Positions 1 to 64,000 of a stretch of 64,000 bases of DNA are shown one piece after another (position 1 is the stretch's first letter; every line of letters begins with the position of its first letter). A model generated the notes under the pieces. It saw nothing but the letters and a program-made list of their open reading frames with translations, did not search any database and had not been told where the DNA came from. The position numbers and the translations under genes were made by a program. Source of the DNA: Rikenellaceae bacterium (GTDB lineage Bacteria; Bacteroidota; Bacteroidia; Bacteroidales; Rikenellaceae); assembly GCA_017463585.1 (NCBI GenBank), contig JAFTOX010000014.1, positions 1 to 64,000 of the forward strand, given 5' to 3'.

Positions 1-1
1 A

Positions 2-307
2 ACTTTCAATGTCCGTCAAGCATTAGGTAATCTCAATATCGCCAAAGAATATTTTCAAAATCCTCCTGTGCTTCAAAATCCATCGAGTATAGATGTTAAT
101 GCAATCAATTGGAACGGTAGAGAGATATTCTTTCCTGAGGAAGTTCAGGCTATATTAAACATAGGTAATACAACATATAGAAGATGGGTAGATAGTGGTT
201 GGTTATCTGAAACTCAGGTTGAGGGAAGTAATAAACGCTATGTTCAAAAGAAAGATATTATAGATTTTATCAATAACCCTAAAATCCGTAAAGACGCTTG
301 GAGATAA
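2..307 (+). CDS. Partial helix-turn-helix DNA-binding protein (5' end outside window)
   Basis: The frame is open from the window edge, so the true start lies upstream; the GTG at 68 is only an internal candidate. The last ~60 residues look like a winged-helix/excisionase-type HTH: a hydrophobic helix followed by a recognition helix (TTYRRWVDSGWL), then a short wing and a C-terminal helix. The stretch is AT-rich, unlike the chromosomal genes after ~600, which suggests the tail of an integrated element. Exact family and role are unknown; a directionality factor or small regulator of a mobile element is inference. Confidence 0.6.
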   Translation, partial: TFNVRQALGNLNIAKEYFQNPPVLQNPSSIDVNAINWNGREIFFPEEVQAILNIGNTTYRRWVDSGWLSETQVEGSNKRYVQKKDIIDFINNPKIRKDAWR

Positions 308-408
308 CTAAGCAATTGAAAATCAGTAGAAAGTGTTAAAAAATAGCCATATAAACTTGTATATAAACTTGTACGATAAAATTTCAATACTGATTTTCAA
401 TTAGTTAT
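304..408. repeat. Long inverted repeat enclosing a perfect 12-bp tandem repeat
   Basis: The left arm (304-328) and right arm (388-408) are inverted copies of ATAACTA...ATTGAAAATCAGTA; the left copy carries 4 extra bases. Between them ATATAAACTTGT occurs twice head-to-tail (349-360, 361-372). The left arm starts at the stop codon of the HTH gene. It could be a terminator, a recombinase/att site or an invertible promoter segment; the sequence does not decide. Confidence 0.7.
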
Positions 409-411
409 ACG

Positions 412-515
412 CTTCAAATACTCCTTCAACGAGGAGGAGTATTAGAACGGGAAGATCGTCTAATCGATTGAGAATTAGCGAGAAGAATGTGGCACAACGC
501 CTCGTCTTCTCGCTT
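412..515. other. Gene-free boundary with two hairpins
   Basis: Two hairpins lie between the AT-rich left edge and the chromosomal genes. One has arms AATACTCCT/AGGAGTATT at about 417-442. The other has arms AGCGAGAAG (477-485) and CTTCTCGCT (506-514) followed by a T/C-rich run. Base composition rises across this stretch. No gene is seen from 308 to 627. Confidence 0.5.
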
Positions 516-598
516 TCTTCATTGTGGGACGCTCTCGAAGCGAAGCCGATTTTTTCAACTCCTTGCGGGCGAGCGCTTGATTTTCTGGCATATTTTTG

Positions 599-606
599 TA
601 TCTTTG
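599..606 (+). promoter_or_regulatory. Promoter -7 element of glutaminase gene
   Basis: TATCTTTG matches the Bacteroidetes TAnnTTTG element and sits 21 bp before the glsA start codon. Confidence 0.7.
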
Positions 607-627
607 TTCATAGCTAAATGACGCATT

Positions 628-1542
628 ATGGACTATCAGAAGTTATTGGAGAATATATACCAAGAGATTCTGCCCTACGCCAAAGAGGGTAAGCAGGCCA
701 ATTATATCCCCGAATTGGCAAAGGTCAATCCCGACCAGTTCGGAATGTTTATCCATTCGATTTATGGCGAAACGGCCTCGATCGAGCAGGCCGACACGAG
801 ATTCTCGATTCAGAGTATTTCGAAGGTGTTTGCGTTGGCTATGTGTCTGTCAATCAAGGGCGATGATCTTTGGAAAAGGGTGGGGCGCGAGCCGTCGGGC
901 ACAGCCTTCAATTCGCTTATCCAGCTCGAAGTGGAGCACGGCATACCTCGCAATCCGTTCATCAATGCGGGTGCGCTTGTGATGGCCGATATTCTGTTCT
1001 CGCACCTCGACGATCCCGCAAACGATTTCTTGAACTTTGTGCGTGCGGTGGCGAACAACCCCACGATCGAATATAATCGTGATGTGGCGAACTCGGAGCG
1101 CGAAAATGGCTACCTGAATGCCGCAATCGCCAATCTGTTGAAGTATCACGGTACGATTGAGAATGATATCGAGAGCGTGCTCAACTTCTATTTCTTGATG
1201 TGTTCGATTGAGATGAGCTGCCGCGAGTTGTCGCTCGCCTTTTTGGCGTTTGCCAACCACCGACGCAAATTCGACTATGCTGGTATCTCGCTCACAGCGT
1301 CGCAGGTCAAGCGCATTAATGCCATTATGCAGACCTGTGGTTTCTATGACGAGGCGGGTGAGTTTGCCTATTTTGTAGGTCTGCCCGGCAAGAGTGGCGT
1401 GGGAGGCGGAATCGTCGCGATCCACCCGTTGCAATACTCGGTTGCGGTGTGGAGCCCGCGCCTGAACTCAAAGGGCAACTCGGTAATGGGAATGAAGGCG
1501 CTCGAACTGCTCACCACCGAAACCAAGGAGTCGATATTTTAA
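628..1542 (+). CDS. glsA: Glutaminase A
   Basis: Hydrolyses L-glutamine to glutamate and ammonia in the cytoplasm. The 304-aa length is typical of the serine-beta-lactamase-fold glutaminase family. The Ser-x-x-Lys catalytic motif (SISK, about residues 63-66) follows FSIQ, and the family blocks GIPRNPFINAGAL, NxERENGYLNAA and GLPGKSGVGGGI are all present. It has its own TATCTTTG promoter and a strong terminator downstream, so it is monocistronic. In gut bacteria such enzymes supply ammonia and help acid tolerance (general family knowledge). Confidence 0.95.
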   Translation: MDYQKLLENIYQEILPYAKEGKQANYIPELAKVNPDQFGMFIHSIYGETASIEQADTRFSIQSISKVFALAMCLSIKGDDLWKRVGREPSGTAFNSLIQLEVEHGIPRNPFINAGALVMADILFSHLDDPANDFLNFVRAVANNPTIEYNRDVANSERENGYLNAAIANLLKYHGTIENDIESVLNFYFLMCSIEMSCRELSLAFLAFANHRRKFDYAGISLTASQVKRINAIMQTCGFYDEAGEFAYFVGLPGKSGVGGGIVAIHPLQYSVAVWSPRLNSKGNSVMGMKALELLTTETKESIF

Positions 1543-1558
1543 TAGGTATGCCGACCAA

Positions 1559-1597
1559 AACAAGCAGCACTCCGAGAGAGGAGTGCTACTTGTTTTT
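1559..1597 (+). terminator. Terminator after glsA
   Basis: Hairpin with arms AGCACTCC/GGAGTGCT extended by CAAG/CTTG, followed by a T-run. Confidence 0.85.
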
Positions 1598-1733
1598 TAT
1601 ATATAGTATTCACTTTTTTGCGAAAAAATCGTCTATTTTTGTAGTTTTTCGGGGGTGGGTTGCGTCTAATATGCAAAACTCATTCACTAAAATCCGAACA
1701 AAACGATCCGAAAACGATCTGAACAAAACGAAA

Positions 1734-2213
1734 ATGAACACTCTGGAAAACCAATTTGCGCAAATGGTTTCGCAGCACAAAAGCACGATCTACACAGTCT
1801 GCTTTATGTTCTCGAAACAGAAGGAGGAGGTCGATGACCTCTTTCAGGAGGTACTCTGCAATCTGTGGCGCGGTTACAGCTCGTTCCGTGGCGAGAGCAA
1901 CGTCGCAACGTGGGTGTGGCGTGTAGCGTTCAATACCTGCATCTCGACTGACCGCAAACGCCGCCGCTCGAACTCGATCCCGCTCTCGATGAACATCAAT
2001 CTGTTCGAGGATAAGGACGACGACTCGCGCCAGATCAAAATGCTTTACGACCGTATTCGTCGCCTCAAACCCTTCGATCGTGCCATCGTGTTGCTGTGGC
2101 TCGAAAATATGAGTTACGAAGAGATTGCTGCGATTGTCGGCATCACGGTCAAGAATGTTTCGGTACGTCTGTATCGGATCAAGGAGGAGTTGAAACAGAT
2201 GTCTAACGAGTAA
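1734..2213 (+). CDS. ECF-type RNA polymerase sigma factor
   Basis: A 159-aa sigma-70-family protein with region 2 (DDLFQEVLCNLWRGYSSFRG, then the TWVWRVAFN block) and region 4 HTH (MSYEEIAAIVGIT...VRLYRIKEELK). The frame is open upstream, but the ATG at 1734 gives the canonical start. An alternative ATG at 1671 would add a charged 21-residue leader. It is followed 13 bp later by a four-TM protein instead of a FecR-type anti-sigma, and no TonB receptor is nearby. The regulon is not visible. Confidence 0.9.
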   Translation: MNTLENQFAQMVSQHKSTIYTVCFMFSKQKEEVDDLFQEVLCNLWRGYSSFRGESNVATWVWRVAFNTCISTDRKRRRSNSIPLSMNINLFEDKDDDSRQIKMLYDRIRRLKPFDRAIVLLWLENMSYEEIAAIVGITVKNVSVRLYRIKEELKQMSNE

Positions 2214-2226
2214 AAATTTGAGCAAA

Positions 2227-2820
2227 ATGGAGAGAGATATTATGACAACCGAATTGGAGCAGATGCGCGAACAGATCACGCTGCTGCGTTTGAAACTCGA
2301 CAAAGAGGCTATCGTCAATGAGCGCCTGCTGCGCCGAGCAATGCACGACAAGGTGCGAGGTATCACGCGCGATAATACAGCGATGATTATCATCGGCACG
2401 CTGGCAATTCCCTACTCCTTCCTCGTGTTCGACTATCTGGGCATATCGCTCTGGTTCAGCATTGCGACTGCTCTGTTGCTGATTGTGTGTGTCGTGGCAA
2501 CGTGGTGGGGTCAGCGCGGTCTGCACGCCGACGAACTGCTTGATGGCGATGTGGTGTCGGTCGGTAAGAAGGTGCTGCGATTGAAACAGATGAACGACCG
2601 CTGGCTGTGGTTCGCCATTCCGATGTTGATTCTGTGGCTTGCGTGGCTCTTTTGGGAGGCCTATCAGCAGGTTGGTGGCACGCCCTTGTTTCGGGGATTT
2701 GTTACGGGCGGTGTTATTGGCCTTATCCTCGGCCTTATCGTAGGCGGCAAGGTGCGCTATCGCACTCAGCGTCGTGTGCGCGAGATCTTGGCCCATATCG
2801 AGGAATTGACCCGCGAGTAA
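2227..2820 (+). CDS. Four-TM membrane protein with N-terminal coiled coil, partner of ECF sigma factor
   Basis: A 197-aa protein. Residues ~8-45 form an amphipathic, heptad-like helix with repeated Leu. Two hydrophobic pairs follow (TAMIIIGTLAIPYSFLVF / LWFSIATALLLIVCVVAT, then WLWFAIPMLILWLAWLFW / GVIGLILGLIVGG) and the C-terminus is basic. The start is set at the ATG at 2227; another ATG is at 2242. Its position directly after the sigma gene suggests it may control that sigma factor, but it has no zinc-binding or FecR motif. No named family recognised. Confidence 0.75.
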   Translation: MERDIMTTELEQMREQITLLRLKLDKEAIVNERLLRRAMHDKVRGITRDNTAMIIIGTLAIPYSFLVFDYLGISLWFSIATALLLIVCVVATWWGQRGLHADELLDGDVVSVGKKVLRLKQMNDRWLWFAIPMLILWLAWLFWEAYQQVGGTPLFRGFVTGGVIGLILGLIVGGKVRYRTQRRVREILAHIEELTRE

Positions 2821-2841
2821 TTGCGCATTGGGGAGCGCATA

Positions 2842-2875
2842 AAGCCCATTCGAGTAGCTTCGGATGGGCTTTTTT
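2842..2875 (+). terminator. Terminator of the sigma-factor operon
   Basis: Arms AAGCCCAT/ATGGGCTT around a 14-nt loop, then TTTTTA. Confidence 0.85.
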
Positions 2876-2986
2876 AGTGCTGTTTCGTGGCAAAATGGGG
2901 GTCGGTTCACCGCCCGTTGGGGTCGATTCAGCGGTTGAAACGGACGTTTCGACGGAGGGGTGGAGTGTTTTTGCACATCGAGTATG

Positions 2987-2994
2987 TACCTTTG
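2987..2994 (+). promoter_or_regulatory. Promoter -7 element (TACCTTTG)
   Basis: TACCTTTG 63 bp before the start of the secreted repeat protein; an upstream TTTG at 2970-2973 could serve as the -33 box, though the spacing is short. Confidence 0.6.
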
Positions 2995-3057
2995 TACCAA
3001 GAAAACAACTCGACAAAAGTTGAAAACAGAATATTAACCACTTAAAAATTTACGACT

Positions 3058-3882
3058 ATGAAGACGTTATTGAGAGTATTAGCAGTAGCAATGGCGGCAC
3101 TTTTCACCGTCGATGCAGCATCGGCCGCAACCGCAACGAGCGCAGCGACCGTCAAAGTAACCATCGGTCGTCGTAGCGAGCGTGTAGCCTTCGAGGCTGA
3201 GCGTATGACCCGCTATATGACTATGGCGTTAGATCTTACAGCGCGTCAGGAGTCGAAACTCTTCTATCTGAATTTGGAGTGGGCTGACCGTTGCGATCGT
3301 TATACCGATCGAGTGGATCTTGATATAATCGTCGATCGTTGGTACTATGAGTACACCCGCGATTTGGACGTGATTCTGAACAATCGTCAGATGCGTAAGT
3401 GGCGCAACCGCTACGGCCACCGCTTTGGAGATTACAATCGTCCCCGTGCTTCGATCTCTATCAACATTGGTGCTCGCCCCCACGTTCACATCGGCGGCGG
3501 ACATAAGAATCCCCACAAGGATCCCCACGTTCGTCCCCACACTGCGCCCCACAAGGATCCGCACACCAAGCCGCACGTAGCGCCTCACAGAGATCCGCAC
3601 ACCAAGCCTCACACGGTACCCCACAATGGTAACGTAGGCAACGGTGGCAATCGCCCCTCGAACAACAAGGGCAACGTAGGCAACGGTGGCAACCGCCCCT
3701 CGAACAACAAGGGCAACGTAGGCAACGGTGGCAACCGCCCCTCGAACAACAAGGGTTCGTATCGTTCGTCGAGCAGTTCGAACAGAGGCAACAACAACGC
3801 AACTCGCAACGGTGGCTCGACCCGCAGCTCGAACAGCTCGAACAACTCGCGCGACAAGGGCACCAGCAGCCGTGGCAGATAG
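3058..3882 (+). CDS. Secreted His/Pro-rich repeat protein
   Basis: 274 aa. A Sec signal peptide (MKTLLRVLAVAMAALFTVDA) is followed by a ~95-residue helical domain containing LTARQESKLFYLN, reminiscent of LTxxQ (CpxP/Spy-like) periplasmic domains. About 12 Pro-His-x units follow (~residues 147-190), then three perfect 14-residue repeats (GNVGNGGNRPSNNK, 3628-3753) and a Ser/Asn/Arg tail. The His-rich block could bind metal ions, as similar tracts do; this is inference. No enzyme motif. Own promoter and terminator. Confidence 0.75.
   Translation: MKTLLRVLAVAMAALFTVDAASAATATSAATVKVTIGRRSERVAFEAERMTRYMTMALDLTARQESKLFYLNLEWADRCDRYTDRVDLDIIVDRWYYEYTRDLDVILNNRQMRKWRNRYGHRFGDYNRPRASISINIGARPHVHIGGGHKNPHKDPHVRPHTAPHKDPHTKPHVAPHRDPHTKPHTVPHNGNVGNGGNRPSNNKGNVGNGGNRPSNNKGNVGNGGNRPSNNKGSYRSSSSSNRGNNNATRNGGSTRSSNSSNNSRDKGTSSRGR
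3628..3753 (+). repeat. Three tandem 42-bp in-frame repeats
   Basis: Units 3628-3669, 3670-3711 and 3712-3753 are nearly identical and encode three 14-residue Gly/Asn repeats inside the His/Pro-rich protein. Such arrays are prone to length variation by slippage. Confidence 0.9.
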
Positions 3883-3931
3883 CACGACCTTATAGGTACA
3901 CACACATAATCAAAATTTCCCTATTCGTTGG

Positions 3932-3962
3932 AGCACGCACAAGTGGCGTGCTTCAATTTTTT
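3932..3962 (+). terminator. Terminator
   Basis: Arms AGCACGC/GCGTGCT followed by a T-run, between the repeat protein and the rhodanese gene. Confidence 0.8.
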
Positions 3963-3965
3963 GTG

Positions 3966-3973
3966 TATATTTG
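3966..3973 (+). promoter_or_regulatory. Promoter -7 element of rhodanese gene
   Basis: TATATTTG, 26 bp before the ATG at 4000. Confidence 0.7.
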
Positions 3974-3999
3974 TGGCGGAGATTAATGTTTTTCGAAAG

Positions 4000-4392
4000 A
4001 TGAAGAAGATTCTACTTTTGATGGCGTTTGTGCTGGTTGGTGCCTACGTCTATTCACAGCGACGCTCGTCGGCACGTTTCGAGTCGATGGATAATGCCGA
4101 GTTTGCAACGCTCATAGCTGATACGGCGGTGCAGTTGGTCGATGTGCGCACTCCGGCTGAGTTTGCCGCAGGACATATCCCTGAGGCAAAGAATATTGAC
4201 GTGCGTGGCAATAATTTCGACCACGAGGCGAAGGCTACGCTCAGCAAGGAGCGTCCCGTAGCGGTCTATTGTCGCAGTGGTGCGCGCAGCAAGACGGCAG
4301 CGCGTCGTTTGGCGGCAATGGGTTACCGCGTCTATGAACTCAATACGGGTTTTATGAATTGGAACGGGCAGCGCACCGAGCCGACGGAGTAG
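4000..4392 (+). CDS. Secreted rhodanese-like sulfurtransferase domain protein
   Basis: 130 aa: an N-terminal signal peptide (MKKILLLMAFVLVGAYVYS) and one rhodanese domain. Family blocks visible are LVDVRTPAEFAAGHIPEAKN and the active-site loop YCRSGARS with the catalytic Cys, then the AARRLAAMGY helix. The start at 4000 gives a proper signal peptide and suits the TATATTTG element at 3966. Single-domain periplasmic rhodaneses are proposed to handle sulfane sulfur; the substrate is not deducible. Confidence 0.88.
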   Translation: MKKILLLMAFVLVGAYVYSQRRSSARFESMDNAEFATLIADTAVQLVDVRTPAEFAAGHIPEAKNIDVRGNNFDHEAKATLSKERPVAVYCRSGARSKTAARRLAAMGYRVYELNTGFMNWNGQRTEPTE

Positions 4393-4466
4393 GGAGGAGC
4401 GAATAATTTTTTACGGAATATTTCGTTCGTAAGCACAAAATTATTACCTTTGTGCCCGAAAACCTA

Positions 4467-4541
4467 CGGGGTGTAGCGCAGTCCGGTTAGCGCACCTGCT
4501 TTGGGAGCAGGGGGTCGTGGGTTCGAATCCCGCTACCCCGA
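4467..4541 (+). tRNA. tRNA-Pro (anticodon TGG)
   Basis: Complete cloverleaf. The acceptor CGGGGTG pairs with TACCCCG, with discriminator A at 4541. The anticodon stem CCTGC/GCAGG holds the loop TTTGGGA (TGG), and the T-arm GTGGG/CCCGC contains TTCGAAT. CCA is not encoded. Confidence 0.95.
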
Positions 4542-4555
4542 CTCGTTTCTGAACG

Positions 4556-4589
4556 ACAGCAGAACTTTGCGAAGTTCTGCTGTTTTTTT
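4556..4589 (+). terminator. Terminator after tRNA-Pro
   Basis: Arms CAGCAGAACT (4557-4566) and AGTTCTGCTG (4573-4582) followed by seven T. Confidence 0.9.
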
Positions 4590-4667
4590 ATCCGCCAAAT
4601 TGGTTGTTTCAAAAGGTAAAACGACCGTTTCACCCGCGCGTGAGGTGCGCTCGACGCCATTTTGTCC

Positions 4668-4675
4668 TATCTTTG
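4668..4675 (+). promoter_or_regulatory. Promoter -7 element (TATCTTTG)
   Basis: TATCTTTG, 23 bp before the ATG at 4699. Confidence 0.65.
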
Positions 4676-4698
4676 TTACAAACAAAAAACGCAAAACT

Positions 4699-5235
4699 AT
4701 GAACCGATTTTTACTTTTTGTGGCTCTGTTTGTGAGCCTGTCGGCAACGGCGGCACGACCGACTGCCGAGGAGATGCTTGCCGTGAATAACTTTTACATT
4801 ATGGACGACCTCTATCAGGAGCGCCCGATATGGACCAAGACCTACCATTGCGATAGCGCAACGATCGTTCGCACGTTGATGAACAATCCGCAGGTGGCGA
4901 TCGAGCGTGAGTTCGAGGGGCGTCTGATCTGCCGAATGGACGATGTGCAGTTGGTGCGTCAAAGCGACGACCTGAACTCGTTGCCCTCCTATATGCGTTG
5001 GGCGGGGACGCTCTACTTCACGGTCGAGATTGCTGCCGATAGCTACAAGGTTGTCCTGCGTGAGGCGGTGTGGAAGGGCGTGAAGGAGCCTTTGGACGAT
5101 GCAACGACTGCGACCTATACGCTCTACGATATGATATTCAATAATCGTGGAAATATTGATAGAGTGTTTCTCCGTTCGCGCATAGAGAGCCTTAACGAAC
5201 GCCTTACGTGGCTCTTTGCTGCCCGAGTGAAGTAG
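4699..5235 (+). CDS. Secreted protein of unknown function
   Basis: 178 aa with a signal peptide (MNRFLLFVALFVSLSATA). The mature part has alternating beta segments (GTLYFTVEIAADSYKVVL) and a Trp/Tyr-rich core, faintly like the TBP-like DUF4468 domains of Bacteroidetes; that assignment is weak. The start follows the TATCTTTG element at 4668 and the signal peptide. Monocistronic, ending at a bidirectional terminator. Confidence 0.75.
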   Translation: MNRFLLFVALFVSLSATAARPTAEEMLAVNNFYIMDDLYQERPIWTKTYHCDSATIVRTLMNNPQVAIEREFEGRLICRMDDVQLVRQSDDLNSLPSYMRWAGTLYFTVEIAADSYKVVLREAVWKGVKEPLDDATTATYTLYDMIFNNRGNIDRVFLRSRIESLNERLTWLFAARVK

Positions 5236-5251
5236 CCACGTACTCAAAGCA

Positions 5252-5284
5252 AACGCCCCGAACGTGCAGTTCGGGGCGTTTTGT
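5252..5284. terminator. Bidirectional terminator between convergent genes
   Basis: Arms AACGCCCCGAA (5252-5262) and TTCGGGGCGTT (5270-5280), flanked by A- and T-rich bases. The arm sequence CTTCGGGGCGTTTTG recurs just downstream at 5287-5301. Confidence 0.85.
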
Positions 5285-5304
5285 ATCTTCGGGGCGTTTT
5301 GCGC

Positions 5305-6108
5305 CTATTTCTGGAATCGCATTGTGTGCTTGCGGGCGAAGTTGGTGATGGGCTTGGGCAGGGCGGTGAGAATCGGCACAAAGATTCTAAACCACGATGC
5401 AGGCACAAAGACCTTCTTGCGTCGATACATTGCTCGTAGGGCCTGTCGGGCACATTTCTCGGCTGTAATCAGCACGCCGATACGGCAGCCGAAACGTTGC
5501 CAATCGCGTGGCAAACCGTAGAGATCGGTCGCCACACCCGCAGGGCAGACCGCCGTAACCGTAACACCTCGTTCGCGCACCTCTTTGGCGTATGCACGCG
5601 AAAAACTCTTCAAGTAATCCTTGCTCGCGCTGTAAATCGTCAAACCGGGCAGAGGCATCCAAATCGAGTACGACGACATATTGAGAATATATCCGTGTCC
5701 GCGCTCGGCCATCTGCTCGCCATACAGGCGGCAAGTGATCGTGGGCGTGGTAATGTGCAGTCCTACAAGGCGATCAATGCGCTCGAAGTCAGTCTTATGA
5801 ACATCGAGGAACGAGAACGCTCCCGCGTTATTGATCAACACTTCGATCTGTAAACCCTCGCTCTCGGTCCAAGCGAATAGCTCGTGTGCCGCCTCGCGCG
5901 GAATCAGATCGAGCACCTTCACTCGCACCTCGACTCCGAACTCCTCGGCAACTTTTCGTGCCGCCTCGGTCAGTTTCTCTTTGTCGCTCGACACCACAAC
6001 AAGGTTGTAGCCACGTGCGGCCATCTGTCGCGCGTATTCGAATCCGATACCGCTACTTGCCCCCGTAACCAAGGCCCACGCCGAGCCCTTTTCGATCACT
6101 CCTCGCAT
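5305..6108 (-). CDS. SDR-family NAD(P)H oxidoreductase, candidate 3-beta-hydroxysteroid dehydrogenase
   Basis: 267 aa, classical short-chain dehydrogenase: the cofactor loop TGASSGIG near residues 15-22, NNAG, and the catalytic Ser with YSASK (Tyr-x-x-x-Lys). Third gene of a tight operon after the 5-alpha-reductase-like and OYE-like genes (5-bp gap). In gut Bacteroidota a 3-beta-HSDH encoded beside a 5-alpha- and a 5-beta-reductase acts on 3-oxo bile acids. Assigning that substrate here rests on context, since SDR sequence alone does not fix it. Confidence 0.85.
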   Translation of the reverse strand: MRGVIEKGSAWALVTGASSGIGFEYARQMAARGYNLVVVSSDKEKLTEAARKVAEEFGVEVRVKVLDLIPREAAHELFAWTESEGLQIEVLINNAGAFSFLDVHKTDFERIDRLVGLHITTPTITCRLYGEQMAERGHGYILNMSSYSIWMPLPGLTIYSASKDYLKSFSRAYAKEVRERGVTVTAVCPAGVATDLYGLPRDWQRFGCRIGVLITAEKCARQALRAMYRRKKVFVPASWFRIFVPILTALPKPITNFARKHTMRFQK

Positions 6109-6113
6109 TGCGT

Positions 6114-7346
6114 TTAGGGCAGTTTAGCCAACTCGTCGGTAATCTTACGCGGCAGGTTGAGGCAATCTTTGTGGCACTTCATATCGACCGAGTACATACG
6201 GGCGATACAGTAATTCTTGTGGTCGCAACGGCTGCGGCAACCCGCACCCTCGGCAGCCAGACGGTTGACGAAATCGGGCTCGCTGACCAGCGCGCGACCC
6301 ATCTGCACCATCTCGAAACCCGAGTCGAGCACCTTGTCGATACCCTCGCGGCTGACCAAACCTCCGACATAGACCAGCGGGCACTTCAACTCCTTGCGGA
6401 ACTTCATTGCATTCTCATAGAAGAAGGTCTCCTCGAAGGGGAACTGCTTGATCATCACGGGACCAAACCAGCGCACAAAGTAGCGCAACCACAGAGGCAT
6501 ATAGTAGCTCATCGTGTAGATCGGAATCAGACCGCGCATTACAGCCATCGGAGCCTTGCTCACGAAACCGCTCGACAGCACGATGCCATCGACGCCGTAG
6601 CTCTCGATCACCTTTGCAATTTCGAGCGACTCGGGAATCTGGATACCGCTCTTGAAACCGTCCTCCATATTGTGCTTAACGAGAATCGAGGTGCCCGTTT
6701 TTGCAGCAGCCTCCATCACCTCGTCCATACACATACGCATAAAGCGCATACGGTTGTCGAGCGAGCCACCATATTCGTCGCGGCGGTGGTTGGTATATGG
6801 CGATAGGAATTGCGAGATCAGATAGCCGTGTCCGGCGTGCACCTCGACGCAGTCGAAACCTGCCTCGTGAGCCGTGTGAATGGCGCGACCGAAGTCCTTG
6901 GCAACCTGTGCGATCTCGCTCTTGCGCATACGACGCACGGGGGTATAGGCATACATATTGATACCCGTCGAGGGACCGATCGGAATCTGACCGGCGGTCG
7001 AGTAGTGGGTCATATTTCCGCAGTGTCCAATCTGGATCGAAGCGGCGGCGCCCGCCTCGTGTACCGCGTCGGTGATGTCCTTCAACCCGGGAACGATCTC
7101 GGGACGCAGCCAAAGCTGTTTGTCGAACGACAATCCGCTACGGCACACCGCAGCGTATGCCAACGTGGTCATTCCGATACCACCCTTAGCCACACTCACG
7201 TGGTAATCTTTGAGTTGTTGTGTAGGGCCGAACTTAGCGCCCATCGACTCGAACGCAGCCGAACGAATGGTGCGGTTGCGCAGGGTAACGTTGCCCAATT
7301 TGTAGGGCGTAAAGAGCTTTGACTCTTTCAGTTTATTGTCTTCCAT
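6114..7346 (-). CDS. Old-yellow-enzyme family NADH:flavin oxidoreductase, candidate 3-oxo-delta-4-steroid 5-beta-reductase
   Basis: 410 aa, FMN-dependent TIM barrel. The OYE signature HAGHGYLISQFLSPYTNHR with DEYGGSLDNRMRF is intact, as is the C-terminal FMN-phosphate strand (LVYVGGLVSREG...VQMGRALVSEPDF). It lacks the C-terminal FAD/NAD domain of ~650-residue BaiCD/BaiH or dienoyl-CoA reductases, but keeps a Cys cluster (CRSRC-x5-C-x10-C-x3-C) where those bind 4Fe-4S. Five bp separate it from each neighbour. Context supports reduction of 3-oxo-delta-4 bile acids or steroids; other enoate substrates remain possible. Confidence 0.85.
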   Translation of the reverse strand: MEDNKLKESKLFTPYKLGNVTLRNRTIRSAAFESMGAKFGPTQQLKDYHVSVAKGGIGMTTLAYAAVCRSGLSFDKQLWLRPEIVPGLKDITDAVHEAGAAASIQIGHCGNMTHYSTAGQIPIGPSTGINMYAYTPVRRMRKSEIAQVAKDFGRAIHTAHEAGFDCVEVHAGHGYLISQFLSPYTNHRRDEYGGSLDNRMRFMRMCMDEVMEAAAKTGTSILVKHNMEDGFKSGIQIPESLEIAKVIESYGVDGIVLSSGFVSKAPMAVMRGLIPIYTMSYYMPLWLRYFVRWFGPVMIKQFPFEETFFYENAMKFRKELKCPLVYVGGLVSREGIDKVLDSGFEMVQMGRALVSEPDFVNRLAAEGAGCRSRCDHKNYCIARMYSVDMKCHKDCLNLPRKITDELAKLP

Positions 7347-7351
7347 ACGCG

Positions 7352-8122
7352 TTAATATATGAATGGAATAATCTTTTTACGTTTCAAGCGGGTGAACTCC
7401 TCGCCGAACTCCTTCTCGTAGCGACGATAGAGCGATGCCGAGCGCGGACCGAGGTTGGCAAAGGTCCAAAGCGCGAAGATCGCGCCTGCCCACGACCACG
7501 AGGCGATAGCAAAACCGACCCACTCCAAGAACTCGCCGAAATAGTTTGCCGACGAGACGTAGCGGAACATACCGCCCATCGGGATATAGTGGCGTGTGTC
7601 GCCCTCCTTGCGCAGGTGGCGAATGATGTAGTCCGAGTGGAGATTGATCGCCATACCCGCAATGAACACCAGCGCACCGATGATGAATTGTGGCGACCAG
7701 AGCCACTCGACGGTGTAGCGGTCGGCGGGTGCGAGATAGAAGATCCAGCAGCCCTGCATCAACGCATTGAGGGTGTTGAACGTTGCGCCCATTGCGATAA
7801 TTCCGAGGGGCATTTTTGACTTGCCTCGAATCAGGAACGGGAAGATGAACGAACGCTGGAAGTAGTGCGTCTGGAACAATAGGAACAGAGCCAGCGGTGC
7901 TGCCTCCCACGTGCGCTCCGATGCCCACCACAGTGTGGTCATCGCCACAAAAACGGGTGCCTCCATCACCACCCAGCCAATGCGATTGGGCACGGGAGGA
8001 CCGAATCGACGGTCGAACAGCATTCCGTAGCCTGCCTCGACGAAGTAGAGCGCTACGAAGACAACCACAGCCGACGCTGCCATCACCCAGAGGAATGTGT
8101 TGTATGTTTCGATACTCATCAT
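7352..8122 (-). CDS. 3-oxo-5-alpha-steroid 4-dehydrogenase (5-alpha-reductase) family membrane protein
   Basis: 256 aa with about six to seven hydrophobic segments. The C-terminal block matches the steroid 5-alpha-reductase fold: INLHSDYIIRHLRKEGDT, YIPMGGMFRYVSSANYFGE, then WSWAGAIFALWTFANL and a basic end. The Asn/Glu/Tyr-rich NYFGE and the R-Y-E...F-L-K-K-I-P-F tail are typical NADPH-binding elements of SRD5A-like proteins. First gene of the minus-strand operon; a TAACTTTG element lies upstream at 8202-8209. A generic DUF1295-type methyltransferase is the alternative, but the neighbours favour steroid reduction. Confidence 0.82.
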   Translation of the reverse strand: MMSIETYNTFLWVMAASAVVVFVALYFVEAGYGMLFDRRFGPPVPNRIGWVVMEAPVFVAMTTLWWASERTWEAAPLALFLLFQTHYFQRSFIFPFLIRGKSKMPLGIIAMGATFNTLNALMQGCWIFYLAPADRYTVEWLWSPQFIIGALVFIAGMAINLHSDYIIRHLRKEGDTRHYIPMGGMFRYVSSANYFGEFLEWVGFAIASWSWAGAIFALWTFANLGPRSASLYRRYEKEFGEEFTRLKRKKIIPFIY

Positions 8123-8201
8123 AATCTTTTGATAAAAGTTTGTTTGGGTTTTGCGATCGTTGCTCGTTGGGTATTACGCGCTCACGATCCGAAATATCGA
8201 A

Positions 8202-8209
8202 CAAAGTTA
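8202..8209 (-). promoter_or_regulatory. Promoter -7 element of the steroid-type operon
   Basis: Minus-strand TAACTTTG (plus-strand CAAAGTTA), about 80 bp before the 5-alpha-reductase-like start. Confidence 0.55.
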
Positions 8210-8367
8210 CGATTTTTTTCTCAATTATATATGGTATGGGTCGATATTCGACCTTTTGACCCAATATCTTGGCATATTTTGTGAATGTGAGTGGGGTGGT
8301 GGGGCAGTTGCTCTGCTGTGTGCTGCGTTACGTCGGCACACGTTACGATAAAAATTTAATTACAGTG

Positions 8368-8481
8368 ATGGACAAGAACAACAAAAATGGTTGTGGTTGT
8401 GGCTCGACTTCGAAGCACGACGAGAAGTCGAAGGCTACCACCGTCAAAAAGACCGAAACCCACGAAAAGCCGAAGAAATAG
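8368..8481 (+). CDS. Possible 37-aa Cys/Lys-rich small protein
   Basis: ATG GAC AAG AAC AAC ... TAG encodes a highly charged 37-residue peptide with a GCGCGS dicysteine near residue 9 and a Lys/Thr/Glu tail. It is followed 40 bp later by a strong terminator, which supports a transcript. No recognised family, and no clear TAnnTTTG element immediately upstream. Could be spurious. Confidence 0.4.
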   Translation: MDKNNKNGCGCGSTSKHDEKSKATTVKKTETHEKPKK

Positions 8482-8522
8482 CTCACCCCTTGTTTCTTTG
8501 CATTTCGACCGTTTTCGGTTTG

Positions 8523-8552
8523 GCCGTGCCCGAGTTTGGGTGCGGCTTTTTT
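8523..8552 (+). terminator. Terminator
   Basis: Arms GCCGTGCCC (8523-8531) and GGGTGCGGC (8538-8546), with two G-T pairs, followed by TTTTTT. Confidence 0.85.
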
Positions 8553-8670
8553 AATTCAAAATTCAAGATTCAAAATTCAAAATTGTTTTTATTGCTCGGC
8601 GATTGTTGTTGGTCGTGTTGGTCGTTAGTAGTTTTTAGATTTAATTTTTACGAAATCTTTGATTTCGTAA
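8553..8670. repeat. Intergenic repeat module: ATTC-type array plus 3-nt-loop hairpin
   Basis: The array 8553-8584 repeats (A)ATTCAAA/ATTCAAG units directly after a terminator T-run. Eighty bases on, TTACGAAATC (8648-8657) and GATTTCGTAA (8661-8670) form a perfect 10-bp stem with a TTT loop. A similar module lies at 19079-19292 and a shorter one at 52610-52648. There is no gene between 8482 and 8803. Confidence 0.6.
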
Positions 8671-8724
8671 CGCCAAAATGCGAGCGAAAAAATGCGAAAA
8701 TTATCAAAAAAATCGATCGAAAAA

Positions 8725-8757
8725 TTTGGAAATTCGAGATTTTTGGTTGTATCTTTG
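8725..8757 (+). promoter_or_regulatory. Promoter of the SPFH operon (TTTG -33, TATCTTTG -7)
   Basis: TTTG at 8725-8728 and TATCTTTG at 8750-8757, spaced 21 bp, match the Bacteroidetes promoter layout; the gene starts at 8804. Confidence 0.75.
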
Positions 8758-8803
8758 TGATATCAAAATGATATTATTTCGCAAACTTAAAAACTTTACA
8801 ATT

Positions 8804-9751
8804 ATGACAAACGAAAACTACACTTACTCGGGCTGGAAAATGAATGGTTTCCTGGCGTTGTTTATGATCTTGGCGATGATCGGAGCTGCCATTGCCTCGA
8901 TCGTTATGTCGGTAAATTGGGAGGGCAATGTTGTGCCTTCGACCATCGCGGCAGTGGTGGGCGTGCTGCTGATCATCTCGTCGATCATTGTGGCGTGCGG
9001 CTTTATCGAGTTGGAGCCTAACGAGGCTCGCGTGCTGCTGTTCTTCGGTAAGTATCGCGGTACGTTCTACGAGACAGGTTTCTGGTGGGTCAATCCCTTT
9101 ATGTCGAAGAAGAACATCTCGATGCGTGCACGTAATCTCAATGTCGATCCTATCAAGGTAAACGACAAGGCGGGTAACCCGATCCTGATCGGTCTGGTAC
9201 TCGTATGGCGAATCAAGCGCGACGGTATCTATAAGGCAGTCTTCGAGATCGACGCTCCGACGGGTGTGGGTGTGCAGTCTACGGCACGTATGAACGTATT
9301 GGAGAACTTCGTAGCCGTTCAGAGCGACGCGGCTCTGCGCCACGTAGCGGGTCTGTACGCTTACGACGAGAACACTACCGCAAACGAGGAGATTACGCTC
9401 CGTTCGGGTGGTGAGGAGATCAGCGACCAGCTGACCGAGCAGCTGACCGAGCGTCTGGCGATGGCAGGTATCGAGGTTGTTGAGGCACGTTTGAACTACT
9501 TGGCATACGCTCCCGAGATTGCGGCAGTTATGTTGCGTCGTCAGCAGGCCGATGCGATCATCGCAGCACGTGAGAAGATTGTCGAGGGTGCAGTGTCGAT
9601 GGTTAAGATGGCGTTGGATCGTCTGAATGTCGAGGAGGTAGTCGAGCTGGACGAGGAGCGCAAGGCTGCAATGGTTAGCAATCTGTTGGTTGTTCTCTGC
9701 TCGGACGAGTCGGCTCAGCCTGTATTGAATACCGGAACATTGAATCATTAA
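8804..9751 (+). CDS. SPFH/Band 7 domain membrane protein
   Basis: 315 aa. Two N-terminal TM helices ([39 protein letters not shown]) precede an SPFH domain beginning [22 protein letters not shown] long Ala/Glu-rich helix follows (about 220-300) with [21 protein letters not shown], typical of stomatin/flotillin-like scaffolds. The start at 8804 is favoured over an upstream in-frame extension because it follows the promoter at 8725-8757. It leads a five-gene operon whose next gene is a small ribbon-helix-helix protein. Confidence 0.9.
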
Positions 9752-9763
9752 TCGTTTGGGATT

Positions 9764-9976
9764 ATGGCGGTTAAAGAGTCATCAACTCGCAGTTTCGTGC
9801 TGCGCATCGACGCCGAGACGATGGACGCCATCGAGCGTTGGGCGGCGGACGAGTTTCGCAGCACGAACGGCCAGTTGCAATGGATCATAGCCGAGGCGTT
9901 GCGTCGCAGCGGCCGCAAACCGCGTCCCGCAAAACGCAAGAAAACCTCGGTCGAGAACGAGGAGTCAAACGATTAA
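9764..9976 (+). CDS. Arc-like ribbon-helix-helix protein
   Basis: 70 aa. Beta strand SFVLRID, helix AETMDAIERWAADEF, then the N-terminal-capped second helix starting S-T-N-G-Q-L-Q-W-I-I, as in Arc/MetJ folds, and a basic tail (RRSGRKPRPAKRKK). It lies 12 bp after the SPFH gene, an arrangement I associate with other Bacteroidetes SPFH loci. Expected to bind DNA as a dimer, possibly autoregulating the operon (inference). Confidence 0.8.
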   Translation: MAVKESSTRSFVLRIDAETMDAIERWAADEFRSTNGQLQWIIAEALRRSGRKPRPAKRKKTSVENEESND

Positions 9977-9989
9977 TATTCACTGAGTT

Positions 9990-10571
9990 ATGAATAACAA
10001 GAAGAAACAACCGCGCGTTACGAACGATGAGGGTATGTCGCTGAAAAATTGCGTATGGTCCTCATACAAGCGACGTTCGGCAGCCGACATTCGTCGCGAT
10101 TTGGGTACGGATCGGAACGATAAGAGGTTCTGGAAGAGCCGCACTCCCTTCCCGTGGTTCGCGTTATGCTCGTTTGTATTGCTGATGGTGCCATACGCCG
10201 TTAAGCACTATGCCGCAGAATTTTACGAGCGATACGAGCTGGCGTTTGATATCTGGACGTGGGCGTTGTGTATCCTCTTCTTCGGGCAACTGTTGTGGCG
10301 CTGGTGGCGTCGTGCTCCACGTCGTCGCTACGAGGTTGCTGTCGGTGCGTGCTTTATAATGGGCGTGATTTGGACGGTTATGCCCTGCTACAACCTGCTG
10401 AGGGGCGCGGAGGATACTACGACGCAATATCAGTTGCTTGCTTTTGCGGGCGTAGCCTTCGTGCTGATGATAGTGTTCCACTACCTGTGGCGCAGGGTGC
10501 GCAATCGCTCGGTTGCCGAGATTCAGAATTTTCGCGCTCAGTCGCGTCGTAACAAAACGAAAAATCTGTAA
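9990..10571 (+). CDS. Four-TM membrane protein of unknown function
   Basis: 193 aa: a basic cytoplasmic N-terminus (~50 residues), then hydrophobic segments at about 53-70, 84-103, 115-135 and 149-167, and a basic Arg/Lys tail. Translated 13 bp after the RHH gene and 3 bp before the PH-like gene, so likely co-expressed. No family recognised. Confidence 0.75.
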   Translation: MNNKKKQPRVTNDEGMSLKNCVWSSYKRRSAADIRRDLGTDRNDKRFWKSRTPFPWFALCSFVLLMVPYAVKHYAAEFYERYELAFDIWTWALCILFFGQLLWRWWRRAPRRRYEVAVGACFIMGVIWTVMPCYNLLRGAEDTTTQYQLLAFAGVAFVLMIVFHYLWRRVRNRSVAEIQNFRAQSRRNKTKNL

Positions 10572-10574
10572 GCT

Positions 10575-11075
10575 ATGGCTACCAATATGTATATGATCCC
10601 GATGCGCCGCTCGACGTCGATCAAGCTGTCGACCGGCTTCACGTTGCTGCTGCCTTTGATTGTGGGCGCAATCGGTTTTCTCGAAGAGCAGGGCTGGTTG
10701 CCGTTGGTGATTGTGCTCGTGGTGCTGGTGCCCTTGTTTATTGTTACGTGGCTCCATTCGCCTCAGACGCTGATGATTGACCGCAATACGCTCACGATCG
10801 GGCGTCGGGTGCAGCCCGTTGTAATCTCGCTCGGCGATATTCGACGTGTCGAGCGTGTCGAGTCGAAGATTGTTCGTCGTTCGATGCGCACGATGGGCAA
10901 TGGCGGAATGTGGGCCTACACGGGCAATCACTATCATCGTCAAATAGGTAATTATAAACTCTTTGCAACCGAAATGCGCAATCTTCTGCTTATCGAAACC
11001 GACAAACAGAAGTACGTCATTTCGTCGGTCGATACACATCTTTATCGTATGTTGCGCGAGTGTGTAAATCAGTAG
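10575..11075 (+). CDS. PH-domain-like membrane protein
   Basis: 166 aa. Two N-terminal TM segments (FTLLLPLIVGAIGFL; LPLVIVLVVLVPLFIVTWL) precede a small beta domain (LMIDRNTLTIGRRVQPVVIS, LGDIRRVERV...LLLIETDKQKYVISS) resembling bacterial PH domains (bPH type). It lies 3 bp from both neighbours in the SPFH operon. A membrane accessory role with the SPFH protein is inference. Confidence 0.72.
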   Translation: MATNMYMIPMRRSTSIKLSTGFTLLLPLIVGAIGFLEEQGWLPLVIVLVVLVPLFIVTWLHSPQTLMIDRNTLTIGRRVQPVVISLGDIRRVERVESKIVRRSMRTMGNGGMWAYTGNHYHRQIGNYKLFATEMRNLLLIETDKQKYVISSVDTHLYRMLRECVNQ

Positions 11076-11078
11076 GCT

Positions 11079-12020
11079 ATGAAACGAATTATAATTGCGA
11101 TAATTTTTGCGTTGATGGCAGTTGTGGCGTCGGCCTCGGTGCCCGTAACGCTCTCAACCGATACGGGCGATATCCACGGAACACTCTCCGTGCCCGACAA
11201 CGCCTCGCGTACAGCGGTGCTGATCATTGCTGGCTCGGGTCCGACCGACCGCAACGGCAATAGCTCGGTAACGGGCATCGCTACAAACACTTACAAGATG
11301 TTGGCCGACTCGTTGGCGGCTCACGGCTACGCATCGTTGCGCTACGACAAACGAGGCATTGCGGCAAGTGCGGCGGCCGCAACCGACGAGTCGCAACTGA
11401 CCTTCGACGCCTATATCGACGATGCTGCGGCGTGGGCGGAGTGGCTCGCGGCTGACGAACGATTCGACCGCGTGGTGCTTGCGGGACATAGCGAGGGCGG
11501 ATTGATTGCTCTGGTGGCGGCAAAACGTTCGGATAAAGTGGTGGCGGTGGTTACGCTGGCGGGCGTGGGTGAGTCGATCGACGCGACGTTGCGACGTCAG
11601 CTCGGCACTCAGCCTGAGCCCTATCGCTCGGAGTGTATGCGTATTATCGACGAGTTGAAGGCGGGTCGCACGGTCAGCGATCCAATGCCCGAGTTGGCGG
11701 CTCTGTTCCGCCCGAGCGTGCAACCATTCTTGATTTCGCAGATGCGTTACGAGCCTTCGACTGAGGTACGTACGTTGTCGCAACCGTTGCTCGTGGTGCA
11801 GGGAACGACCGATATTCAGATCAATCTGAACGACGCGATAAAGCTCTCGACGGTCAATCCGCGCACACGCTTGGCGATCGTCAGCGAGATGAACCACGTG
11901 CTGAAACCCTGCGCTTCGCTCGATCAGCAGGCGCAGATGATGACCTACATCAACGACACGCTACCGCTCGCTCCGACGTTGGTGGCAACGATCGCTGATT
12001 TCCTCTCAAAATTGGATTAG
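11079..12020 (+). CDS. Secreted alpha/beta hydrolase
   Basis: 313 aa with a signal peptide (MKRIIIAIIFALMAVVASA). Alpha/beta-hydrolase fold: oxyanion segment IIAGSGPTDRNGN, nucleophile elbow GHSEGG, acid strand LVVQGTTDIQI and catalytic His in EMNHVLK. Similar to periplasmic serine aminopeptidase/S9-like lipases and esterases of Bacteroidetes; substrate unknown. Last gene of the operon, 3 bp after the PH-like gene and before a bidirectional terminator. Confidence 0.88.
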   Translation: MKRIIIAIIFALMAVVASASVPVTLSTDTGDIHGTLSVPDNASRTAVLIIAGSGPTDRNGNSSVTGIATNTYKMLADSLAAHGYASLRYDKRGIAASAAAATDESQLTFDAYIDDAAAWAEWLAADERFDRVVLAGHSEGGLIALVAAKRSDKVVAVVTLAGVGESIDATLRRQLGTQPEPYRSECMRIIDELKAGRTVSDPMPELAALFRPSVQPFLISQMRYEPSTEVRTLSQPLLVVQGTTDIQINLNDAIKLSTVNPRTRLAIVSEMNHVLKPCASLDQQAQMMTYINDTLPLAPTLVATIADFLSKLD

Positions 12021-12039
12021 TCGTAGTTCGATTTATATG

Positions 12040-12071
12040 ATTAGTGCCACTCCTGCGGGGGTGGCACTAAT
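12040..12071. terminator. Bidirectional terminator
   Basis: ATTAGTGCCAC (12040-12050) pairs with GTGGCACTAAT (12061-12071) between convergent genes. Confidence 0.85.
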
Positions 12072-12078
12072 TCGTTTC

Positions 12079-12771
12079 TTAGAGATCCTTTGTGAGCGTT
12101 TCGAGCAACTGCGGCATTCCGACGGCAGCTCGTTCGCGTATGTGGGTCAGCGGATTGCGGATCATTGCCACATCGGGCTGCCCGGGATCGACCAGATAGA
12201 TGGGCACGTTGCGCTGCGCGTAATGGACCAGCGACGCAGCGGGATAGACTGCCAACGATGTGCCCACAACCACCAGAACGTCAGCCTTCTCGACAATTCT
12301 CGTTGCGCGGTCGAACATCGGCACCGATTCGCCGAAAAAGACAATGTGCGGACGCAGATACGACCCATCTTCGGCTCTCGCGTCGAGCTTCTGCTCCCAG
12401 CCTTCGATCGGGTAGATCAGGTCGGGGTTAGCCGTGCTGCGCAATTTGGTCAGCTCGCCGTGGAGGTGTGTAACGCGGGTCGAGCCGGCGCGCTCGTGCA
12501 GATTATCGACATTCTGCGTAACCACCTCGACATCAAAGTATTTCTCTAACTCGGCAATGGCGCGGTGCGCTGCATTTGGCTCCTTCGAGAGTGTTTCGCG
12601 GCGGCGCAGATTGTAGAACTCGACCACCTTGGCGCGGTCGCGTGCGAGGGCCTCGGGCGTGCAGACCTCCTCAATGCGGTAGTTGGCCCACAGCCCGTCC
12701 GAGTCTCGGAAGGTCGCAATGCCACTGTCGGCACTCACGCCCGCACCTGTAAATACAACAATCTTCTTCAT
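12079..12771 (-). CDS. cobB: NAD-dependent deacylase (sirtuin), class III-like, without zinc cysteines
   Basis: 230 aa. NAD-binding GAGVSADSGIATFR, TQNVDNLHERAGS, catalytic His104 in HLHGE and the VFFGE loop are present. Tyr53 and Arg56 (YNLR) are the Y-x-x-R pair that in CobB/SIRT5 favours acidic acyl groups such as succinyl. The region after HGE, normally holding two Cys pairs that bind zinc, contains no cysteine. Last gene of manC-murF-cobB (12-bp gap). Likely removes acyl groups from protein lysines using NAD. Confidence 0.88.
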   Translation of the reverse strand: MKKIVVFTGAGVSADSGIATFRDSDGLWANYRIEEVCTPEALARDRAKVVEFYNLRRRETLSKEPNAAHRAIAELEKYFDVEVVTQNVDNLHERAGSTRVTHLHGELTKLRSTANPDLIYPIEGWEQKLDARAEDGSYLRPHIVFFGESVPMFDRATRIVEKADVLVVVGTSLAVYPAASLVHYAQRNVPIYLVDPGQPDVAMIRNPLTHIRERAAVGMPQLLETLTKDL

Positions 12772-12783
12772 TTTTGCGAAAAT

Positions 12784-14037
12784 TTAGAGCAACGGAATCA
12801 ACTTCTCCAAGCCAATGCTATGCGATCCTTTGACCAGCACCAGCGCGCCCTCGATCGGGTCTGCGGTGAGCCTCTCGGCAACCTCTTCGCGCGAGGTAAA
12901 ACAGCTCACACGCTCGTCGTTGCCGATAGTTGCGGCTGCCTCGGTGAAATGCTTGCCTACCAGCCATATACGTTCGAAATCACCCGCTACGACCAACTCC
13001 AAAATCGAGCGGTGCTCTTCGGCCGACCACTCGCCCAATTCGAGCATATCGCCGAGAATACAAATGCGGGGTTGCTCGCTCTTCTCCGTAAGGAAACTTT
13101 CGAGCGACGCACGCATACTCGAAGGGTTGGCATTATAGCAATCTATTATTAGTATATTGCGATCGGTGACGGTGCGTTGTGAGCGGTTATTTGTCGGTGT
13201 ATAGGTCGCAATTGCGTGGCGGATTCTCTGCTCATCGACATCGAAATAGCGACCAATCGACATCGCTGCCGCAATATTTTTGAGGTTATAGTCGCCTTCG
13301 AGCTGGTGTTCGACACCATTCGAGGTGGCAAATGCGAAGTACTCGACCGCCATATTCTCGCGCTCTGCCGCCATTGCCGACAGTACCTCGTCATCAGCCG
13401 GAACAAATGCTCGTCCGCCCGTCGCATTGAGGTAGTCGAACAACTCGCCCTTGCCGCGACGAATGCCCTCGACACCGCCGAAACCCTCTAAGTGTGAGCG
13501 ACCTATGTTGGTCAGTATTCCGTAGTTGGGCTTTGCAATCGACGCCAGCAGAGCAATCTCGCCGCAAGCACTCGCGCCCATCTCGACAACTCCAAACTCG
13601 GTCGTCTGATCCATTGCAAGCAGTGTCAGCGGTACGCCGATATGGTTGTTCAGATTGCCACGTGTGGCATAGACCTCGTACTTCTCGGCCAGCACACGTG
13701 CCACCAGCTCCTTGGTTGTGGTCTTGCCGTTGCTGCCCGCCACCGAGAGGATCGGAATAGCCAACACCTCGCGGTGCTCGCGTGCCAAATCCTGCAACGC
13801 ACTGAGCGTATTCTCGACCAAAAACAGTCGTTCGGACAACTCTTCGGGAGCATTTTCGATGACCGTTGCGTCATCAACGACAGCCACCGATGCGCCCTTG
13901 TGCAACGCATCAATGGCGAAACGATTGCCGTCGAAACTTGCACCGCGTAGGGCAAAAAAGAGCGCACCCTCGCTGATCGTGCGCGAGTCGGTGGTTACGC
14001 CCGTCGAGGCACGGAAAATATCGTATAGTGCTGACAT
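12784..14037 (-). CDS. murF: UDP-N-acetylmuramoyl-tripeptide--D-Ala-D-Ala ligase
   Basis: 417 aa, normal for MurF. Adds D-Ala-D-Ala to the UDP-MurNAc tripeptide in cytoplasmic peptidoglycan synthesis. N-terminal uracil-binding domain (DSRTISEGALFFALRGASFDG), ATP loop SVAGSNGKTTTKEL, central block HIGVPLTLLAMDQTTEFGV, and C-terminal domain with ILIIDCYNANPSSMRASLES and ILGDMLELGEWS. It starts 4 bp after manC, so it is co-transcribed. Confidence 0.95.
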   Translation of the reverse strand: MSALYDIFRASTGVTTDSRTISEGALFFALRGASFDGNRFAIDALHKGASVAVVDDATVIENAPEELSERLFLVENTLSALQDLAREHREVLAIPILSVAGSNGKTTTKELVARVLAEKYEVYATRGNLNNHIGVPLTLLAMDQTTEFGVVEMGASACGEIALLASIAKPNYGILTNIGRSHLEGFGGVEGIRRGKGELFDYLNATGGRAFVPADDEVLSAMAAERENMAVEYFAFATSNGVEHQLEGDYNLKNIAAAMSIGRYFDVDEQRIRHAIATYTPTNNRSQRTVTDRNILIIDCYNANPSSMRASLESFLTEKSEQPRICILGDMLELGEWSAEEHRSILELVVAGDFERIWLVGKHFTEAAATIGNDERVSCFTSREEVAERLTADPIEGALVLVKGSHSIGLEKLIPLL

Positions 14038-14041
14038 AGTG

Positions 14042-15112
14042 CTAAATATGTTTGTCGCCCTTGCGGAAACGAATTTCGTTAATGAAGGTCTTGATGATCG
14101 GCTCGTTCGAGCGCGGACAGATCATCAGCACGTCGGGAGTATCGACTACGATATAATCTTTCAATCCGTTGATTACGGCCAATTTATCTTTGGGCATCGA
14201 TACCAAACAGCCCGTCGTATCGAACGTAACCGCCTCCGACGAGCAGGCATTTGCCTCGTCATCTTTGGGGTAGTATTGGTAGAGCGAGCCCCACGTGCCC
14301 ATATCGCTCCAACCGAAGTCGCCCGTATGTACATAGACATTCTCGGCCTTCTCCATCACGCCATAGTCGATCGAGATCGAACGGCACTCCGAGAAAACAC
14401 GCTCAATAGCCGCCGTTTCGCCCTCAGTGCCAATGTGTTCGGCAGCTTGCGCAAAGAGTGCCGACAACTCGGGCAGGAATTGCTGCAACGCCTTGCGGAT
14501 CTGCTCGACGCTCCAAACGAATATGCCCGAATTCCACAAAAACTCGCCACTTGCGAGGAACGTCTGAGCCATTTCGAGGTTGGGTTTCTCGGTGAAGGTC
14601 TTGACTTTGCTGATTGCCTCGCGCGAATTGACCTGAATGTAGCCGTAGCCCGTTTCGGGACGTGTGGGACGCAGACCGATGGTCATCAGCGCGTCGTTTG
14701 CCGAGGCATACTCGACGCACTCGCGTGCCACGTCGATGAAACCCGCCTCGTCCAAAATGAGGTGGTCCGATGGCGTAACGATCATCATCGCTTCGGGGTC
14801 CTCCTTAGCCAGACGCTCGGCGGCATAGGCAATACAAGGGGCGGTGTTGCGACCGATCGGCTCGCACATCACCTGATCGGGGCGCAATTCGGGAAGGTGT
14901 TCGAGCACAAGATCTTTGTATGCGTTATTGGTCATCACGAGGAAGTGTTCGGGCGGCACCAGACGAGCAAATCGCTCGTAGGTGTGACGAATGAACGAAC
15001 GTCCTGTGCCTAAAATATCGAGGAACTGCTTGGGCATTGCTTGGCGGCTGAGGGGCCAAAAACGGGTGCCTGCTCCGCCTGCCATAATGATGCAATAGAT
15101 GTTTTTGCTCAT
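14042..15112 (-). CDS. manC: Mannose-1-phosphate guanylyltransferase
   Basis: 356 aa. Makes GDP-mannose from mannose-1-phosphate and GTP for surface polysaccharides. The nucleotidyltransferase signature IIMAGGAGTRFWPLSRQAMPKQF is at the N-terminus; TPSDHL, GYGYIQ, FTEKP and WNSGIFVW blocks follow. The C-terminal isomerase domain of bifunctional enzymes is absent, so this is the short form. The start at 15112 (MSKNIYCIIMAGG) is preferred to an upstream in-frame codon. Confidence 0.93.
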   Translation of the reverse strand: MSKNIYCIIMAGGAGTRFWPLSRQAMPKQFLDILGTGRSFIRHTYERFARLVPPEHFLVMTNNAYKDLVLEHLPELRPDQVMCEPIGRNTAPCIAYAAERLAKEDPEAMMIVTPSDHLILDEAGFIDVARECVEYASANDALMTIGLRPTRPETGYGYIQVNSREAISKVKTFTEKPNLEMAQTFLASGEFLWNSGIFVWSVEQIRKALQQFLPELSALFAQAAEHIGTEGETAAIERVFSECRSISIDYGVMEKAENVYVHTGDFGWSDMGTWGSLYQYYPKDDEANACSSEAVTFDTTGCLVSMPKDKLAVINGLKDYIVVDTPDVLMICPRSNEPIIKTFINEIRFRKGDKHI

Positions 15113-15264
15113 ATTGAAAGTTTTGTTGTTATCGATCGAAAAAGTTACAATCCGCAATATAAACGCCACATTTTGTTACGGTAGTATCTCGAAATATCGT
15201 CATTTCAGGTCGAAAAGTCGAGGAAAATCGCACGCCTGCGCGTTATATATTGTGTAGCATAGTA

Positions 15265-15272
15265 CAAAGATA
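15265..15272 (-). promoter_or_regulatory. Promoter -7 element of manC operon
   Basis: Minus-strand TATCTTTG (plus-strand CAAAGATA), divergent to the pssA promoter 13 bp away. Confidence 0.6.
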
Positions 15273-15284
15273 AAAAATTTTCCG

Positions 15285-15292
15285 TAACTTTG
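15285..15292 (+). promoter_or_regulatory. Promoter -7 element of pssA operon
   Basis: TAACTTTG, 35 bp before the pssA ATG. Confidence 0.65.
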
Positions 15293-15327
15293 CCGCCCGA
15301 AAGTTAAATATTTTTCACTCGATAAAG

Positions 15328-16038
15328 ATGAAAGTAAGATATTTTACCATACCTAATCTTCTGACGCTCTCTAATCTGTTGTGCGGCTCGTTGGCTGTGT
15401 TGGCTGCATTTGAGGGCGATTTGGTGCGTACGTTCTGGCTGGTGATGTTGTCGGCCTTGTGCGATTTTCTGGACGGATTCGCAGCGCGTCTGCTCAATCA
15501 ATACTCGGCACTCGGTGTGCAACTCGATTCGCTGGCCGATATGGTCAGCTTCGGTCTGGTGCCCTCGGCAGTGGTCTTTTCGATTCTGCGCACGTTGGAG
15601 TTCGGTGGCGAAAATAGCGCATGGTGCTACGTGGCATTCATCATCGTGCTGTTCTCGGCTCTGCGTCTGGCGCGATTCAATATCGACGATTCGCAGCACG
15701 AGGAGTTTCTCGGTCTGCCCACGCCCGCTTGCTCGATCTTCTTCGTGGCTACGGGTTGGATGTTCGACAAGGGTCTGCTTCCGGGGACCGACGCCGTGTG
15801 GTATGCGGTTGATGCCGTTGTGATGGCGACGTTGCTGATTCTGCCCGTGAGAATGTTTTCGCTCAAAATCAAAAGTTTTGGCTGGCGAGGCAATGAATTG
15901 CGCTTTACGTTCGTTATACTTGCAGCGGTGGCGGTGGCAATCTGGCAGGTGAAGGCTGTGCCGACGGTGATTGTGGCATACGTTTTGGTCTCGATGGTGC
16001 GCCATCTGCTCGCAAAGAGATCAGAGTCAAAAGAATAG
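15328..16038 (+). CDS. pssA: CDP-diacylglycerol--serine O-phosphatidyltransferase
   Basis: 236 aa integral membrane enzyme of the CDP-alcohol phosphatidyltransferase family, making phosphatidylserine, the precursor of phosphatidylethanolamine. The catalytic motif D-x2-D-G-x2-A-R-x8-G-x3-D-x3-D is intact (CDFLDGFAARLL...LGVQLDSLADM, about residues 45-71). Several TM segments follow. The porin gene starts 13 bp downstream. No psd gene is in the window. Confidence 0.93.
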   Translation: MKVRYFTIPNLLTLSNLLCGSLAVLAAFEGDLVRTFWLVMLSALCDFLDGFAARLLNQYSALGVQLDSLADMVSFGLVPSAVVFSILRTLEFGGENSAWCYVAFIIVLFSALRLARFNIDDSQHEEFLGLPTPACSIFFVATGWMFDKGLLPGTDAVWYAVDAVVMATLLILPVRMFSLKIKSFGWRGNELRFTFVILAAVAVAIWQVKAVPTVIVAYVLVSMVRHLLAKRSESKE

Positions 16039-16051
16039 AATAGTTGCGACG

Positions 16052-18202
16052 ATGCGATCGAAGTTGATCAACATATTGATTGTATTGGCTGCGGCGGTGC
16101 TGTGGCCTTCGGTCGTATTGGCGCAAAACAATGCAAATGCCGCTGCGGAGTTGATGCGTGCACAACGCGAAGGTCGTACAACGGGTATGGATCAGGCGGG
16201 TGCAAACCCATTCAACCAGCCACAGTATGACGAGAATGGCGACCCGATCGAGGGGGAGCAGGGCGAGCAGGAGGATTCGACCAAAAAGGAGCGAATCCGT
16301 AAGCCGCTCGAATCCTACTTTTTCAGCGATTCGATCCGTGCGCTCAATAACTTCAAGTGGACTATCGACCCCTATGCCAACCGTGTGAATATCCAGCCGT
16401 TGGATACCATTTTGCGTGATTGGCGAATCGATTATCACTTCTTGCAGGAGGGTGTGGGCGACCTCTATTTGGGTAATCTGGGTGGCGCGACAACGCCGCT
16501 CAACTATTTCGAACGACCGCAGAACTTCAACTTCAAGATGGCCGACGCCTACGATGGCTATCTGATGAAGATGGATAATGTCGATTTCTATAACGCTAAG
16601 CACCCATTCACTCAGTTGTTCTACACGACGGCGGGACAGAAGAGCCGCCAGGAGGATAATTTCCGCGTAATCCACGCACAGAACATCTCGCCCTCGACCA
16701 ACGTCAATATCGACTACAAGAGCCGTGGTACGCGAGGAATCTATACGTGGCAACGTGCTCGTGTGAAGGATCTTTCGGTTGCCTTTGCACATACGGGACG
16801 TCGTTATTCGGTTCACGCGGGATATATCTACAATGCGATCGATACACGCGAGAATGGTGGTATCGTGGGCGATTGGGCGGTTGTCGATACGATGTTCGAG
16901 CTGACGACTAATGTGCCCGTTAAGTTGCAGGACGCCAAGAATAAGATCCGAAACAACTCGTTCTACGTTGTGCAGTCGTTCGGTATTCCGCTGATCGGAT
17001 TGACCGAGGACGATTTTACGATGGGCGACCGTCCGGCGGTCTTCATCGGACACGCCTTTGAGTATAATCGCATCTACCGCAAATATACCGACACGCGCTC
17101 GGGTACGCGCTTCACCGACGAACGCGACGAGTCGGGCGGAATGACCCAACACGAATACTACGAAAATTGGTTTATCGACCCCGCGCAAACGGTCGATTCG
17201 ACATTTGAGTCGAGAATCTCAAACCGCGTTTTTGTGCAGATTCAGCCGTGGGATCGTAATGGCGTTGTGGGTGTGATCGATGCGGGTGTGGGTCTGGATA
17301 ACCACCGCTACTATCAATTTACGCTGGGCGACTACCTCTCGGGTGAGCGTAAACCCGTGAGCAAGACCAGCTACTACGCCTATGGCTCGATCGACGGTCG
17401 AATCAAGAAGTATGTCGATTGGGGTGGCGATGTGAAGTTTTATCCGTCGGGTTATCGCGGCGGAGATCTGGAAATTGGTGCAGATATTGCTCTGCGCGCC
17501 TTTATTAAGAATCGACCGATTCAGCTCTCGGGACGATTCTCGAATGTGCTCCGTTCTCCTTCGTATTTCGAGGAGAACTATTTCTCAAACCACTATGCGT
17601 GGTTTACTCCTTTGAAAAAGGAGAATGAGACCCGTTTTGAGGTAGCCTTGACGGCTCCCGATTATGCTCTCGAAGTGGGTGCTTGGTATGGTCTGTCGAG
17701 CGATAAAATCTATATCGACTCGCTCTGCCACATCAACCAAAGCACTTCGACGGTGAGTGTTACGGGTCTGTATGCTCGCAAGGATTTCCGCATTGGCGGA
17801 CTCCATCTGGACAATAGGGTATTGTTGCAGTGGAGTACGGATCAAAAGGTAATCCCCGTGCCCAAAGCAAGCGTCGTGCTGTCGTACTACTATGAGTTCG
17901 ACATCGTGAAAGATGTACTGCGTATGCAGGCAGGTTTGGAAGGTCGTTACAATACCAAGTATTACGCCTTCGGCTACAATCCTGCGCTGGCTGCGTTCTA
18001 CAACCAACGCGAGGCAAAAGTCGGAGGCTATCCGATGATCGACGCCTTTGTTTCGGCGAAGTGGAAACGTATGCGAATATTCGTCAAGTTGCAACACGCC
18101 AACTACGACCTGTTCGGCAAACGTACCTACTTCTCTGCGCTTCACTATCCGCTCAACACGCGCGTTTTGAAGCTGGGATTCTCGTGGGGTTTCTATGATT
18201 AG
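16052..18202 (+). CDS. Putative outer-membrane porin (Porin_10-like)
   Basis: 716 aa with a signal peptide (MRSKLINILIVLAAAVLWPSVVLAQ). An acidic linker precedes a long run of alternating amphipathic strands rich in Tyr/Phe/Trp, ending in RVLKLGFSWGFYD, an aromatic C-terminal strand typical of beta-barrels. The SYFFSDSIRALNNFKWTIDPYANRV opening is familiar from Bacteroidetes 'putative porin' proteins. The start at 16052 is chosen because it gives a normal signal peptide, whereas upstream in-frame codons overlap pssA. Substrate unknown. Confidence 0.88.
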   Translation: MRSKLINILIVLAAAVLWPSVVLAQNNANAAAELMRAQREGRTTGMDQAGANPFNQPQYDENGDPIEGEQGEQEDSTKKERIRKPLESYFFSDSIRALNNFKWTIDPYANRVNIQPLDTILRDWRIDYHFLQEGVGDLYLGNLGGATTPLNYFERPQNFNFKMADAYDGYLMKMDNVDFYNAKHPFTQLFYTTAGQKSRQEDNFRVIHAQNISPSTNVNIDYKSRGTRGIYTWQRARVKDLSVAFAHTGRRYSVHAGYIYNAIDTRENGGIVGDWAVVDTMFELTTNVPVKLQDAKNKIRNNSFYVVQSFGIPLIGLTEDDFTMGDRPAVFIGHAFEYNRIYRKYTDTRSGTRFTDERDESGGMTQHEYYENWFIDPAQTVDSTFESRISNRVFVQIQPWDRNGVVGVIDAGVGLDNHRYYQFTLGDYLSGERKPVSKTSYYAYGSIDGRIKKYVDWGGDVKFYPSGYRGGDLEIGADIALRAFIKNRPIQLSGRFSNVLRSPSYFEENYFSNHYAWFTPLKKENETRFEVALTAPDYALEVGAWYGLSSDKIYIDSLCHINQSTSTVSVTGLYARKDFRIGGLHLDNRVLLQWSTDQKVIPVPKASVVLSYYYEFDIVKDVLRMQAGLEGRYNTKYYAFGYNPALAAFYNQREAKVGGYPMIDAFVSAKWKRMRIFVKLQHANYDLFGKRTYFSALHYPLNTRVLKLGFSWGFYD

Positions 18203-18244
18203 CGTGCTCGACAGCTTCGGTAGCTGCCCGCAAAACAAACTTTT

Positions 18245-19006
18245 ATGCTTAAAAAGACACTTTTAACAGTCTCGTTTTTAACCGTTCTTACAATTTTAAT
18301 TTTATCAGGACATCAGTTGAGTCCCTCGCGTGAGGCTGCTCAAATGGATCGTACCGAGATTGTTACGCCACTATTGCCGACCGATGAGGTTGCACATTGT
18401 GGCTTTGTAATGGCCGAAATTCCGCAGCCCGCACCTCAGCCCAAAGCTAAGCCGACGGGCCGCCGTACCATCTCAGCCTACGACGATATGATGCGTCGTG
18501 CGGCTGCCGAGTCGGGACACGACTGGCGACTGTTGAGCGCAATCGCTTACCACGAGTCGCGATTCAACCCCGATGCGGTGTCGAAAGTTGGTGCATTCGG
18601 TCTGATGCAGATTATGCCCCGTGTGGCCGAGCAATTCAATGTGCCACAAGAGGAGGCGCGCGACCCCGAGATCAATATTCGCTTGGCGTCGAAATTGTTG
18701 AATAAGATCGACCGTTCGTTGCGTCTTTCGTCGGAGGCTACCGAGGAGGACCGTCTGTGCCTGATGTTGGCCAGCTACGTGGGCGGTATCGGTCACGTGC
18801 GCGATGCGCAGCGTTTGGCTGCCAAGAACAGCGAGAATCCCGAGAAATGGGAGGTCGTGTCGCGCTATCTTGAACTGAAAGGTCAGCCCGAGTATTATGA
18901 GGACTCGGTCGTACGCTGCGGTCGATTCACGGGCATCAAGCAGACCTTGGCCTATGTGCGCAATGTGAAGTCGCACTACGATAAGTATTGCGAGCAGACG
19001 CTCTAA
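18245..19006 (+). CDS. SLT-domain lytic transglycosylase
   Basis: 253 aa. An N-terminal signal/anchor (LLTVSFLTVLTILILSG) and a Pro-rich linker are followed by an SLT domain starting ~residue 80. The catalytic Glu lies in AIAYHESRFNPDAVS, followed by VGAFGLMQIMPRVAEQF and the ASYVGGIGHVRDAQRLA block, as in MltF/Slt enzymes. Cleaves glycan strands of peptidoglycan in the periplasm. It follows the porin gene by 42 bp, with a small hairpin (CAGCTTCGGTAGCTG) between. Confidence 0.9.
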   Translation: MLKKTLLTVSFLTVLTILILSGHQLSPSREAAQMDRTEIVTPLLPTDEVAHCGFVMAEIPQPAPQPKAKPTGRRTISAYDDMMRRAAAESGHDWRLLSAIAYHESRFNPDAVSKVGAFGLMQIMPRVAEQFNVPQEEARDPEINIRLASKLLNKIDRSLRLSSEATEEDRLCLMLASYVGGIGHVRDAQRLAAKNSENPEKWEVVSRYLELKGQPEYYEDSVVRCGRFTGIKQTLAYVRNVKSHYDKYCEQTL

Positions 19007-19049
19007 TATGTGCCACGGTCGCAGTCGAGACCTAATCAATTGAGAATTA

Positions 19050-19078
19050 AGAGTCGCCCGAGGGTGGCTCTTTTTTTT
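19050..19078 (+). terminator. Terminator of pssA-porin-transglycosylase operon
   Basis: Arms AGAGTCGCC/GGTGGCTCT with G-T pairs, then eight T. Confidence 0.85.
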
Positions 19079-19292
19079 ATTCAAAATTCAAGATTCAAGA
19101 TTCAAGATTCACAATTCACAATTCACAATCGTTTCACTTATAACCCATTGGCAAAATCGAAGATTTTGACACACCTTCGCGGGCTCGCCCTTCGGGCGAC
19201 CGCCCCAGCCCGCGAAGGTGCGCATTTTTATTGCAAGCAAAGTAAATATTTTTGAATTTTGAATTCTCAGTTGTCGATTTCTTTGAAATCGA
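19079..19292. repeat. Composite intergenic repeat with inverted termini and central long hairpin
   Basis: Left array of ATTCAAAATTCAAG/ATTCACA units (19079-19130). The 13-bp ATTCAAAATTCAA at 19079-19091 recurs inverted at 19252-19264. Between them are a CAAAATC-GAA-GATTTTG hairpin (19152-19168) and a 49-nt hairpin (19172-19220) with 14-bp arms enclosing CGCCC-TTCG-GGGCG-like pairing. TCGATTTC-TTT-GAAATCGA (19274-19292) closes the module. No ORF. It resembles a small non-autonomous (MITE/REP-like) element; no transposase is seen. Confidence 0.6.
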
Positions 19293-19394
19293 TACACGCG
19301 GAGCGCCTGTGTAGTTAAATTCAATAGCTTTCGAATTGTTCGGACGAAAAAAAACTTCTCGCGCGCGTGTCGGGTATGCGCGCGTATGGAATTT

Positions 19395-19434
19395 TTATGT
19401 ATATTTGCATGATGTATTGTCCCGAAGGTGAAAT
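19395..19434 (+). repeat. Promoter-bearing direct repeat, upstream copy
   Basis: Forty-bp segment with the -7 element TATATTTG (19400-19407) and a downstream GATGTATTGT...CCGAAGGTG block. It matches 37 of 40 positions of 20112-20151, the promoter region of the oligopeptide transporter. It drives or once drove the cyclase gene. Confidence 0.8.
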
Positions 19435-19484
19435 AGAATTACCTTTGCGAAAAAAAGAAACCATCATATTAGAGAATACAAGTT

Positions 19485-20087
19485 ATGAAGATCTACGATA
19501 TTTCCCAAGAAGTTTTCAGTTGTCAGGTATATCCAGGCGATCCAGCACCGGAAAGAAAGGTACTTGGTTCGATGTCAGAAGGTGAATTGTATAACCTGAC
19601 AGCATTTAGTATGTGTGCACATAATGGTACACATGTTGATGCTCCCTTCCATTTTCTGAAGGATGGGAAAACTGTAGACACCATCTGTCTGGAAGCATTT
19701 ATAGGTATGGCTTATGTGGCAGAACATCATGGAATCGTTTCTGCTGACAATGCTCTTGGATTCATCGAAAAGGCCAAGGCACTGAACCCAGAAGCTGCAA
19801 AGAGAATTTTAATTAAGGGTGCAGCAGAAGTTTCACTTGAAGCGGCAAAAGTATTTGCATCTTCAGGAATGATGCTTTTAGGAAATGAATCGCAGACAGT
19901 CGGCCCTGAAGATTCTCCAATGGCAGTGCATCAAGTGTTGTTGGGTGCTGATGTCGTATTGCTTGAAGGAATTCGTCTGTCGGAGATCTCAGAAGGTATT
20001 TATCTATTGAATGCTGCTCCGTTGAATCTTTCAGGTTCTGACGGAGCACCATGTAGGGCGATATTGATGGATGATGTGTTAGGATAA
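19485..20087 (+). CDS. Cyclase-family (kynurenine-formamidase-like) metal hydrolase
   Basis: 200 aa with the family motif H-x-G-T-H-x-D-A-P-x-H (HNGTHVDAPFHF), which binds the catalytic metal in cyclase/KynB-type amidohydrolases. Other cues are YDISQEVF near the start and GIRLSEISEGIYLLNAAPL near the end. Codon use is A/T-rich at third positions (AAA, GAA, TCA, AGA), clearly unlike its neighbours, and a Firmicutes-like purine leader precedes the ATG. With the bracketing promoter repeats this indicates recent acquisition. The substrate could be N-formylkynurenine or another cyclic amide. Confidence 0.85.
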   Translation: MKIYDISQEVFSCQVYPGDPAPERKVLGSMSEGELYNLTAFSMCAHNGTHVDAPFHFLKDGKTVDTICLEAFIGMAYVAEHHGIVSADNALGFIEKAKALNPEAAKRILIKGAAEVSLEAAKVFASSGMMLLGNESQTVGPEDSPMAVHQVLLGADVVLLEGIRLSEISEGIYLLNAAPLNLSGSDGAPCRAILMDDVLG

Positions 20088-20111
20088 GTACCTTATCCTT
20101 GCCGATTCTCG

Positions 20112-20151
20112 TTATGTATATTTGCGTGATGTATTGTGCCGAAGGTGGAAT
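20112..20151 (+). repeat. Promoter-bearing direct repeat, downstream copy
   Basis: Second copy of the 40-bp segment, with TATATTTG at 20117-20124, ahead of the oligopeptide transporter start at 20190. It differs from the upstream copy at three positions. Confidence 0.8.
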
Positions 20152-20189
20152 GCTCAAAACGAAATTAATCTCAAAAACTTAAATAAATT

Positions 20190-22142
20190 ATGACACAAGA
20201 TCAACAAAAACAGCTCACTTCGCTGCCCGAAAACGCCTACCGCGAGTTGGCCGAGGGCGAGAAGTACGAACCTATGATGTCGCCCAACTCGACACCCGCA
20301 GAGGTTACTCCCTACTCGGTTTCGATGGGTATCTTGATGGCCGTTCTGTTTTCGGCAGCGGCTGCCTATCTGGGTTTGAAAATCGGTCAGGTATTCGAGG
20401 CCGCAATTCCCATTGCAATTATCGCTGTGGGTGTCGGTAATATGCTCGGCAAACGCAATACGTTGGGTCAGAACGTTCTGATTCAGTCGATTGGCGCGTC
20501 GTCGGGTGTGATCGTGGCAGGTGCAATCTTCACTCTGCCCGCACTCTATATCTTGGGCTTGGAGGCGCAGTTCTATCAGGTATTCCTCTCGTCGCTGCTG
20601 GGTGGCGTGCTGGGTATCGTGCTGCTGATTCCGTTCCGCAAGTACTTCGTTAAGGATATGCACGGTAAGTACCCCTTCCCCGAGGCTACGGCTACGACCG
20701 AGGTGCTCGTTTCGGGCGAGAAGGGTGGCAATCAGGCTAAGCTGCTGGCTGTTAGTGGTTTGATCGGTGGTCTTTATGACTTTGTGATCAGCACCTTCGG
20801 TTGGTGGCACGAGCAGGTAACCACTCGCATTTGCGATTGGGGCGTTGAGATGGCCGACAAGTTCAAGACCGTGATGAGCGTCAATACGGGTGCAGCGGTG
20901 CTCGGTTTGGGTTATATCATCGGTCTGAAATATGCGGCATTTATCTGCGCAGGTTCGTTCCTCGTTTGGTTCGTGATTGTTCCCGTGATTGGTATGGCGG
21001 GAGGCGATGCGACGGCAGCAATGACCGCTGAGTCGATCTTCGCAGCGTACGCTAAGCCGATCGGTATCGGCGGTATCGCAATGGCAGGTATCATCGGTAT
21101 CGTGCGCCAGGCAGGTATCATCAAGTCGGCTGTTGGTTTGGCAGCTAAGGAGCTTGGCGGCAAGAAGGGTGGTGCTACGGAGGTAACGGAGCGTACGCAG
21201 CGCGACCTGTCGATGAAGCTCGTGCTTACAGTGCTGATCGCGGCTCTGTTGACCACTTTCATCTTCTTCCAGTTTGGCGTGCTGAACAATTGGTTGTACT
21301 CGATCGTTGCAATTTTGATCGTATTCGTTATCGCATTCTTGTTTACGACCGTTGCTGCTAATGCAATCGCAATCGTAGGTTCGAACCCCGTTTCGGGTAT
21401 GACGCTGATGACCCTGATCCTCTCGTCGCTGGTGCTGGTAAGCATCGGTTTGAACGGCACGGCAGGTATGACAGCAGCGATGATCATTGGTGGTGTGGTA
21501 TGTACCGCGCTGTCGATGGCTGGTGGTTTCATCACCGACTTGAAGATCGGTTATTGGTTGGGTACTACGCCCTCGAAGCAGGAGGGTTGGAAGTTCCTCG
21601 GTACGGCGATCTCGGCTGCAACGGTTGCAGGTGTGATGATCATTCTGAACAAGACCTACGGTTTCGGTCCCGATAGCCCGCTGGTAGCTCCTCAGGCAAA
21701 CGCAATGGCTGAGGTTATCCGCCCGTTGATGTCGGGTGGTGAGACTCCGTGGATTCTCTACTTCGCAGGTGCTGCTTTGGCGCTGACGCTGACGATGATC
21801 GGTGTTCCCGCGTTGGCATTTGCGCTGGGTATGTTTATTCCTCTGTCGCTCAATACTCCGCTGTTGGTCGGTGGTTTGATCGCTTGGTTCGTATCGAGCC
21901 GCTCGAAGGATAAGGCGCTGAACAAGGCTCGTGCCGATCGTGGTACACTGATTGCGTCGGGATTCATTGCTGGTGGTGCTCTGATGGGTGTTGTAAGTGC
22001 AGTGTTGCGCTTCTGCGAGATCGACTGGTTTGCAGCCGAGTGGAATGCCTCGAAGGGTGCTGAGTGGCTGTCGGTTGCGATGTACGTACTGATCATCGGT
22101 TATATGATCTGGGATTCGTGCCGCGCAAAGAAGGAGGAGTAG
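20190..22142 (+). CDS. OPT-family oligopeptide transporter
   Basis: 650 aa, about 14-16 hydrophobic segments. Family blocks include TPYSVSMGILMAVLFSAAAAYLGLKIGQVFEAAIP near the N-terminus and the GSNPVSGMT motif (about residue 397). OPT proteins import small peptides, or metal-chelates in some branches, using the proton gradient. The next gene is a tripeptidase (pepT), which fits uptake followed by cleavage. A Lys/Thr/Glu-rich cytoplasmic loop lies near residues 320-340. Confidence 0.93.
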   Translation: MTQDQQKQLTSLPENAYRELAEGEKYEPMMSPNSTPAEVTPYSVSMGILMAVLFSAAAAYLGLKIGQVFEAAIPIAIIAVGVGNMLGKRNTLGQNVLIQSIGASSGVIVAGAIFTLPALYILGLEAQFYQVFLSSLLGGVLGIVLLIPFRKYFVKDMHGKYPFPEATATTEVLVSGEKGGNQAKLLAVSGLIGGLYDFVISTFGWWHEQVTTRICDWGVEMADKFKTVMSVNTGAAVLGLGYIIGLKYAAFICAGSFLVWFVIVPVIGMAGGDATAAMTAESIFAAYAKPIGIGGIAMAGIIGIVRQAGIIKSAVGLAAKELGGKKGGATEVTERTQRDLSMKLVLTVLIAALLTTFIFFQFGVLNNWLYSIVAILIVFVIAFLFTTVAANAIAIVGSNPVSGMTLMTLILSSLVLVSIGLNGTAGMTAAMIIGGVVCTALSMAGGFITDLKIGYWLGTTPSKQEGWKFLGTAISAATVAGVMIILNKTYGFGPDSPLVAPQANAMAEVIRPLMSGGETPWILYFAGAALALTLTMIGVPALAFALGMFIPLSLNTPLLVGGLIAWFVSSRSKDKALNKARADRGTLIASGFIAGGALMGVVSAVLRFCEIDWFAAEWNASKGAEWLSVAMYVLIIGYMIWDSCRAKKEE

Positions 22143-22170
22143 TTTAACCGCAAAATAATCGGATAGAATT

Positions 22171-23387
22171 ATGGAATTGAAAGAACGCTTTTTGAAATAC
22201 GTGTCGTACGATACGCAGAGCAGCGAAGAGAGTACGACTTTCCCCTCGACGACAAGCAGAAGGTGCTGCTGGCCGATCTGGCTGAGGAGATGCGCTCGTT
22301 GGGTATGACCGAGGTGACGATGGACGAGTATGGCTACGTGATGGGTACGATTCCCGCGTCGAAGGGCAAGGAGTCGGCTCCCGTGATTGGCTTCATCTCG
22401 CACGTCGATACGGCACCCGATATGAGTGGTAAAGATGTTAAACCTCAGGTAATTGAGTGCTACGAGGGTGGCGACATCAAGCTCAACGATCAGCTGACGA
22501 TGCGCGTCGAGGACTTCCCCGAGTTGGAGTTCTTCAAGGGACATACGCTGATTCACACCGACGGCACGACGCTGCTCGGCGCCGACGACAAGGCTGGCGT
22601 TGCCGAGATTATGACCGCTGCGGAGTACCTGCTGACCCACCCCGAGGTGGAGCACGGCAAGATCCGCATTGGTTTCACGCCCGATGAGGAGATTGGTCGC
22701 GGTGTCGATTACTTCAATGTCGAGAATTTCGGTGCTCAGTTTGCTTATACGGTCGATGGCGGTATGGAGGGCGAGTTGGAGTATGAGAACTTCAACGCCG
22801 CAGGTGCCAAAATCCATATTCAGGGTCGCAACGTGCACCCCGGTTATGCTAAGGATAAGATGATCAACGCATTGCAGGTGGCTTGCGAGATCAACTCGAT
22901 GTTGCCCGCGGTGCAGCGTCCCGAGCACACCGAGGGCTACGAGGGTTTCTATCATCTGGTAGGCTTGAATGGCGCAGTCGAGGAGGCCGATATGAGCTAT
23001 ATCGTTCGTGATCACGATCGTGCGAAGTTCGAGCAGAAGAAGGCATACTTGGAGAGCGTCGTGGCGCTGCTCACGAAGAAGTATGGCGAGGGCGTGATCG
23101 AACTGAAACTGACCGATCAGTACTACAATATGCGCGAGATGGTCGAGCCGCACCCCGAGGTGATCGAGCGTGCGTTGGCGGCTATGCGCGAGGCAGGTGT
23201 TGAGCCGCTGGTGCGCCCGATTCGTGGTGGTACGGACGGTTCGCGTCTGTCGTATATGGGTCTGCCGTGCCCCAACCTCTTCACGGGAGGTATGAATTTC
23301 CACGGCAAATTTGAATACTGCTCGCTGACTACAATGGGTCGCGCGATGCAGGTTATTCTGAATCTGGCTCGTCTGTGGGCCGAATAG
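22171..23387 (+). pseudogene. pepT: Peptidase T gene with a -1 frameshift near codon 27
   Basis: ATG at 22171 begins MELKERFLKYVSYDTQSSEE, a normal PepT N-terminus. After FPST near 22250 the frame is lost and hits TGA at 22306. The rest of the enzyme is intact in another frame from about 22251 (DKQKVLLADLAEEM). One inserted base would restore ~405 aa, the usual length. Catalytic features remain: SHVDTAPD, GADDKAGVAEI, TPDEEIGRG, VDGGMEGELE and RGGTDGSRLSYMGLPCPNLFTGG. Zinc tripeptidase of the M20 family. Either a real recent mutation or a sequencing error; reinitiation at GTG 22263 would lack the N-terminus. Confidence 0.85.
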
Positions 23388-23394
23388 TAAGGCG

Positions 23395-25320
23395 ATGAAA
23401 AACTTTGGTTTCGTGAAGGTTGCTGCGGCCGTTCCGACGACCGCAGTGGCCGATTGCTCGACCAACGCCGCACATATCGAGGCATTGATGCTCAGTGCGG
23501 AGAAGGCGGGCGTGGCGGTGACGGTCTTTCCCGAGCTGTCGTTGACGGGTGCAACGTGTGGCGACCTGCTGTTGCAGGGTACGCTTTTGGAGGCTGCCGA
23601 GGCGGCTTTGCAACGATTGGTCGATACGTCGGCTGAGTTGCAGGGCGCATTTGTTGTGGGTCTGCCCGTTGAGGTAAATGGAAATATATATAACTGTGCA
23701 GCAATCATTTCGCGTGGTCAGATTGTGGGTGTTGTGCATAAGACATACCTGTCGGATCACGGTGCGTCGAACGAGAAACGTTGGTTCGATGATGGCTCTG
23801 CGCAGATGCTTGGTGAGGTGCAGTTGTGTGGTCAATGTGTCCCCTTCGGTCGTAAACTGATTTTTGCGGCTGAGAATGTGCGCTTTGGCGTTGAGATTGG
23901 CGCTGATCTGTGGGCGGTTGTACCTCCCTCGTCGCAGCTGGCTCCCGATGGAGCGGAGTTGATTCTCTGCCCGTCGGCAATGCCTGCGCTGGCCGAAAAG
24001 TACCAATATACACGTGCGCTTGTCGAGCAGCAGTCGGCACGCACGATGACGGCCTACGTCTATGCTTCGGCGGGCTTTGGCGAATCGACCACCGATCTGG
24101 TCTTCGGTGGCGAGGCGATTATCGCCGAGAATGGTAAGGTACTGGCCGAGGGCGAACGTTTTTCGATTGAGGATCAGTTGATTATCCGCGATGTAGACAT
24201 TGATCTTCTGCGCTCGGAGCGACGTCGTTCGACCACGTTCCGCAGCGGAATGATGTTCGAGTCATCTCAGATGATCGAAATCGCGTTGCCGACGGGCGAT
24301 GTTGAGACTCGCTTTGACCGTGAGATTGAGCAGTCGCCGTTTGTGCCTTGCGACGAGAAAAAACGCGAGGAGCGTTGCGCCGAAATCTTCAAAATTCAAA
24401 CTTTGGCATTGGCCAAGCGTATGCGTCATATCCACTCGTCGAAGGCCGTAATTGGCATTTCGGGTGGCTTGGATTCGACTCTGGCTCTGCTGGTTACGGT
24501 AGCGACGTTCGATCTGCTCGGTTTGGATCGCAAGGGCGTGATTGGCGTTACGATGCCCGGTTTTGGTACGACGGGTCGCACCTATAACAACGCTCTGCGA
24601 ATGATGGAGGCGTTGGGCATTACCGTGCGCGAAATCCCGATCGTCGAGGCGTGTCGCCAGCACTTCAAGGATTTGGGTCTGCCCGAGACGGATCGAAGCG
24701 TAACGTACGAGAATTCGCAGGCTCGTGAGCGTACGCAACTGCTTATGGATCTAGCGAATATGGAGAACGCGCTGGTTGTCGGCACGGGCGACGTGAGCGA
24801 GTTGGCATTGGGTTGGGCAACCTACAATGGCGACCATATGTCGATGTATGGTGTCAATGGCGGTGTGCCTAAGACGTTGGTGCGCCACTTGGTCGGCTGG
24901 TTTGCGTCACAACCTGAGAATGAGGCTGTTGCAGCTACGTTGCGCGATGTGATGGCAACCCCGATCAGCCCCGAGTTGTTGCCTGCCGACGAGCAGGGTA
25001 ACATCGCTCAAAAGACTGAGGATCTGGTTGGTCCGTACGAGTTGCACGACTTCTTCCTGCACGCCTTTGTACGCAATGGCTTTGCACCCGAGAAGATTGA
25101 GTTTTTGGCACGCAAGGCGTTCGCGGGCGAGTACGATGAGCAGACAATAAATCATTGGCTTTCGACGTTTGTACGTAGATTTTTCAATCAGCAGTTCAAG
25201 CGTTCGGCGCTGCCCGATGGTCCGAAGGTTGGCTCGGTAGGACTCTCACCTCGAGGCGATTGGCAGATGCCCAGCGATGCGGTGTCGGCTGAGTGGCAGA
25301 AACGATTAACCAAGAAATAG
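23395..25320 (+). CDS. nadE: Glutamine-hydrolysing NAD+ synthase
   Basis: 641 aa. The N-terminal nitrilase-type glutaminase domain has [13 protein letters not shown] (Glu), HKTYLSD (Lys) and a LILCPSA nucleophile Cys. The C-terminal synthetase carries the ATP PP-loop [18 protein letters not shown], and [12 protein letters not shown]...[11 protein letters not shown]. Converts nicotinate adenine dinucleotide to NAD using glutamine-derived ammonia. Starts 7 bp after pepT and abuts the DUF4923 gene. Confidence 0.96.
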
Positions 25321-25914
25321 ATGAAACAATTGATGATTTTGGCGGCGGTGCTTGCGCTGGGCATTGCCGACGTTCAGGCTCAGAGTTTGAAGGATATTTT
25401 GGGCGGTTTGGTGGGTGCCGTTACGGGCAACACAACAACCGAGCAGACTATCGTGGGCGAGTGGGGCTACACTCAGCCGGCTGTTAAGTTGAAGAGCGAT
25501 AATGTTCTGGCTCAGGCAGGTAGCTCGCTTATGACGGGCACGATCGAGAAGAAGATGGCACCCTACTACGAGAAGGTTGGCTTGAAGGCTGGCTCGGCGG
25601 CGATCACGCTCACCGAGGATCATCAGTTCACGCTGACGATGGGCAAACGTACGTTGCAGGGAACATACGAATTCGATAGTGCGACCAATGCTTTGACGCT
25701 CAACTTCACGACCAAGACCTCGGTCAAGATCGGCAAGATTAGGGGCGAGGCTCAGCTGTCGGGTGGCGATTTGAAGTTGCTGTTTGCGGCCGATAAGATG
25801 TTGAAGATTGTCAGGGGTTTGTCGGCAGTGTCGAACAATACGTCGATTGCGGCAATCTCGAAGGCTGCCGAGCAGTACGACGGATTGAGCCTCGGAATGA
25901 CTTTTGCGAAGTAA
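25321..25914 (+). CDS. DUF4923-type secreted lipocalin-like protein
   Basis: 197 aa with a signal peptide (MKQLMILAAVLALGIADVQAQ). The opening SLKDILGGLVGAVTGN and IVGEWGYTQPAVKLKSDNVLAQAG blocks are those of Bacteroidetes DUF4923 proteins. The beta-rich core (DHQFTLTMGKRTLQGTYEFD) suggests a lipocalin-like barrel. Its ATG begins immediately after the nadE stop codon. Function unknown. Confidence 0.85.
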   Translation: MKQLMILAAVLALGIADVQAQSLKDILGGLVGAVTGNTTTEQTIVGEWGYTQPAVKLKSDNVLAQAGSSLMTGTIEKKMAPYYEKVGLKAGSAAITLTEDHQFTLTMGKRTLQGTYEFDSATNALTLNFTTKTSVKIGKIRGEAQLSGGDLKLLFAADKMLKIVRGLSAVSNNTSIAAISKAAEQYDGLSLGMTFAK

Positions 25915-25932
25915 TCGTTTCGACAATCAACC

Positions 25933-25970
25933 AAAAACCGCGTCCTTCATTGCGAGGGGCGCGGTTTTGT
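25933..25970 (+). terminator. Terminator
   Basis: AAACCGCG (25935-25942) pairs with CGCGGTTT (25960-25967), then TTGTTTG. It ends the OPT-pepT-nadE-DUF4923 operon. Confidence 0.8.
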
Positions 25971-26012
25971 TTGTTTATGAAGAACTATAAATTTATCAAA
26001 TACAAATTTTAT

Positions 26013-27638
26013 TTATCGAGTCATTTCAAATTCGTGCGGATCCTTATAACTTACTCCGTTAGAATTACTAGACCAACTTTTTGAATAACCTGTTACTTTA
26101 ACAGGACTTTTTATATTATCTACTTTTCCTTCCCATTCTTTGCCTGCATCTGATGTTTGAGTAGCATAATAGTCTATTGAGATTTTAATCACTCCAGAAT
26201 TTGTCAATGTCCAATGACTATCTGAAATGTCGGATTCTTCAGAATGTTCAACCGAGCCATCTTCATGTAAGGTTAATGTGTAATACACTATCTTTTCTTG
26301 ATCTAATATGCTATTATATATAACTTCTTTGCAATTCCAAACGCCCGTCATGTCGGGGAGATTCGTTGTGAAACTTATCTCTTCTCCTTTATACTCTTTA
26401 TCTCCAATTTTGGCAACTGCGTAACATGTGTATGTGGTTGCAGGTTGAAGACCTGTTAATGTTACTTGTTGTTCTCCATCTCCTCCTGCAGATACAACAC
26501 CCGTGTCTAATCCGTCATCAGAAAAATAGTGTACTCCGCACCATGATCCTTCTGTGTTACTAAATATGCAATTGATAATAGCTGAACTGCGTGTAATATT
26601 TGTTGCTTCAACTGTAGTTGCAGTAGGTCGTTTGGTTGTGAAGTCGGCAGCTTCCTCGCTAGTGAATATCAGTTTTAATTTATCAATCATACAAACGTAC
26701 TCTACATAATACATATACCATGTATCAGGTTTTAATCCAGTAGCAGTGCCTTGTAGTTCATGTTGATTGACCTTTTCTTGTCGTTTAGAAGCAATGACAT
26801 CTTGAATATTGTCAGAATACATCTCAGATATACAAAAATAAACATCTCCACGTATCCCATCTTCCGAATATATGGCTCCGTTGAGAGTTGCAGAGGTGGA
26901 TGTAACATCTGTAGCAGCTGCTGTTTCTATTGCTAAATTGTATTTATTCGCATAAAATTGACGATATCTTTCAATGGTATCAGTGTCAGGGTATATTGAT
27001 TTCAATAAGTCATCGAATGCACTCATAATTCCACCATATAAACTATCTAAGAATAATGCGTCTTCTATACTATCACTTGCAGCAAGAGAAAGAATTGAAG
27101 AAAGGTATGCGGGGAGGTCACCTAGCGTTAGTATGAGAGATAGCGAAGCGGTGATACATCTTTTAGAATGCCGTTCGGGATCGTTGGCAATTATATCCAA
27201 ATTCTCTGATAATGAAGATAGACCGGTAGAAATTGTCCCTAAAGTCGTTTCAACGACAGGGGATTCTACTGCTGCTATGAAATTTTGAAATTGTTTGCTT
27301 TTCAAAAAATTGTGAATATTTTTCCAAATAGTTTTAATTGGTACACGAGTAGTTGTATTATCAAGAGATGAAAGAGCAACGTCACTTTCTGCTGTTTTAG
27401 AAATCTCTACCAAATTAAAAGTATCGTCATCGCTATAATCTTGGATTAAATAGTTTTCTCCATCATAATAGCGAGTAATCTTTCCTTCGGAATCTGTAAA
27501 TAACAAGCATTTGAAATCATGATACTTAGATGCCATTAAAATAGTGTCATTTGCAAAAAAATCGCCTGTCTTACTGGCAATCAAATTAGCTCTGTTGTCT
27601 ACATATGCTCTTTTGAAACTTTTATCTTCGACTATCAA
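26013..27638 (-). CDS. FN3-repeat cell-surface protein, probable C-terminal part of a split gene
   Basis: Up to 541 aa, but with no ATG at its 5' end (TTG at 27638; first ATG at 27536) and no signal peptide. It holds a helical segment, two fibronectin-type-III-like repeats (about 240-340 and 340-430, each ending in an FTT strand), and a lipocalin-like C-terminal domain starting MTGVWNCKEV. The preceding ORF supplies a signal peptide and ends at the same spot in another frame, so the two probably form one gene broken by a frameshift. AT-rich compared with both flanks. Confidence 0.65.
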   Translation of the reverse strand: MIVEDKSFKRAYVDNRANLIASKTGDFFANDTILMASKYHDFKCLLFTDSEGKITRYYDGENYLIQDYSDDDTFNLVEISKTAESDVALSSLDNTTTRVPIKTIWKNIHNFLKSKQFQNFIAAVESPVVETTLGTISTGLSSLSENLDIIANDPERHSKRCITASLSLILTLGDLPAYLSSILSLAASDSIEDALFLDSLYGGIMSAFDDLLKSIYPDTDTIERYRQFYANKYNLAIETAAATDVTSTSATLNGAIYSEDGIRGDVYFCISEMYSDNIQDVIASKRQEKVNQHELQGTATGLKPDTWYMYYVEYVCMIDKLKLIFTSEEAADFTTKRPTATTVEATNITRSSAIINCIFSNTEGSWCGVHYFSDDGLDTGVVSAGGDGEQQVTLTGLQPATTYTCYAVAKIGDKEYKGEEISFTTNLPDMTGVWNCKEVIYNSILDQEKIVYYTLTLHEDGSVEHSEESDISDSHWTLTNSGVIKISIDYYATQTSDAGKEWEGKVDNIKSPVKVTGYSKSWSSNSNGVSYKDPHEFEMTR

Positions 27639-27916
27639 TTTAGAATTTGGTATTCTCCTGCATTGCCACTATCAAGTGTTGAGCTTTCAAATGAAATATC
27701 GGAAATGTTCTTAATAGGAATTGTACGACAACTTTTCCCACTATAAACTTTGGAAACGGCCTCTCCATTCTCAATAACGTGGCTAATACTGTCAATACAA
27801 TTAGTATAAAATCCATTGAACGATCCATCGTGCATATGGTATCGCATAAAAGATTGAGCGAATATGCTATTTGTACTTATTGCAAGAATAAATAAAGTAA
27901 GTATATATTTTTTCAT
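27635..27916 (-). CDS. Signal-peptide-bearing N-terminal fragment upstream of FN3 protein
   Basis: 93 aa: signal peptide (MKKYILTLFILAISTNSIFAQ), then a small beta domain with IPIKNISDISFES. The stop TGA overlaps the TTG that opens the next frame. Alone it has no recognisable function. Joined to the following ORF it would give a ~630-aa exported protein. Translational coupling of two separate proteins is the alternative. Confidence 0.6.
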   Translation of the reverse strand: MKKYILTLFILAISTNSIFAQSFMRYHMHDGSFNGFYTNCIDSISHVIENGEAVSKVYSGKSCRTIPIKNISDISFESSTLDSGNAGEYQILN

Positions 27917-27924
27917 GTTAAGAA

Positions 27925-28194
27925 CTAATTTTGCGTAGAATGATATGTAATCGAAGTTAATTCAGATAAAGGAATTTCTGTTTGGCCTCCATCTGTATTA
28001 ATGATTAGAGAACTATCCGTAAAATAGAAGGTGCTCCCAGAATCTAATTTGATAATTTTGTTGTTGTTTTTTTGCTTAATAACTGCAGCAGAAATAACAG
28101 TTTTAGACTCATTAGAGTTTGAGTTGCTGTCTGTATCTGGTGAGCAAGCACACAGGACAGACATAGTGAGTAGCATAGCGAGTTTCTTTTTCAT
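27925..28194 (-). CDS. Small lipoprotein
   Basis: 89 aa. Signal peptide with lipobox VLCAC (lipid-anchored Cys17), then an Asn/Ser-rich linker and a short beta domain ending PLSELTSITY, which resembles the IPIKNISDISF strand of the next gene. The start at 28194 (MKKKLAMLL) is chosen for the signal peptide. First gene of the AT-rich islet, 42 bp after the flavin reductase gene on the same strand. Function unknown. Confidence 0.7.
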   Translation of the reverse strand: MKKKLAMLLTMSVLCACSPDTDSNSNSNESKTVISAAVIKQKNNNKIIKLDSGSTFYFTDSSLIINTDGGQTEIPLSELTSITYHSTQN

Positions 28195-28235
28195 CTTTAA
28201 CTGTTTTTTGGTAATATTGTAATACTCATACTTGT

Positions 28236-28814
28236 TTATTTCGACTTCTTGCGCTTGCGTTGCACGGTCCAACCGAAACGTCCAATCTGCTGACCGAGAG
28301 CGTAGTAATGACCGTGCATATAGGTAATCGGGCGGGCACGCTCCAACTCGAAACGACCCGTTTCGGGGTTGATGTATGCCTCGTCAGCCTGCACATTGAC
28401 CACATCGGCCAGAAACATATCGTGTGAGCCGAGCTCAATCACCTCGCGCACACGACATTCGATTGCAATCGGAGCCTCCTCGATAATCGGTGCATTGACC
28501 ATCGCTGCGGGCGAGGGTGTCAGCCCGCACACCTCGAATTTGTTGTACTCGCGTCCTGAGCGCACTCCGCACCAATCGGTCGCCTCGGCCAACGCCTCGG
28601 TGGTGAGGTTGATGACAAATTCGCCCGTGCGCTTGATGATGTCGTAGGAGTGTCGTTCGCGGCGTACGGAGATGTAACACATTGGCGGTTCGGAACATAC
28701 GGTGCCCGTCCAGGCGATTGTGATAAGGTTATATTCGTCGGGCGACGCGCCGCAGCTGACCAGCACGGCGGGCAGAGGATAGACCATCGTCCCGGGTTTC
28801 CAATTCTGTTTCAT
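28236..28814 (-). CDS. Flavin reductase family protein (FMN-binding)
   Basis: 192 aa, flavin-reductase-like FMN-binding split barrel: PLPAVLVSCG, YNLITIAWTGTVCSEPPMCYIS, RTGEFVINLTTEALA and SHDMFLADVVNVQADEAY blocks. Such proteins bind FMN and reduce it or another acceptor with NAD(P)H. The C-terminal tail is basic. A TATATTTG element lies upstream on the minus strand. Partner oxygenase not seen. Confidence 0.9.
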   Translation of the reverse strand: MKQNWKPGTMVYPLPAVLVSCGASPDEYNLITIAWTGTVCSEPPMCYISVRRERHSYDIIKRTGEFVINLTTEALAEATDWCGVRSGREYNKFEVCGLTPSPAAMVNAPIIEEAPIAIECRVREVIELGSHDMFLADVVNVQADEAYINPETGRFELERARPITYMHGHYYALGQQIGRFGWTVQRKRKKSK

Positions 28815-28835
28815 AGTGCGTGAATTTTGTTATGA

Positions 28836-28872
28836 CAAATATAGCTTTTTTCGTGCAGATTTGCTACATTTG
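28836..28872. promoter_or_regulatory. Divergent promoter pair
   Basis: Minus-strand TATATTTG (28836-28843) for the flavin reductase and plus-strand TACATTTG (28865-28872) for the CD225 protein. Confidence 0.65.
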
Positions 28873-28899
28873 TAATGCTAATTTCAATAATTCGAGCCT

Positions 28900-29202
28900 A
28901 TGGAAGTGATTAATAACAATACGCAAACGAATCGTCCGAATCGTTATCCGCCTAAGAATCATCTGGTTGAGGCGATATTGGTAACGCTGTTTTGTTGTCT
29001 GCCGTTTGGAATCGTGGGCATTATCAATGCTGCTCGTGTCGAAAATGCCTTCTATTCGGGCGACGAAATGGAGGCCGAACGTCTGTCGCGTGAGGCACTG
29101 AAATGGAGCAAGATCGGTCTGTTTACGGCACTCGGTGTCTATGTGCTCTATTTCTTGTTTATTGTTGTGTTTGGACTTGCTGCGGCAGGTTTGGACTACT
29201 AA
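28900..29202 (+). CDS. CD225/dispanin-family membrane protein
   Basis: 100 aa: a polar Asn/Pro-rich N-terminus, a first intramembrane helix (LVEAILVTLFCCLPFGIVGIINAARV), a polar loop with AFYSGDEMEAERLSREALKW, and a second TM (IGLFTALGVYVLYFLFIVVF). The CCLPFG-x-VGI and A-x-S-R-x-A-x-x-W positions match the dispanin family shared with IFITM proteins. The bacterial role is unclear. Monocistronic. Confidence 0.88.
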   Translation: MEVINNNTQTNRPNRYPPKNHLVEAILVTLFCCLPFGIVGIINAARVENAFYSGDEMEAERLSREALKWSKIGLFTALGVYVLYFLFIVVFGLAAAGLDY

Positions 29203-29232
29203 CGAAATTTGCGAGTGTCGGTTAGCTGCGGG

Positions 29233-29937
29233 TTAGAGCGGGTGATACTGCTTTAATTCGCGGTTGAGTTCCTTTTCGCGCCCGCCGAGGTGGTGATCCA
29301 CCAACGAGTGAAAGGCCGCCGAGTGGTTGCGATGAACCGTGTGGCAGAGCTCGTGAATGATGATGTATTCGATCAGATGGTTGGGTAGTAGCATTAGATA
29401 TACACTGAGCGACAGGTCGTTACGCGATGAGCAACTGCCCCATTTACTGCGTGTGGCGCGAATCGTTATCGAGCGATAATCGAGCCCCGTGCGACGACTC
29501 GCGGTCTCGACCATCGGTGGTAGCAATTCGCGCGCCTCGCGTCGCAATGCCTCTGTAACTCCCTTATTTATAAGCTCTTGAATATCTGCATTGGCAATGT
29601 CTGCCGATGTGGGTAGGCGCAATGTGATTGCGTCGCTCGTTACGCGGACAGTCGCACGTGTAGCCTTCTCGTCGGGCACTACTCGCAATTCGTGCTGACG
29701 GGTGCGGAATGGCGGACGAATCACGCGCTCAGCCTCGGTGCGTTGTTGCTTTTCGAGCGTCGCGCGCACCCAATCTAATTTAGTATCAAGAAATTGCAGA
29801 GCCCGCTCGCGCGAGGAAAACCACGGATACGCCACCCGCACACGTCCCTTGCGCACCGAGATACGGATATTGCGGGCACGCGCCACTCGCTCGATCTCGA
29901 TCGGACCGAGTACGGGGTGGTTGTGGCTCTGTTTCAT
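29233..29937 (-). CDS. YgjP/WSS1-like zinc metallopeptidase (DUF45)
   Basis: 234 aa. The zinc motif H-E-x-x-H is in IIHELCHTVHRNHSAAFHSLVDHHL, preceded by SKWGSCSSRNDLSLSVYLMLLP, the diagnostic block of the YgjP-like family. Fourth gene of the rpe operon, 4 bp after rlmB. Presumed cytoplasmic peptidase; substrate unknown. Confidence 0.9.
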   Translation of the reverse strand: MKQSHNHPVLGPIEIERVARARNIRISVRKGRVRVAYPWFSSRERALQFLDTKLDWVRATLEKQQRTEAERVIRPPFRTRQHELRVVPDEKATRATVRVTSDAITLRLPTSADIANADIQELINKGVTEALRREARELLPPMVETASRRTGLDYRSITIRATRSKWGSCSSRNDLSLSVYLMLLPNHLIEYIIIHELCHTVHRNHSAAFHSLVDHHLGGREKELNRELKQYHPL

Positions 29938-29941
29938 TTGA

Positions 29942-30673
29942 TTAGCCGATTCGCTGGCGAACGACCTCGAAGAGCATAACGGCAGCTGCGGCCGATACGT
30001 TGAGCGACTCGATATGACCGATCATCGGGATTGCCAGCTGCTCGTCGCACAACTTCATCACCTCCTTCGAAATGCCACGCTCCTCGTTGCCCATCACGAT
30101 CGCAGTGGGGCGGGTGAAGTCGGCATCGTAGAGCAGTTTGCGGCTCTTTTCGGTGGCTGCAACGATCTGATAACCTTCTGCTTGCAACATTTTGATCGTG
30201 TTGCGGATCGAGCCTACACGGCACACGGGAATCGTGGTCAGCGCACCTGCCGACGAACGGATTGCCTCGGCATTGACGGGTGCGGCATTTTTCAGCGGAA
30301 CGATCAGTCCGTGCGCACCTGCACACTCGGCCGAGCGGGCAATTGCACCGAAATTTCGCACGTCGGTAACGCCATCGAAAACCACCACAAGCGGGGTCTC
30401 GTCGTCGGGCACGCGCTCGAAAATATCCTCAATCGAGGCATATTCAATCGCAGCGATCTGCGCCACTACACCCTGATGGTTGCCACGTGTCAGTCGGTTG
30501 AGCTTCTCGACGGGAACCTCCTGAATATGAATGTGATGACGGTAGCACAGATCGCGCAACTCGGTCATCAACTGACCCTCCGCACCCTTGCGGATATAGA
30601 GTTTTTCGATCTGTTTGCGAGCCTCGATAGCCTCAGCCACGGGGCGGATTCCGAAAATAAGGTTGTCTGCCAT
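29942..30673 (-). CDS. rlmB: 23S rRNA (guanosine-2'-O)-methyltransferase, TrmH/SpoU family
   Basis: 243 aa. N-terminal substrate-binding domain (FGIRPVAEAIEARKQIEKLYI) and C-terminal SPOUT knot with the three TrmH motifs: DGVTDVRNFGAIARSAECAGA, AIVMGNEERGIS and IPMIGHIESLNVSAAAAVMLFE. Predicted to 2'-O-methylate G2251 of 23S rRNA; another RNA target is possible. It lies between the ABC-F and metallopeptidase genes. Confidence 0.92.
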   Translation of the reverse strand: MADNLIFGIRPVAEAIEARKQIEKLYIRKGAEGQLMTELRDLCYRHHIHIQEVPVEKLNRLTRGNHQGVVAQIAAIEYASIEDIFERVPDDETPLVVVFDGVTDVRNFGAIARSAECAGAHGLIVPLKNAAPVNAEAIRSSAGALTTIPVCRVGSIRNTIKMLQAEGYQIVAATEKSRKLLYDADFTRPTAIVMGNEERGISKEVMKLCDEQLAIPMIGHIESLNVSAAAAVMLFEVVRQRIG

Positions 30674-30689
30674 ATCGTTTGTTTCGTTT

Positions 30690-32624
30690 CTAATTTTCTT
30701 CGATCAATTCCAATTCGTACGACGCTTTTTCCCATTCGTGCATTTGGTGGTCGTAGCGTGTTTTCAGCTCGTCGTAGGCGCGGTAATCGGCCTCGTTATA
30801 CTCGATTGCCGAGGCAAAACGTGCGTCATAATCAGCAATTTGCGACTCGATTTCTGCCAACTCTGCCTCGATCGCCTCGACTGCCTTGCGCAATTTGCGA
30901 ATCTGTTTCTCCTGCTCTTTTTTCTGCTCGTATGAGAGCTTGCCCGACGAAACGGTCGCGCCCTCTTTCGAGGTGGTTGTGGGCGTAGCTTTGCGTTCGA
31001 TCTCGGCCATCGACTCCACCTTGCGCTTTTCGAGGAAGTAGTAGATACCGCCCAGATACTCCTTCACGCCACCGTCGCGGAACTCATAGATCTTATCGAC
31101 CATTCCGTCCAAAAACTCACGGTCGTGCGACACCACGATAACTGTTCCGTCGAAGCGCATAAGTGCCTCTTTAAGAATATCTTTCGAGCGCATATCCATA
31201 TGGTTTGTCGGCTCGTCCATAATGAGCAGATTGTGGGGCGAGAGCATCAGTCGCGCCATTGCCAAGCGCGAACGCTCGCCTCCCGACAGCACCTTGACCT
31301 TCTTGTCGATATCCTCGCCTCGGAACAGGAAAGCACCCAAAATGTCGCGCAGTCGGGTGCGGATATCACCCACCGCAACGCGATCCAGCGTATCGAATAC
31401 GGTGATCTCACCGTCCATCAAATCCTCTTGATTCTGAGCGTAGTAACCCACATCGACGTTGGCGCCCAAGCGGATCGAACCCTCGCTTGGCGACAGCTCA
31501 CCGACCAACATACGCGCCAGCGTGGTCTTGCCCTCGCCATTGCGACCAACGAGAGCGATCTTTTCGCCACGTTCGATCACGAAATTGGCACCGCTGAAAA
31601 CGTGTTTCGCACCGAAACTCTTGCCTACCTCCTTCACCTCGGCCACAATCTGACCCGAGCGAGGTGCGGGCGGGAACTTGATGTTCAGAGTCGAGAGATC
31701 CTCCTCATCGACCTCGATACGCTCCAAACGTTCGAGCTGTTTGATACGCGACTGCACCTGATTTGATTTGGTCGGCTTGTAGCGGAAACGCTCGATAAAC
31801 TCCTCGGTCTTTTCGATCATACGCTGCTGATTTTCGTAGGCTGCCATCTGTTGTTCGCGGCGCTCACGACGCAGCACAACGTACTTGCTATAAGGCACTT
31901 TGTAGTCGTAGATCTTGCCGAGTGAGATCTCGATCGTGCGGTTTGTTACGTTATCGAGAAAGGCGCGGTCGTGCGAGATGAGCAGCACCGCGCCGTTGTA
32001 ATTTCGCAGATACTCTTCGAGCCACTGAATCGACTCGATGTCGAGGTGGTTCGTAGGCTCGTCGAGCAGGAACACCGACGGGCGACGCAGGAGCAACTTT
32101 GCCAACTCGATACGCATACGCCAGCCACCCGAAAATTGGCTCGTGGGACGGTTGAAATCCTCGCGTCGGAAACCCAATCCGAGCAACGTCTTTTCGATGT
32201 CGGCCTCGCGGCTGTCGCCACCCAAGATGTGGTAGCGGTTGTTGCACTCGTCAAGACGGTGCATCAACTGCTCATATTCGGCCGATTCGTAGTCGTCGCG
32301 CTCGGCCAGCGCAGTTGTAATGCGCTCAATCTCAGCCTCGATTGCCAGCACCTCGGCAAAGGCTTTGGCCGTTTCGTCGATGAGCGTAGTGGTGTCGGCC
32401 ACCTTCATCTGCTGTGGAAGATAGCCGATCGTGCAGTCGCTATTTCGAGTTACGGCACCCGATGTGGCCTGTTGTTCGCCCGTGATGATTCGCAGCAGGG
32501 TAGTCTTACCCGCACCGTTCTTGCCCACCAGACCGATTCGATCCTTCGGATTGACCAAAAACGAGATCTCATCGAAGAGCGTCCAACCGCCGAAACTGAC
32601 GGTGAGGTTGTCGATTGCAATCAT
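30690..32624 (-). CDS. ABC-F family ATPase (Uup-like)
   Basis: 644 aa with two ABC domains and no TM segments. Walker A loops GKNGAGKTT and GRNGEGKTT, signatures QFSGGWRMR and LSGGERSR, Walker B VFLLDEPTNHLD and LLIMDEPTNHMD, and the linker between domains. A C-terminal coiled coil (~560-644, EQEKQIRKLRKAVEAIEAEL) recalls Uup's DNA- or ribosome-binding tail. ABC-F proteins act on ribosomes. The start at 32624 (MIAIDNLTVSFGG) is preferred over an upstream frame that would overlap rpe. Confidence 0.92.
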   Translation of the reverse strand: MIAIDNLTVSFGGWTLFDEISFLVNPKDRIGLVGKNGAGKTTLLRIITGEQQATSGAVTRNSDCTIGYLPQQMKVADTTTLIDETAKAFAEVLAIEAEIERITTALAERDDYESAEYEQLMHRLDECNNRYHILGGDSREADIEKTLLGLGFRREDFNRPTSQFSGGWRMRIELAKLLLRRPSVFLLDEPTNHLDIESIQWLEEYLRNYNGAVLLISHDRAFLDNVTNRTIEISLGKIYDYKVPYSKYVVLRRERREQQMAAYENQQRMIEKTEEFIERFRYKPTKSNQVQSRIKQLERLERIEVDEEDLSTLNIKFPPAPRSGQIVAEVKEVGKSFGAKHVFSGANFVIERGEKIALVGRNGEGKTTLARMLVGELSPSEGSIRLGANVDVGYYAQNQEDLMDGEITVFDTLDRVAVGDIRTRLRDILGAFLFRGEDIDKKVKVLSGGERSRLAMARLMLSPHNLLIMDEPTNHMDMRSKDILKEALMRFDGTVIVVSHDREFLDGMVDKIYEFRDGGVKEYLGGIYYFLEKRKVESMAEIERKATPTTTSKEGATVSSGKLSYEQKKEQEKQIRKLRKAVEAIEAELAEIESQIADYDARFASAIEYNEADYRAYDELKTRYDHQMHEWEKASYELELIEEN

Positions 32625-32629
32625 CGGCG

Positions 32630-33280
32630 TTATGCGTTGAGAATCTTCAAAATCTCCGCTTCGGGATCGGCTGCCTTGAACACTGCGCTGCCGGCTACAA
32701 GTGCGTCGCAACCAGCCTCATACAGCTCGCGCGCATTGGCTGCCGAGACACCGCCGTCGATCTCGATCGTTACATTCAGACCTGCCTCGTCGATCATCTT
32801 TCGCAACTCGCGCACCTTGTCTGTCGAGCCTTCGATAAAGCTCTGACCGCCAAAACCCGGCTCAACGCTCATCACCAGCACCAAATCAACTTCGGGCAGC
32901 AACTCGCGCAGAACCTCTACGGGAGTCTTGGGCTTGATTGAGATGCCCACCTTTGCGCCGCTTTCGCGGATCAGACGGATTGCCTCGCGCGGGGTCTGGG
33001 TTGCCTCGTAGTGGAATGTAACGATGTCGGCACCCGCCTCAGCGAATCGCGCCACATACTTTTCGGGATCGACGATCATCAGGTGCACGTCGAGTACCTT
33101 GTCCGACGCCTTGCGAATGGGTTTCATCACGGGGAAACCGAACGAGATGTTGGGTACAAAGACGCCGTCCATCACGTCGATATGGATCCATTGCGCCGCG
33201 CTGCGGTCGATCATACGGGTGTCGCGGTCGAGGTTGCCGAAGTCGGCCGAGAGCATCGAGGGAGAGATAATTCGTTCCAT
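32630..33280 (-). CDS. rpe: Ribulose-phosphate 3-epimerase
   Basis: 216 aa, normal length. Interconverts ribulose-5-P and xylulose-5-P in the pentose phosphate pathway. Motifs: ISPSMLSADF, HIDVMDGVFVPNISFG, DVHLMI, MSVEPGFGGQSF and EIDGGVSAANA, with AGSAVF at the C-terminus. The start at 33280 suits the minus-strand TACCTTTG at 33308-33315. Leads the rpe/ABC-F/rlmB/metallopeptidase operon. Confidence 0.96.
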   Translation of the reverse strand: MERIISPSMLSADFGNLDRDTRMIDRSAAQWIHIDVMDGVFVPNISFGFPVMKPIRKASDKVLDVHLMIVDPEKYVARFAEAGADIVTFHYEATQTPREAIRLIRESGAKVGISIKPKTPVEVLRELLPEVDLVLVMSVEPGFGGQSFIEGSTDKVRELRKMIDEAGLNVTIEIDGGVSAANARELYEAGCDALVAGSAVFKAADPEAEILKILNA

Positions 33281-33307
33281 ACTAATTTTTGTATATTCTT
33301 TAATGTA

Positions 33308-33347
33308 CAAAGGTACGCATATTTCTCGAAAAATATAGCTATATTTG
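33308..33347. promoter_or_regulatory. Divergent promoters for rpe and rmuC
   Basis: Minus-strand TACCTTTG (33308-33315) faces rpe; plus-strand TATATTTG (33340-33347) lies 22 bp before rmuC. Confidence 0.7.
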
Positions 33348-33369
33348 CCGAAAGTTAATCCCACTGAGT

Positions 33370-34776
33370 ATGAATATTGCACTAATCATATCATTTTCAA
33401 TCGTTGTGGTGCTACTTTTGGTGGCACTGATCTATTCGCGACGCGAGTTGCGCCAGTCGCGGGCCGAGACTGCGACCGAGCGTGAGGTGGCACGTCGTGA
33501 GGCAGATGAGCAGGCGGCACGAGCCGAGGAGTTGCAGGAGCGTATCGTCGAGCTGACTGCGGCAAAGGGCGAGGCGCAGACCGAGGCGGAGCGTCGTGCG
33601 GTGCGTATCGAGGCTCTCGAAGCGCGTTTGGAGGATCAGCAACGAGCATTCGAACAGGAGCGCGAGGAGCAACGCGAGCAGCAACGTGTGGCAGCCGAGC
33701 AGCAGCGTGCCGAGCAGGAGCAGTTGCAGAAGGTGATGCAGGAGCAATTCCGCAATTTGGCAAGCGATATTTTGGAGGAGAAGAGCCGCGTGTTCCGTCA
33801 GACCAATTCCGAGTCTATCGAGCAGTTGCTCAAACCGTTCCGCGACAATATTGCCGATTTTAAGTTGCGCGTCGAGACGATCCATCGCGACGATGTCGAG
33901 CGCCACGGAGCACTGAAAAACGAGCTTAAAAACCTGATGGAGCTTAACCGTCGTATTACCGACGAGACCAATAATTTGACCGAGGCCATTCGTGGCAATT
34001 CGAAGGTGCAGGGCGATATGGGCGAGATGATTCTGACGACCATTCTCGACCACTCGAACCTCATCAAGGGCGAGCACTACGTGGTGCAGGCCAATCTGAA
34101 AGATGAGGCGGGCAACAACCTGCGTCCCGATGTGATTTTGAACCTGCCCGAGGGTAAGCGTGTGGTGATCGACTCGAAGGTGTCGCTGACGGCTTACCTC
34201 GACTATACACGCGCCGAAACCGATGCCGAGCGCACGTCGGCAATGGCTCGCCATATCGAGTCGATTCGTCAGCATATCAAGGAGTTGAGTCGCAAGGAGT
34301 ATCAGCGATTGCTGGACTGTACGCCCGATTTCGTACTGATGTTCGTGCCTATCGAGTCGGCATTTTTGGAGGCGATGCGCGAGTGCCGCGACGATCTGTG
34401 GTTGGAGGCTTACAACCGTAAGGTGATCCTCTCGTCGCCGACCAATCTGTTTGCGATGTTGAAGTTGGTCGATGATCTGTGGCAGCGCGACAATCGCAAC
34501 CGCAGCACCGAGCGAATCGCCCAACTCGGAGTCAAACTCTACGACCAGTTTGTCCGTTTCGTGGGTGCCTTGGAGGGTGTCGGTAAGGGTCTTGGCGAGG
34601 CGCAACGCAACTACGACGAAGCTTATAAGCGCCTGACGTCGGGCAACGATAACCTTGTCCGCAATAGCGAGCGCTTGCGCCAATACGGTATCAATCCCAA
34701 GAAGTTGCTCAACGCCAATCTGCTCGATGCAGCCGAAGAGTCCGCCGAAGTGTCGAGCGAGAGCGCTGAGAGTTAA
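33370..34776 (+). CDS. rmuC: DNA recombination protein RmuC
   Basis: 468 aa. An N-terminal TM helix (IALIISFSIVVVLLLVALIY), a long Glu/Gln/Arg/Ala coiled coil (~25-150), then the RmuC nuclease-fold domain: QGDMGEMILTTILDHSNL, NLRPDVILNLPEGKRVVIDSKVS (PD-(D/E)xK-like), DFVLMFVPIESAFLEA and NRKVILSSPTNLFAML. Linked to limiting inversions between repeats in E. coli. Monocistronic. Confidence 0.93.
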   Translation: MNIALIISFSIVVVLLLVALIYSRRELRQSRAETATEREVARREADEQAARAEELQERIVELTAAKGEAQTEAERRAVRIEALEARLEDQQRAFEQEREEQREQQRVAAEQQRAEQEQLQKVMQEQFRNLASDILEEKSRVFRQTNSESIEQLLKPFRDNIADFKLRVETIHRDDVERHGALKNELKNLMELNRRITDETNNLTEAIRGNSKVQGDMGEMILTTILDHSNLIKGEHYVVQANLKDEAGNNLRPDVILNLPEGKRVVIDSKVSLTAYLDYTRAETDAERTSAMARHIESIRQHIKELSRKEYQRLLDCTPDFVLMFVPIESAFLEAMRECRDDLWLEAYNRKVILSSPTNLFAMLKLVDDLWQRDNRNRSTERIAQLGVKLYDQFVRFVGALEGVGKGLGEAQRNYDEAYKRLTSGNDNLVRNSERLRQYGINPKKLLNANLLDAAEESAEVSSESAES

Positions 34777-34815
34777 AAAGTGGCGGGCGAACGAATCAAT
34801 TCGCAAGAAATTTAT

Positions 34816-34823
34816 TACCTTTG
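34816..34823 (+). promoter_or_regulatory. Promoter -7 element of aminotransferase gene
   Basis: TACCTTTG, 51 bp before the ATG at 34875. Confidence 0.65.
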
Positions 34824-34874
34824 TGGGTTACATTTGACGAATAACGACAAATACTTAATAATCAATACTCAACT

Positions 34875-36056
34875 ATGAACAAAGTTACTATCGAGCGTTC
34901 ACATCGTTTGGACGGTATCGGCGAGTACTATTTCTCGCGTAAGTTGCGCGAAATCAGCGAAATTGAGGCCGCTACGGGCCGTCAGATCATTCGTTTGGCA
35001 ATGGGTAGTCCCGACCTGCCGCCTCATCAGTCGGTTATCGACCGTCTGTCGAAAGAGGCACAGCGTCCCGATGTTCACAAATATATGTCGTATCAGGGCG
35101 AGCCTATTCTGCGTAAGGCGTTTGCCGATTGGTACAAGCGTTACTACAATGTCGAGGTAGATTTCCGCTCGGAGGTGTTGCCTCTGCTCGGTTCGAAGGA
35201 GGGCTTGATGCACATCTGCCAGACCTTCCTCAATGTGGGCGATAAGGTGTTGGTTCCCAACCCTGGCTATCCTACTTATAGCGCAGCGGTTAAGCTGTCG
35301 GGTGGTGTGATGGTTCCCTACTCGCTGAACAAGCAGACGGGTTTCCTGCCCGATTTCGAGGCTATCGAGGCTGCCGGTTTGGAGGGCGTGAAGATGATGT
35401 TGGTGAACTATCCCAATATGCCGACGGGTCAGACTCCGACTCCCGATCTGTTCGAGAAGCTGGTTGCATTCGGCTCGAAGCACAACATTCTGATTATTCA
35501 CGACAATCCGTATAGCTTTGTGCGTAACCCCAAGCCGATGAGCATTTTGCAGGTTGAGGGCGCAATGGAGGTTGCAATGGAGCTCAACTCGCTGTCGAAG
35601 GGTCATTCGATGGCAGGCTGGCGTGTGGGTGCGATCTTCGCCAAGAAGGAGTGGATCGACGCAATTCTCTGCTTCAAGAGCAATATGGACTCGGGTATGT
35701 TCTATCCTGTGCAGGCTGCTGCCGAGACTGCTCTGTCGTTGGGTGATGAGTGGTTCAAGGAGCTGAACGAGATCTACTATGCTCGCGAGAAGCAGGGCTA
35801 CGAACTGCTTGACGCTCTGGGTTGTACCTATCGCAAGGGTCAGGCTGGTCTGTTCATTTGGGCGGAGCTGCCTGAGAGCTACGAGGGCGATTCGTTCCAA
35901 TTCTCGGACGAGGTGATGGAGAAGTGCGACGTATTCGTAACACCGGGTGCGATCTTCGGTAGCGAGGGCAAGCGTTACGTTCGTATCACTCTGTGCTGCC
36001 CCGCCGAGCTGCTCGAAAAGGCTGCTCAGCGTGTGCGCGAGAGATTGAATAAGTAA
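34875..36056 (+). CDS. PLP-dependent class I/II aminotransferase
   Basis: 393 aa, fold-type I. The PLP Lys is in LNSLSKGHSMAGWRVGA; VPNPGYPTYSAAVKL, NYPNMPTGQTPT, IIHDNPYSF and RYVRITLC are the usual blocks. Similar to aspartate/alanine/methionine-type aminotransferases; it does not look like the canonical DapL sequence. The donor cannot be told from sequence. It has its own promoter and terminator. Confidence 0.9.
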   Translation: MNKVTIERSHRLDGIGEYYFSRKLREISEIEAATGRQIIRLAMGSPDLPPHQSVIDRLSKEAQRPDVHKYMSYQGEPILRKAFADWYKRYYNVEVDFRSEVLPLLGSKEGLMHICQTFLNVGDKVLVPNPGYPTYSAAVKLSGGVMVPYSLNKQTGFLPDFEAIEAAGLEGVKMMLVNYPNMPTGQTPTPDLFEKLVAFGSKHNILIIHDNPYSFVRNPKPMSILQVEGAMEVAMELNSLSKGHSMAGWRVGAIFAKKEWIDAILCFKSNMDSGMFYPVQAAAETALSLGDEWFKELNEIYYAREKQGYELLDALGCTYRKGQAGLFIWAELPESYEGDSFQFSDEVMEKCDVFVTPGAIFGSEGKRYVRITLCCPAELLEKAAQRVRERLNK

Positions 36057-36075
36057 TTCGATCGACCGAACTAAG

Positions 36076-36115
36076 AGGTTGCCCGCGCGCGAGTGCGTTG
36101 TGGGCAACCTTTTTT
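36076..36115 (+). terminator. Terminator after aminotransferase
   Basis: AGGTTGCCC (36076-36084) pairs with GGGCAACCT (36102-36110), then TTTTT; it ends only 13 bp before the WG-kinase start codon. Confidence 0.85.
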
Positions 36116-36127
36116 GTGTGAGCAGTG

Positions 36128-37282
36128 ATGATATTCTCGGTTTTTCAATATTTGAAGGCGTTGGCCGATCCCGTTGGGCGTTTCCGTACGCTCGGCGTGC
36201 CACGTGTTGTGCCTGCGGGGAGCTTCCGCACGGGTAACGACGCGGTGGTCTTTCGTGTTGTGAGCGAGGGTCGGACGATGATGCTCAAATGTTATCTGCG
36301 ATCGCCTCAAATGATTGAGGCGCGTTGTGCCTGCTCGCAACGAACGCCACTGACGGCCTATTGTCGGTGGCTCGATCGGGAGCTGACGATTGATGACGAT
36401 GCGGGCGGAACGACCGAGGTGGGAGTTACGGTGGGCGAGTGGATCGAAGGACGTACGTTGGCCGATGAGATTTTGGACGCAGTGGTTGAGCGCGATACGG
36501 AGCGATTGGCTCGGTTGTCAGCTGAGTTTGATCGGTTGGCATTGGCGTTGCTTGGGCAGGAGTGGGCGCACGGTGATCTGAAACCCGAAAACATCGTCTG
36601 CTCGCCGAACGGTATGCGGTTGATTGATATCGATTCGATCTATACGCCCGAACTTGCGGGGCTGACCACGACGCAACTCGGTACGGAGGGGTATCGCCAC
36701 CCGTCGCGTACGGAGAGTGATTTCGATCGCCATCTGGACGACTATCCGATTGCGCTGATATCGACGACGTTGGCCGCCTTGGCACTCGATTACGATCTCT
36801 ATCGTCGCAACGATCGGGGCGATGGAGTGCTCATCGATCCTTCGGAGGCTGTTGCAGGAACGAGCGCGATTGTGGCGGAGATCGAACGCCTGTTTGCACG
36901 TGCGGGCGACGCGGCTCACGCGGTGATACTCAATAGCTTACTTACGCCTACGCATCACATTGAAGGATTGCACGAGGCGCTGCTACAAGCTGTCGAAGGT
37001 GTGCCCGACACCGACAATCTGGAACTCGCGCCACGAGGTGGTCGTTGGGGTTATACCGATACGCAGGGTCGCTGGGTGATACAGCCCGTTTATCGGAGTG
37101 CGTTCGATTTTCGTGATGGTTATGCGGCGGTGCAGTTGGGCGACGTATGGCAATATATCGACCGCCACGCTCGACAGAAGATGATCTGTGCGGAGGCCTC
37201 GGCAATCAAGTCGGTGCGCAATGGTCGGGCACGTCTGCTGATTGATGGCGAGTGGGTGGAGCGCGAGATTGATGAGAATTAA
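36128..37282 (+). CDS. Protein kinase-like protein with C-terminal WG repeats
   Basis: 384 aa. Kinase landmarks all present: Lys54 in MMLKCYL (ATP-anchoring), HGDLKPEN with Asp150 and Asn155 (catalytic loop), and LIDIDS with Asp167 (DFG position). After a helical lobe, residues ~290-375 hold WG-type repeats (GGRWGYTDTQGRWVIQPVY...GDVWQYIDRHA) ending NGRARLLIDGEWVE. The same tail is found in the pseudokinase at 40351-41616. The ATG at 36128 is preferred over the GTG at 36125. No TAnnTTTG element is seen; readthrough of the preceding terminator or a cryptic promoter is needed. Confidence 0.8.
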   Translation: MIFSVFQYLKALADPVGRFRTLGVPRVVPAGSFRTGNDAVVFRVVSEGRTMMLKCYLRSPQMIEARCACSQRTPLTAYCRWLDRELTIDDDAGGTTEVGVTVGEWIEGRTLADEILDAVVERDTERLARLSAEFDRLALALLGQEWAHGDLKPENIVCSPNGMRLIDIDSIYTPELAGLTTTQLGTEGYRHPSRTESDFDRHLDDYPIALISTTLAALALDYDLYRRNDRGDGVLIDPSEAVAGTSAIVAEIERLFARAGDAAHAVILNSLLTPTHHIEGLHEALLQAVEGVPDTDNLELAPRGGRWGYTDTQGRWVIQPVYRSAFDFRDGYAAVQLGDVWQYIDRHARQKMICAEASAIKSVRNGRARLLIDGEWVEREIDEN

Positions 37283-37306
37283 GCGGAAACAGCCATATAA
37301 TTAAGG

Positions 37307-37332
37307 TATATTTGCGAAAAAACGCTAACTTT
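37307..37332 (+). promoter_or_regulatory. Two tandem -7 elements before nadC
   Basis: TATATTTG (37307-37314) and TAACTTTG (37325-37332) lie 18 bp apart in the nadC leader, suggesting two start points. Confidence 0.6.
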
Positions 37333-37367
37333 GTCCCATTGTAAATAAACAAAAACTATATAAAACT

Positions 37368-38219
37368 ATGAAAGCTGAATACATTCCCTTCGTTGAAGAG
37401 TTGATCGAACTTGCTATTAAAGAGGATATTGGCGATGGTGATCACACCTCGCTCTGCTGCATTCCTGCCGAGGAGCGCGGTCGTATGCGCCTGCTGTGCA
37501 AGCAGGAGGGTATCATTGCGGGTATCGAGGTTGCACAGATGGTGCTCAACCGTCTGGATCCCGAGATGGAGTTCGAGCAGCTGCTCGAAGATGGTACTCG
37601 CGTGAAGGTGGGCGACGTTGCGTTCTACGTGTCGGGTCGTCTGCAATCGTTGTTGCAGGCTGAGCGTATTCTGCTCAATATTATGCAGCGAATGAGTGGC
37701 GTGGCGACTCAGACGGCGGTCTATGCTGATCGCTTGGAGGGTCTGAAAACCAAAGTGTTGGATACCCGTAAGACCACACCCGGTATGCGCGTGCTGGACA
37801 AAATGGCTGTGAAGATCGGCGGTGGCGAGAACCACCGTATCGGTCTGTTCGATATGATTCTTTTGAAGGACAACCATATCGACTTCGCGGGTGGTGTGGA
37901 GCAGGCGCTGACCAAGTGCCGCGAGTATCTGGCTCGCACGGGTCGCAACTTGAAGATCGAAATCGAGGTGCGCACGTTGGAGAACATCGACGAGGTCTTT
38001 GCTGCGGGCGGTGCCGATCGCATTATGCTCGATAACTTCTCGCTCGAAATGACGCGCGAGGCTGTGAAGCGCATTGCAGGTCGTTGCGAGATCGAGTCGA
38101 GTGGCGGTATCACGCTCGATACGCTGCGCGACTATGCCGAGTGCGGTGTCGATTTCGTGTCGGTGGGTGCGCTGACTCACCAGATCAAGAGCCTCGATAT
38201 GAGCTTGAAGGCTTGCTAA
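37368..38219 (+). CDS. nadC: Nicotinate-nucleotide pyrophosphorylase (carboxylating)
   Basis: 283 aa. Converts quinolinate and PRPP to nicotinate mononucleotide in de novo NAD synthesis. Motifs: EDIGDGDHTS, ERILLNIMQRMSGVAT, DTRKTTPGMRVLDKMAV, GGGENHRIGLFDMILLKDNH, IEIEVRTLEN, IMLDNF and ESSGGIT...GVDFVSVGALTH. nadE is also in the window, but nadA/nadB are not. Leads a two-gene unit with the DPP-IV gene 10 bp on. Confidence 0.96.
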   Translation: MKAEYIPFVEELIELAIKEDIGDGDHTSLCCIPAEERGRMRLLCKQEGIIAGIEVAQMVLNRLDPEMEFEQLLEDGTRVKVGDVAFYVSGRLQSLLQAERILLNIMQRMSGVATQTAVYADRLEGLKTKVLDTRKTTPGMRVLDKMAVKIGGGENHRIGLFDMILLKDNHIDFAGGVEQALTKCREYLARTGRNLKIEIEVRTLENIDEVFAAGGADRIMLDNFSLEMTREAVKRIAGRCEIESSGGITLDTLRDYAECGVDFVSVGALTHQIKSLDMSLKAC

Positions 38220-38229
38220 ACGATTGACT

Positions 38230-40365
38230 ATGAAGAAAGTATTTTTATTCGTAGCTTTGGTGTTGGCTGCCGTTGCCAATGCCGCAGAGCCTTATACCTA
38301 TACTGATATTGTCCGCCTCAGCGCCAAGCAACGCTCGGTCTATGGACTGCGCTCGACTGCCGACGGTGAGCACTATACGGCAATGGTCGGCGGATCGGTG
38401 TGCCGTTTTGCGTACGCTACGGGCGCACAGACCGATGTGATCTACGACGCAAAGGCGGAGGGAGCAGTACGTGTGGGCGACTATGAGTTCTCGCAGGACG
38501 AGAGCCTGCTGCTCATTTCGTCGAATCACTCGCCGATCTATCGCCATTCGTTCACAGCCGATTACTATGTCGCAAAGGTCGGAGGTCGTGCCGAGGAACT
38601 TGCTCCCGAGATCGAGGGCAAGCGCGACGCAGTCATCTCGCCCGACAATCGTTGGGTCGGTTTTGTGGCTGAGAATGACCTCTATATCGCTGATATGCAG
38701 AACGGTGGCGCGGTGCGACGCTTGACAACCGACGGCAAGCGCAACCACATTATCAACGGCGCAACGGATTGGGTCTATGAGGAGGAGTTTGCATTTACGC
38801 GAGCGTTTGCCTTCTCGCCCGATGGTGCGAAGGTTGCCTACCTGCGTTTCGACGAGAGCGAGGTCGAGGAGTTTGAAATGATGCGCTACGATGCCCAACT
38901 CTACAATCGCCCTTACAAATTCAAGTATCCGAAGGCTGGCGAACGTAACTCGACGGTCGAGTTGTATGTCTATGATATTGCAACGGGTGCTCGCACGAAG
39001 GTCGATGTGGGCAGCGAGAGCGATCAATATATTCCCCGCATTGGCTGGACGCCACGCGGTGAGTTGTATTTCTTCCGCGAGAATCGCCTGCAAAACCACT
39101 TCGAGGTGCTGTTGGCGTCGGCCGATGGAGCGTCGCGAGTGATCTACGATGAGCGTTCGCCGCGCTATGTCGAGCGTGTCGATGATCGTACGGTTACGTT
39201 CCTCGCGGACGGCGATCGCTTTGTGGTGCGCAACGAAACCGAGAGCGGATATATGCACCTCTACCTTTACAGCGTGTCGCGTGGTCGCCTGCGAGCACTG
39301 ACCGAGGGCGCGTGGGAAGTAACTGAGGTTGTTGAGGTTACGGACGAGCGTGTCTATTACCTCTCGACCGAAACCTCGCCCTTGCGTCGTAATCTTTACT
39401 CGGTGAAACTCAATGGTCGTGATAAGCGTCGTATTACCGAGCGCGATGGTATGTATCGCATTGCGCCCAGCCGCGGTATGCGCTACTATATCAGCTATTT
39501 CTCGTCGGCAGACGATCCGCAGACCGTAACTTTGCATCGTGCCGATGGCGAGCTGGTGCGTGTTTTGGAGGACAATGCCGACTATGTGAAGGCGACAATC
39601 GACCTGCCGCGTAAGGAGTTCTTTACATTTACAACGGAGCGTGGCGACCGCCTGAATGGATATATGGTGCGTCCGTCGGATTTCGACAAGACGAAGAAAT
39701 ATCCTGTGCTGATGACTCAATATTCGGGTCCGGGCTCGCAGAGCGTGGCTGATAGTTGGGCGCTCGGTTGGGAGGACGCAATGGTGCAGAATGGCTATGT
39801 TGTTGTATGCGTCGATGGACGTGGAACGGGCTTCCGTGGTGAGGAGTTCAAGAAGCTGACCTACGGACAGTTGGGTCGCTTGGAGGTCGAGGATCAGATC
39901 TCGGCGGCGCGCTATCTGCAAACGCTCGCGTGGGTCGATTCGGAGCGAATCGGTATCTACGGTTGGAGCTATGGCGGCTTTATGGCGTTGGGTGCGGCGC
40001 TGCGTGGTGGCGACCTGTTCAAGATGGCAATCGCGGTGGCACCCGTAACCTCGTGGCGCTACTACGACTCGGTCTATACGGAGGTCTATAATGGTCTGCC
40101 TCAGCAGAATGCAGCGGGTTATGACGATAATTCGCCGATCAACTTTGCCGAGGGTCTGTCGCCTCGCACCTCGTTGCTGATTATCCACGGCACGGGCGAC
40201 GATAATGTCCATTTCCAGAATACGGTCGAGATGGTGCGCGCACTGAATCGTGCGGGCAAGCAGTTCGATCTGGCAATCTATCCCGACGACAACCATTCGA
40301 TGGTACCTGCGGGTCGCATTCACGTGCGCGAGCGTATGGTGCGCTACACGTTAGAGAATCTCTAA
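38230..40365 (+). CDS. S9B dipeptidyl peptidase IV
   Basis: 711 aa with a signal peptide (MKKVFLFVALVLAAVANA). N-terminal beta-propeller with the substrate-binding double Glu in DWVYEEEFAF, then an alpha/beta-hydrolase domain: nucleophile GWSYGGFMALG, Asp in HGTGDDNVHFQN and His in YPDDNHSM. Removes X-Pro dipeptides in the periplasm or at the surface. The start is set at the ATG at 38230; a TTG six bases upstream is unlikely. Confidence 0.94.
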   Translation: MKKVFLFVALVLAAVANAAEPYTYTDIVRLSAKQRSVYGLRSTADGEHYTAMVGGSVCRFAYATGAQTDVIYDAKAEGAVRVGDYEFSQDESLLLISSNHSPIYRHSFTADYYVAKVGGRAEELAPEIEGKRDAVISPDNRWVGFVAENDLYIADMQNGGAVRRLTTDGKRNHIINGATDWVYEEEFAFTRAFAFSPDGAKVAYLRFDESEVEEFEMMRYDAQLYNRPYKFKYPKAGERNSTVELYVYDIATGARTKVDVGSESDQYIPRIGWTPRGELYFFRENRLQNHFEVLLASADGASRVIYDERSPRYVERVDDRTVTFLADGDRFVVRNETESGYMHLYLYSVSRGRLRALTEGAWEVTEVVEVTDERVYYLSTETSPLRRNLYSVKLNGRDKRRITERDGMYRIAPSRGMRYYISYFSSADDPQTVTLHRADGELVRVLEDNADYVKATIDLPRKEFFTFTTERGDRLNGYMVRPSDFDKTKKYPVLMTQYSGPGSQSVADSWALGWEDAMVQNGYVVVCVDGRGTGFRGEEFKKLTYGQLGRLEVEDQISAARYLQTLAWVDSERIGIYGWSYGGFMALGAALRGGDLFKMAIAVAPVTSWRYYDSVYTEVYNGLPQQNAAGYDDNSPINFAEGLSPRTSLLIIHGTGDDNVHFQNTVEMVRALNRAGKQFDLAIYPDDNHSMVPAGRIHVRERMVRYTLENL

Positions 40366-41616
40366 ACCGTCGATGTCAATCTCCAATGGCCGCCCGTTGA
40401 GAACCACTCGCGCGCGGCCATTTTTATATTCGTAGGCGTCGTCATATTGCAGTGCGATGATCTCGCAACCGTGCGTGTCGATGTAACCCCAGCGACCGTC
40501 GGTGCGTGCCGCAATACGGTGGTCGACGCACTCGCCCAAGTAGTCGTAGTAACGGCTTATGCGACGGCCGAGCGAATCGTAGAGTGACCAGCCGTGATCG
40601 TTGAGAACGGTTGCGGCGTTGTAGTCGACCGCCCAAATTACGACCGTGTGCTCAGGTGCAATGATCCACTCGCCCTGCTTGTTGATCAGACCCGCTCCTG
40701 CCGAGGTTTCGACTACGGCGCGCCCTTCGTGAAATGGCTCGACGTGAGTGAATTGCGGTTCGATGATGACGTTGTTCAACATATCGAGATAGCCGTAACG
40801 CTCGCCCTCACGGAAGGCAATTCGATCTTCGGTGACAATCCCGATCCACTCACGATTTGAGAAATCTATGCGGTCGAGCAACTTGCGTGTAATCTGTTGA
40901 ATATTCTCGTTCGGTCGCTTTGCGGTTTGCACCTTTGCCTCGCCCGCAATGATCCGCAAACGAGCGCAAAGCTCGGTGCGATCTGCCGTTGTAAGTAATT
41001 CAGCAATAGGCGGATAAACTGCATTCGGGATAGCCGTTTGAAGAATCTGGTAAGTGATTTCGACAATGGCACGGTGATCGTCCGTGGAGCGCTCGAGGCG
41101 GGCGTGGTGCAACCCGCAGAGGGTCATTCCGCCGTCCGCGCGAACAATGATACGCGAGGTCGAGAGAGCTCGGTGCGAGAATGGAATCTCAGCCAATGCC
41201 TCGGCTGTTGTAATCCACTCGGCGGCCAATCGTCGAGCCCGTTTGGCGGGTACTCCTGCACTCAAAATTCGGTCGAGTGGCTCACCTTCGGGCAATACCT
41301 CAATCACGATGTCGCTCAGCTGCTCACCAATGCGCAACTCATTGTGCAACAATCTGTAACCCGCTAAAAGAGGAGTGTCTACACGCTTCAATGCGGCGGT
41401 CAATCGGGCAGCGTCGAGGGTGGCCGAGGGGTCGATCGGACAACAGATACGACATGGCTGACTGTGCCATGTGGCGTCGAGTTCGACATAGCGGCTCGAT
41501 GTGCGCATTTGCGGTAGTCCCTCCTCACCGACCGTGAGGCGTACGCCTTGCAGATTCGAGTAGGCTCGATCGCCTGCCCCGACAGCTACGATATAATCAC
41601 TTATCGAATTGATCAT
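40351..41616 (-). CDS. Pseudokinase-like protein with C-terminal WG repeats
   Basis: 421 aa. A degenerate kinase lobe is suggested by VLPEGEPLDRIL (hinge) and SHRALSTSRIIV in the catalytic-loop place, where the Asp is Ala150 and the Asn is Arg155; the DFG site reads CGL (167-169). WG repeats fill ~265-405 (GERYGYLDMLNNVIIEPQF, GEWIIAPE, DGRWGYIDTHGCEIIALQY). The tail NGRARVVLNGRPLEIDI mirrors the WG kinase at 36128. The gene starts two bases after the vWA stop codon, so translation is coupled, and it ends 3'-overlapping the DPP-IV gene by 15 bp. Confidence 0.72.
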   Translation of the reverse strand: MINSISDYIVAVGAGDRAYSNLQGVRLTVGEEGLPQMRTSSRYVELDATWHSQPCRICCPIDPSATLDAARLTAALKRVDTPLLAGYRLLHNELRIGEQLSDIVIEVLPEGEPLDRILSAGVPAKRARRLAAEWITTAEALAEIPFSHRALSTSRIIVRADGGMTLCGLHHARLERSTDDHRAIVEITYQILQTAIPNAVYPPIAELLTTADRTELCARLRIIAGEAKVQTAKRPNENIQQITRKLLDRIDFSNREWIGIVTEDRIAFREGERYGYLDMLNNVIIEPQFTHVEPFHEGRAVVETSAGAGLINKQGEWIIAPEHTVVIWAVDYNAATVLNDHGWSLYDSLGRRISRYYDYLGECVDHRIAARTDGRWGYIDTHGCEIIALQYDDAYEYKNGRARVVLNGRPLEIDIDGLEIL

Positions 41617-41618
41617 CA

Positions 41619-42440
41619 CTACATTACATTTAGACTGATTGAACCGATGTTCATCATTGCAACCACCTCGGCAGCCGAGGCATTGAAGCACATACCGCGA
41701 TAGCGCGTGCCTACCGTCTCGCCACGTAGCGAGGCGATTGCGGGTGCATAGTTTGCGGGCATTTCGCTGGCGCACTCATAGAGCAGACGCGCGTAGTAGT
41801 TGCCTCCCAATTCATCGACTGACTGCGGAAAGACGACCGATCGTTCGCTCTCGCCCGAAGCCAAATGTATGTTGATTAGCAACGCATTACCGTCGGCTGT
41901 GGCATAGCTGCGCAGGCGTTCGCTGATCTCAGCAATGTCGGCGTGGTCGCCGTCCGACGCCTCTCCGTCGGTGATATTAAATATCGTGGGCGGATAACTT
42001 TGCGCATTTTCGGGGCGTGCGCACCACTCCTCGACCATCTCGCACGCTTCGAGCAGAGCCTCGAACATCGGTGTCGCTCCCTCGGCTGCGGGCGCAACCC
42101 AACGGGGTAGTGCGAAACCGCTCCGCGAGGACATAGCTTGCATCATCTGTTCGAACTCGGTGATCGGAATGAAACCTTTACTCTCGCCGATTATGGGTTG
42201 GAGAGCGTCGCCCGCATAGCCAATCAGCGCCACATCGAAGTAGTTGCGTACGCCGTCGCTACGGCGGGCACGGCAGAGCAATTCGAAGATCAGTCGGTTG
42301 GTCACTTCGGCCAGCGCTTCGGCTTTTGTGAGGCGTTGTCCGTTGAAGGTGATCTGCTCGGCCATCGACCCCGAGCGGTCGAGTAAAATGATGAATGCCG
42401 TGCGATTACGGCTGTTGATTGTAGCGCTGTACTTTTGCAT
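41619..42440 (-). CDS. von Willebrand factor A domain protein
   Basis: 273 aa. A single vWA domain with a complete MIDAS D-x-S-x-S (LLDRSGSM, Asp21/Ser23/Ser25), the Thr region GATPMFEALLEAC and the Asp strand IFNITDGEASDGDH. No signal peptide or TM, so cytoplasmic. Coupled with the WG pseudokinase downstream. vWA/kinase/phosphatase triads occur in TerY-type bacterial modules; here a phosphatase is not seen. The start at 42440 (MQKYSATINS) is chosen over an upstream in-frame codon without support. Confidence 0.85.
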   Translation of the reverse strand: MQKYSATINSRNRTAFIILLDRSGSMAEQITFNGQRLTKAEALAEVTNRLIFELLCRARRSDGVRNYFDVALIGYAGDALQPIIGESKGFIPITEFEQMMQAMSSRSGFALPRWVAPAAEGATPMFEALLEACEMVEEWCARPENAQSYPPTIFNITDGEASDGDHADIAEISERLRSYATADGNALLINIHLASGESERSVVFPQSVDELGGNYYARLLYECASEMPANYAPAIASLRGETVGTRYRGMCFNASAAEVVAMMNIGSISLNVM

Positions 42441-42673
42441 TGTAATCAAGTTTGAATATGCGAAATTAGAAACAATTTCTTTATTTATTGAGCAAATTGC
42501 GAACAAAAATATTCAATTTTATATCTTTTTGTCCTATTCGATCGAGCTAATATTGTAATTTCGCGCAAATATTGTAATATTTTCACACTTTGTCGTCGGG
42601 GCTGTTTGTGCTATAACCTCGCCCAATGAAAATAAATTCCGACACGAAGAGCGCATTTTTGTGCGGAATAGTG

Positions 42674-42681
42674 TAACTTTG
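42674..42681 (+). promoter_or_regulatory. Promoter -7 element of mazG
   Basis: TAACTTTG, 36 bp before the mazG ATG at 42718. The rest of 42441-42673 is AT-rich spacer with a bulged hairpin at 42635-42669 and no gene. Confidence 0.6.
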
Positions 42682-42717
42682 CGCTACAATAAAGTAAAAC
42701 CGAAAAATTGAGATATG

Positions 42718-43491
42718 GAAGATAGACGTTTGCAATCGGTCGGTCGCCTTTTGGAGGTGCTCGACGAGTTGCGCGAAAAGTGTCCGTGGGACCGCAAGCA
42801 GACCTTCGAGTCGTTGCGTAGCAATACGATCGAGGAGGCTTACGAGCTGGTCGATGCCATCACCGACGGCAATATGGACAATGTAAAGGAGGAGATTGGC
42901 GACCTGCTGCTGCACGTGGCATTCTACTCGAAAATGGGCGACGAGCAGGGACTGTTCGATATCGGCACGGTGGCTGACGCTCTGTGCGATAAGTTGATCT
43001 ACCGTCACCCGCACGTCTTTGGCGATATTCACGCCGATACACCCGAGGAGGTCAAACAGAATTGGGAGTTGCTCAAATTGCGCAAGAAAAAGCGCGCAGG
43101 GGGCCTGCTGAGTGGTGTTCCGCGCAGCCTGCCCTCGATGGTCAAGGCATTCCGCGTGGGCGAAAAGGCGGCCTCGGTAGGCTTCGATTGGGAGCGTCGC
43201 GAGGACGTCTGGGCTAAGGTTCAGGAGGAGATTAGCGAGGTGCAAACGGAGATCGACAACAAGGACCACGAGGCTTTGGAGGGTGAGTTTGGCGATCTGT
43301 TCTTTGCGCTGATCAACGCCTCGCGCCTCTATGGCATTGATCCCGAGCAGGCGCTGGAACGCACCAATCGCAAGTTCATTCAACGTTTCGGCGCGATCGA
43401 GCGTGGTGCGGCTGAGCAAGGACGCGAATTGGGTGATTTGACGCTCGACGAGATGGAGGAGCTGTGGCAAGCAGCCAAAAAATGTGACTAA
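42718..43491 (+). CDS. mazG: Nucleoside triphosphate pyrophosphohydrolase MazG
   Basis: About 257 aa with two MazG repeats. The first has CPWDRKQTFESLRSNTIEEAYELVDAI and EEIGDLLLHVAFYSKM (E-E-x2-E/D metal motifs). The second has KVQEEISEVQTEI and EGEFGDLFFALINASRLYGIDPEQAL. Hydrolyses NTPs/dNTPs to monophosphates for pool housekeeping. The ATG follows GAGAT in the leader. Confidence 0.95.
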   Translation, partial: EDRRLQSVGRLLEVLDELREKCPWDRKQTFESLRSNTIEEAYELVDAITDGNMDNVKEEIGDLLLHVAFYSKMGDEQGLFDIGTVADALCDKLIYRHPHVFGDIHADTPEEVKQNWELLKLRKKKRAGGLLSGVPRSLPSMVKAFRVGEKAASVGFDWERREDVWAKVQEEISEVQTEIDNKDHEALEGEFGDLFFALINASRLYGIDPEQALERTNRKFIQRFGAIERGAAEQGRELGDLTLDEMEELWQAAKKCD

Positions 43492-43537
43492 AAGTCAAAA
43501 AGTTGCGATAAAATTTGCTCTATATATAAATAAGTAT

Positions 43538-43585
43538 TATATTTGCAGCAGTAAAAGTGAACGATGAGGGGACGAGAGTCCCCTC
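43538..43585 (+). promoter_or_regulatory. Promoter and leader hairpin of the rimP-nusA-infB operon
   Basis: TATATTTG (43538-43545) is followed by a leader of about 130 nt carrying the hairpin GAGGGGAC (43566-43573) / GTCCCCTC (43578-43585) with a GAGA loop. No T-run follows, so it is not a plain terminator. It may bind a regulator (inference). Confidence 0.6.
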
Positions 43586-43682
43586 GTTTCGTAAATATAT
43601 CCCAGTGGCGAGTTGTTTTTTGCGGTGCATATCGATTTGTTTCGGGAGAGTCATTTGAAGTGTAAGTATAGTTGAAGATCCA

Positions 43683-44150
43683 ATGATTGATTGTAGTAAA
43701 ATAGTTGAAATTGCCGAACAGTTGCTCGCGGAGAGCGATATGTTCGTTGTGGAATGTACGTGTAACAACGCAAACGAGGTGGAGCTGATTATAGATAGCG
43801 ATACGTCGGTAGCTATTGATGTATGTGTTGATCTGAGCCGCGCGATCAACGAGCAGTTTGATCGTGACGTTGAGGATTTTTCGCTGATGGTTGCCTCGGC
43901 GGGTATCGGCTCGCCGTTGAAGGTCTATCGCCAATATCAGAAATTGATCGGTCGCCCTGTTGAGGTGTTGCTCGCGTGTGGCACCAAGATTCTGGCAACG
44001 ATGACCGAGGCAACCCCCGAGTCGATCACCCTCTCGTATGAGGAGAAGCAGGCGGTCGAGGGCAAGAAGCGCAAGCAGCTGGTAACGGTGGTCAATAGCT
44101 ATCCGCTTACCGAGGTCAAATGGACCAAAGAGTATCTCGATTATAAATAG
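43683..44150 (+). CDS. rimP: Ribosome maturation factor RimP
   Basis: 155 aa, 30S assembly factor. Motifs: V-E-C-T-C-N-N in the first strand, DLSRAINEQFDRDVEDFSLMVASAGIGSPL (the V-S-P-G-like block), and a C-terminal SH3-like domain with ITLSYEEK. Followed at 27 bp by nusA in the classic rimP-nusA-infB order. Confidence 0.93.
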   Translation: MIDCSKIVEIAEQLLAESDMFVVECTCNNANEVELIIDSDTSVAIDVCVDLSRAINEQFDRDVEDFSLMVASAGIGSPLKVYRQYQKLIGRPVEVLLACGTKILATMTEATPESITLSYEEKQAVEGKKRKQLVTVVNSYPLTEVKWTKEYLDYK

Positions 44151-44177
44151 TAACAAAATATAAAAGCTAAAAGAAAG

Positions 44178-45407
44178 ATGGACAATCTGAATCTTATCAG
44201 CAACTTTGCAGAGTTCAAAGAGCTGAAAAACATCGACAAGAGCACGATGATTGGTGTGTTGGAGGACGTTTTCCGCCACGCATTGCAGAAGCAGTACGAG
44301 ACGGACGAGAACTTCGACGTGATCATCAACCCCGAGAAGGGCGACCTCGAAATTTGGCGTAACCGTACGGTTGTGGCCGATGACGAGGTTGAGAACCCCA
44401 ATATGCAGATCTCGGTTTCGGAGGCAAAGCAGATCGACCCCACCTACGAGGTTGGTGACGAGTATGCTGACGAGATCAAACTCAACTCGTTCGGTCGTCG
44501 TACCGTGCTGTCGCTGCGTCAGAATCTGGCGTCGCGTATCCTCGACTTGGAGAAGGCTAACCTCTACGAGAAGTACTCGGAGAAGGTGGGCGAGATCATC
44601 ACCGGCGAGGTCTATCAGGTTTGGAAGAAGGAGATTCTGGTGCTCGACGACGAGGACAACGAACTGTTGTTGCCCAAGAGCGAGCAGATTCCCAGCGATT
44701 TCTTCCGCAAGGGCGACACGATCCGCGCTATCGTTTCGCGCGTGGAGATGATCAACGGCACACCGAAGATCATTCTGTCGCGTACGGCTAACGAGTTCTT
44801 GGAGCGTCTGTTCGAGCAGGAGGTTCCCGAGATCTTCGACGGCCTGATCACCATCAAGAAGATCGTTCGAATCCCCGGCGAGCGTGCTAAGGTTGCGGTT
44901 GAGTCGTATGACGATCGTATCGACCCCGTAGGTGCTTGCGTGGGTGTCAAGGGCTCGCGTATCTACTCGGTGGTTAAGGAGTTGCGCAACGAGAATATCG
45001 ACGTTGTGAACTTCACGACCAACACCCAGCTGATGATCCAGCGTGCGCTGAATCCCGCTAAGATCTCGACTATCACCATCGACGAGGAGAGCAAGACCGC
45101 ATCGGTATATTTGAAGCCCGATCAGGTTTCGTTGGCTATCGGTAAGGGCGGTCTGAATATCCGTCTGGCTAAGATGCTGACGGGTTATGACGTCGATGTT
45201 TATCGTGAGGTCGAGGAGGAAGACGTTGATTTGAAGGAGTTTGCTGACGAGATCGAGCCGTGGATCATCGACGCTTTGAAGGGTATCGGTTGCGATACCG
45301 CCAAGAGCGTCATCGCACTGCCTATCGACGAGCTGGCTCGCCGTGCCGATTTGGAGGAGGATACCGCTAAGGAGGTGGTAGCAATTCTCCGCGCTGAATT
45401 TGAATAA
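44178..45407 (+). CDS. nusA: Transcription termination/antitermination protein NusA
   Basis: 409 aa. N-terminal RNAP-binding domain (SMIGVLEDVFRHALQKQY after LKNIDK), S1 domain (GEIITGEVYQVWKKEILVL), KH domains (GACVGVKGSRIYSVVKELRNENIDVV and VSLAIGKGGLNIRLAKMLTGYDVDV). A short C-terminal helix-hairpin-helix (LKGIGCDTAKSVIALP) replaces the long acidic repeats of E. coli NusA. Confidence 0.96.
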   Translation: MDNLNLISNFAEFKELKNIDKSTMIGVLEDVFRHALQKQYETDENFDVIINPEKGDLEIWRNRTVVADDEVENPNMQISVSEAKQIDPTYEVGDEYADEIKLNSFGRRTVLSLRQNLASRILDLEKANLYEKYSEKVGEIITGEVYQVWKKEILVLDDEDNELLLPKSEQIPSDFFRKGDTIRAIVSRVEMINGTPKIILSRTANEFLERLFEQEVPEIFDGLITIKKIVRIPGERAKVAVESYDDRIDPVGACVGVKGSRIYSVVKELRNENIDVVNFTTNTQLMIQRALNPAKISTITIDEESKTASVYLKPDQVSLAIGKGGLNIRLAKMLTGYDVDVYREVEEEDVDLKEFADEIEPWIIDALKGIGCDTAKSVIALPIDELARRADLEEDTAKEVVAILRAEFE

Positions 45408-45410
45408 ATG

Positions 45411-45435
45411 AAAGATTTACGAAAGCTAAATCTTT
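45411..45435 (+). other. Perfect hairpin between nusA and infB
   Basis: AAAGATTTA (45411-45419) and TAAATCTTT (45427-45435) flank a CGAAAGC loop, four bases after the nusA stop codon. There is no strong T-run; it may be a processing site or weak attenuator before infB. Confidence 0.6.
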
Positions 45436-45481
45436 GCACTACTCTCAATTTTTAATTTTGTAAATCTTTTAAACGAACAGT

Positions 45482-48235
45482 ATGTCAAACGAACGTAAAC
45501 TTAGACTCAATCAAGTTGCGAGAGAGTTCAAAGTTGGAGTAAGCAGCATAGCCGAATTTCTCGATAAGAAGGGCATCAAGATCGACAGCACGCCTAACAC
45601 GCTGATCGATCAGCAGATGTATGCTCTGCTTGAAAAGGAGTTTGGTTCGAACCGAGGCGGCAATCCGCGCGGTGAGGTGCGTGAGCGTATCTCGCAGAAG
45701 TCGACTGCCGTATCGATCGGTCAGAAGAAGGGTGAGGACGACTTCAAAGATGAGGTTGTAATCAAGAGTAAGAGTATCTCGGTTAAGGACGAGGTGAAGG
45801 CGATGGGTCCGAAGATTTTGGGCACTATCGATCTGGGTGGCAAGAAGGCAAAGCCTGCGCAGCAGCCCGCCGCACCTGCTCCCAAACCGCAACCTAAACC
45901 TGCGGCAAAGCCCGCAGAGAAACCCGCTCAGTCGAAGGTTGAGAAGCCCGTAGCGGCACCCGCTCCGAAGGTTGAGCCCCAACCCGTGCAGAGCGATATC
46001 CAGACCAAGACCTACGATGAGCGTCTGGCTGAGAGCAAGGACGATATCTTCCGTCCTCAGTCGTCGCAGTTGTCGGGTCCGAATGTGATTGGCACGATCG
46101 ACGTGTCGCAGTTCCAGCCGGGCGGTCGTCACCCCAAGCGCAAGCGCATTACCAAGGATAAGGTCGATGTAACGAAGGCGCAGCAAGGTGGTCAGCAGAA
46201 ACCCGCTAATGGTGGCAATAAGCCCAACCAGCCCAAGCAGCAGAATGCGGCTCAGCAGCAGGCAGCGCAGCAGGGTGGTGGCAAGAAGAAAAAGAATAAG
46301 CAGAAGCCCGCACCCAAACCCGTTGTACGCCCCGAGGTTAGCGACGAGGAGGTAGCAAAGCAGGTTAAAGATACTTTGGCACGTCTGACGGCCAAGAATT
46401 CGAAGAGCAAGGGTGCGAAGTATCGTAAGGAGAAGCGTGAGGCTGTTTCGGCCAAGATGAACGAGGAGATGGAGCGTCAGGAGATGGAGCGCTCGGTATT
46501 GAAGGTTACGGAGTTCGTAACCGTCAGCGAGTTGGCTACGATGATGAACGTTTCGGTCAATGAGGTCATTATGGCTTGTATGAACTTGGGTCTGATGGTG
46601 TCGATCAACCAGCGTCTGGACGCTGAGGCATTGGTTGTAGTTGCCGAGGAGTTCGGTTTCACGGTTGAGTTCGTATCGGTCGAGATTCAGGAGGCTATCG
46701 AGGACGAGGGCGACTCGGAGGAGGAGCTGATTTCGCGTCCGCCGATCGTGGTTGTGATGGGACACGTCGATCACGGTAAGACCTCGTTGTTGGATAATAT
46801 CCGTAAGACCAACGTCATCGAGGGTGAGGCCGGCGGTATCACGCAGCACATCGGTGCATATAGCGTTGAGCTGAATGGTCAGAAGATCACCTTCCTCGAC
46901 ACCCCGGGCCACGAGGCATTTACAGCAATGCGTGCGCGTGGTGCGAAGGTTACCGACGTTGCGATTATCATCGTTGCGGCTGACGACCACGTGATGCCGC
47001 AGACGGTCGAGGCAATCAACCACGCCTCGGCAGCAGGTGTGCCTATCGTGTTCGCAATCAATAAGATCGATAAGCCCGCAGCAAATCCCGACCACATCAA
47101 GGAGCAGTTGGCTAATATGAACTATCTGGTCGAGGATTGGGGTGGTAAGTACCAGTGCCAGGAGGTGTCGGCTAAGAAGGGTATGAACCTCGATAAGTTG
47201 CTCGAAAAGGTGCTGTTGGAGGCCGAGCTGTTGGAGTTGAAGGCTAATCCCGACCGCCGTGCAACGGGTACGGTGATCGAATCGACGCTGGATAAGGGTC
47301 GCGGTTACGTTGCGACGTTGCTCGTGCAGAACGGTACGTTGCGCGTGGGCGATGTAATGCTGTCGGGTGTTCATTCGGGTCGTGTTAAGGCGATGTTTAA
47401 CGAGCGCGGCCAGAAGGTCAATGAGGCACCTCCCTCGACACCCGTTCAGGTGTTGGGTCTGAATGGTGCTCCCGCGTCGGGCGATACGTTCAATGTGATG
47501 GAGGACGATCGTTCGGCACGCGAGATCGCAAACAAGCGTGAGCAGTTGCAGCGTATGCAGGGCATTATGACCCAGAAGCACGTAACGCTCGACGAGATCG
47601 GTCGTCGTATCGCTATCGGCTCGTTCAAGGAGTTGAACATCATCGTCAAGGGTGACGTGGACGGCTCGGTTGAGGCAATGACGGGCTCGTTGATCAAGCT
47701 ATCGAAGGAGGAGGTTCAGGTGAACGTGATCCACTCGGCGGTAGGTCAGATCTCGGAGTCGGACGTTCTGTTGGCAGCTGCTTCGAATGCGATTATCGTC
47801 GGTTTCCAGGTGCGTCCGTCGGCAGGCGCACGTCGTCTGGCTGAGTCGGAGGAGATCGAGATCCGTCTGTATTCGATCATCTACGACGCGATCAACGATA
47901 TCAAGGACGCAATCGAGGGTATGTTGGAGCCCGTTATGAAGGAGGAGATCGTATGCTCGGTTGAGGTGCTCGAAACCTTCAAGATTTCGAAGGTTGGTAC
48001 CATTGCGGGCTGTATCGTTCGTGAGGGTAAGCTCACCCGTAACACATCGATCCGCGTGATCCGCGACGGTATTGTGATCTACACGGGTCGTCTTGGCTCG
48101 TTGAAGCGTTACAAGGACGACGTCAAGGAGGTTACGAACGGTATGGAGTGCGGTCTTAATATCGAGAGCTTCAACGATATTCGTGTTGGCGATATCGTCG
48201 AGGGCTACGAGCAGGTTGAGGTTAAGCGCAAGTAA
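45482..48235 (+). CDS. infB: Translation initiation factor IF-2
   Basis: 917 aa. The N-terminal IF2_N module ([19 protein letters not shown]) is followed by a long Pro/Ala/Lys/Gln-rich linker (~115-290) and a second IF2_N-like domain ([21 protein letters not shown]). The G domain has [21 protein letters not shown] and a SAKKG motif; domains II-IV follow. Delivers fMet-tRNA to the 30S subunit. Last gene of the rimP operon. Confidence 0.97.
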
Positions 48236-48256
48236 ACCGATTTCTATATCCCGAAA

Positions 48257-48293
48257 AGAGGGTTGCACCATCAGGTGCGACTCTCTTTTTTTT
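48257..48293 (+). terminator. Terminator of rimP-nusA-infB
   Basis: AGAGGGTTGCACC (48257-48269) pairs with GGTGCGACTCTCT (48274-48286), then a T-run. Confidence 0.88.
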
Positions 48294-48326
48294 GTGCGTA
48301 CTATTGCATTTAATCTTTTCGATTAC

Positions 48327-48334
48327 TATATTTG
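48327..48334 (+). promoter_or_regulatory. -7 element directly abutting a start codon
   Basis: TATATTTG ends only 3 bp before the ATG at 48338, so a transcript from it would have almost no leader. Confidence 0.55.
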
Positions 48335-48337
48335 TGA

Positions 48338-48961
48338 ATGAAAGTGCTCAAAATCATCACTCTATGGCTGGTCGCAGTGGCGACTTTCGGTGGGTGTAGT
48401 GGCGCGAGAGGCGGCTCTAAGGCCGATTTCGAGCTGTTGCAACGTGAACTTCGTGAGGGCGATCTGCTCTTTCGTCGAGGTATTGGCGTGCTGGGGCGGG
48501 CGGTTACGGCAGCAGACGATGAGGGGCAGTTTTCGCACGTGGGCATTGCCGTTAAGGTCGATGATGAGTGGCGCGTGGCGCACGCAGTTCCCGACGAGCC
48601 CGATTTCGAGGGCGACTTCGATAGGGTAAAGTGCGAGCCGATTGAGCGCTTCTATGACGAATTTCGTGCGGGTAATGGGGCGGTATATCGCCCAAACGTG
48701 GCGAACGAAACAATCGCAGTAGCGGTGCGTAATGCGCTAAGACTCAGTGCCGAGCAGCGACCATTCGACCACGATTACGACCTCGGCGACACAACGGCGT
48801 TGTACTGCACCGAGCTGGTCGAATATGTTTTCGGGCTGGGTGGAGTGTCGATGAGCGAGGGGCGACAAACTCACGTGAACTTTCCGAGTATGACGGGCGA
48901 CTACATTATGCCCTCGGACTTGACAAAGAATAACAAACTTAACCCTATTTATTCATTCTAA
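48338..48961 (+). CDS. YiiX/YebB-like NlpC/P60 cysteine hydrolase lipoprotein
   Basis: 207 aa. Lipoprotein signal with lipobox (ATFGGCS). The circularly permuted papain-like fold of the YiiX family is shown by REGDLLFRRG, the catalytic His in FSHVGIAV and the Cys in ALYCTELVEYVF. Such proteins are thought to cleave amide or ester bonds in cell-wall or lipid substrates. The start codon lies 3 bp after a TATATTTG element. Confidence 0.87.
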   Translation: MKVLKIITLWLVAVATFGGCSGARGGSKADFELLQRELREGDLLFRRGIGVLGRAVTAADDEGQFSHVGIAVKVDDEWRVAHAVPDEPDFEGDFDRVKCEPIERFYDEFRAGNGAVYRPNVANETIAVAVRNALRLSAEQRPFDHDYDLGDTTALYCTELVEYVFGLGGVSMSEGRQTHVNFPSMTGDYIMPSDLTKNNKLNPIYSF

Positions 48962-48974
48962 AATCTAAATGACT

Positions 48975-49379
48975 ATGAAGAAATTTTTTTCACTTTTGGC
49001 AGTTGCCGTAGCGATGTTTATGGTATCTTGCTCGTCAGCGCCTGCAACTCCGAGCGATGCAGCTGTTGAGTACTATCAGTGTGTAGCCAATGGCGACTAT
49101 GAGGCTTTTGCTAATGCAATCCACTACGACACTACCGACCCTGAGGAGATTGCTGAGGGCAAGGCAATGATTATCTCTCTGTACAAGGAGAAGGCTGCAC
49201 CTGAGATTGAGAAGAAGGGTGGTGTGAAGAGCGTCGAGGCTACGGGTGAGACTATCAGCGAGGACGGCAATACGGCTAATGTTCAGCTCAAAATCGTCTA
49301 TGGCGATGGTTCGGAGAAGACCGAAGATGTTAAGATGGTAAAGGTTGATGACAAGTGGCTGCTTGCATTTGACAAGTAG
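48975..49379 (+). CDS. DUF4878-like lipoprotein
   Basis: 134 aa from ATG 48975 (an in-frame ATG lies at 48969). Lipoprotein signal with lipobox MVSCSS, then a single NTF2-like domain (DAAVEYYQCVANGDYEAFANAI...VKMVKVDDKWLLAFDK), characteristic of DUF4878 lumazine-binding-like proteins. Function unknown. It lies 13 bp after the YiiX-like gene. Confidence 0.82.
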   Translation: MKKFFSLLAVAVAMFMVSCSSAPATPSDAAVEYYQCVANGDYEAFANAIHYDTTDPEEIAEGKAMIISLYKEKAAPEIEKKGGVKSVEATGETISEDGNTANVQLKIVYGDGSEKTEDVKMVKVDDKWLLAFDK

Positions 49380-49417
49380 GCGTTAGGCAGTAGGCAACAC
49401 ACCTATATTAACACAAA

Positions 49418-49448
49418 AACGCAGGCCGATGAGGTCTGCGTTTTTGTG
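49418..49448. terminator. Terminator between convergent genes
   Basis: CGCAGGCC pairs with GGTCTGCG within A- and T-rich flanks, between the DUF4878 gene and the DUF4295 gene. Confidence 0.8.
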
Positions 49449-49499
49449 TTGAGAGCCTAAGCTCATCAACTCCAATTTTGAATGGTTAGTTCAGCGCGA

Positions 49500-49655
49500 T
49501 TATTTCTTCTCGAAGAAATCCTTCACCTGATCGTTAGCGATAATGCCCTCTTTGAACATATAAGCGCCAGTCTTCTCCGACTTAACCATCTTGATGCACT
49601 TGGTAAAGTTCTTACCAGTACCGGTTTTCAGGGTTGCAACTACTTTCTTTGCCAT
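49500..49655 (-). CDS. DUF4295 small basic protein
   Basis: 51 aa, MAKKVVATLKTGTGKNF... ending KDFFEKK. Bacteroidetes DUF4295 proteins sit next to rpmG, as here (the L33 gene ends 8 bp upstream). Size, Lys content and operon suggest a ribosome-associated role, but the function is not known to me. Confidence 0.9.
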   Translation of the reverse strand: MAKKVVATLKTGTGKNFTKCIKMVKSEKTGAYMFKEGIIANDQVKDFFEKK

Positions 49656-49663
49656 AATGCTTA

Positions 49664-49846
49664 CTATTTAATTTCGCGGTGAACGGTTACCTTTTTCAGG
49701 TAGGGGTTGTACTTTTTACGCTCCAGACGGTCGGGAGTGTTCTTCTTGTTCTTGGTGGTGATGTAGCGCGACATACCCGGAACGCCACTTGCCTTCTGCT
49801 CAGTGCACTCGAGGATCACCTGAACTCTGTTACCTTTCTTTGCCAT
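49664..49846 (-). CDS. rpmG: 50S ribosomal protein L33
   Basis: 60 aa: [17 protein letters not shown], then [26 protein letters not shown], the L33 signature. It has a single Cys (Cys14) and lacks the paired zinc-ribbon cysteines, so it is the zinc-independent form. Middle gene of rpmB-rpmG-DUF4295. Confidence 0.96.
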
Positions 49847-49866
49847 TTGTTGTTACCTCGTTTAAA

Positions 49867-50100
49867 TTAGTAAACCTTACGAGCTGCAGCTGCCTCTTTG
49901 AGAGCGTTTGCAAGACCCTTTTTGTTAATAGTTTTCATACCTGCTGCCGACACTTTGAGTGTAATCCAGCGGTTCTCTTCTTCCGACCAGAAACGCTTAG
50001 TTTTCAGATTGGGGCTGAACTTGCGCTTGGTCTTACGGTTCGAGTGAGAAACATTGTTACCCACCATCGCAACCTTACCAGTAATTTCGCAGACTTTCAT
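49867..50100 (-). CDS. rpmB: 50S ribosomal protein L28
   Basis: 77 aa: [38 protein letters not shown] and [17 protein letters not shown] are diagnostic L28 blocks. No zinc-ribbon Cys pairs. First gene of the small ribosomal operon, with a minus-strand TATATTTG at 50145-50152. Confidence 0.96.
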
Positions 50101-50144
50101 CGTTTAATTATTTGTTAATATTGCACCCATATATTTTGGGCGTG

Positions 50145-50152
50145 CAAATATA
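50145..50152 (-). promoter_or_regulatory. Promoter -7 element of rpmB operon
   Basis: Minus-strand TATATTTG (CAAATATA on plus), 45 bp before rpmB. Confidence 0.65.
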
Positions 50153-50220
50153 CGAACTTTTTACTACACTACAAACTTTTCGCACTCTCTTTTTCACTTT
50201 TTGGACCTCCGAGAATCGAA

Positions 50221-51471
50221 TTATTCGCCTTTTTGGTCGATAATGGCATCGCGGAGCAGTGTTGCAGCCACGCCCGAGGCACGTTCGATCACCTGCGAGC
50301 GCACCGTACCGAGCACGCGGCACTCCGAGCGAACGCCATTCGGAGTAGCCACAGCGAACCAAACTGTGCCCACAGGCTTCTCCTCCGAGCCACCCGTAGG
50401 ACCCGCAATGCCCGTGGTCGCAACGGCATAGTCGGCACCGCTAATGCGACGTGCGCCCTCAGCCATCTGCTCGGCAACCGTTTGACTCACTGCGCCATAG
50501 CGCTCGATGTCGGCCATATTGACACCCAACACCTGTGCCTTGGCCTCGTTGCTGTACGAAACCACACCGCAGAGGAAATAGCTCGACGCTCCTGCCTGAG
50601 CCGTAAATCGTGAGGCTATCACACCGCCTGTGCAACTCTCGGCTACGGCAAGCGTTAAGCCTTTGTTAATTAATAGGTTATGGACGTAAGTGAAGATCGA
50701 TTCGTGTTCGTAACCAACCACATATTGCGGAATCAGCTCCTCCAACTCTTCAAAACGGCGGTCGATCTCGTCGCCCACCTCTCGACCATCGACCTCGTAT
50801 GCCGACAGACGCAGTCGCACCTGCGAGGGCGAGGGCAGATATGCCAATTTGATATATTCGGGCAGTGCGTCCTCCCACGCCTCGATTCTCTTGGCGAGCA
50901 TCGACTCAGCCAAACCCGTAGTGATCATCGTACGGTGAACAACCTGTTTCAGAGCGAATTGTGCGCGCAGACGAGGCAGCACCTCCTCCTGCATCAAGTG
51001 CTCCATCTCGAACGGCACACCCGGCAACGACACCACCACCTTGCCCTCGCGTTCGAACCACATTGCGGGGGCTGTTCCGTGTGCATTGTGCAGCACGGTG
51101 CAGCTATCGGGCACATCGGCCTGACTTTGATTGAGTTCGTTAAATTCGATTCCGCGGGCGGTGAGCATTGCTCTAACGTGCTCATAGACAGCCTCGTTGC
51201 GCACCAACGTCATTCCGAAATATTCGGCCAGCGTGCGCTTCGTAATGTCGTCCTTCGTGGGGCCCAATCCACCCGTCATAATGACCAGATCGCACTGCGC
51301 GAGCGACGTGTCGAGTGCCTCGATGATTCGCTGGCGGTCGTCGCCAATCGACAGACGCTCGGTAACGACCACGCCCGCCGAGTTCAAGGCACGCGAGATG
51401 TAAGCGGCGTTGGTATCCACGATCTGACCGATCAGGATCTCATCGCCGATAGTGATGATTTGTGCTTGCAT
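50221..51471 (-). CDS. cinA: CinA-family nicotinamide-nucleotide amidase
   Basis: 416 aa. N-terminal MoaB-like COG1058 domain (GDEILIGQIVDTNAAYI, MTGGLGPTKDDIT, PGVPFEMEHLM) and C-terminal amidohydrolase domain (AVAESCTGGVIASRFT, SYSNEAKAQVLGV, YAVATTGIAGPTGG). Expected to deamidate NMN to nicotinate mononucleotide, recycling NAD by-products. Nine bp after pyrD. The 'competence' name does not imply competence here. Confidence 0.93.
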   Translation of the reverse strand: MQAQIITIGDEILIGQIVDTNAAYISRALNSAGVVVTERLSIGDDRQRIIEALDTSLAQCDLVIMTGGLGPTKDDITKRTLAEYFGMTLVRNEAVYEHVRAMLTARGIEFNELNQSQADVPDSCTVLHNAHGTAPAMWFEREGKVVVSLPGVPFEMEHLMQEEVLPRLRAQFALKQVVHRTMITTGLAESMLAKRIEAWEDALPEYIKLAYLPSPSQVRLRLSAYEVDGREVGDEIDRRFEELEELIPQYVVGYEHESIFTYVHNLLINKGLTLAVAESCTGGVIASRFTAQAGASSYFLCGVVSYSNEAKAQVLGVNMADIERYGAVSQTVAEQMAEGARRISGADYAVATTGIAGPTGGSEEKPVGTVWFAVATPNGVRSECRVLGTVRSQVIERASGVAATLLRDAIIDQKGE

Positions 51472-51480
51472 AGATTGTTG

Positions 51481-52566
51481 TTATTCAGCTTTTTCGGCTG
51501 GCTGTTTTGTCGTTTCTGCGGCTTTGGCAGCCTCATAGTCGGCTATCAACCGCTTGCAGATTTGACGAGCAAACGAGGGACCATTGTAAATCATACCCGA
51601 GTAGACCTGCACCAAACTTGCGCCAGCGTCGAGCATTGCTTTTGCGTCCTCGACGGTCATCACGCCACCCACGCCGATAATCGGGTAGCGACCCTGACAG
51701 CGGTCGTGCACGCGACGTACAACCTCCACAGCGCGTTTGGTCAGCGGAGCACCACTCAGACCACCGTTGCCGATTGCGTCGATGGTTTTCTGGTCGGTCG
51801 AAAGCCCTGCACGTGAGGTGGTTGTGTTGGTTGCAACGATACCGTCGAGCGGCGTTTCGATCATCACGTCGGTCATATCGTCCACCGAAGCGTCGTCCAG
51901 ATCGGGCGAAATTTTGAGCAGAATGGGACGATATTGGCTCTGTCCGCGACGGAACTCAAAGAGCGGTTCGAGGATCTCGGTTACGCTCTGCTTGTTCTGC
52001 AACGAGGTAACCTTAGCCACGTTTGGGCAGCTGACATTGACCACGAAATAATCGACATATTGATACAGATTGCGGAACAATTTGAGGTAATCTGCGGGAG
52101 CCTCCTCGATTGGGGTAAGCGAATTTTTGCCGATATTTGCGCCCACGATGGTGCCTTGACGACGATTGTGCAGATTCTCGATAGCGTTCTGCATACCGTG
52201 GTTGTTGAATCCCATACGGTTGATGATTGCTCTATCTTTGGGCAGGCGGAACAGGCGCGGACGGGGGTTGCCGGGTTGTCCTTTGGGCGTAACCGTACCC
52301 ACCTCGACGAAACCGTAGCCGAGCGCCGAGAGTTCGTTATAGACTTCGGCATTCTTGTCGAAACCTGCGGCAATACCGATCGGGTTAGCGAATTTGACAC
52401 CGAAGACCTCGCGTTCGAGTGCGGGGTGCTTAACGGCAAAAAGCTTCTCCATCAGCCATTTCGATCCGGGAATGTAACCTGCAAAGCGCAACGCTGCGAT
52501 GGTCAATTTATGAACATTCTCAGGCGAAAGGCAGAACAACAACGGGCGAATAATCTGAGTGTACAT
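51481..52566 (-). CDS. pyrD: Dihydroorotate dehydrogenase (quinone), class 2
   Basis: 361 aa. An N-terminal membrane-associating helix (MYTQIIRPLLFCLSPENVHKL), then an FMN TIM barrel with NPIGIAAGFDKNAEVYNELSALGYGFVEVGTVTP, NRMGFNNHG, VNVSCPNV, KISPDLDDASV and IGVGGVMTVEDAKAMLDAGASLVQVYSG. Oxidises dihydroorotate in pyrimidine synthesis, passing electrons to quinone. Promoter TACCTTTG at 52593-52600 on the minus strand. Confidence 0.95.
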   Translation of the reverse strand: MYTQIIRPLLFCLSPENVHKLTIAALRFAGYIPGSKWLMEKLFAVKHPALEREVFGVKFANPIGIAAGFDKNAEVYNELSALGYGFVEVGTVTPKGQPGNPRPRLFRLPKDRAIINRMGFNNHGMQNAIENLHNRRQGTIVGANIGKNSLTPIEEAPADYLKLFRNLYQYVDYFVVNVSCPNVAKVTSLQNKQSVTEILEPLFEFRRGQSQYRPILLKISPDLDDASVDDMTDVMIETPLDGIVATNTTTSRAGLSTDQKTIDAIGNGGLSGAPLTKRAVEVVRRVHDRCQGRYPIIGVGGVMTVEDAKAMLDAGASLVQVYSGMIYNGPSFARQICKRLIADYEAAKAAETTKQPAEKAE

Positions 52567-52592
52567 AGTTTGATTGTTACTCCATTATGGCG

Positions 52593-52600
52593 CAAAGGTA
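52593..52600 (-). promoter_or_regulatory. Promoter -7 element of pyrD
   Basis: Minus-strand TACCTTTG, 27 bp before the pyrD ATG. Confidence 0.65.
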
Positions 52601-52609
52601 GAAATTTTA

Positions 52610-52648
52610 ATTCACAATTCACAATTCGCAACCCACAATTTCATTGTG
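52610..52648. repeat. ATTCACA-type repeat array with 3-nt-loop hairpin
   Basis: Units ATTCACA/ATTCGCA run from 52610 and end in CACAAT-TTC-ATTGTG (52634-52648), like the modules at 8553 and 19079. Confidence 0.55.
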
Positions 52649-52679
52649 ACGGTCGAAAGAGTCACCGATTTTTAGCTAT

Positions 52680-53699
52680 TTAGAAGTACTCCTCGCGGTA
52701 GCGGTATTTGTTGCGCAGCTGCTCGAAATGGTCGGGGTGCTCACGCAACGCACGGCTCTCGGTCGCCAAATCGCAATAGCGATCAATCGTTGCGCACATC
52801 TCCGCCCACTCGATTGTCTGCGGCGCGATGCGTTCAACCTCAGCAGGGTAGAACTCCTCCAACGGCAGTCCGAAAACTCGTGCAACCGCCCGCGCCGACA
52901 TTGCCGTAGCGTTGGCTTTGCCCTGTGCCGAGTAACCCGCAATGTGGGGCGTAGCGACCTCGACTATCTGCAACAATTCGCGGTCGATCGATGGCTCGCG
53001 CTCCCACACGTCCAAGCAAGCCGTGCAACGACCCTCGGCAATCGCTTGTCGGAGCAGTGTGTTATCGACTACCTCGCCACGTGAAGCGTTGAGAATGATT
53101 GTGTTAGGGCGAATTTGCGAAAAGAAACGCTCGCCTGCCAAATGCACCGTGCAGTCCTCGCCCTCGCGGATCAAAGGCACGTGGAACGTGATGATGTCGC
53201 ACGTCGAGGCAACCTCGTCAATCGTCTGAAAATCACCGCCTTCGACCCTTGCGCGTGGCGGATCGCAGCGGACTACTTCGAAACCCCAACGTCGAGCATA
53301 CTCTTCGACCAATCGACCAATATTTCCCACGCCGACAATACCCAAACGGCGCTCACTCGGTGTCCAGCCTTGACGCTCGGCGAGCAGTCGCAATGCCGCC
53401 GCAACCCATTGAAACACACCGCGCGAATTGCACCCCGCAGCCGTTGCAACCTCGATGTTGTGCGCACGACAATAGTCCAAGTCGATATGATCGTAACCGA
53501 TTGTAGCAGTGGCGATAAGGCGGACTTTCGATCCGTCGAGCAAAGCTGCATTGCACTTTGTTCGGGTGCGAACGATCAGGGCGTCGCTGTCGCGCACCGA
53601 CTCAGCGTCGAACCGCTCGCCTGCGAGATATTGCACCTCGGCGTATGGCTCGAAGACCCCTGCAATAAATGGAATAGCGTTATCGATAGTGATTTTCAT
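52680..53699 (-). CDS. pdxB: 4-phosphoerythronate dehydrogenase
   Basis: 339 aa, D-2-hydroxyacid dehydrogenase family; second step of the DXP-dependent pyridoxal phosphate pathway. NAD-binding LGIVGVGNIGRLVEEYARRWGFEV; DADALIVRTRTKCN-type substrate domain (here DSDALIVRTRTKCNAALLDGS); ATIGYDHID; catalytic Arg in NASRGEVVD, Glu in DVWEREPSID and His in TPHIAGYSAQGK; and the PdxB dimerisation tail. The start at 53699 is preferred because a TACCTTTG element lies just 5 bp upstream, which excludes a GTG at 53705. Confidence 0.93.
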   Translation of the reverse strand: MKITIDNAIPFIAGVFEPYAEVQYLAGERFDAESVRDSDALIVRTRTKCNAALLDGSKVRLIATATIGYDHIDLDYCRAHNIEVATAAGCNSRGVFQWVAAALRLLAERQGWTPSERRLGIVGVGNIGRLVEEYARRWGFEVVRCDPPRARVEGGDFQTIDEVASTCDIITFHVPLIREGEDCTVHLAGERFFSQIRPNTIILNASRGEVVDNTLLRQAIAEGRCTACLDVWEREPSIDRELLQIVEVATPHIAGYSAQGKANATAMSARAVARVFGLPLEEFYPAEVERIAPQTIEWAEMCATIDRYCDLATESRALREHPDHFEQLRNKYRYREEYF

Positions 53700-53704
53700 A
53701 TTCA

Positions 53705-53712
53705 CAAAGGTA
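53705..53712 (-). promoter_or_regulatory. -7 element directly abutting pdxB start
   Basis: Minus-strand TACCTTTG ends 5 bp before the pdxB ATG, predicting a leaderless or nearly leaderless mRNA. Confidence 0.55.
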
Positions 53713-53746
53713 GTGAAAAAAGCGAGGTTTTGCTATCGTGTATAAA

Positions 53747-53776
53747 CAAAAAAGTCCGCCCTTTATAGGCGGACTC
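53747..53776 (-). terminator. Terminator after tRNA-Pro(CGG)
   Basis: Read on the minus strand, AGTCCGCC pairs with GGCGGACT, followed by a T-rich run (plus-strand 53744-53752). Confidence 0.85.
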
Positions 53777-53785
53777 GTCAATTTG

Positions 53786-53860
53786 TCGGGGAGACTGGAT
53801 TCGAACCAGCGACCTCCAACTCCCGAAGCTGGCGCGCTAACCGGACTGCGCTACACCCCG
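53786..53860 (-). tRNA. tRNA-Pro (anticodon CGG)
   Basis: Cloverleaf on the minus strand: acceptor CGGGGTG, anticodon stem CCAGC/GTTGG with loop TTCGGGA (CGG), T-arm CTGG/CCAG with TTCGAAT. The sixth acceptor pair is U-U (the 3' strand reads CTCCCCG), while the other six pair. CCA is not encoded. Confidence 0.93.
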
Positions 53861-53887
53861 AAATTGCGTGTGCAAAGATACGAAAAA

Positions 53888-54784
53888 TTATATTAAATTA
53901 TCAAATAATTTTGGAATTGATGTCGAAAAAAATAACTCCTCGCCCGTAATGGGGTGATACAGAGCGAGTTTGTAAGCGTGCAAACATACACGTCCGGCGT
54001 CCACCGAGCGTGAAGAGTACTTTTTGTCGCCCGCAACGGGACATCCAACGTGCTCCAAATGAGCACGAATTTGATTCTTGCGACCCGTTTCGAGCGAGAG
54101 TTCAACGAGCGAACGACCTCCGCGCGAACGCAAAACACGATAGTGCGTTACGGCATCGACTGCATTGTCTTCGTCGGGCGTGCGGCTGACAAACATTTTG
54201 CGGTTGCGATTTTCGGCTAACGGTGCGTCGATCACGCCCTCCTCCGATGGCATAACTCCATCAACCACAGCTACATACTTGCGGTCGATCACCACGCGGT
54301 GCCAATCTGCTTGCAGACGATGTTTCACCTCCTCGCTCTTGGCAAAGACCATCAGTCCAGAAGTCTCGCGGTCGAGGCGATGAACGATAAAAATTCGATT
54401 CGACGGATCTTCCAGCTTGACGTGTTGGCTGAGGATCGAGTAGGCGGTCTTGTCGCGCTCGCGGTCGGTGCCCATCGAGAGCAGTCCGTTGCGCTTATCG
54501 ATCACGATAATCCATTGATCCTCAAATACGATGCGCAACATCGGGTGGTGTAGTTCAGCAGCCACGCGCCCACGATTGATCGAAACGCGGTCGCTCTTGC
54601 GCAGAGCGTAATCGTAGGCTGTTGTGATTGTGCCATTGACGCTCACACGGCGGTGCGCCAACATCGATTTCAGCGCCGAACGGCTTTTGCCTGCAAATTT
54701 CTCGGTCAGAAATTGTTGCAGCGAGCACTCTTGTTCAACGGTAAATATAAGGTCGCCCCGCGGGGCTACGCGTACTTTTTTCAT
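53888..54784 (-). CDS. RluA-family pseudouridine synthase with S4 domain
   Basis: 298 aa. N-terminal S4-like RNA-binding domain (LQQFLTEKFAGKSRSALKSML...VSVNGT), then the RluA catalytic domain with HRLDRETSGLMVFAKS (catalytic Asp), RKYVAVVDG, LETGRKNQIRAHLEHVGCPVAGDKKY. Converts specific uridines in rRNA or tRNA to pseudouridine; the target is uncertain. It lies 6 bp after the radical SAM gene, so it probably shares its transcript. Confidence 0.92.
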   Translation of the reverse strand: MKKVRVAPRGDLIFTVEQECSLQQFLTEKFAGKSRSALKSMLAHRRVSVNGTITTAYDYALRKSDRVSINRGRVAAELHHPMLRIVFEDQWIIVIDKRNGLLSMGTDRERDKTAYSILSQHVKLEDPSNRIFIVHRLDRETSGLMVFAKSEEVKHRLQADWHRVVIDRKYVAVVDGVMPSEEGVIDAPLAENRNRKMFVSRTPDEDNAVDAVTHYRVLRSRGGRSLVELSLETGRKNQIRAHLEHVGCPVAGDKKYSSRSVDAGRVCLHAYKLALYHPITGEELFFSTSIPKLFDNLI

Positions 54785-54790
54785 GGTGAT

Positions 54791-55876
54791 TTACAGACGT
54801 TTGTAGTGGCACATCAGTAACTTGCCCTCGTCGTCGCGCAGGTGCATACCGCCACCCAGACAGTAGCGGAACATCTTGCAGTCGCCGCACTCGTCACGAC
54901 GTGCCCACTCGCGGTTGCGGAATGGTTCGTAGCGCTTGCTCCACACCTCCCAGAAATTGTCGTGGTAGATGTTGCCCTGATCGAAATTCGAGCGAATCGA
55001 GGTGCAACCCGACATCGCGCCATCGACACGTATCGAGGCGGTTGTAACGCCAGCCGAGCAGTAGTAGAACGTGTCGCGCACCTCGGTTTCGTAACCGCCC
55101 AAAAAGCCTTCGCAAGCGTACGTGAGGTCGATTCGACCCTCGCGGCGGGTGCGTCGGATAAACTCCATCACCTCGCGGAATTGCTCGTCAGTCAAGCGTA
55201 GGGTGGGGTCGTCGGCAGCGCGCCCAACGGGGAAAATCGTAAAAATGCGCCAATGTTTAATTCCGTTTTCGATGAGCAACTCCTTCATCTCTTCGAGGCG
55301 TGGCACGAGCGAGCCCGTTACGCAGGTTACGGCGTCGTAGGCCACCGTTCCGTCGGCGGCAATCATTCGCAGGGCGGCCAGAGCGCGTTCGTAGCTGTGC
55401 GGATTGCGACGAATGTAGTTGTGTTGCTCCTCGAAGCCGTCGAAGCTGACCGAGATCGAATGCAGACCTGCACGCAGCAGACTCTCGAAGCGTTCGGGCG
55501 TGAGTGCCAACGCATTAGTAACTATTCCCCACGGGTAGCCACGTCGGTAGAGCTCCAATCCCGCGCGCTCCAAATCTTTGCGCACGAGCACCTCGCCACC
55601 CGAAATGACGACCATCACCTTGTGCGGATCGACGTGTGGAGTGATCTGCTCATCGACCACACGCAGAAAGTCCTCCAACGGCATATCGGGCACGGTCGCC
55701 TCGGCGCGACAATCGCTGCCGCAGTGGCGGCAGTTGAGGTTGCAACGCAGCGTGCACTCCCAAAAGAGCGTGCGCAGAGGGTGCTCCTCGACGTTGCGTT
55801 TGTAGAGTTGTGCGAAGAGCTCCAAGCCGAGTCTTTTGCGCAGACCAAGTCGGCGTCCGTTCCGATCGTTACTCAT
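54791..55876 (-). CDS. SPASM-domain radical SAM enzyme paired with lipoproteins (rSAM_w_lipo type)
   Basis: 361 aa. Radical SAM cluster motif C-x3-C-x2-C (Cys45, Cys49, Cys52 in CNLNCRHC), with SGGEVLVRKDLE as the glycine-rich SAM motif. The C-terminal SPASM domain has Cys spread through YYCSAG, SGCTSI, CGDCKMFRYC and LMCHYK for auxiliary 4Fe-4S clusters. SPASM enzymes mostly modify peptides. I recall a Bacteroides radical SAM family (TIGR04133) defined by a partner lipoprotein family (TIGR04134); this locus fits it. The start at 55876 is 10 bp after the small MYGVP lipoprotein. Confidence 0.88.
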   Translation of the reverse strand: MSNDRNGRRLGLRKRLGLELFAQLYKRNVEEHPLRTLFWECTLRCNLNCRHCGSDCRAEATVPDMPLEDFLRVVDEQITPHVDPHKVMVVISGGEVLVRKDLERAGLELYRRGYPWGIVTNALALTPERFESLLRAGLHSISVSFDGFEEQHNYIRRNPHSYERALAALRMIAADGTVAYDAVTCVTGSLVPRLEEMKELLIENGIKHWRIFTIFPVGRAADDPTLRLTDEQFREVMEFIRRTRREGRIDLTYACEGFLGGYETEVRDTFYYCSAGVTTASIRVDGAMSGCTSIRSNFDQGNIYHDNFWEVWSKRYEPFRNREWARRDECGDCKMFRYCLGGGMHLRDDEGKLLMCHYKRL

Positions 55877-55886
55877 TGTGCGGAAT

Positions 55887-56153
55887 CTATTCGTTATCAA
55901 TTACTTTGAGCGGATTTTCGCTCTGCTCAGGTTGTGCCTGCTCGCTCTGTTCGGTCGAGTTCTTGACAGCGCCCTCGCGGAACACCACGGGAGGCACGCC
56001 ATACATCAGCCTGATCTGCGGCATTTCGACCGTATCTTGTTGTACGGCAGGCTGTTCTTCGGGCTGTTCGGGAGCCTTTTGCTGGCGGGTCGAGGAGCAC
56101 GAAGCTCCGAAACCGAGCAGAGCCATCATTGTTGCTAAAACTTTATATTTCAT
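55887..56153 (-). CDS. Small lipoprotein with MYGVP motif, upstream of radical SAM enzyme
   Basis: 88 aa. Lipoprotein signal (MKYKVLATMMALLGFGASC, lipid Cys19), a Gln/Glu/Pro-rich linker, then PQIRLMYGVPPVVFREGA, with Met50-Tyr51-Gly-Val-Pro. The Met-Tyr-Gly-x-Pro core is shared with the two larger lipoproteins nearby. It is translated just before the radical SAM gene, from a minus-strand TACCTTTG at 56198-56205. Candidate substrate of that enzyme (inference). Confidence 0.82.
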   Translation of the reverse strand: MKYKVLATMMALLGFGASCSSTRQQKAPEQPEEQPAVQQDTVEMPQIRLMYGVPPVVFREGAVKNSTEQSEQAQPEQSENPLKVIDNE

Positions 56154-56197
56154 AGCTTTGCGGTATTAGCGATCGTAACGTTCCGACCACTTCAATA

Positions 56198-56205
56198 CAA
56201 AGGTA
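56198..56205 (-). promoter_or_regulatory. Promoter -7 element of the radical SAM operon
   Basis: Minus-strand TACCTTTG (CAAAGGTA on plus), 44 bp before the MYGVP lipoprotein gene. Confidence 0.65.
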
Positions 56206-56244
56206 CGCATTTTGCGCGAAAGTTGCGCATTTCCGAGCGAGAAA

Positions 56245-56694
56245 TTACTCTTGCGCCTCGTCGCTCTTCTCCTGCATTACGATCTGCTTTTCGAGCGATT
56301 TAGTTCCTTCGTACCACGCATCTTTGTCGCCCTTAGCCTCTACCTTGCTGAAATCGAGCTCGATTGTTTGCTCTTCGAACTCGCCACCGTTTGCCGTGCC
56401 ATCGACGTCCTCGACCGAGAGATAGAGTTTGCTTCGGGGCAAGGTTGTATTGCGAATCGTGTAGTCGCCATTTTCAAGACTCTGACTCTCTGCGATTTCG
56501 TATGGATTTGGATCGGTCGCGTCGTCTTGCAATGCGATTTTTATGCCTTTAATCGGATTACCGTCGGTGTCGCATACCTTGCCTTTAACCTCGTAGGTCG
56601 CCGAGGGCGTGCCGTACATATCAAGCCCACCACACCCAAATATCGGGATTGTAAATCCAAGAATCGACAACGATTTGGTAATGATTTTCTTCAT
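56245..56694 (-). CDS. Radical SAM-associated lipoprotein with MYGTP motif (lipo_with_rSAM type)
   Basis: 149 aa. Lipobox PIFGC (Cys21), then MYGTP at residues 26-30, only five residues past the lipidated Cys. A carboxypeptidase-regulatory-like beta domain follows (YEVKGKVCDTDGNPIKGIKI), ending with VDGTANGGEFEEQTIELDFS and a Lys/Glu tail. Paralogue of the next gene upstream, with long identical runs. Expected in the periplasm or on the outer membrane. Modification of the MYG motif is inference. Confidence 0.85.
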   Translation of the reverse strand: MKKIITKSLSILGFTIPIFGCGGLDMYGTPSATYEVKGKVCDTDGNPIKGIKIALQDDATDPNPYEIAESQSLENGDYTIRNTTLPRSKLYLSVEDVDGTANGGEFEEQTIELDFSKVEAKGDKDAWYEGTKSLEKQIVMQEKSDEAQE

Positions 56695-56707
56695 ATTCAG
56701 CTCTGTT

Positions 56708-57145
56708 TTAGTTCTCTTTCTCTTCGAGCACTATGTTTTGTTCGATCGAAAATTTGCCCGAGTACCACGCACCCTTGTCGCCCGTAGCCTCGACCTTGCT
56801 GAAATCGAGTTCGATTGTGCGCTCTGCGAACTCACCACCGTTCTCTGCGCCGTCAACGTCTTGTGCTACAAGTCGCAGTTTGCTGACGGGAAATGTCTGA
56901 ACGCTCGCGTCGTAAGTCCCATCATCAAGGCTAAATTTTCGTATAATAGGAATGGGCTCGGGTCCTGCAACATAAGTCTGAACTTCAACTTTAATACCCT
57001 TAATCGGGTCGCCGTCGGCGTCAAGCACTTTACCTTTGATCTCGTAATCAGCCGAAGGCGAACCATACATAACAGGTACTTGTTCGCACCCCACCAACGA
57101 GCCAAAGCCCAACACCGCCAAAAGCCAATAGATAAATCGTTTCAT
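56708..57145 (-). CDS. Radical SAM-associated lipoprotein with MYGSP motif (lipo_with_rSAM type)
   Basis: 145 aa. Signal peptide with LGFGSLVGC (Cys20) and MYGSP at residues 26-30, the same position as in its paralogue 13 bp downstream. The YEIKGKVLDADGDPIKGIKV and VDGAENGGEFAERTIELDFSKVEATGDK blocks are shared, so the pair arose by tandem duplication. The start at 57145 (MKRFIYWLLAVLG) is chosen for the signal peptide. No clear TAnnTTTG element upstream. Confidence 0.85.
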   Translation of the reverse strand: MKRFIYWLLAVLGFGSLVGCEQVPVMYGSPSADYEIKGKVLDADGDPIKGIKVEVQTYVAGPEPIPIIRKFSLDDGTYDASVQTFPVSKLRLVAQDVDGAENGGEFAERTIELDFSKVEATGDKGAWYSGKFSIEQNIVLEEKEN

Positions 57146-57305
57146 AATCAGTTCGAAATTAAAGTTTGTACACCCTTTTATTATATAGACGCACGAAAGT
57201 GGCAAAATGTTGCAACGAAGTTAAAGTTTTTTTCACTTTTTGGCAATTTTTTTCGTCGGGCACACACCGACGCTCGCAGTCGCACGCATTTCGCCGAAAA
57301 ATTAT

Positions 57306-57313
57306 TATCTTTG
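57306..57313 (+). promoter_or_regulatory. Promoter -7 element of znuA
   Basis: TATCTTTG, 19 bp before the ATG at 57333. Confidence 0.7.
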
Positions 57314-57332
57314 TAAGTTCAATTTTGACCAA

Positions 57333-58166
57333 ATGAGAAAGATTCTAATCATACTTTGCGCTCTGTTGGCGGTGGCGTGCGGTAGTGCGAATGCTCCGAC
57401 CGACAACCGACCGACGATCACCGTGTCGATTGCTCCGTTGCGTTGGCTCACCGAGGCGATCGTGGGCGATGGGGTGCGTGTCGAGGTGCTGATCCCTGCG
57501 GGTGCAAGCCCCGAAACATTTGAGCCTACACCGCGCCAAATTACCGCAATGATCGATAGTAGAGCGGTTTACACCGTCGGACTGATCGAATTCGAACGCA
57601 GCTTGACCGCCCGCACGGGCATTGCGACCACGCCGCTTTGCGAAGGCATTGAGCTTATCGGTGGTCACTATCACAACGGGCATAACCACGGTGCCGATCC
57701 TCACATTTGGACCTCGCCGCGCGAGTTGCGAGTGATGGCGTCGAACTTGCACAACCACCTGCGCACTATATTCCCCGACTCGACTCACTACGACGCTCGC
57801 TATGCGCAGCTGGATAGTGCGCTGGTCGAGCTCGATCACTATGTGGCGTCGTGCTGGGCGGTGGCCGACCGCGATTACTTCGTCATCTACCACCCCGCGC
57901 TGACCTACTATGCACGTGCCTACGGCATTGAGCAGGTGGCAATAGAGCAGGAGGGTCGTGAGCCGTCGGCACGTAGTCTGACCACGTTGATCGAGCGTGC
58001 CCGCCGCGATAGTGTCAAGCGAATTTTCTACCAGCGTCCCTATCCCGCTTCGGTGGTCGAGGTTACGGCTGAGAGCATTGGCGCTGAGGCGGTTGAGTTC
58101 GATCCGTTAGCTGAGGACGTGCGTGGTATGATCCGCTCAATAACCGTTAAAATGGCTCTCGAATGA
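57333..58166 (+). CDS. znuA: Zinc/metal ABC transporter substrate-binding lipoprotein
   Basis: 277 aa. Lipobox AVACG, cluster A-I fold: SIAPLRWLTEAIVGDGVRVEVLIPAGASPETFEPTPRQ, a His-rich loop GGHYHNGHNHGADPHIW, FVIYHPALTYYARAYG and the EGREPSARSL block. Metal ligands (His in the loop and YHP, the terminal Asp region) fit Zn or Mn. Its stop overlaps the start of the ATPase gene by 4 bp. Confidence 0.93.
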   Translation: MRKILIILCALLAVACGSANAPTDNRPTITVSIAPLRWLTEAIVGDGVRVEVLIPAGASPETFEPTPRQITAMIDSRAVYTVGLIEFERSLTARTGIATTPLCEGIELIGGHYHNGHNHGADPHIWTSPRELRVMASNLHNHLRTIFPDSTHYDARYAQLDSALVELDHYVASCWAVADRDYFVIYHPALTYYARAYGIEQVAIEQEGREPSARSLTTLIERARRDSVKRIFYQRPYPASVVEVTAESIGAEAVEFDPLAEDVRGMIRSITVKMALE

Positions 58167-58915
58167 ATACGCTGATTAAGATACGCAACCTCTCGGTCGA
58201 TTACGATTCGCACCGTGTTCTGCACGATGTCGATTTGGACGTCTATGCCGATGATTTCTTGGGTGTTATAGGTCCGAACGGTGGAGGTAAAACCACCCTC
58301 GTTAAGGCAATTCTTGGCGCTGTGCCCCATACCGGAACGATCGAGTTTGCGCCCGAACTCTACGACGGCACACGCCGCTTGATTGGATATATGCCCCAGC
58401 AGAGCAACTTCGACCGCGCCTTCCCGATCTCGGTGCGCGAAACCGTTGTGTCGGGCTTGCAGGCTGTGCGTCGTATGACACGCCGCTACTCGCGCGAGGA
58501 TTACGCTAAGGCCGATAAACTACTCGAACAGACGGGTTTGCAGTCGATTGCGCGTGCTCCGATTGGCGAGATCTCGGGCGGACAGATGCAACGCGCGCTG
58601 TTGTGTCGTGCGCTGATTGCCGACCCGCGTCTGCTGATTCTTGACGAGCCGACCAACTTTGTAGATAACCGTTTCGAGGGAGAGTTGTATGCGCTTTTGA
58701 AGGAGCTGAACGAGCGCATTGCTATTGTGATGGTGTCGCACGACTTGGGCACGATTACCAGCGTGGTGAAGAGTATCGTCTGCGTCAATGGACACGTTCA
58801 TCGCCATTCGTCGAACGTAATCACCGCCGAGCAGCTCGACAACTACAACTGCCCGATTCAGATCATCGCTCACGGCCACGTTCCGCACACGGTCCTCGAA
58901 CCGCATCACCATTAG
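58163..58915 (+). CDS. znuC: Metal ABC transporter ATP-binding protein
   Basis: 250 aa. Walker A GPNGGGKTT, Q-loop GYMPQQSNFDRAFPISV, signature ISGGQMQRALL, Walker B LLILDEPTNFVD and the switch His in MVSHDLGT; His-rich C-terminus (VLEPHHH). Energises zinc or manganese import with the adjacent binding protein. No permease gene follows; a bidirectional terminator ends the unit. Confidence 0.93.
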   Translation: MNTLIKIRNLSVDYDSHRVLHDVDLDVYADDFLGVIGPNGGGKTTLVKAILGAVPHTGTIEFAPELYDGTRRLIGYMPQQSNFDRAFPISVRETVVSGLQAVRRMTRRYSREDYAKADKLLEQTGLQSIARAPIGEISGGQMQRALLCRALIADPRLLILDEPTNFVDNRFEGELYALLKELNERIAIVMVSHDLGTITSVVKSIVCVNGHVHRHSSNVITAEQLDNYNCPIQIIAHGHVPHTVLEPHHH

Positions 58916-58946
58916 TCTTTTCGATACCTAATATAAATAAAAAAAT

Positions 58947-58984
58947 GTAGCGCAACTCCCGCTGAGGGAATTGCGCTACGTTTT
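58947..58984. terminator. Bidirectional terminator
   Basis: GTAGCGCAA pairs with TTGCGCTAC around an inner TCCC/GGGA stem, with A- and T-runs on either side, between znuC and rpmA. Confidence 0.9.
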
Positions 58985-59012
58985 GTTGAAGCGGTAAACT
59001 TCGGTCGGGGCC

Positions 59013-59273
59013 TTACTCTGCGATAGGAGTAACGCTCACGTACGACTTACCCGAGCTCTTCTTGCAGAAGCTAACAGTACCATCAACCAATGCAAAGAGA
59101 GTGTGGTCCTTACCCATACCGACGTTCTCACCGGCATTGTGTACAGTACCGCGCTGGCGAACGATGATGTTACCAGCCTTAGCGAATTGACCACCGAACA
59201 GCTTAACGCCCAGTCGTTTGCTCTCTGACTCACGACCGTTCTTCGAACTACCTACACCTTTCTTGTGTGCCAT
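59013..59273 (-). CDS. rpmA: 50S ribosomal protein L27
   Basis: 86 aa: [29 protein letters not shown], then IIVRQRGT and [18 protein letters not shown]. It begins directly with MAHKKG, without the cleavable leader of Firmicutes L27. Co-transcribed with rplU (19-bp gap). Confidence 0.97.
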
Positions 59274-59292
59274 TTCTTTTTCGTTTTAAGAG

Positions 59293-59604
59293 TTAAGCAA
59301 TAATGTCTTCTACCAGGATCTGAGTCAAGCACTGGCGATGGCCGTTCTTCACTCTGTAACCCTTTCTGCGGCGTTTCTTGAACACGATGACTTTGTCGTC
59401 CTTCAAGTGCTTAAGAATCTTCGCTTTTACCGAGGCGCCTTCTACAACAGGTGCACCTACCTTAACCTGACCGTCATTGTCTGTAAGCAGGACTTTGTCG
59501 AAGCTCACCGACGAGTCAACCTCGCCCGAAAGACGGTGAACATAGAGCTTGCGACCCTTTTCAGCCTTGAACTGCTGACCTGCAATTTCTACTATTACGT
59601 ACAT
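59293..59604 (-). CDS. rplU: 50S ribosomal protein L21
   Basis: 103 aa: MYVIVEIAGQQFKAEKGRKLYVHRL, VLLTDNDGQVKVGAPVVEGASV and KKRRRKGYRVKNGHRQ are diagnostic. Promoter TATATTTG at 59649-59656 on the minus strand. Confidence 0.97.
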   Translation of the reverse strand: MYVIVEIAGQQFKAEKGRKLYVHRLSGEVDSSVSFDKVLLTDNDGQVKVGAPVVEGASVKAKILKHLKDDKVIVFKKRRRKGYRVKNGHRQCLTQILVEDIIA

Positions 59605-59648
59605 TTAATTTGTTTGTTGATTATGTGTTAAACATAATTTCGCGGTCG

Positions 59649-59656
59649 CAAATATA
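59649..59656 (-). promoter_or_regulatory. Promoter -7 element of rplU-rpmA
   Basis: Minus-strand TATATTTG (CAAATATA on plus), 45 bp before rplU. Confidence 0.65.
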
Positions 59657-59774
59657 GTAACTTTTCTTCGAACTGCAATAGCAACCGGACTCTTTTTTTA
59701 ATCAATGTGATGTTTTTCGGGTTTTGGCACAGTTTTGACTCCCGTTTTGCCACATTTTTAAGCGATTTTTGGCG

Positions 59775-60143
59775 ATGTTTAAGATAGCGATCATCTCTTC
59801 GGATCAATTTTTACGCACCCTGCTCAGCAATTCGTTGGGGTTGGTCAATGCACGTGTGACGAGTTACGAAGGTTGGAGCGAGGAACTTATCGGACCGTTG
59901 TCGCACTCCAACCTGCTCATCACGTTGTCGAGCTATCCCTTTTTGAGCGGGTACGATGTGGTGCGCCGATTGCGCGACGCGGGAGGTCGTCCGAGAATAT
60001 ATGTGCTCTCGTGGCTACACGACGAACAGAATGTGATGAGCCTGCTCGAAAGTGGGGTCGATCAATATTTCACGTTGCCCGTCAGTGTGCCGCGTTTGTG
60101 TGGCAAGATTGCGGCTCAAATCAACGAGTGGCGCAATGGGTGA
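59775..60143 (+). CDS. Degenerate response-regulator receiver-like protein
   Basis: 122 aa with a receiver-like layout: KIAIISSDQF (first strand with an acidic residue), NLLITLSSYPFLSGYDVVRRLRDAG, RIYVLSWLHDEQ, and LLESGVDQYFTLPVSVPRL, resembling the GADDYL-KPF end. The phospho-acceptor Asp is missing (LLITLSS) and the conserved Lys is Leu (TLPVS). A pseudo-receiver for protein contact is likely. Overlaps the HEAT-like gene by 8 bp. The ATG at 59775 is preferred to a TTG at 59769. Confidence 0.7.
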   Translation: MFKIAIISSDQFLRTLLSNSLGLVNARVTSYEGWSEELIGPLSHSNLLITLSSYPFLSGYDVVRRLRDAGGRPRIYVLSWLHDEQNVMSLLESGVDQYFTLPVSVPRLCGKIAAQINEWRNG

Positions 60144-61092
60144 AGTGGCTGGTATATATGCGCTTACGCTTTTCGTGGTGTCGGTGCTGTTTGCGGCCGT
60201 GTCGATCGTCCACGCACAGACGCACCGACGGCGCGAGCAGGTGCGCAGTTCGCTCGAAAGGTGCTACCTCTCGATTCTGAATCGTCGCCTGCTCGAAGGG
60301 GGTGCGACGGTGTGCCATTTTCCGTTGATCGAACGACGCTCGTCACGGCTGACGCTGGCACGTGTGGTGGCGCATATTGGGGCGGTGACCTACGGCTACG
60401 ACCGTCGGGTATTGAGCGAGGTTGTGCGTCGCTATGAGCTCGATAAGTTGCTCTTGGAACAGACCCGTTTGAGTGGCGGAATGAGGCGGGTGCAGTGGCT
60501 GCATACGTTGGCACAGGTGGAGTGTGGCGAACGGACCTATCGTCGTATGATTAAGCGATTTACGCATAGCCACAATCGCTACATTGCGCTCTGTGTCACC
60601 CTTGCTGCGCTCAACCATTCGCCCGAGCGATGTATTGCGATTCTGGCCGAACGTGAGCGGCGCCTCTCGCCCTTCGATCTGGCGGAGGTGCTGATGATGC
60701 TCAAACGCGGATTGATTCCCGTAGCCTATCAACCTCTGTTGCGAGCCGAGCAGGCAAATGTGCGCCTGCTCGGATTGTGTATCGTGCGCTATTTTGGGGT
60801 TACTGAGGCTGAGGAGGAGATCGTGGAGGCTATTGCAACTTCCGACCGTGAAGTGGCTGAGGCTGCGCTGTTTACGCTTTGCGCGTTGCGGCTACGTTTG
60901 GAGCGTGGCGAGGTGCAACGTGCAGCCGAGCGAATGAGCGTGGGGGAGCGTCGGGCGTGGTATCGTCACTTGGCGTCTGAGGGCTACTCGGCGCAGGCAA
61001 TAGCTCACGTTCTGCCCGCCGAAGATCGAGGACGAATGCACGATTATGTCGAGCAGGCGGTGGCGTCGTATAAACGATTGTTGACAAATTGA
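60136..61092 (+). CDS. Membrane-anchored HEAT-like helical repeat protein
   Basis: 318 aa. One N-terminal TM helix (IYALTLFVVSVLFAAVSIV), then Arg-rich paired helices throughout (YIALCVTLAALNHSPERCIAILAER; ANVRLLGLCIVRYFGVTEAEEEIVEAI; EVAEAALFTLCALR), a pattern of HEAT/armadillo scaffolds. The start at 60136 overlaps the receiver-like gene's end. It precedes a GT2-like gene by 10 bp. Possibly bridges the receiver and the glycosyltransferase-like protein (inference). Confidence 0.72.
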   Translation: MGEVAGIYALTLFVVSVLFAAVSIVHAQTHRRREQVRSSLERCYLSILNRRLLEGGATVCHFPLIERRSSRLTLARVVAHIGAVTYGYDRRVLSEVVRRYELDKLLLEQTRLSGGMRRVQWLHTLAQVECGERTYRRMIKRFTHSHNRYIALCVTLAALNHSPERCIAILAERERRLSPFDLAEVLMMLKRGLIPVAYQPLLRAEQANVRLLGLCIVRYFGVTEAEEEIVEAIATSDREVAEAALFTLCALRLRLERGEVQRAAERMSVGERRAWYRHLASEGYSAQAIAHVLPAEDRGRMHDYVEQAVASYKRLLTN

Positions 61093-61102
61093 ATGTGCGC
61101 GT

Positions 61103-62098
61103 ATGTGGTGGCTTTCGATATTGATACTCAGTGTGTTGGCGGTGACGTTAGTGATGGTGGTGACGGCCTCGGTTCGTATGTTGGCGGCAATGCGCAAGGG
61201 GCGTATGCTGTCCGAGTGCCACGGCTACGGGAGCGAGGCGATGAGCCATACGGGGGTGAGCGTGGTGGTCAGTGGTCGCCAAACCGTGAGCGAGATCGAA
61301 CGGCGCCTCTCGTCGGAGTATTGGCGTTATGAGGTGGTTGTGGTGATCGATTCGTCGCTCGACGCTCGGCTTTTGCGAACGCTCTGTCATAAGTATGCGC
61401 TTATTCGGGTCAGCTTTCCCGCTACCGATGAGTTGCCGATTGATGGTACTCCGTCGCTCTATCGCTCGCGCCAGCGACGCTATCGGCGATTGGTTGTGGT
61501 CGATCGACTACACCGTTCGCGTGCCGACGATTGGAATTGCGGGACGGTTGTGGCCTCGTTCGAGCGCATTGTGCCTATCGAGGCTGACCGTTTTCTGCTG
61601 CCCGATGCCCTGCCTCGCTGGGTGATGGAGCTCCACGAACGTAACGAGCACCGCAACGAGGTGCTCTCGGCTTTTGTCGCACCGACCCACCTTTTCGATT
61701 GGCAACGTGTGGCGATGTTCTCTCGCTCGGCGGTGATCGAGGCGGGCGGTTTTGCGGGCGAGCACCCGCGTCGGACGATGATACGCCGCCTGCGGGGAGG
61801 TCTGCTCCATCTGCCTTTGGCGTGTTCAACTTCTCGCCACCACCGCCCAAAGAGTCCTCTGCAACAGACGTTCATTGTGCTGGGTGCGGTGGCGACGGTT
61901 GCCCTCTTTGCTAAGATTGCTTGTCAGGATTGGGACGGCGCACGCGAGGCGCTGATGTTGATTGTGGCGACCTATGCAACGGCGTTTTTTGCCTCGACGG
62001 TGGCGCTCAGAACCCGCCTTGTGGTGCGAGCCGACCACGACGAAAGTAACGTTGAGAGCCTGCGACGTCTGTTGCGTTGTTCTTTTAGGGTCTATTAG
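61103..62098 (+). CDS. Glycosyltransferase-2-like membrane protein with degenerate catalytic motifs
   Basis: 331 aa. An N-terminal TM helix (ILILSVLAVTLVMVVTASV), then a GT-A-like opening (VSVVVSGRQTVSEIERRLSS, YEVVVVIDSSLDARLLRTL) and a strand RRLVVVDRLHR where the DxD should be. There is no clear DxD, ED or QxxRW motif. Two C-terminal TM helices follow (FIVLGAVATVALFAKIAC; LMLIVATYATAFFASTVAL), as in membrane GT2 enzymes. It closes the trio; catalytic activity is doubtful. Confidence 0.68.
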   Translation: MWWLSILILSVLAVTLVMVVTASVRMLAAMRKGRMLSECHGYGSEAMSHTGVSVVVSGRQTVSEIERRLSSEYWRYEVVVVIDSSLDARLLRTLCHKYALIRVSFPATDELPIDGTPSLYRSRQRRYRRLVVVDRLHRSRADDWNCGTVVASFERIVPIEADRFLLPDALPRWVMELHERNEHRNEVLSAFVAPTHLFDWQRVAMFSRSAVIEAGGFAGEHPRRTMIRRLRGGLLHLPLACSTSRHHRPKSPLQQTFIVLGAVATVALFAKIACQDWDGAREALMLIVATYATAFFASTVALRTRLVVRADHDESNVESLRRLLRCSFRVY

Positions 62099-62178
62099 TG
62101 CGATTTTTTTGGTCAAAGTGCAATAAAATCCAAATATTTTTCGTATCTTTATCACAAAGATAAAGTAAACACTGCGCT

Positions 62179-63015
62179 ATGACAGAAAATATCCAACAAC
62201 AGTTGATGGCCAAAGCCTACAATGCGGCTGTTCGTGCCGGAGCTGTGATTCTCGAAATCTATAAACGTGAGGACTATCACGTCAGTTTGAAGAACGACTC
62301 GTCGCCGCTGACCATTGCCGACCGTCGTGCCCACGAAACCATTAAGGAGTACCTCGGCTCGACCCGTATTCCGATTCTCTCGGAGGAGGGACGCGAGATG
62401 CTCTACGACGAGCGCAAGAATTGGGAACTCTTTTGGTTGGTCGATCCGCTCGATGGTACGAAGGAGTTTATCAACGGCAACAATGAGTTCACGGTCAATA
62501 TCGCTCTGATGAGCGACAACGAGGCGGTTGCGGCGGTTGTCTATGTACCCTATATCAGTCGTATGTTTATGGCTGTGAAGGGTGGTGGTGCCTACGTCAA
62601 GGAGAATGTGGTTGCCGCGACCGACTCGGAGGCTGACTACGCCTCGATTGGCGAGGGCTTGATCTCGCTGCCCGTGGCTACGAAGTGCAACGAGCCGATG
62701 CAGATTGCCATCAGCCGCTCGCACAATACTCCCGAAACCTTTGCACATATCGACGCTATCCGTACGTGCGTGCCCGATTTGGAGGTTGTTGAGCAGGGTA
62801 GTTCGTATAAGTTCTGTATGCTGGCCGAGGGTACGGTCGATTACTATGTTCGCACGTCGAATACCTACGAGTGGGATACCGCAGCGGGCGAACTGATTTT
62901 GGAGGAGGCTGGCGGCTCGACGGTTGCGATCGACAGCGGCAAGCACCTCGCATACAATAAGGAACTGCTGAACAACCCGCACTTTGTTGCCCGCAGCAAG
63001 TATTGCCGTATTTAG
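62179..63015 (+). CDS. cysQ: 3'(2'),5'-bisphosphate nucleotidase
   Basis: 278 aa, inositol-monophosphatase superfamily. Metal-binding LSEEGR, WLVDPLDGTKEFINGN and the C-terminal TYEWDTAAGELILEEAGG are intact. Converts PAP (from sulfate assimilation or acyl-carrier transfers) to AMP. Preceded by a near-consensus TATCTTTA at 62144-62151. Confidence 0.94.
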   Translation: MTENIQQQLMAKAYNAAVRAGAVILEIYKREDYHVSLKNDSSPLTIADRRAHETIKEYLGSTRIPILSEEGREMLYDERKNWELFWLVDPLDGTKEFINGNNEFTVNIALMSDNEAVAAVVYVPYISRMFMAVKGGGAYVKENVVAATDSEADYASIGEGLISLPVATKCNEPMQIAISRSHNTPETFAHIDAIRTCVPDLEVVEQGSSYKFCMLAEGTVDYYVRTSNTYEWDTAAGELILEEAGGSTVAIDSGKHLAYNKELLNNPHFVARSKYCRI

Positions 63016-63047
63016 TGCGGTCGCACGAACTTAAAAATGAGGAAACT

Positions 63048-63488
63048 ATGAGAACGATTTTGAATGTTGCTTTGGGTCTTGCTTTGGCGTTTTGCATTGT
63101 GTTTATGGTGTCGGGCGAGTTTGAGAAATATGTCGACAAGAAGGTCGAGGCGGCAGTAGCTGCACAACTCGGTGCGGGCGAGCAAGACGCTCCCGCAGAA
63201 GAGGTTGCAACTGAGGAGGTGAAACAAACCTCAGTAGTTGCTAAGAAAGTGTCTAAGCCTGCTGACAATCGCCAATATATCGATGTTCGCGGCCCAAAGG
63301 GTAATGTGAAACTTTATGTTGGTCAGCCCAAAGATGAGGTTTTGCAGATGCTTGGAACTCCTGATAGTTTTGATTTTGGTGGTACGTATGAAGATTGTAG
63401 CTATACGGTTGGAAGTGCAATTATGCCGAATCTAAAAATTGAGTTTGAACGTGGTAAATTAAAGAATATACGTAAATACAACTATTAA
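63048..63488 (+). CDS. Membrane-anchored protein with BamE/SmpA-like C-terminal domain
   Basis: 146 aa. An N-terminal TM/signal helix (ILNVALGLALAFCIVFMVSG), an acidic/Ala/Lys linker (~30-70), then KLYVGQPKDEVLQMLGTPDSFDF and LKIEFERGKLKNI, the outline of SmpA/OmlA-type beta domains. The first ~65 residues have higher-GC codon use than the end. The start at 63048 is preferred over frames overlapping cysQ. Function unknown. Confidence 0.72.
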   Translation: MRTILNVALGLALAFCIVFMVSGEFEKYVDKKVEAAVAAQLGAGEQDAPAEEVATEEVKQTSVVAKKVSKPADNRQYIDVRGPKGNVKLYVGQPKDEVLQMLGTPDSFDFGGTYEDCSYTVGSAIMPNLKIEFERGKLKNIRKYNY

Positions 63489-63510
63489 TCTTGTACGTAA
63501 ATAATTAGTT

Positions 63511-63562
63511 CGGATCACTTGCACTCACGAAAAGCTGTGGCGAGTGATCCGATCTCATTTTT
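63511..63562 (+). terminator. Terminator
   Basis: CGGATCACT (63511-63519) pairs with AGTGATCCG (63543-63551), with inner pairing, then ATCTCATTTTTTAT. Confidence 0.75.
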
Positions 63563-63568
63563 TATCGC

Positions 63569-63576
63569 TATCTTTG
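63569..63576 (+). promoter_or_regulatory. Promoter -7 element of dus gene
   Basis: TATCTTTG, 24 bp before the ATG at 63601. Confidence 0.7.
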
Positions 63577-63600
63577 CGCGGAGAAAAACGCACGAAAAAG

Positions 63601-64000
63601 ATGAAAATTGCCGATATCGAGTTGGGCGACAAGCCTCTGTTTCTCGCACCTATGGAGGACGTAACCGATCCTTCGTTCCGCTATATGTGTAAGCGCTTTG
63701 GGGCTGATGTTGTCTATACCGAGTTTATATCGTCCGACGGACTGATCCGCGACGCTGCCAAGTCGCTCGCCAAGCTCAATATTGCCGAGGCGGAGCGCCC
63801 CGTTGGTATCCAGATCTATGGCCACTTGATCGAGCCTATGGTCGAGGCGGCGCGTATGGCCGAGGCGGCTAAGCCCGATATTATCGACATCAATTTTGGT
63901 TGTCCCGTGAAGAAGATCGCCTCGCGCGGTGCGGGTAGCGGTATGATGCGCGATGTGCCTCTGATGGTCGAGATGACGCGCCAGATTGTGCAGGCGGTGA
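63601..64000 (+). CDS. dusB: tRNA-dihydrouridine synthase (3' end outside window)
   Basis: The first 133 residues of an FMN-dependent Dus enzyme: LFLAPMEDVTDPSFRYMCKRFGADVVYTEFIS, VGIQIYGH, DIINFGCP-type motif (DIIDINFGCPVKKIASRGAGSGMMRD). The catalytic Cys normally lies at about residue 100 in the NFGCP motif, which is present. The window cuts the rest. DusB is the most likely subfamily. Confidence 0.93.
   Translation, partial: MKIADIELGDKPLFLAPMEDVTDPSFRYMCKRFGADVVYTEFISSDGLIRDAAKSLAKLNIAEAERPVGIQIYGHLIEPMVEAARMAEAAKPDIIDINFGCPVKKIASRGAGSGMMRDVPLMVEMTRQIVQAV

Follow-up and report, generated by a model that had tools for sequence, protein, structure and literature searches.

A radical SAM/SPASM enzyme of the TIGR04133 family and proteins with an X-Tyr-Gly site form a conserved pair: such a protein lies beside the enzyme gene in 81 of 85 enzyme loci. 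The constant core of the site is Tyr-Gly, usually followed by x-Pro, and the preceding residue X is free. Judging from these sequence patterns, it is very probable that the TIGR04133 enzyme acts on the X-Tyr-Gly site and modifies it in some way. Our analysis also makes it fairly likely that this is a stand-alone splicease-type enzyme, which would excise tyramine from lipoprotein precursors before their export.

The window, i.e. the whole stretch of DNA analysed, comprises positions 1-64,000 of contig JAFTOX010000014.1 from a Rikenellaceae bacterium (GCA_017463585.1, draft genome of 2.1 Mb). Judged by the enzyme (70% identity), the nearest named relative of this gut bacterium is Alistipes. On the minus strand the gene order is lipoprotein A, lipoprotein B, small lipoprotein, radical SAM/SPASM enzyme and RluA-type pseudouridine synthase. 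The first four genes, their motifs with the residue numbers, and the LGF stretch in the signal peptides of all three lipoproteins are as the preliminary description had given them. The features are the following:

56708..57145, minus strand: TIGR04134 lipoprotein A, candidate substrate, 145 aa, lipobox Cys 20
57056..57070, minus strand: MYGSP of lipoprotein A, residues 26-30, putative splice site
56245..56694, minus strand: TIGR04134 lipoprotein B, candidate substrate, 149 aa, lipobox Cys 21
56605..56619, minus strand: MYGTP of lipoprotein B, residues 26-30, putative splice site
56198..56205, minus strand: TACCTTTG, a weak match to the Bacteroidota -7 box TAnnTTTG (72 such matches within the window), possibly the promoter for the small lipoprotein and the enzyme
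55887..56153, minus strand: small disordered lipoprotein, candidate substrate, 88 aa, lipobox Cys 19, lipoprotein signal with LGF
55992..56006, minus strand: MYGVP of the small lipoprotein, residues 50-54, putative splice site
54791..55900, minus strand: radical SAM/SPASM enzyme of the TIGR04133 family, starting with TTG at 55900 or alternatively with ATG at 55876; putative X-Tyr-Gly splicease-type enzyme
54784-53888, minus strand: RluA-type pseudouridine synthase, after the enzyme gene

The family pair TIGR04133/TIGR04134 had been suggested for the enzyme and the three lipoproteins. This is correct for the enzyme, which scores 596.9 bits against TIGR04133 (597.4 in the genome search; the curated cut-off, a whole-protein score, is 425 bits), and for both large lipoproteins, with TIGR04134 scores of 92.5 bits for lipoprotein B and 91.5 bits for lipoprotein A (curated cut-off 39.8). 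The small lipoprotein has no family match in profile searches, TIGR04134 included; proteins of its type are also present at other enzyme loci. In the model of lipoprotein A (pLDDT 89.5), residues 14-30, motif included, are without regular structure, and residues 31-135 form a transthyretin-type beta-sandwich. Other proteins encoded around such enzymes, 275,408 residues in all, contain 53 YGxP motifs. At this background rate the three window lipoproteins, with 382 residues together, should contain about 0.07 YGxP; three are observed, which is more than chance.

The enzyme has Radical_SAM and SPASM domains (Pfam SPASM above its cut-off) and a CxxxCxxC at residues 45-52. Its SPASM domain contains six of the usual seven cysteines. 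The one that is lacking is the final Cys of Cx2Cx5Cx3C: the window enzyme has Gly343 in its place, and the whole TIGR04133 family is without it. The family has cysteines of its own, an invariant Cys255 and a nearly invariant Cys185, neither of which is general among PlpX types. The closest solved folds to the modelled enzyme (pLDDT 93.9) are SkfB, anSMEcpe and SuiB, with TM-scores of about 0.61-0.71 and 17-20% identity; a sequence search of solved structures returned distant radical SAM enzymes only. Against TIGR04103, which we take to be the PlpX family IPR026482, the enzyme scores 101.5 bits with a cut-off of 725, and this places it outside the family. Its score against TIGR03913 is 113 bits (cut-off 592).

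That the enzyme and the motif-bearing lipoproteins form one system, as the preliminary description proposed, is borne out across genomes. One hundred loci were fetched, 85 of them with the enzyme. A strict scan (YGxP lipoprotein, same strand, within 4 kb) gave a partner in 69 of the 85, and reading of the remainder gave 12 more, where YGxP or Tyr-Gly sites had been missed because the lipobox was unrecognised, the protein was of signal-peptidase-I type or cytosolic, or the Pro was lost. Of the four enzyme loci without an X-Tyr-Gly neighbour, one is near a contig end. In a set of 70 loci from named genomes, a lipoprotein-like YGxP ORF is found on the strand of the enzyme in 52 as compared to one on the opposite strand, and permuted-motif controls gave 0-5. 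The named set spans Fibrobacter, Spirochaetaceae, Clostridia, Coriobacteriaceae, Erysipelotrichaceae and Lachnospiraceae, single taxon labels of which may be wrong since many are metagenome bins. The pair is present on a Treponema saccharophilum plasmid (complete record), with CYGMP at the lipobox. Clustering of the neighbours recovered the main lipoprotein family in 65 loci, all 80 copies lying on the strand of the enzyme at a median distance of 149 bases, and a coiled-coil lipoprotein family in eight loci. There is no other widely conserved neighbour in the 85 loci: the rest occur in at most nine loci with mixed strands, or in four loci, and a conserved transporter, peptidase or RRE neighbour was not found. 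The RluA-type pseudouridine synthase is not a conserved neighbour either; it had been regarded as probably incidental, and we rule it out as a component of the system.

The distribution of the two families over genomes agrees with the pairing. Among 295 sampled genomes of the order, TIGR04133 is above cut-off in 68 and TIGR04134 in 43. A wide occurrence of MYGxP lipoproteins in genomes lacking the enzyme had been named as the observation that would speak against the system. The outcome is in favour of it: TIGR04134 is above cut-off in 40 of the 68 enzyme-bearing genomes and in 3 of the other 227 (Fisher p ~2e-27, genomes being treated as independent of shared ancestry). As for the three exceptions, in one genome (G247) the enzyme is present below cut-off, in another (G199) the lipoprotein copy is at a contig end, and in the third (G263), which has no detectable enzyme, the TIGR04134 protein reads GNGSP, its Tyr being lost. 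The best 25 matches to a profile of the CYG class, in which X is the lipid Cys, are all from enzyme-bearing genomes, one of these matches being truncated at a contig end. The weak tail of that search over the order consists of a CarboxypepD_reg-like domain in proteins of about 1000 residues and is uninformative on the system. No Tyr-Gly partner is found near three divergent TIGR04133-like enzymes (L203, L204 and L205; 222-246 bits). These three adjoin what looks like a mutS2 gene.

The MYGxP rule of the preliminary description is too narrow, and X-Tyr-Gly(-x-Pro) has to be put in its place. Met is one of many residues at X, among them E, V, C, K, M, L and A, and the Pro is nearly constant. No conserved partner residue was found within ten positions on either side of the motif in a conservation scan that was selected on YGxP and is informative for the remaining positions only. 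As a control for circularity, 62 TIGR04134 proteins were picked by whole-protein score alone. Of these, 51 have YGxP, nine have Tyr-Gly only and two have neither; Tyr-Gly is kept in 60 of the 62, and in 49 of 49 of those in enzyme loci. Loss of the Pro leaves Tyr-Gly intact.

These observations bear on the nature of the reaction, for which a modification or a crosslink at the motif had been suggested. A modification is favoured. It is unlikely, in our estimate, that the enzyme modifies X-Tyr-Gly by a reaction other than excision, be it a Tyr crosslink, a Tyr modification without backbone excision, or epimerisation. SPASM enzymes catalyse many reactions, and the nearest folds belong to the thioether maturase SkfB, the formylglycine maturase anSMEcpe and SuiB. 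The missing auxiliary-cluster Cys together with the family's own invariant Cys suggests that the chemistry may have shifted from that of PlpX. However, a crosslink would require a constant partner side chain, and there is none near the motif. Moreover, excision requires this very pattern, Tyr-Gly constant and X free, and a published enzyme of that kind shares the site.

The bodies that carry the site are unrelated and have little in common but the site, which is present in 1-5 copies each. We distinguish six types of partner. In transthyretin-like lipoproteins, to which lipoproteins A and B belong, the site is 2-13 residues past the lipid Cys. In a second type X coincides with the lipid Cys (FQA-CYGTPQDF); these make up 24 of the 85 candidate substrates in the strict set. 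Small disordered lipoproteins, that of the window included, have a distal site, and coiled-coil lipoproteins have one to three sites (VYGSPE). Proteins of the signal-peptidase-I type (L092, L100, L102 and L110) would have QYG at the mature end. Finally, one partner (L113) is cytosolic and has three CIYGPPPGFDDDYREIDDVE-type repeats. The distance from the site to the lipid Cys ranges from 0 to more than 100 residues, and some partners are without a lipid anchor.

The signal peptides of the candidate substrates are unusually alike. LGF is found in 29 of 85 as compared to 3 of 97 other lipoproteins (p 2e-8), and LG[FIVL] in 34 of 61 non-CYG candidates and in one of the 24 CYG-class members, whose signal peptides share a conserved segment of their own with FQAC at its end. 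A leader role of LGF is supported by these sequences for the non-CYG class only. The same likeness, and the use of the lipidated Cys as X in one class, could mean that the enzyme uses the motif mainly for recognition and alters the lipoproteins elsewhere, e.g. at the lipobox Cys or another residue. We consider this very unlikely: the wide range of distances between site and lipid Cys and the partners without any lipid anchor argue against it, and the repeats of the site within single proteins resemble repeated targets. It is extremely unlikely that the motif serves structure or sorting, that the enzyme has another substrate and that the pairing is an inherited operon only. In favour of this reading, the large lipoproteins are one family that could be inherited together with the enzyme, and several TIGR04134 genes are distant from the enzyme in enzyme-bearing genomes. 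Against it, the same site occurs beside the enzyme on unrelated proteins from several phyla, the carriers of the site are its only widely conserved neighbours, and the opposite-strand and permuted-motif controls are near zero.

We return to excision of tyramine as the preferred reading. The chemistry had been called undescribed, which does not wholly hold, as the published splicease, which cuts part of a tyrosine out of the protein backbone, acts at X-Tyr-Gly (PMC10533398, PMC11002830). According to this reading the four genes would be a small protein-maturation system. The cytosolic enzyme would act on unfolded lipoprotein precursors ahead of Sec export, reading X-Tyr-Gly(-x-Pro) and probably also part of the signal peptide, the latter as a leader. 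Part of the tyrosine would be cut from the protein backbone, with a predicted loss of 135.068 Da per site. The lipoprotein would then be exported and lipidated, bearing an electrophile (alpha-ketoamide) either in the flexible tether that joins the lipid anchor to the small beta-sandwich or in a tail that is disordered or forms a coiled coil. The displayed electrophile would most plausibly be a covalent protease inhibitor or a covalent attachment point; use of the product as a protease inhibitor is by itself doubtful.

Backbone splicing that yields beta-amino acids is known from cyanobacterial peptides, and alpha-ketoamides are known for protease inhibition. Spliceotide products are protease inhibitors (PMC11117315). 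If the splicease reading is true, common bacteria of the gut and rumen have alpha-ketoamides on exported proteins of full size that are anchored by a lipid, and a reactive, non-standard residue is probably displayed on their lipoproteins. A family whose name records an association only would gain a function, the sharing of one four-residue motif by unrelated lipoproteins would be explained, and RRE-free enzymes for protein labelling would become available. The reading also predicts a mass shift that could be found in existing proteomes; routine peptide searches would miss spliced sites because the backbone itself is altered. A broader statement is possible but falls short of probable: many Bacteroidota, and relatives in Spirochaetota, Fibrobacter, Firmicutes and other phyla, may splice their own surface lipoproteins by a stand-alone enzyme, with neither an RRE partner nor a RiPP leader and with the secretion signal in the role of the leader. 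In one branch the lipid-anchored Cys would become an alpha-keto-beta-amino acid, i.e. a membrane anchor carrying a covalent warhead.

The kinship of the enzyme was followed in trees. TIGR04133 groups with PlpX-, GDL- and KYGYP-type enzymes, apart from PqqE, MftC, NirJ, TIGR04053 and others, with support of 100/99, 100/99 and 99/98 in three tree samplings; the outgroup was restricted to the contents of the collection, the TIGR04133 stem is long, and AhbD, which scores nearly like PlpX, was left out. Firmicutes VYGPP enzymes are the sister clade of TIGR04133 (100/100). Several relatives in the neighbouring clade show no Tyr-Gly partner, and clade membership alone therefore leaves the chemistry unfixed. 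The splicease reading draws on the pairing, the lack of other widely conserved neighbours, the unrelated bodies with the same site, the fixed Tyr-Gly with free X, the published site, the tree kinship, the co-occurrence over genomes and the loss of the Tyr in the genome without a detectable enzyme. Counted against it are the low TIGR04103 score, the long branch, the partnerless relatives in the neighbouring clade, the missing PlpY, the differences in SPASM Cys, the tag contexts rejected by PlpXY and the three divergent enzymes without a Tyr-Gly neighbour. What the sequences show is the pairing with its conservation, the rule of a free X before Tyr-Gly, and the relationship to PlpX-type enzymes; that the site is modified, by tyramine excision and ahead of export, and what the product does, is inferred.

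Further X-Tyr-Gly proteins were noticed beside related enzymes. Directly upstream of a TIGR04133-like enzyme in a Lachnospiraceae bin is a lipoprotein that has the VYGPP site five times (L295:2032-2484), and zinc-ribbon proteins without a signal peptide and with CIYGPPPV (L284:2171-2443 and L285:2175-2483) are upstream of such enzymes as well. At L170:1468-3596 (G145:C3, in the same order as the window) a PlpX-related enzyme extended at its C-terminus precedes a protein of 214 aa that contains six KYGYP(C) repeats and is likely a multi-site splicing precursor. A Methanosarcina bin (L292) has a 44-residue ORF (1678-1812) near a PlpX-related enzyme (2510-3601); it ends in PLYGVVRPLYGVPLK, resembling the published tag PIRPLYGLPI. 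In a Planctomycetota bin a 146-aa protein (L293:2027-2467) with the sites RYGV, KYGMP, KYGI and LYGVP is upstream of a PlpX-related enzyme. DUF1843-like peptides by GDL-type maturases (L166:1078-1251, L163 and L165) often have LYG or PYG near the start, with a variable Gly. A Nostoc plasmid enzyme of TIGR04103, i.e. the PlpX family, adjoins a Nif11 precursor ending in ALYGLPPELF.

Compared with known systems, the overall fold of the enzyme is like those of SkfB, anSMEcpe and SuiB, whereas substrates and reactions differ. The GDL-motif maturases of TIGR03913 are related enzymes, and an LYG or PYG lies close to the N-terminus of some of their DUF1843 peptides; these peptides do not keep the Gly constant, however, and there is no lipoprotein partner. 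By the curated cut-offs the window enzyme and both large lipoproteins are members of TIGR04133 (rSAM_w_lipo) and TIGR04134 (lipo_with_rSAM). The names of these entries record the association only and give no function; moreover, TIGR04134 does not cover the small lipoprotein, the coiled-coil, signal-peptidase-I and cytosolic partners, or the general X-Tyr-Gly rule. The literature searched, the scope of which excludes Scott et al. 2022 (Chem 8:2659), reportedly on peptides and proteins with ribosomal beta-amino acids and possibly already covering TIGR04133, makes no mention of TIGR04133, TIGR04134 or lipoprotein splicing.

The PlpXY system is compared last. PlpX works together with PlpY, a small partner (truncated RRE). 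Splice tags accepted by PlpXY include PIRPGYGLPI, and the tags read LYGLP or GYGLP (PMC10533398). The natural ketoamides bear Met and Leu side chains, and a RiPP leader is unnecessary (PMC10533398, PMC11002830). Many tag contexts are rejected by PlpXY (PMC10533398), so the motif alone may be insufficient. The likeness to PlpXY consists in a radical SAM/SPASM enzyme, an X-Tyr-Gly site with x-Pro, repeated sites per precursor and the nearest clade in the trees; the window has three X-Tyr-Gly sites of the kind that PlpX-type substrates carry. There are also differences. The TIGR04133 system has no conserved PlpY-like gene nearby in the 85 loci; a partner encoded elsewhere is conceivable. The Nif11/nitrile-hydratase leader is missing, and the substrates start with lipoprotein or other signal peptides. 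The substrates are mostly exported lipoproteins, as compared to small secreted peptides for PlpXY. Finally, TIGR04133 is without one SPASM Cys and scores far under the TIGR04103 cut-off. With a score outside the PlpX model, no PlpY, a secretion signal as the leader and a missing SPASM Cys, the TIGR04133 enzyme may work in a splicease-like way without belonging to the PlpX family.
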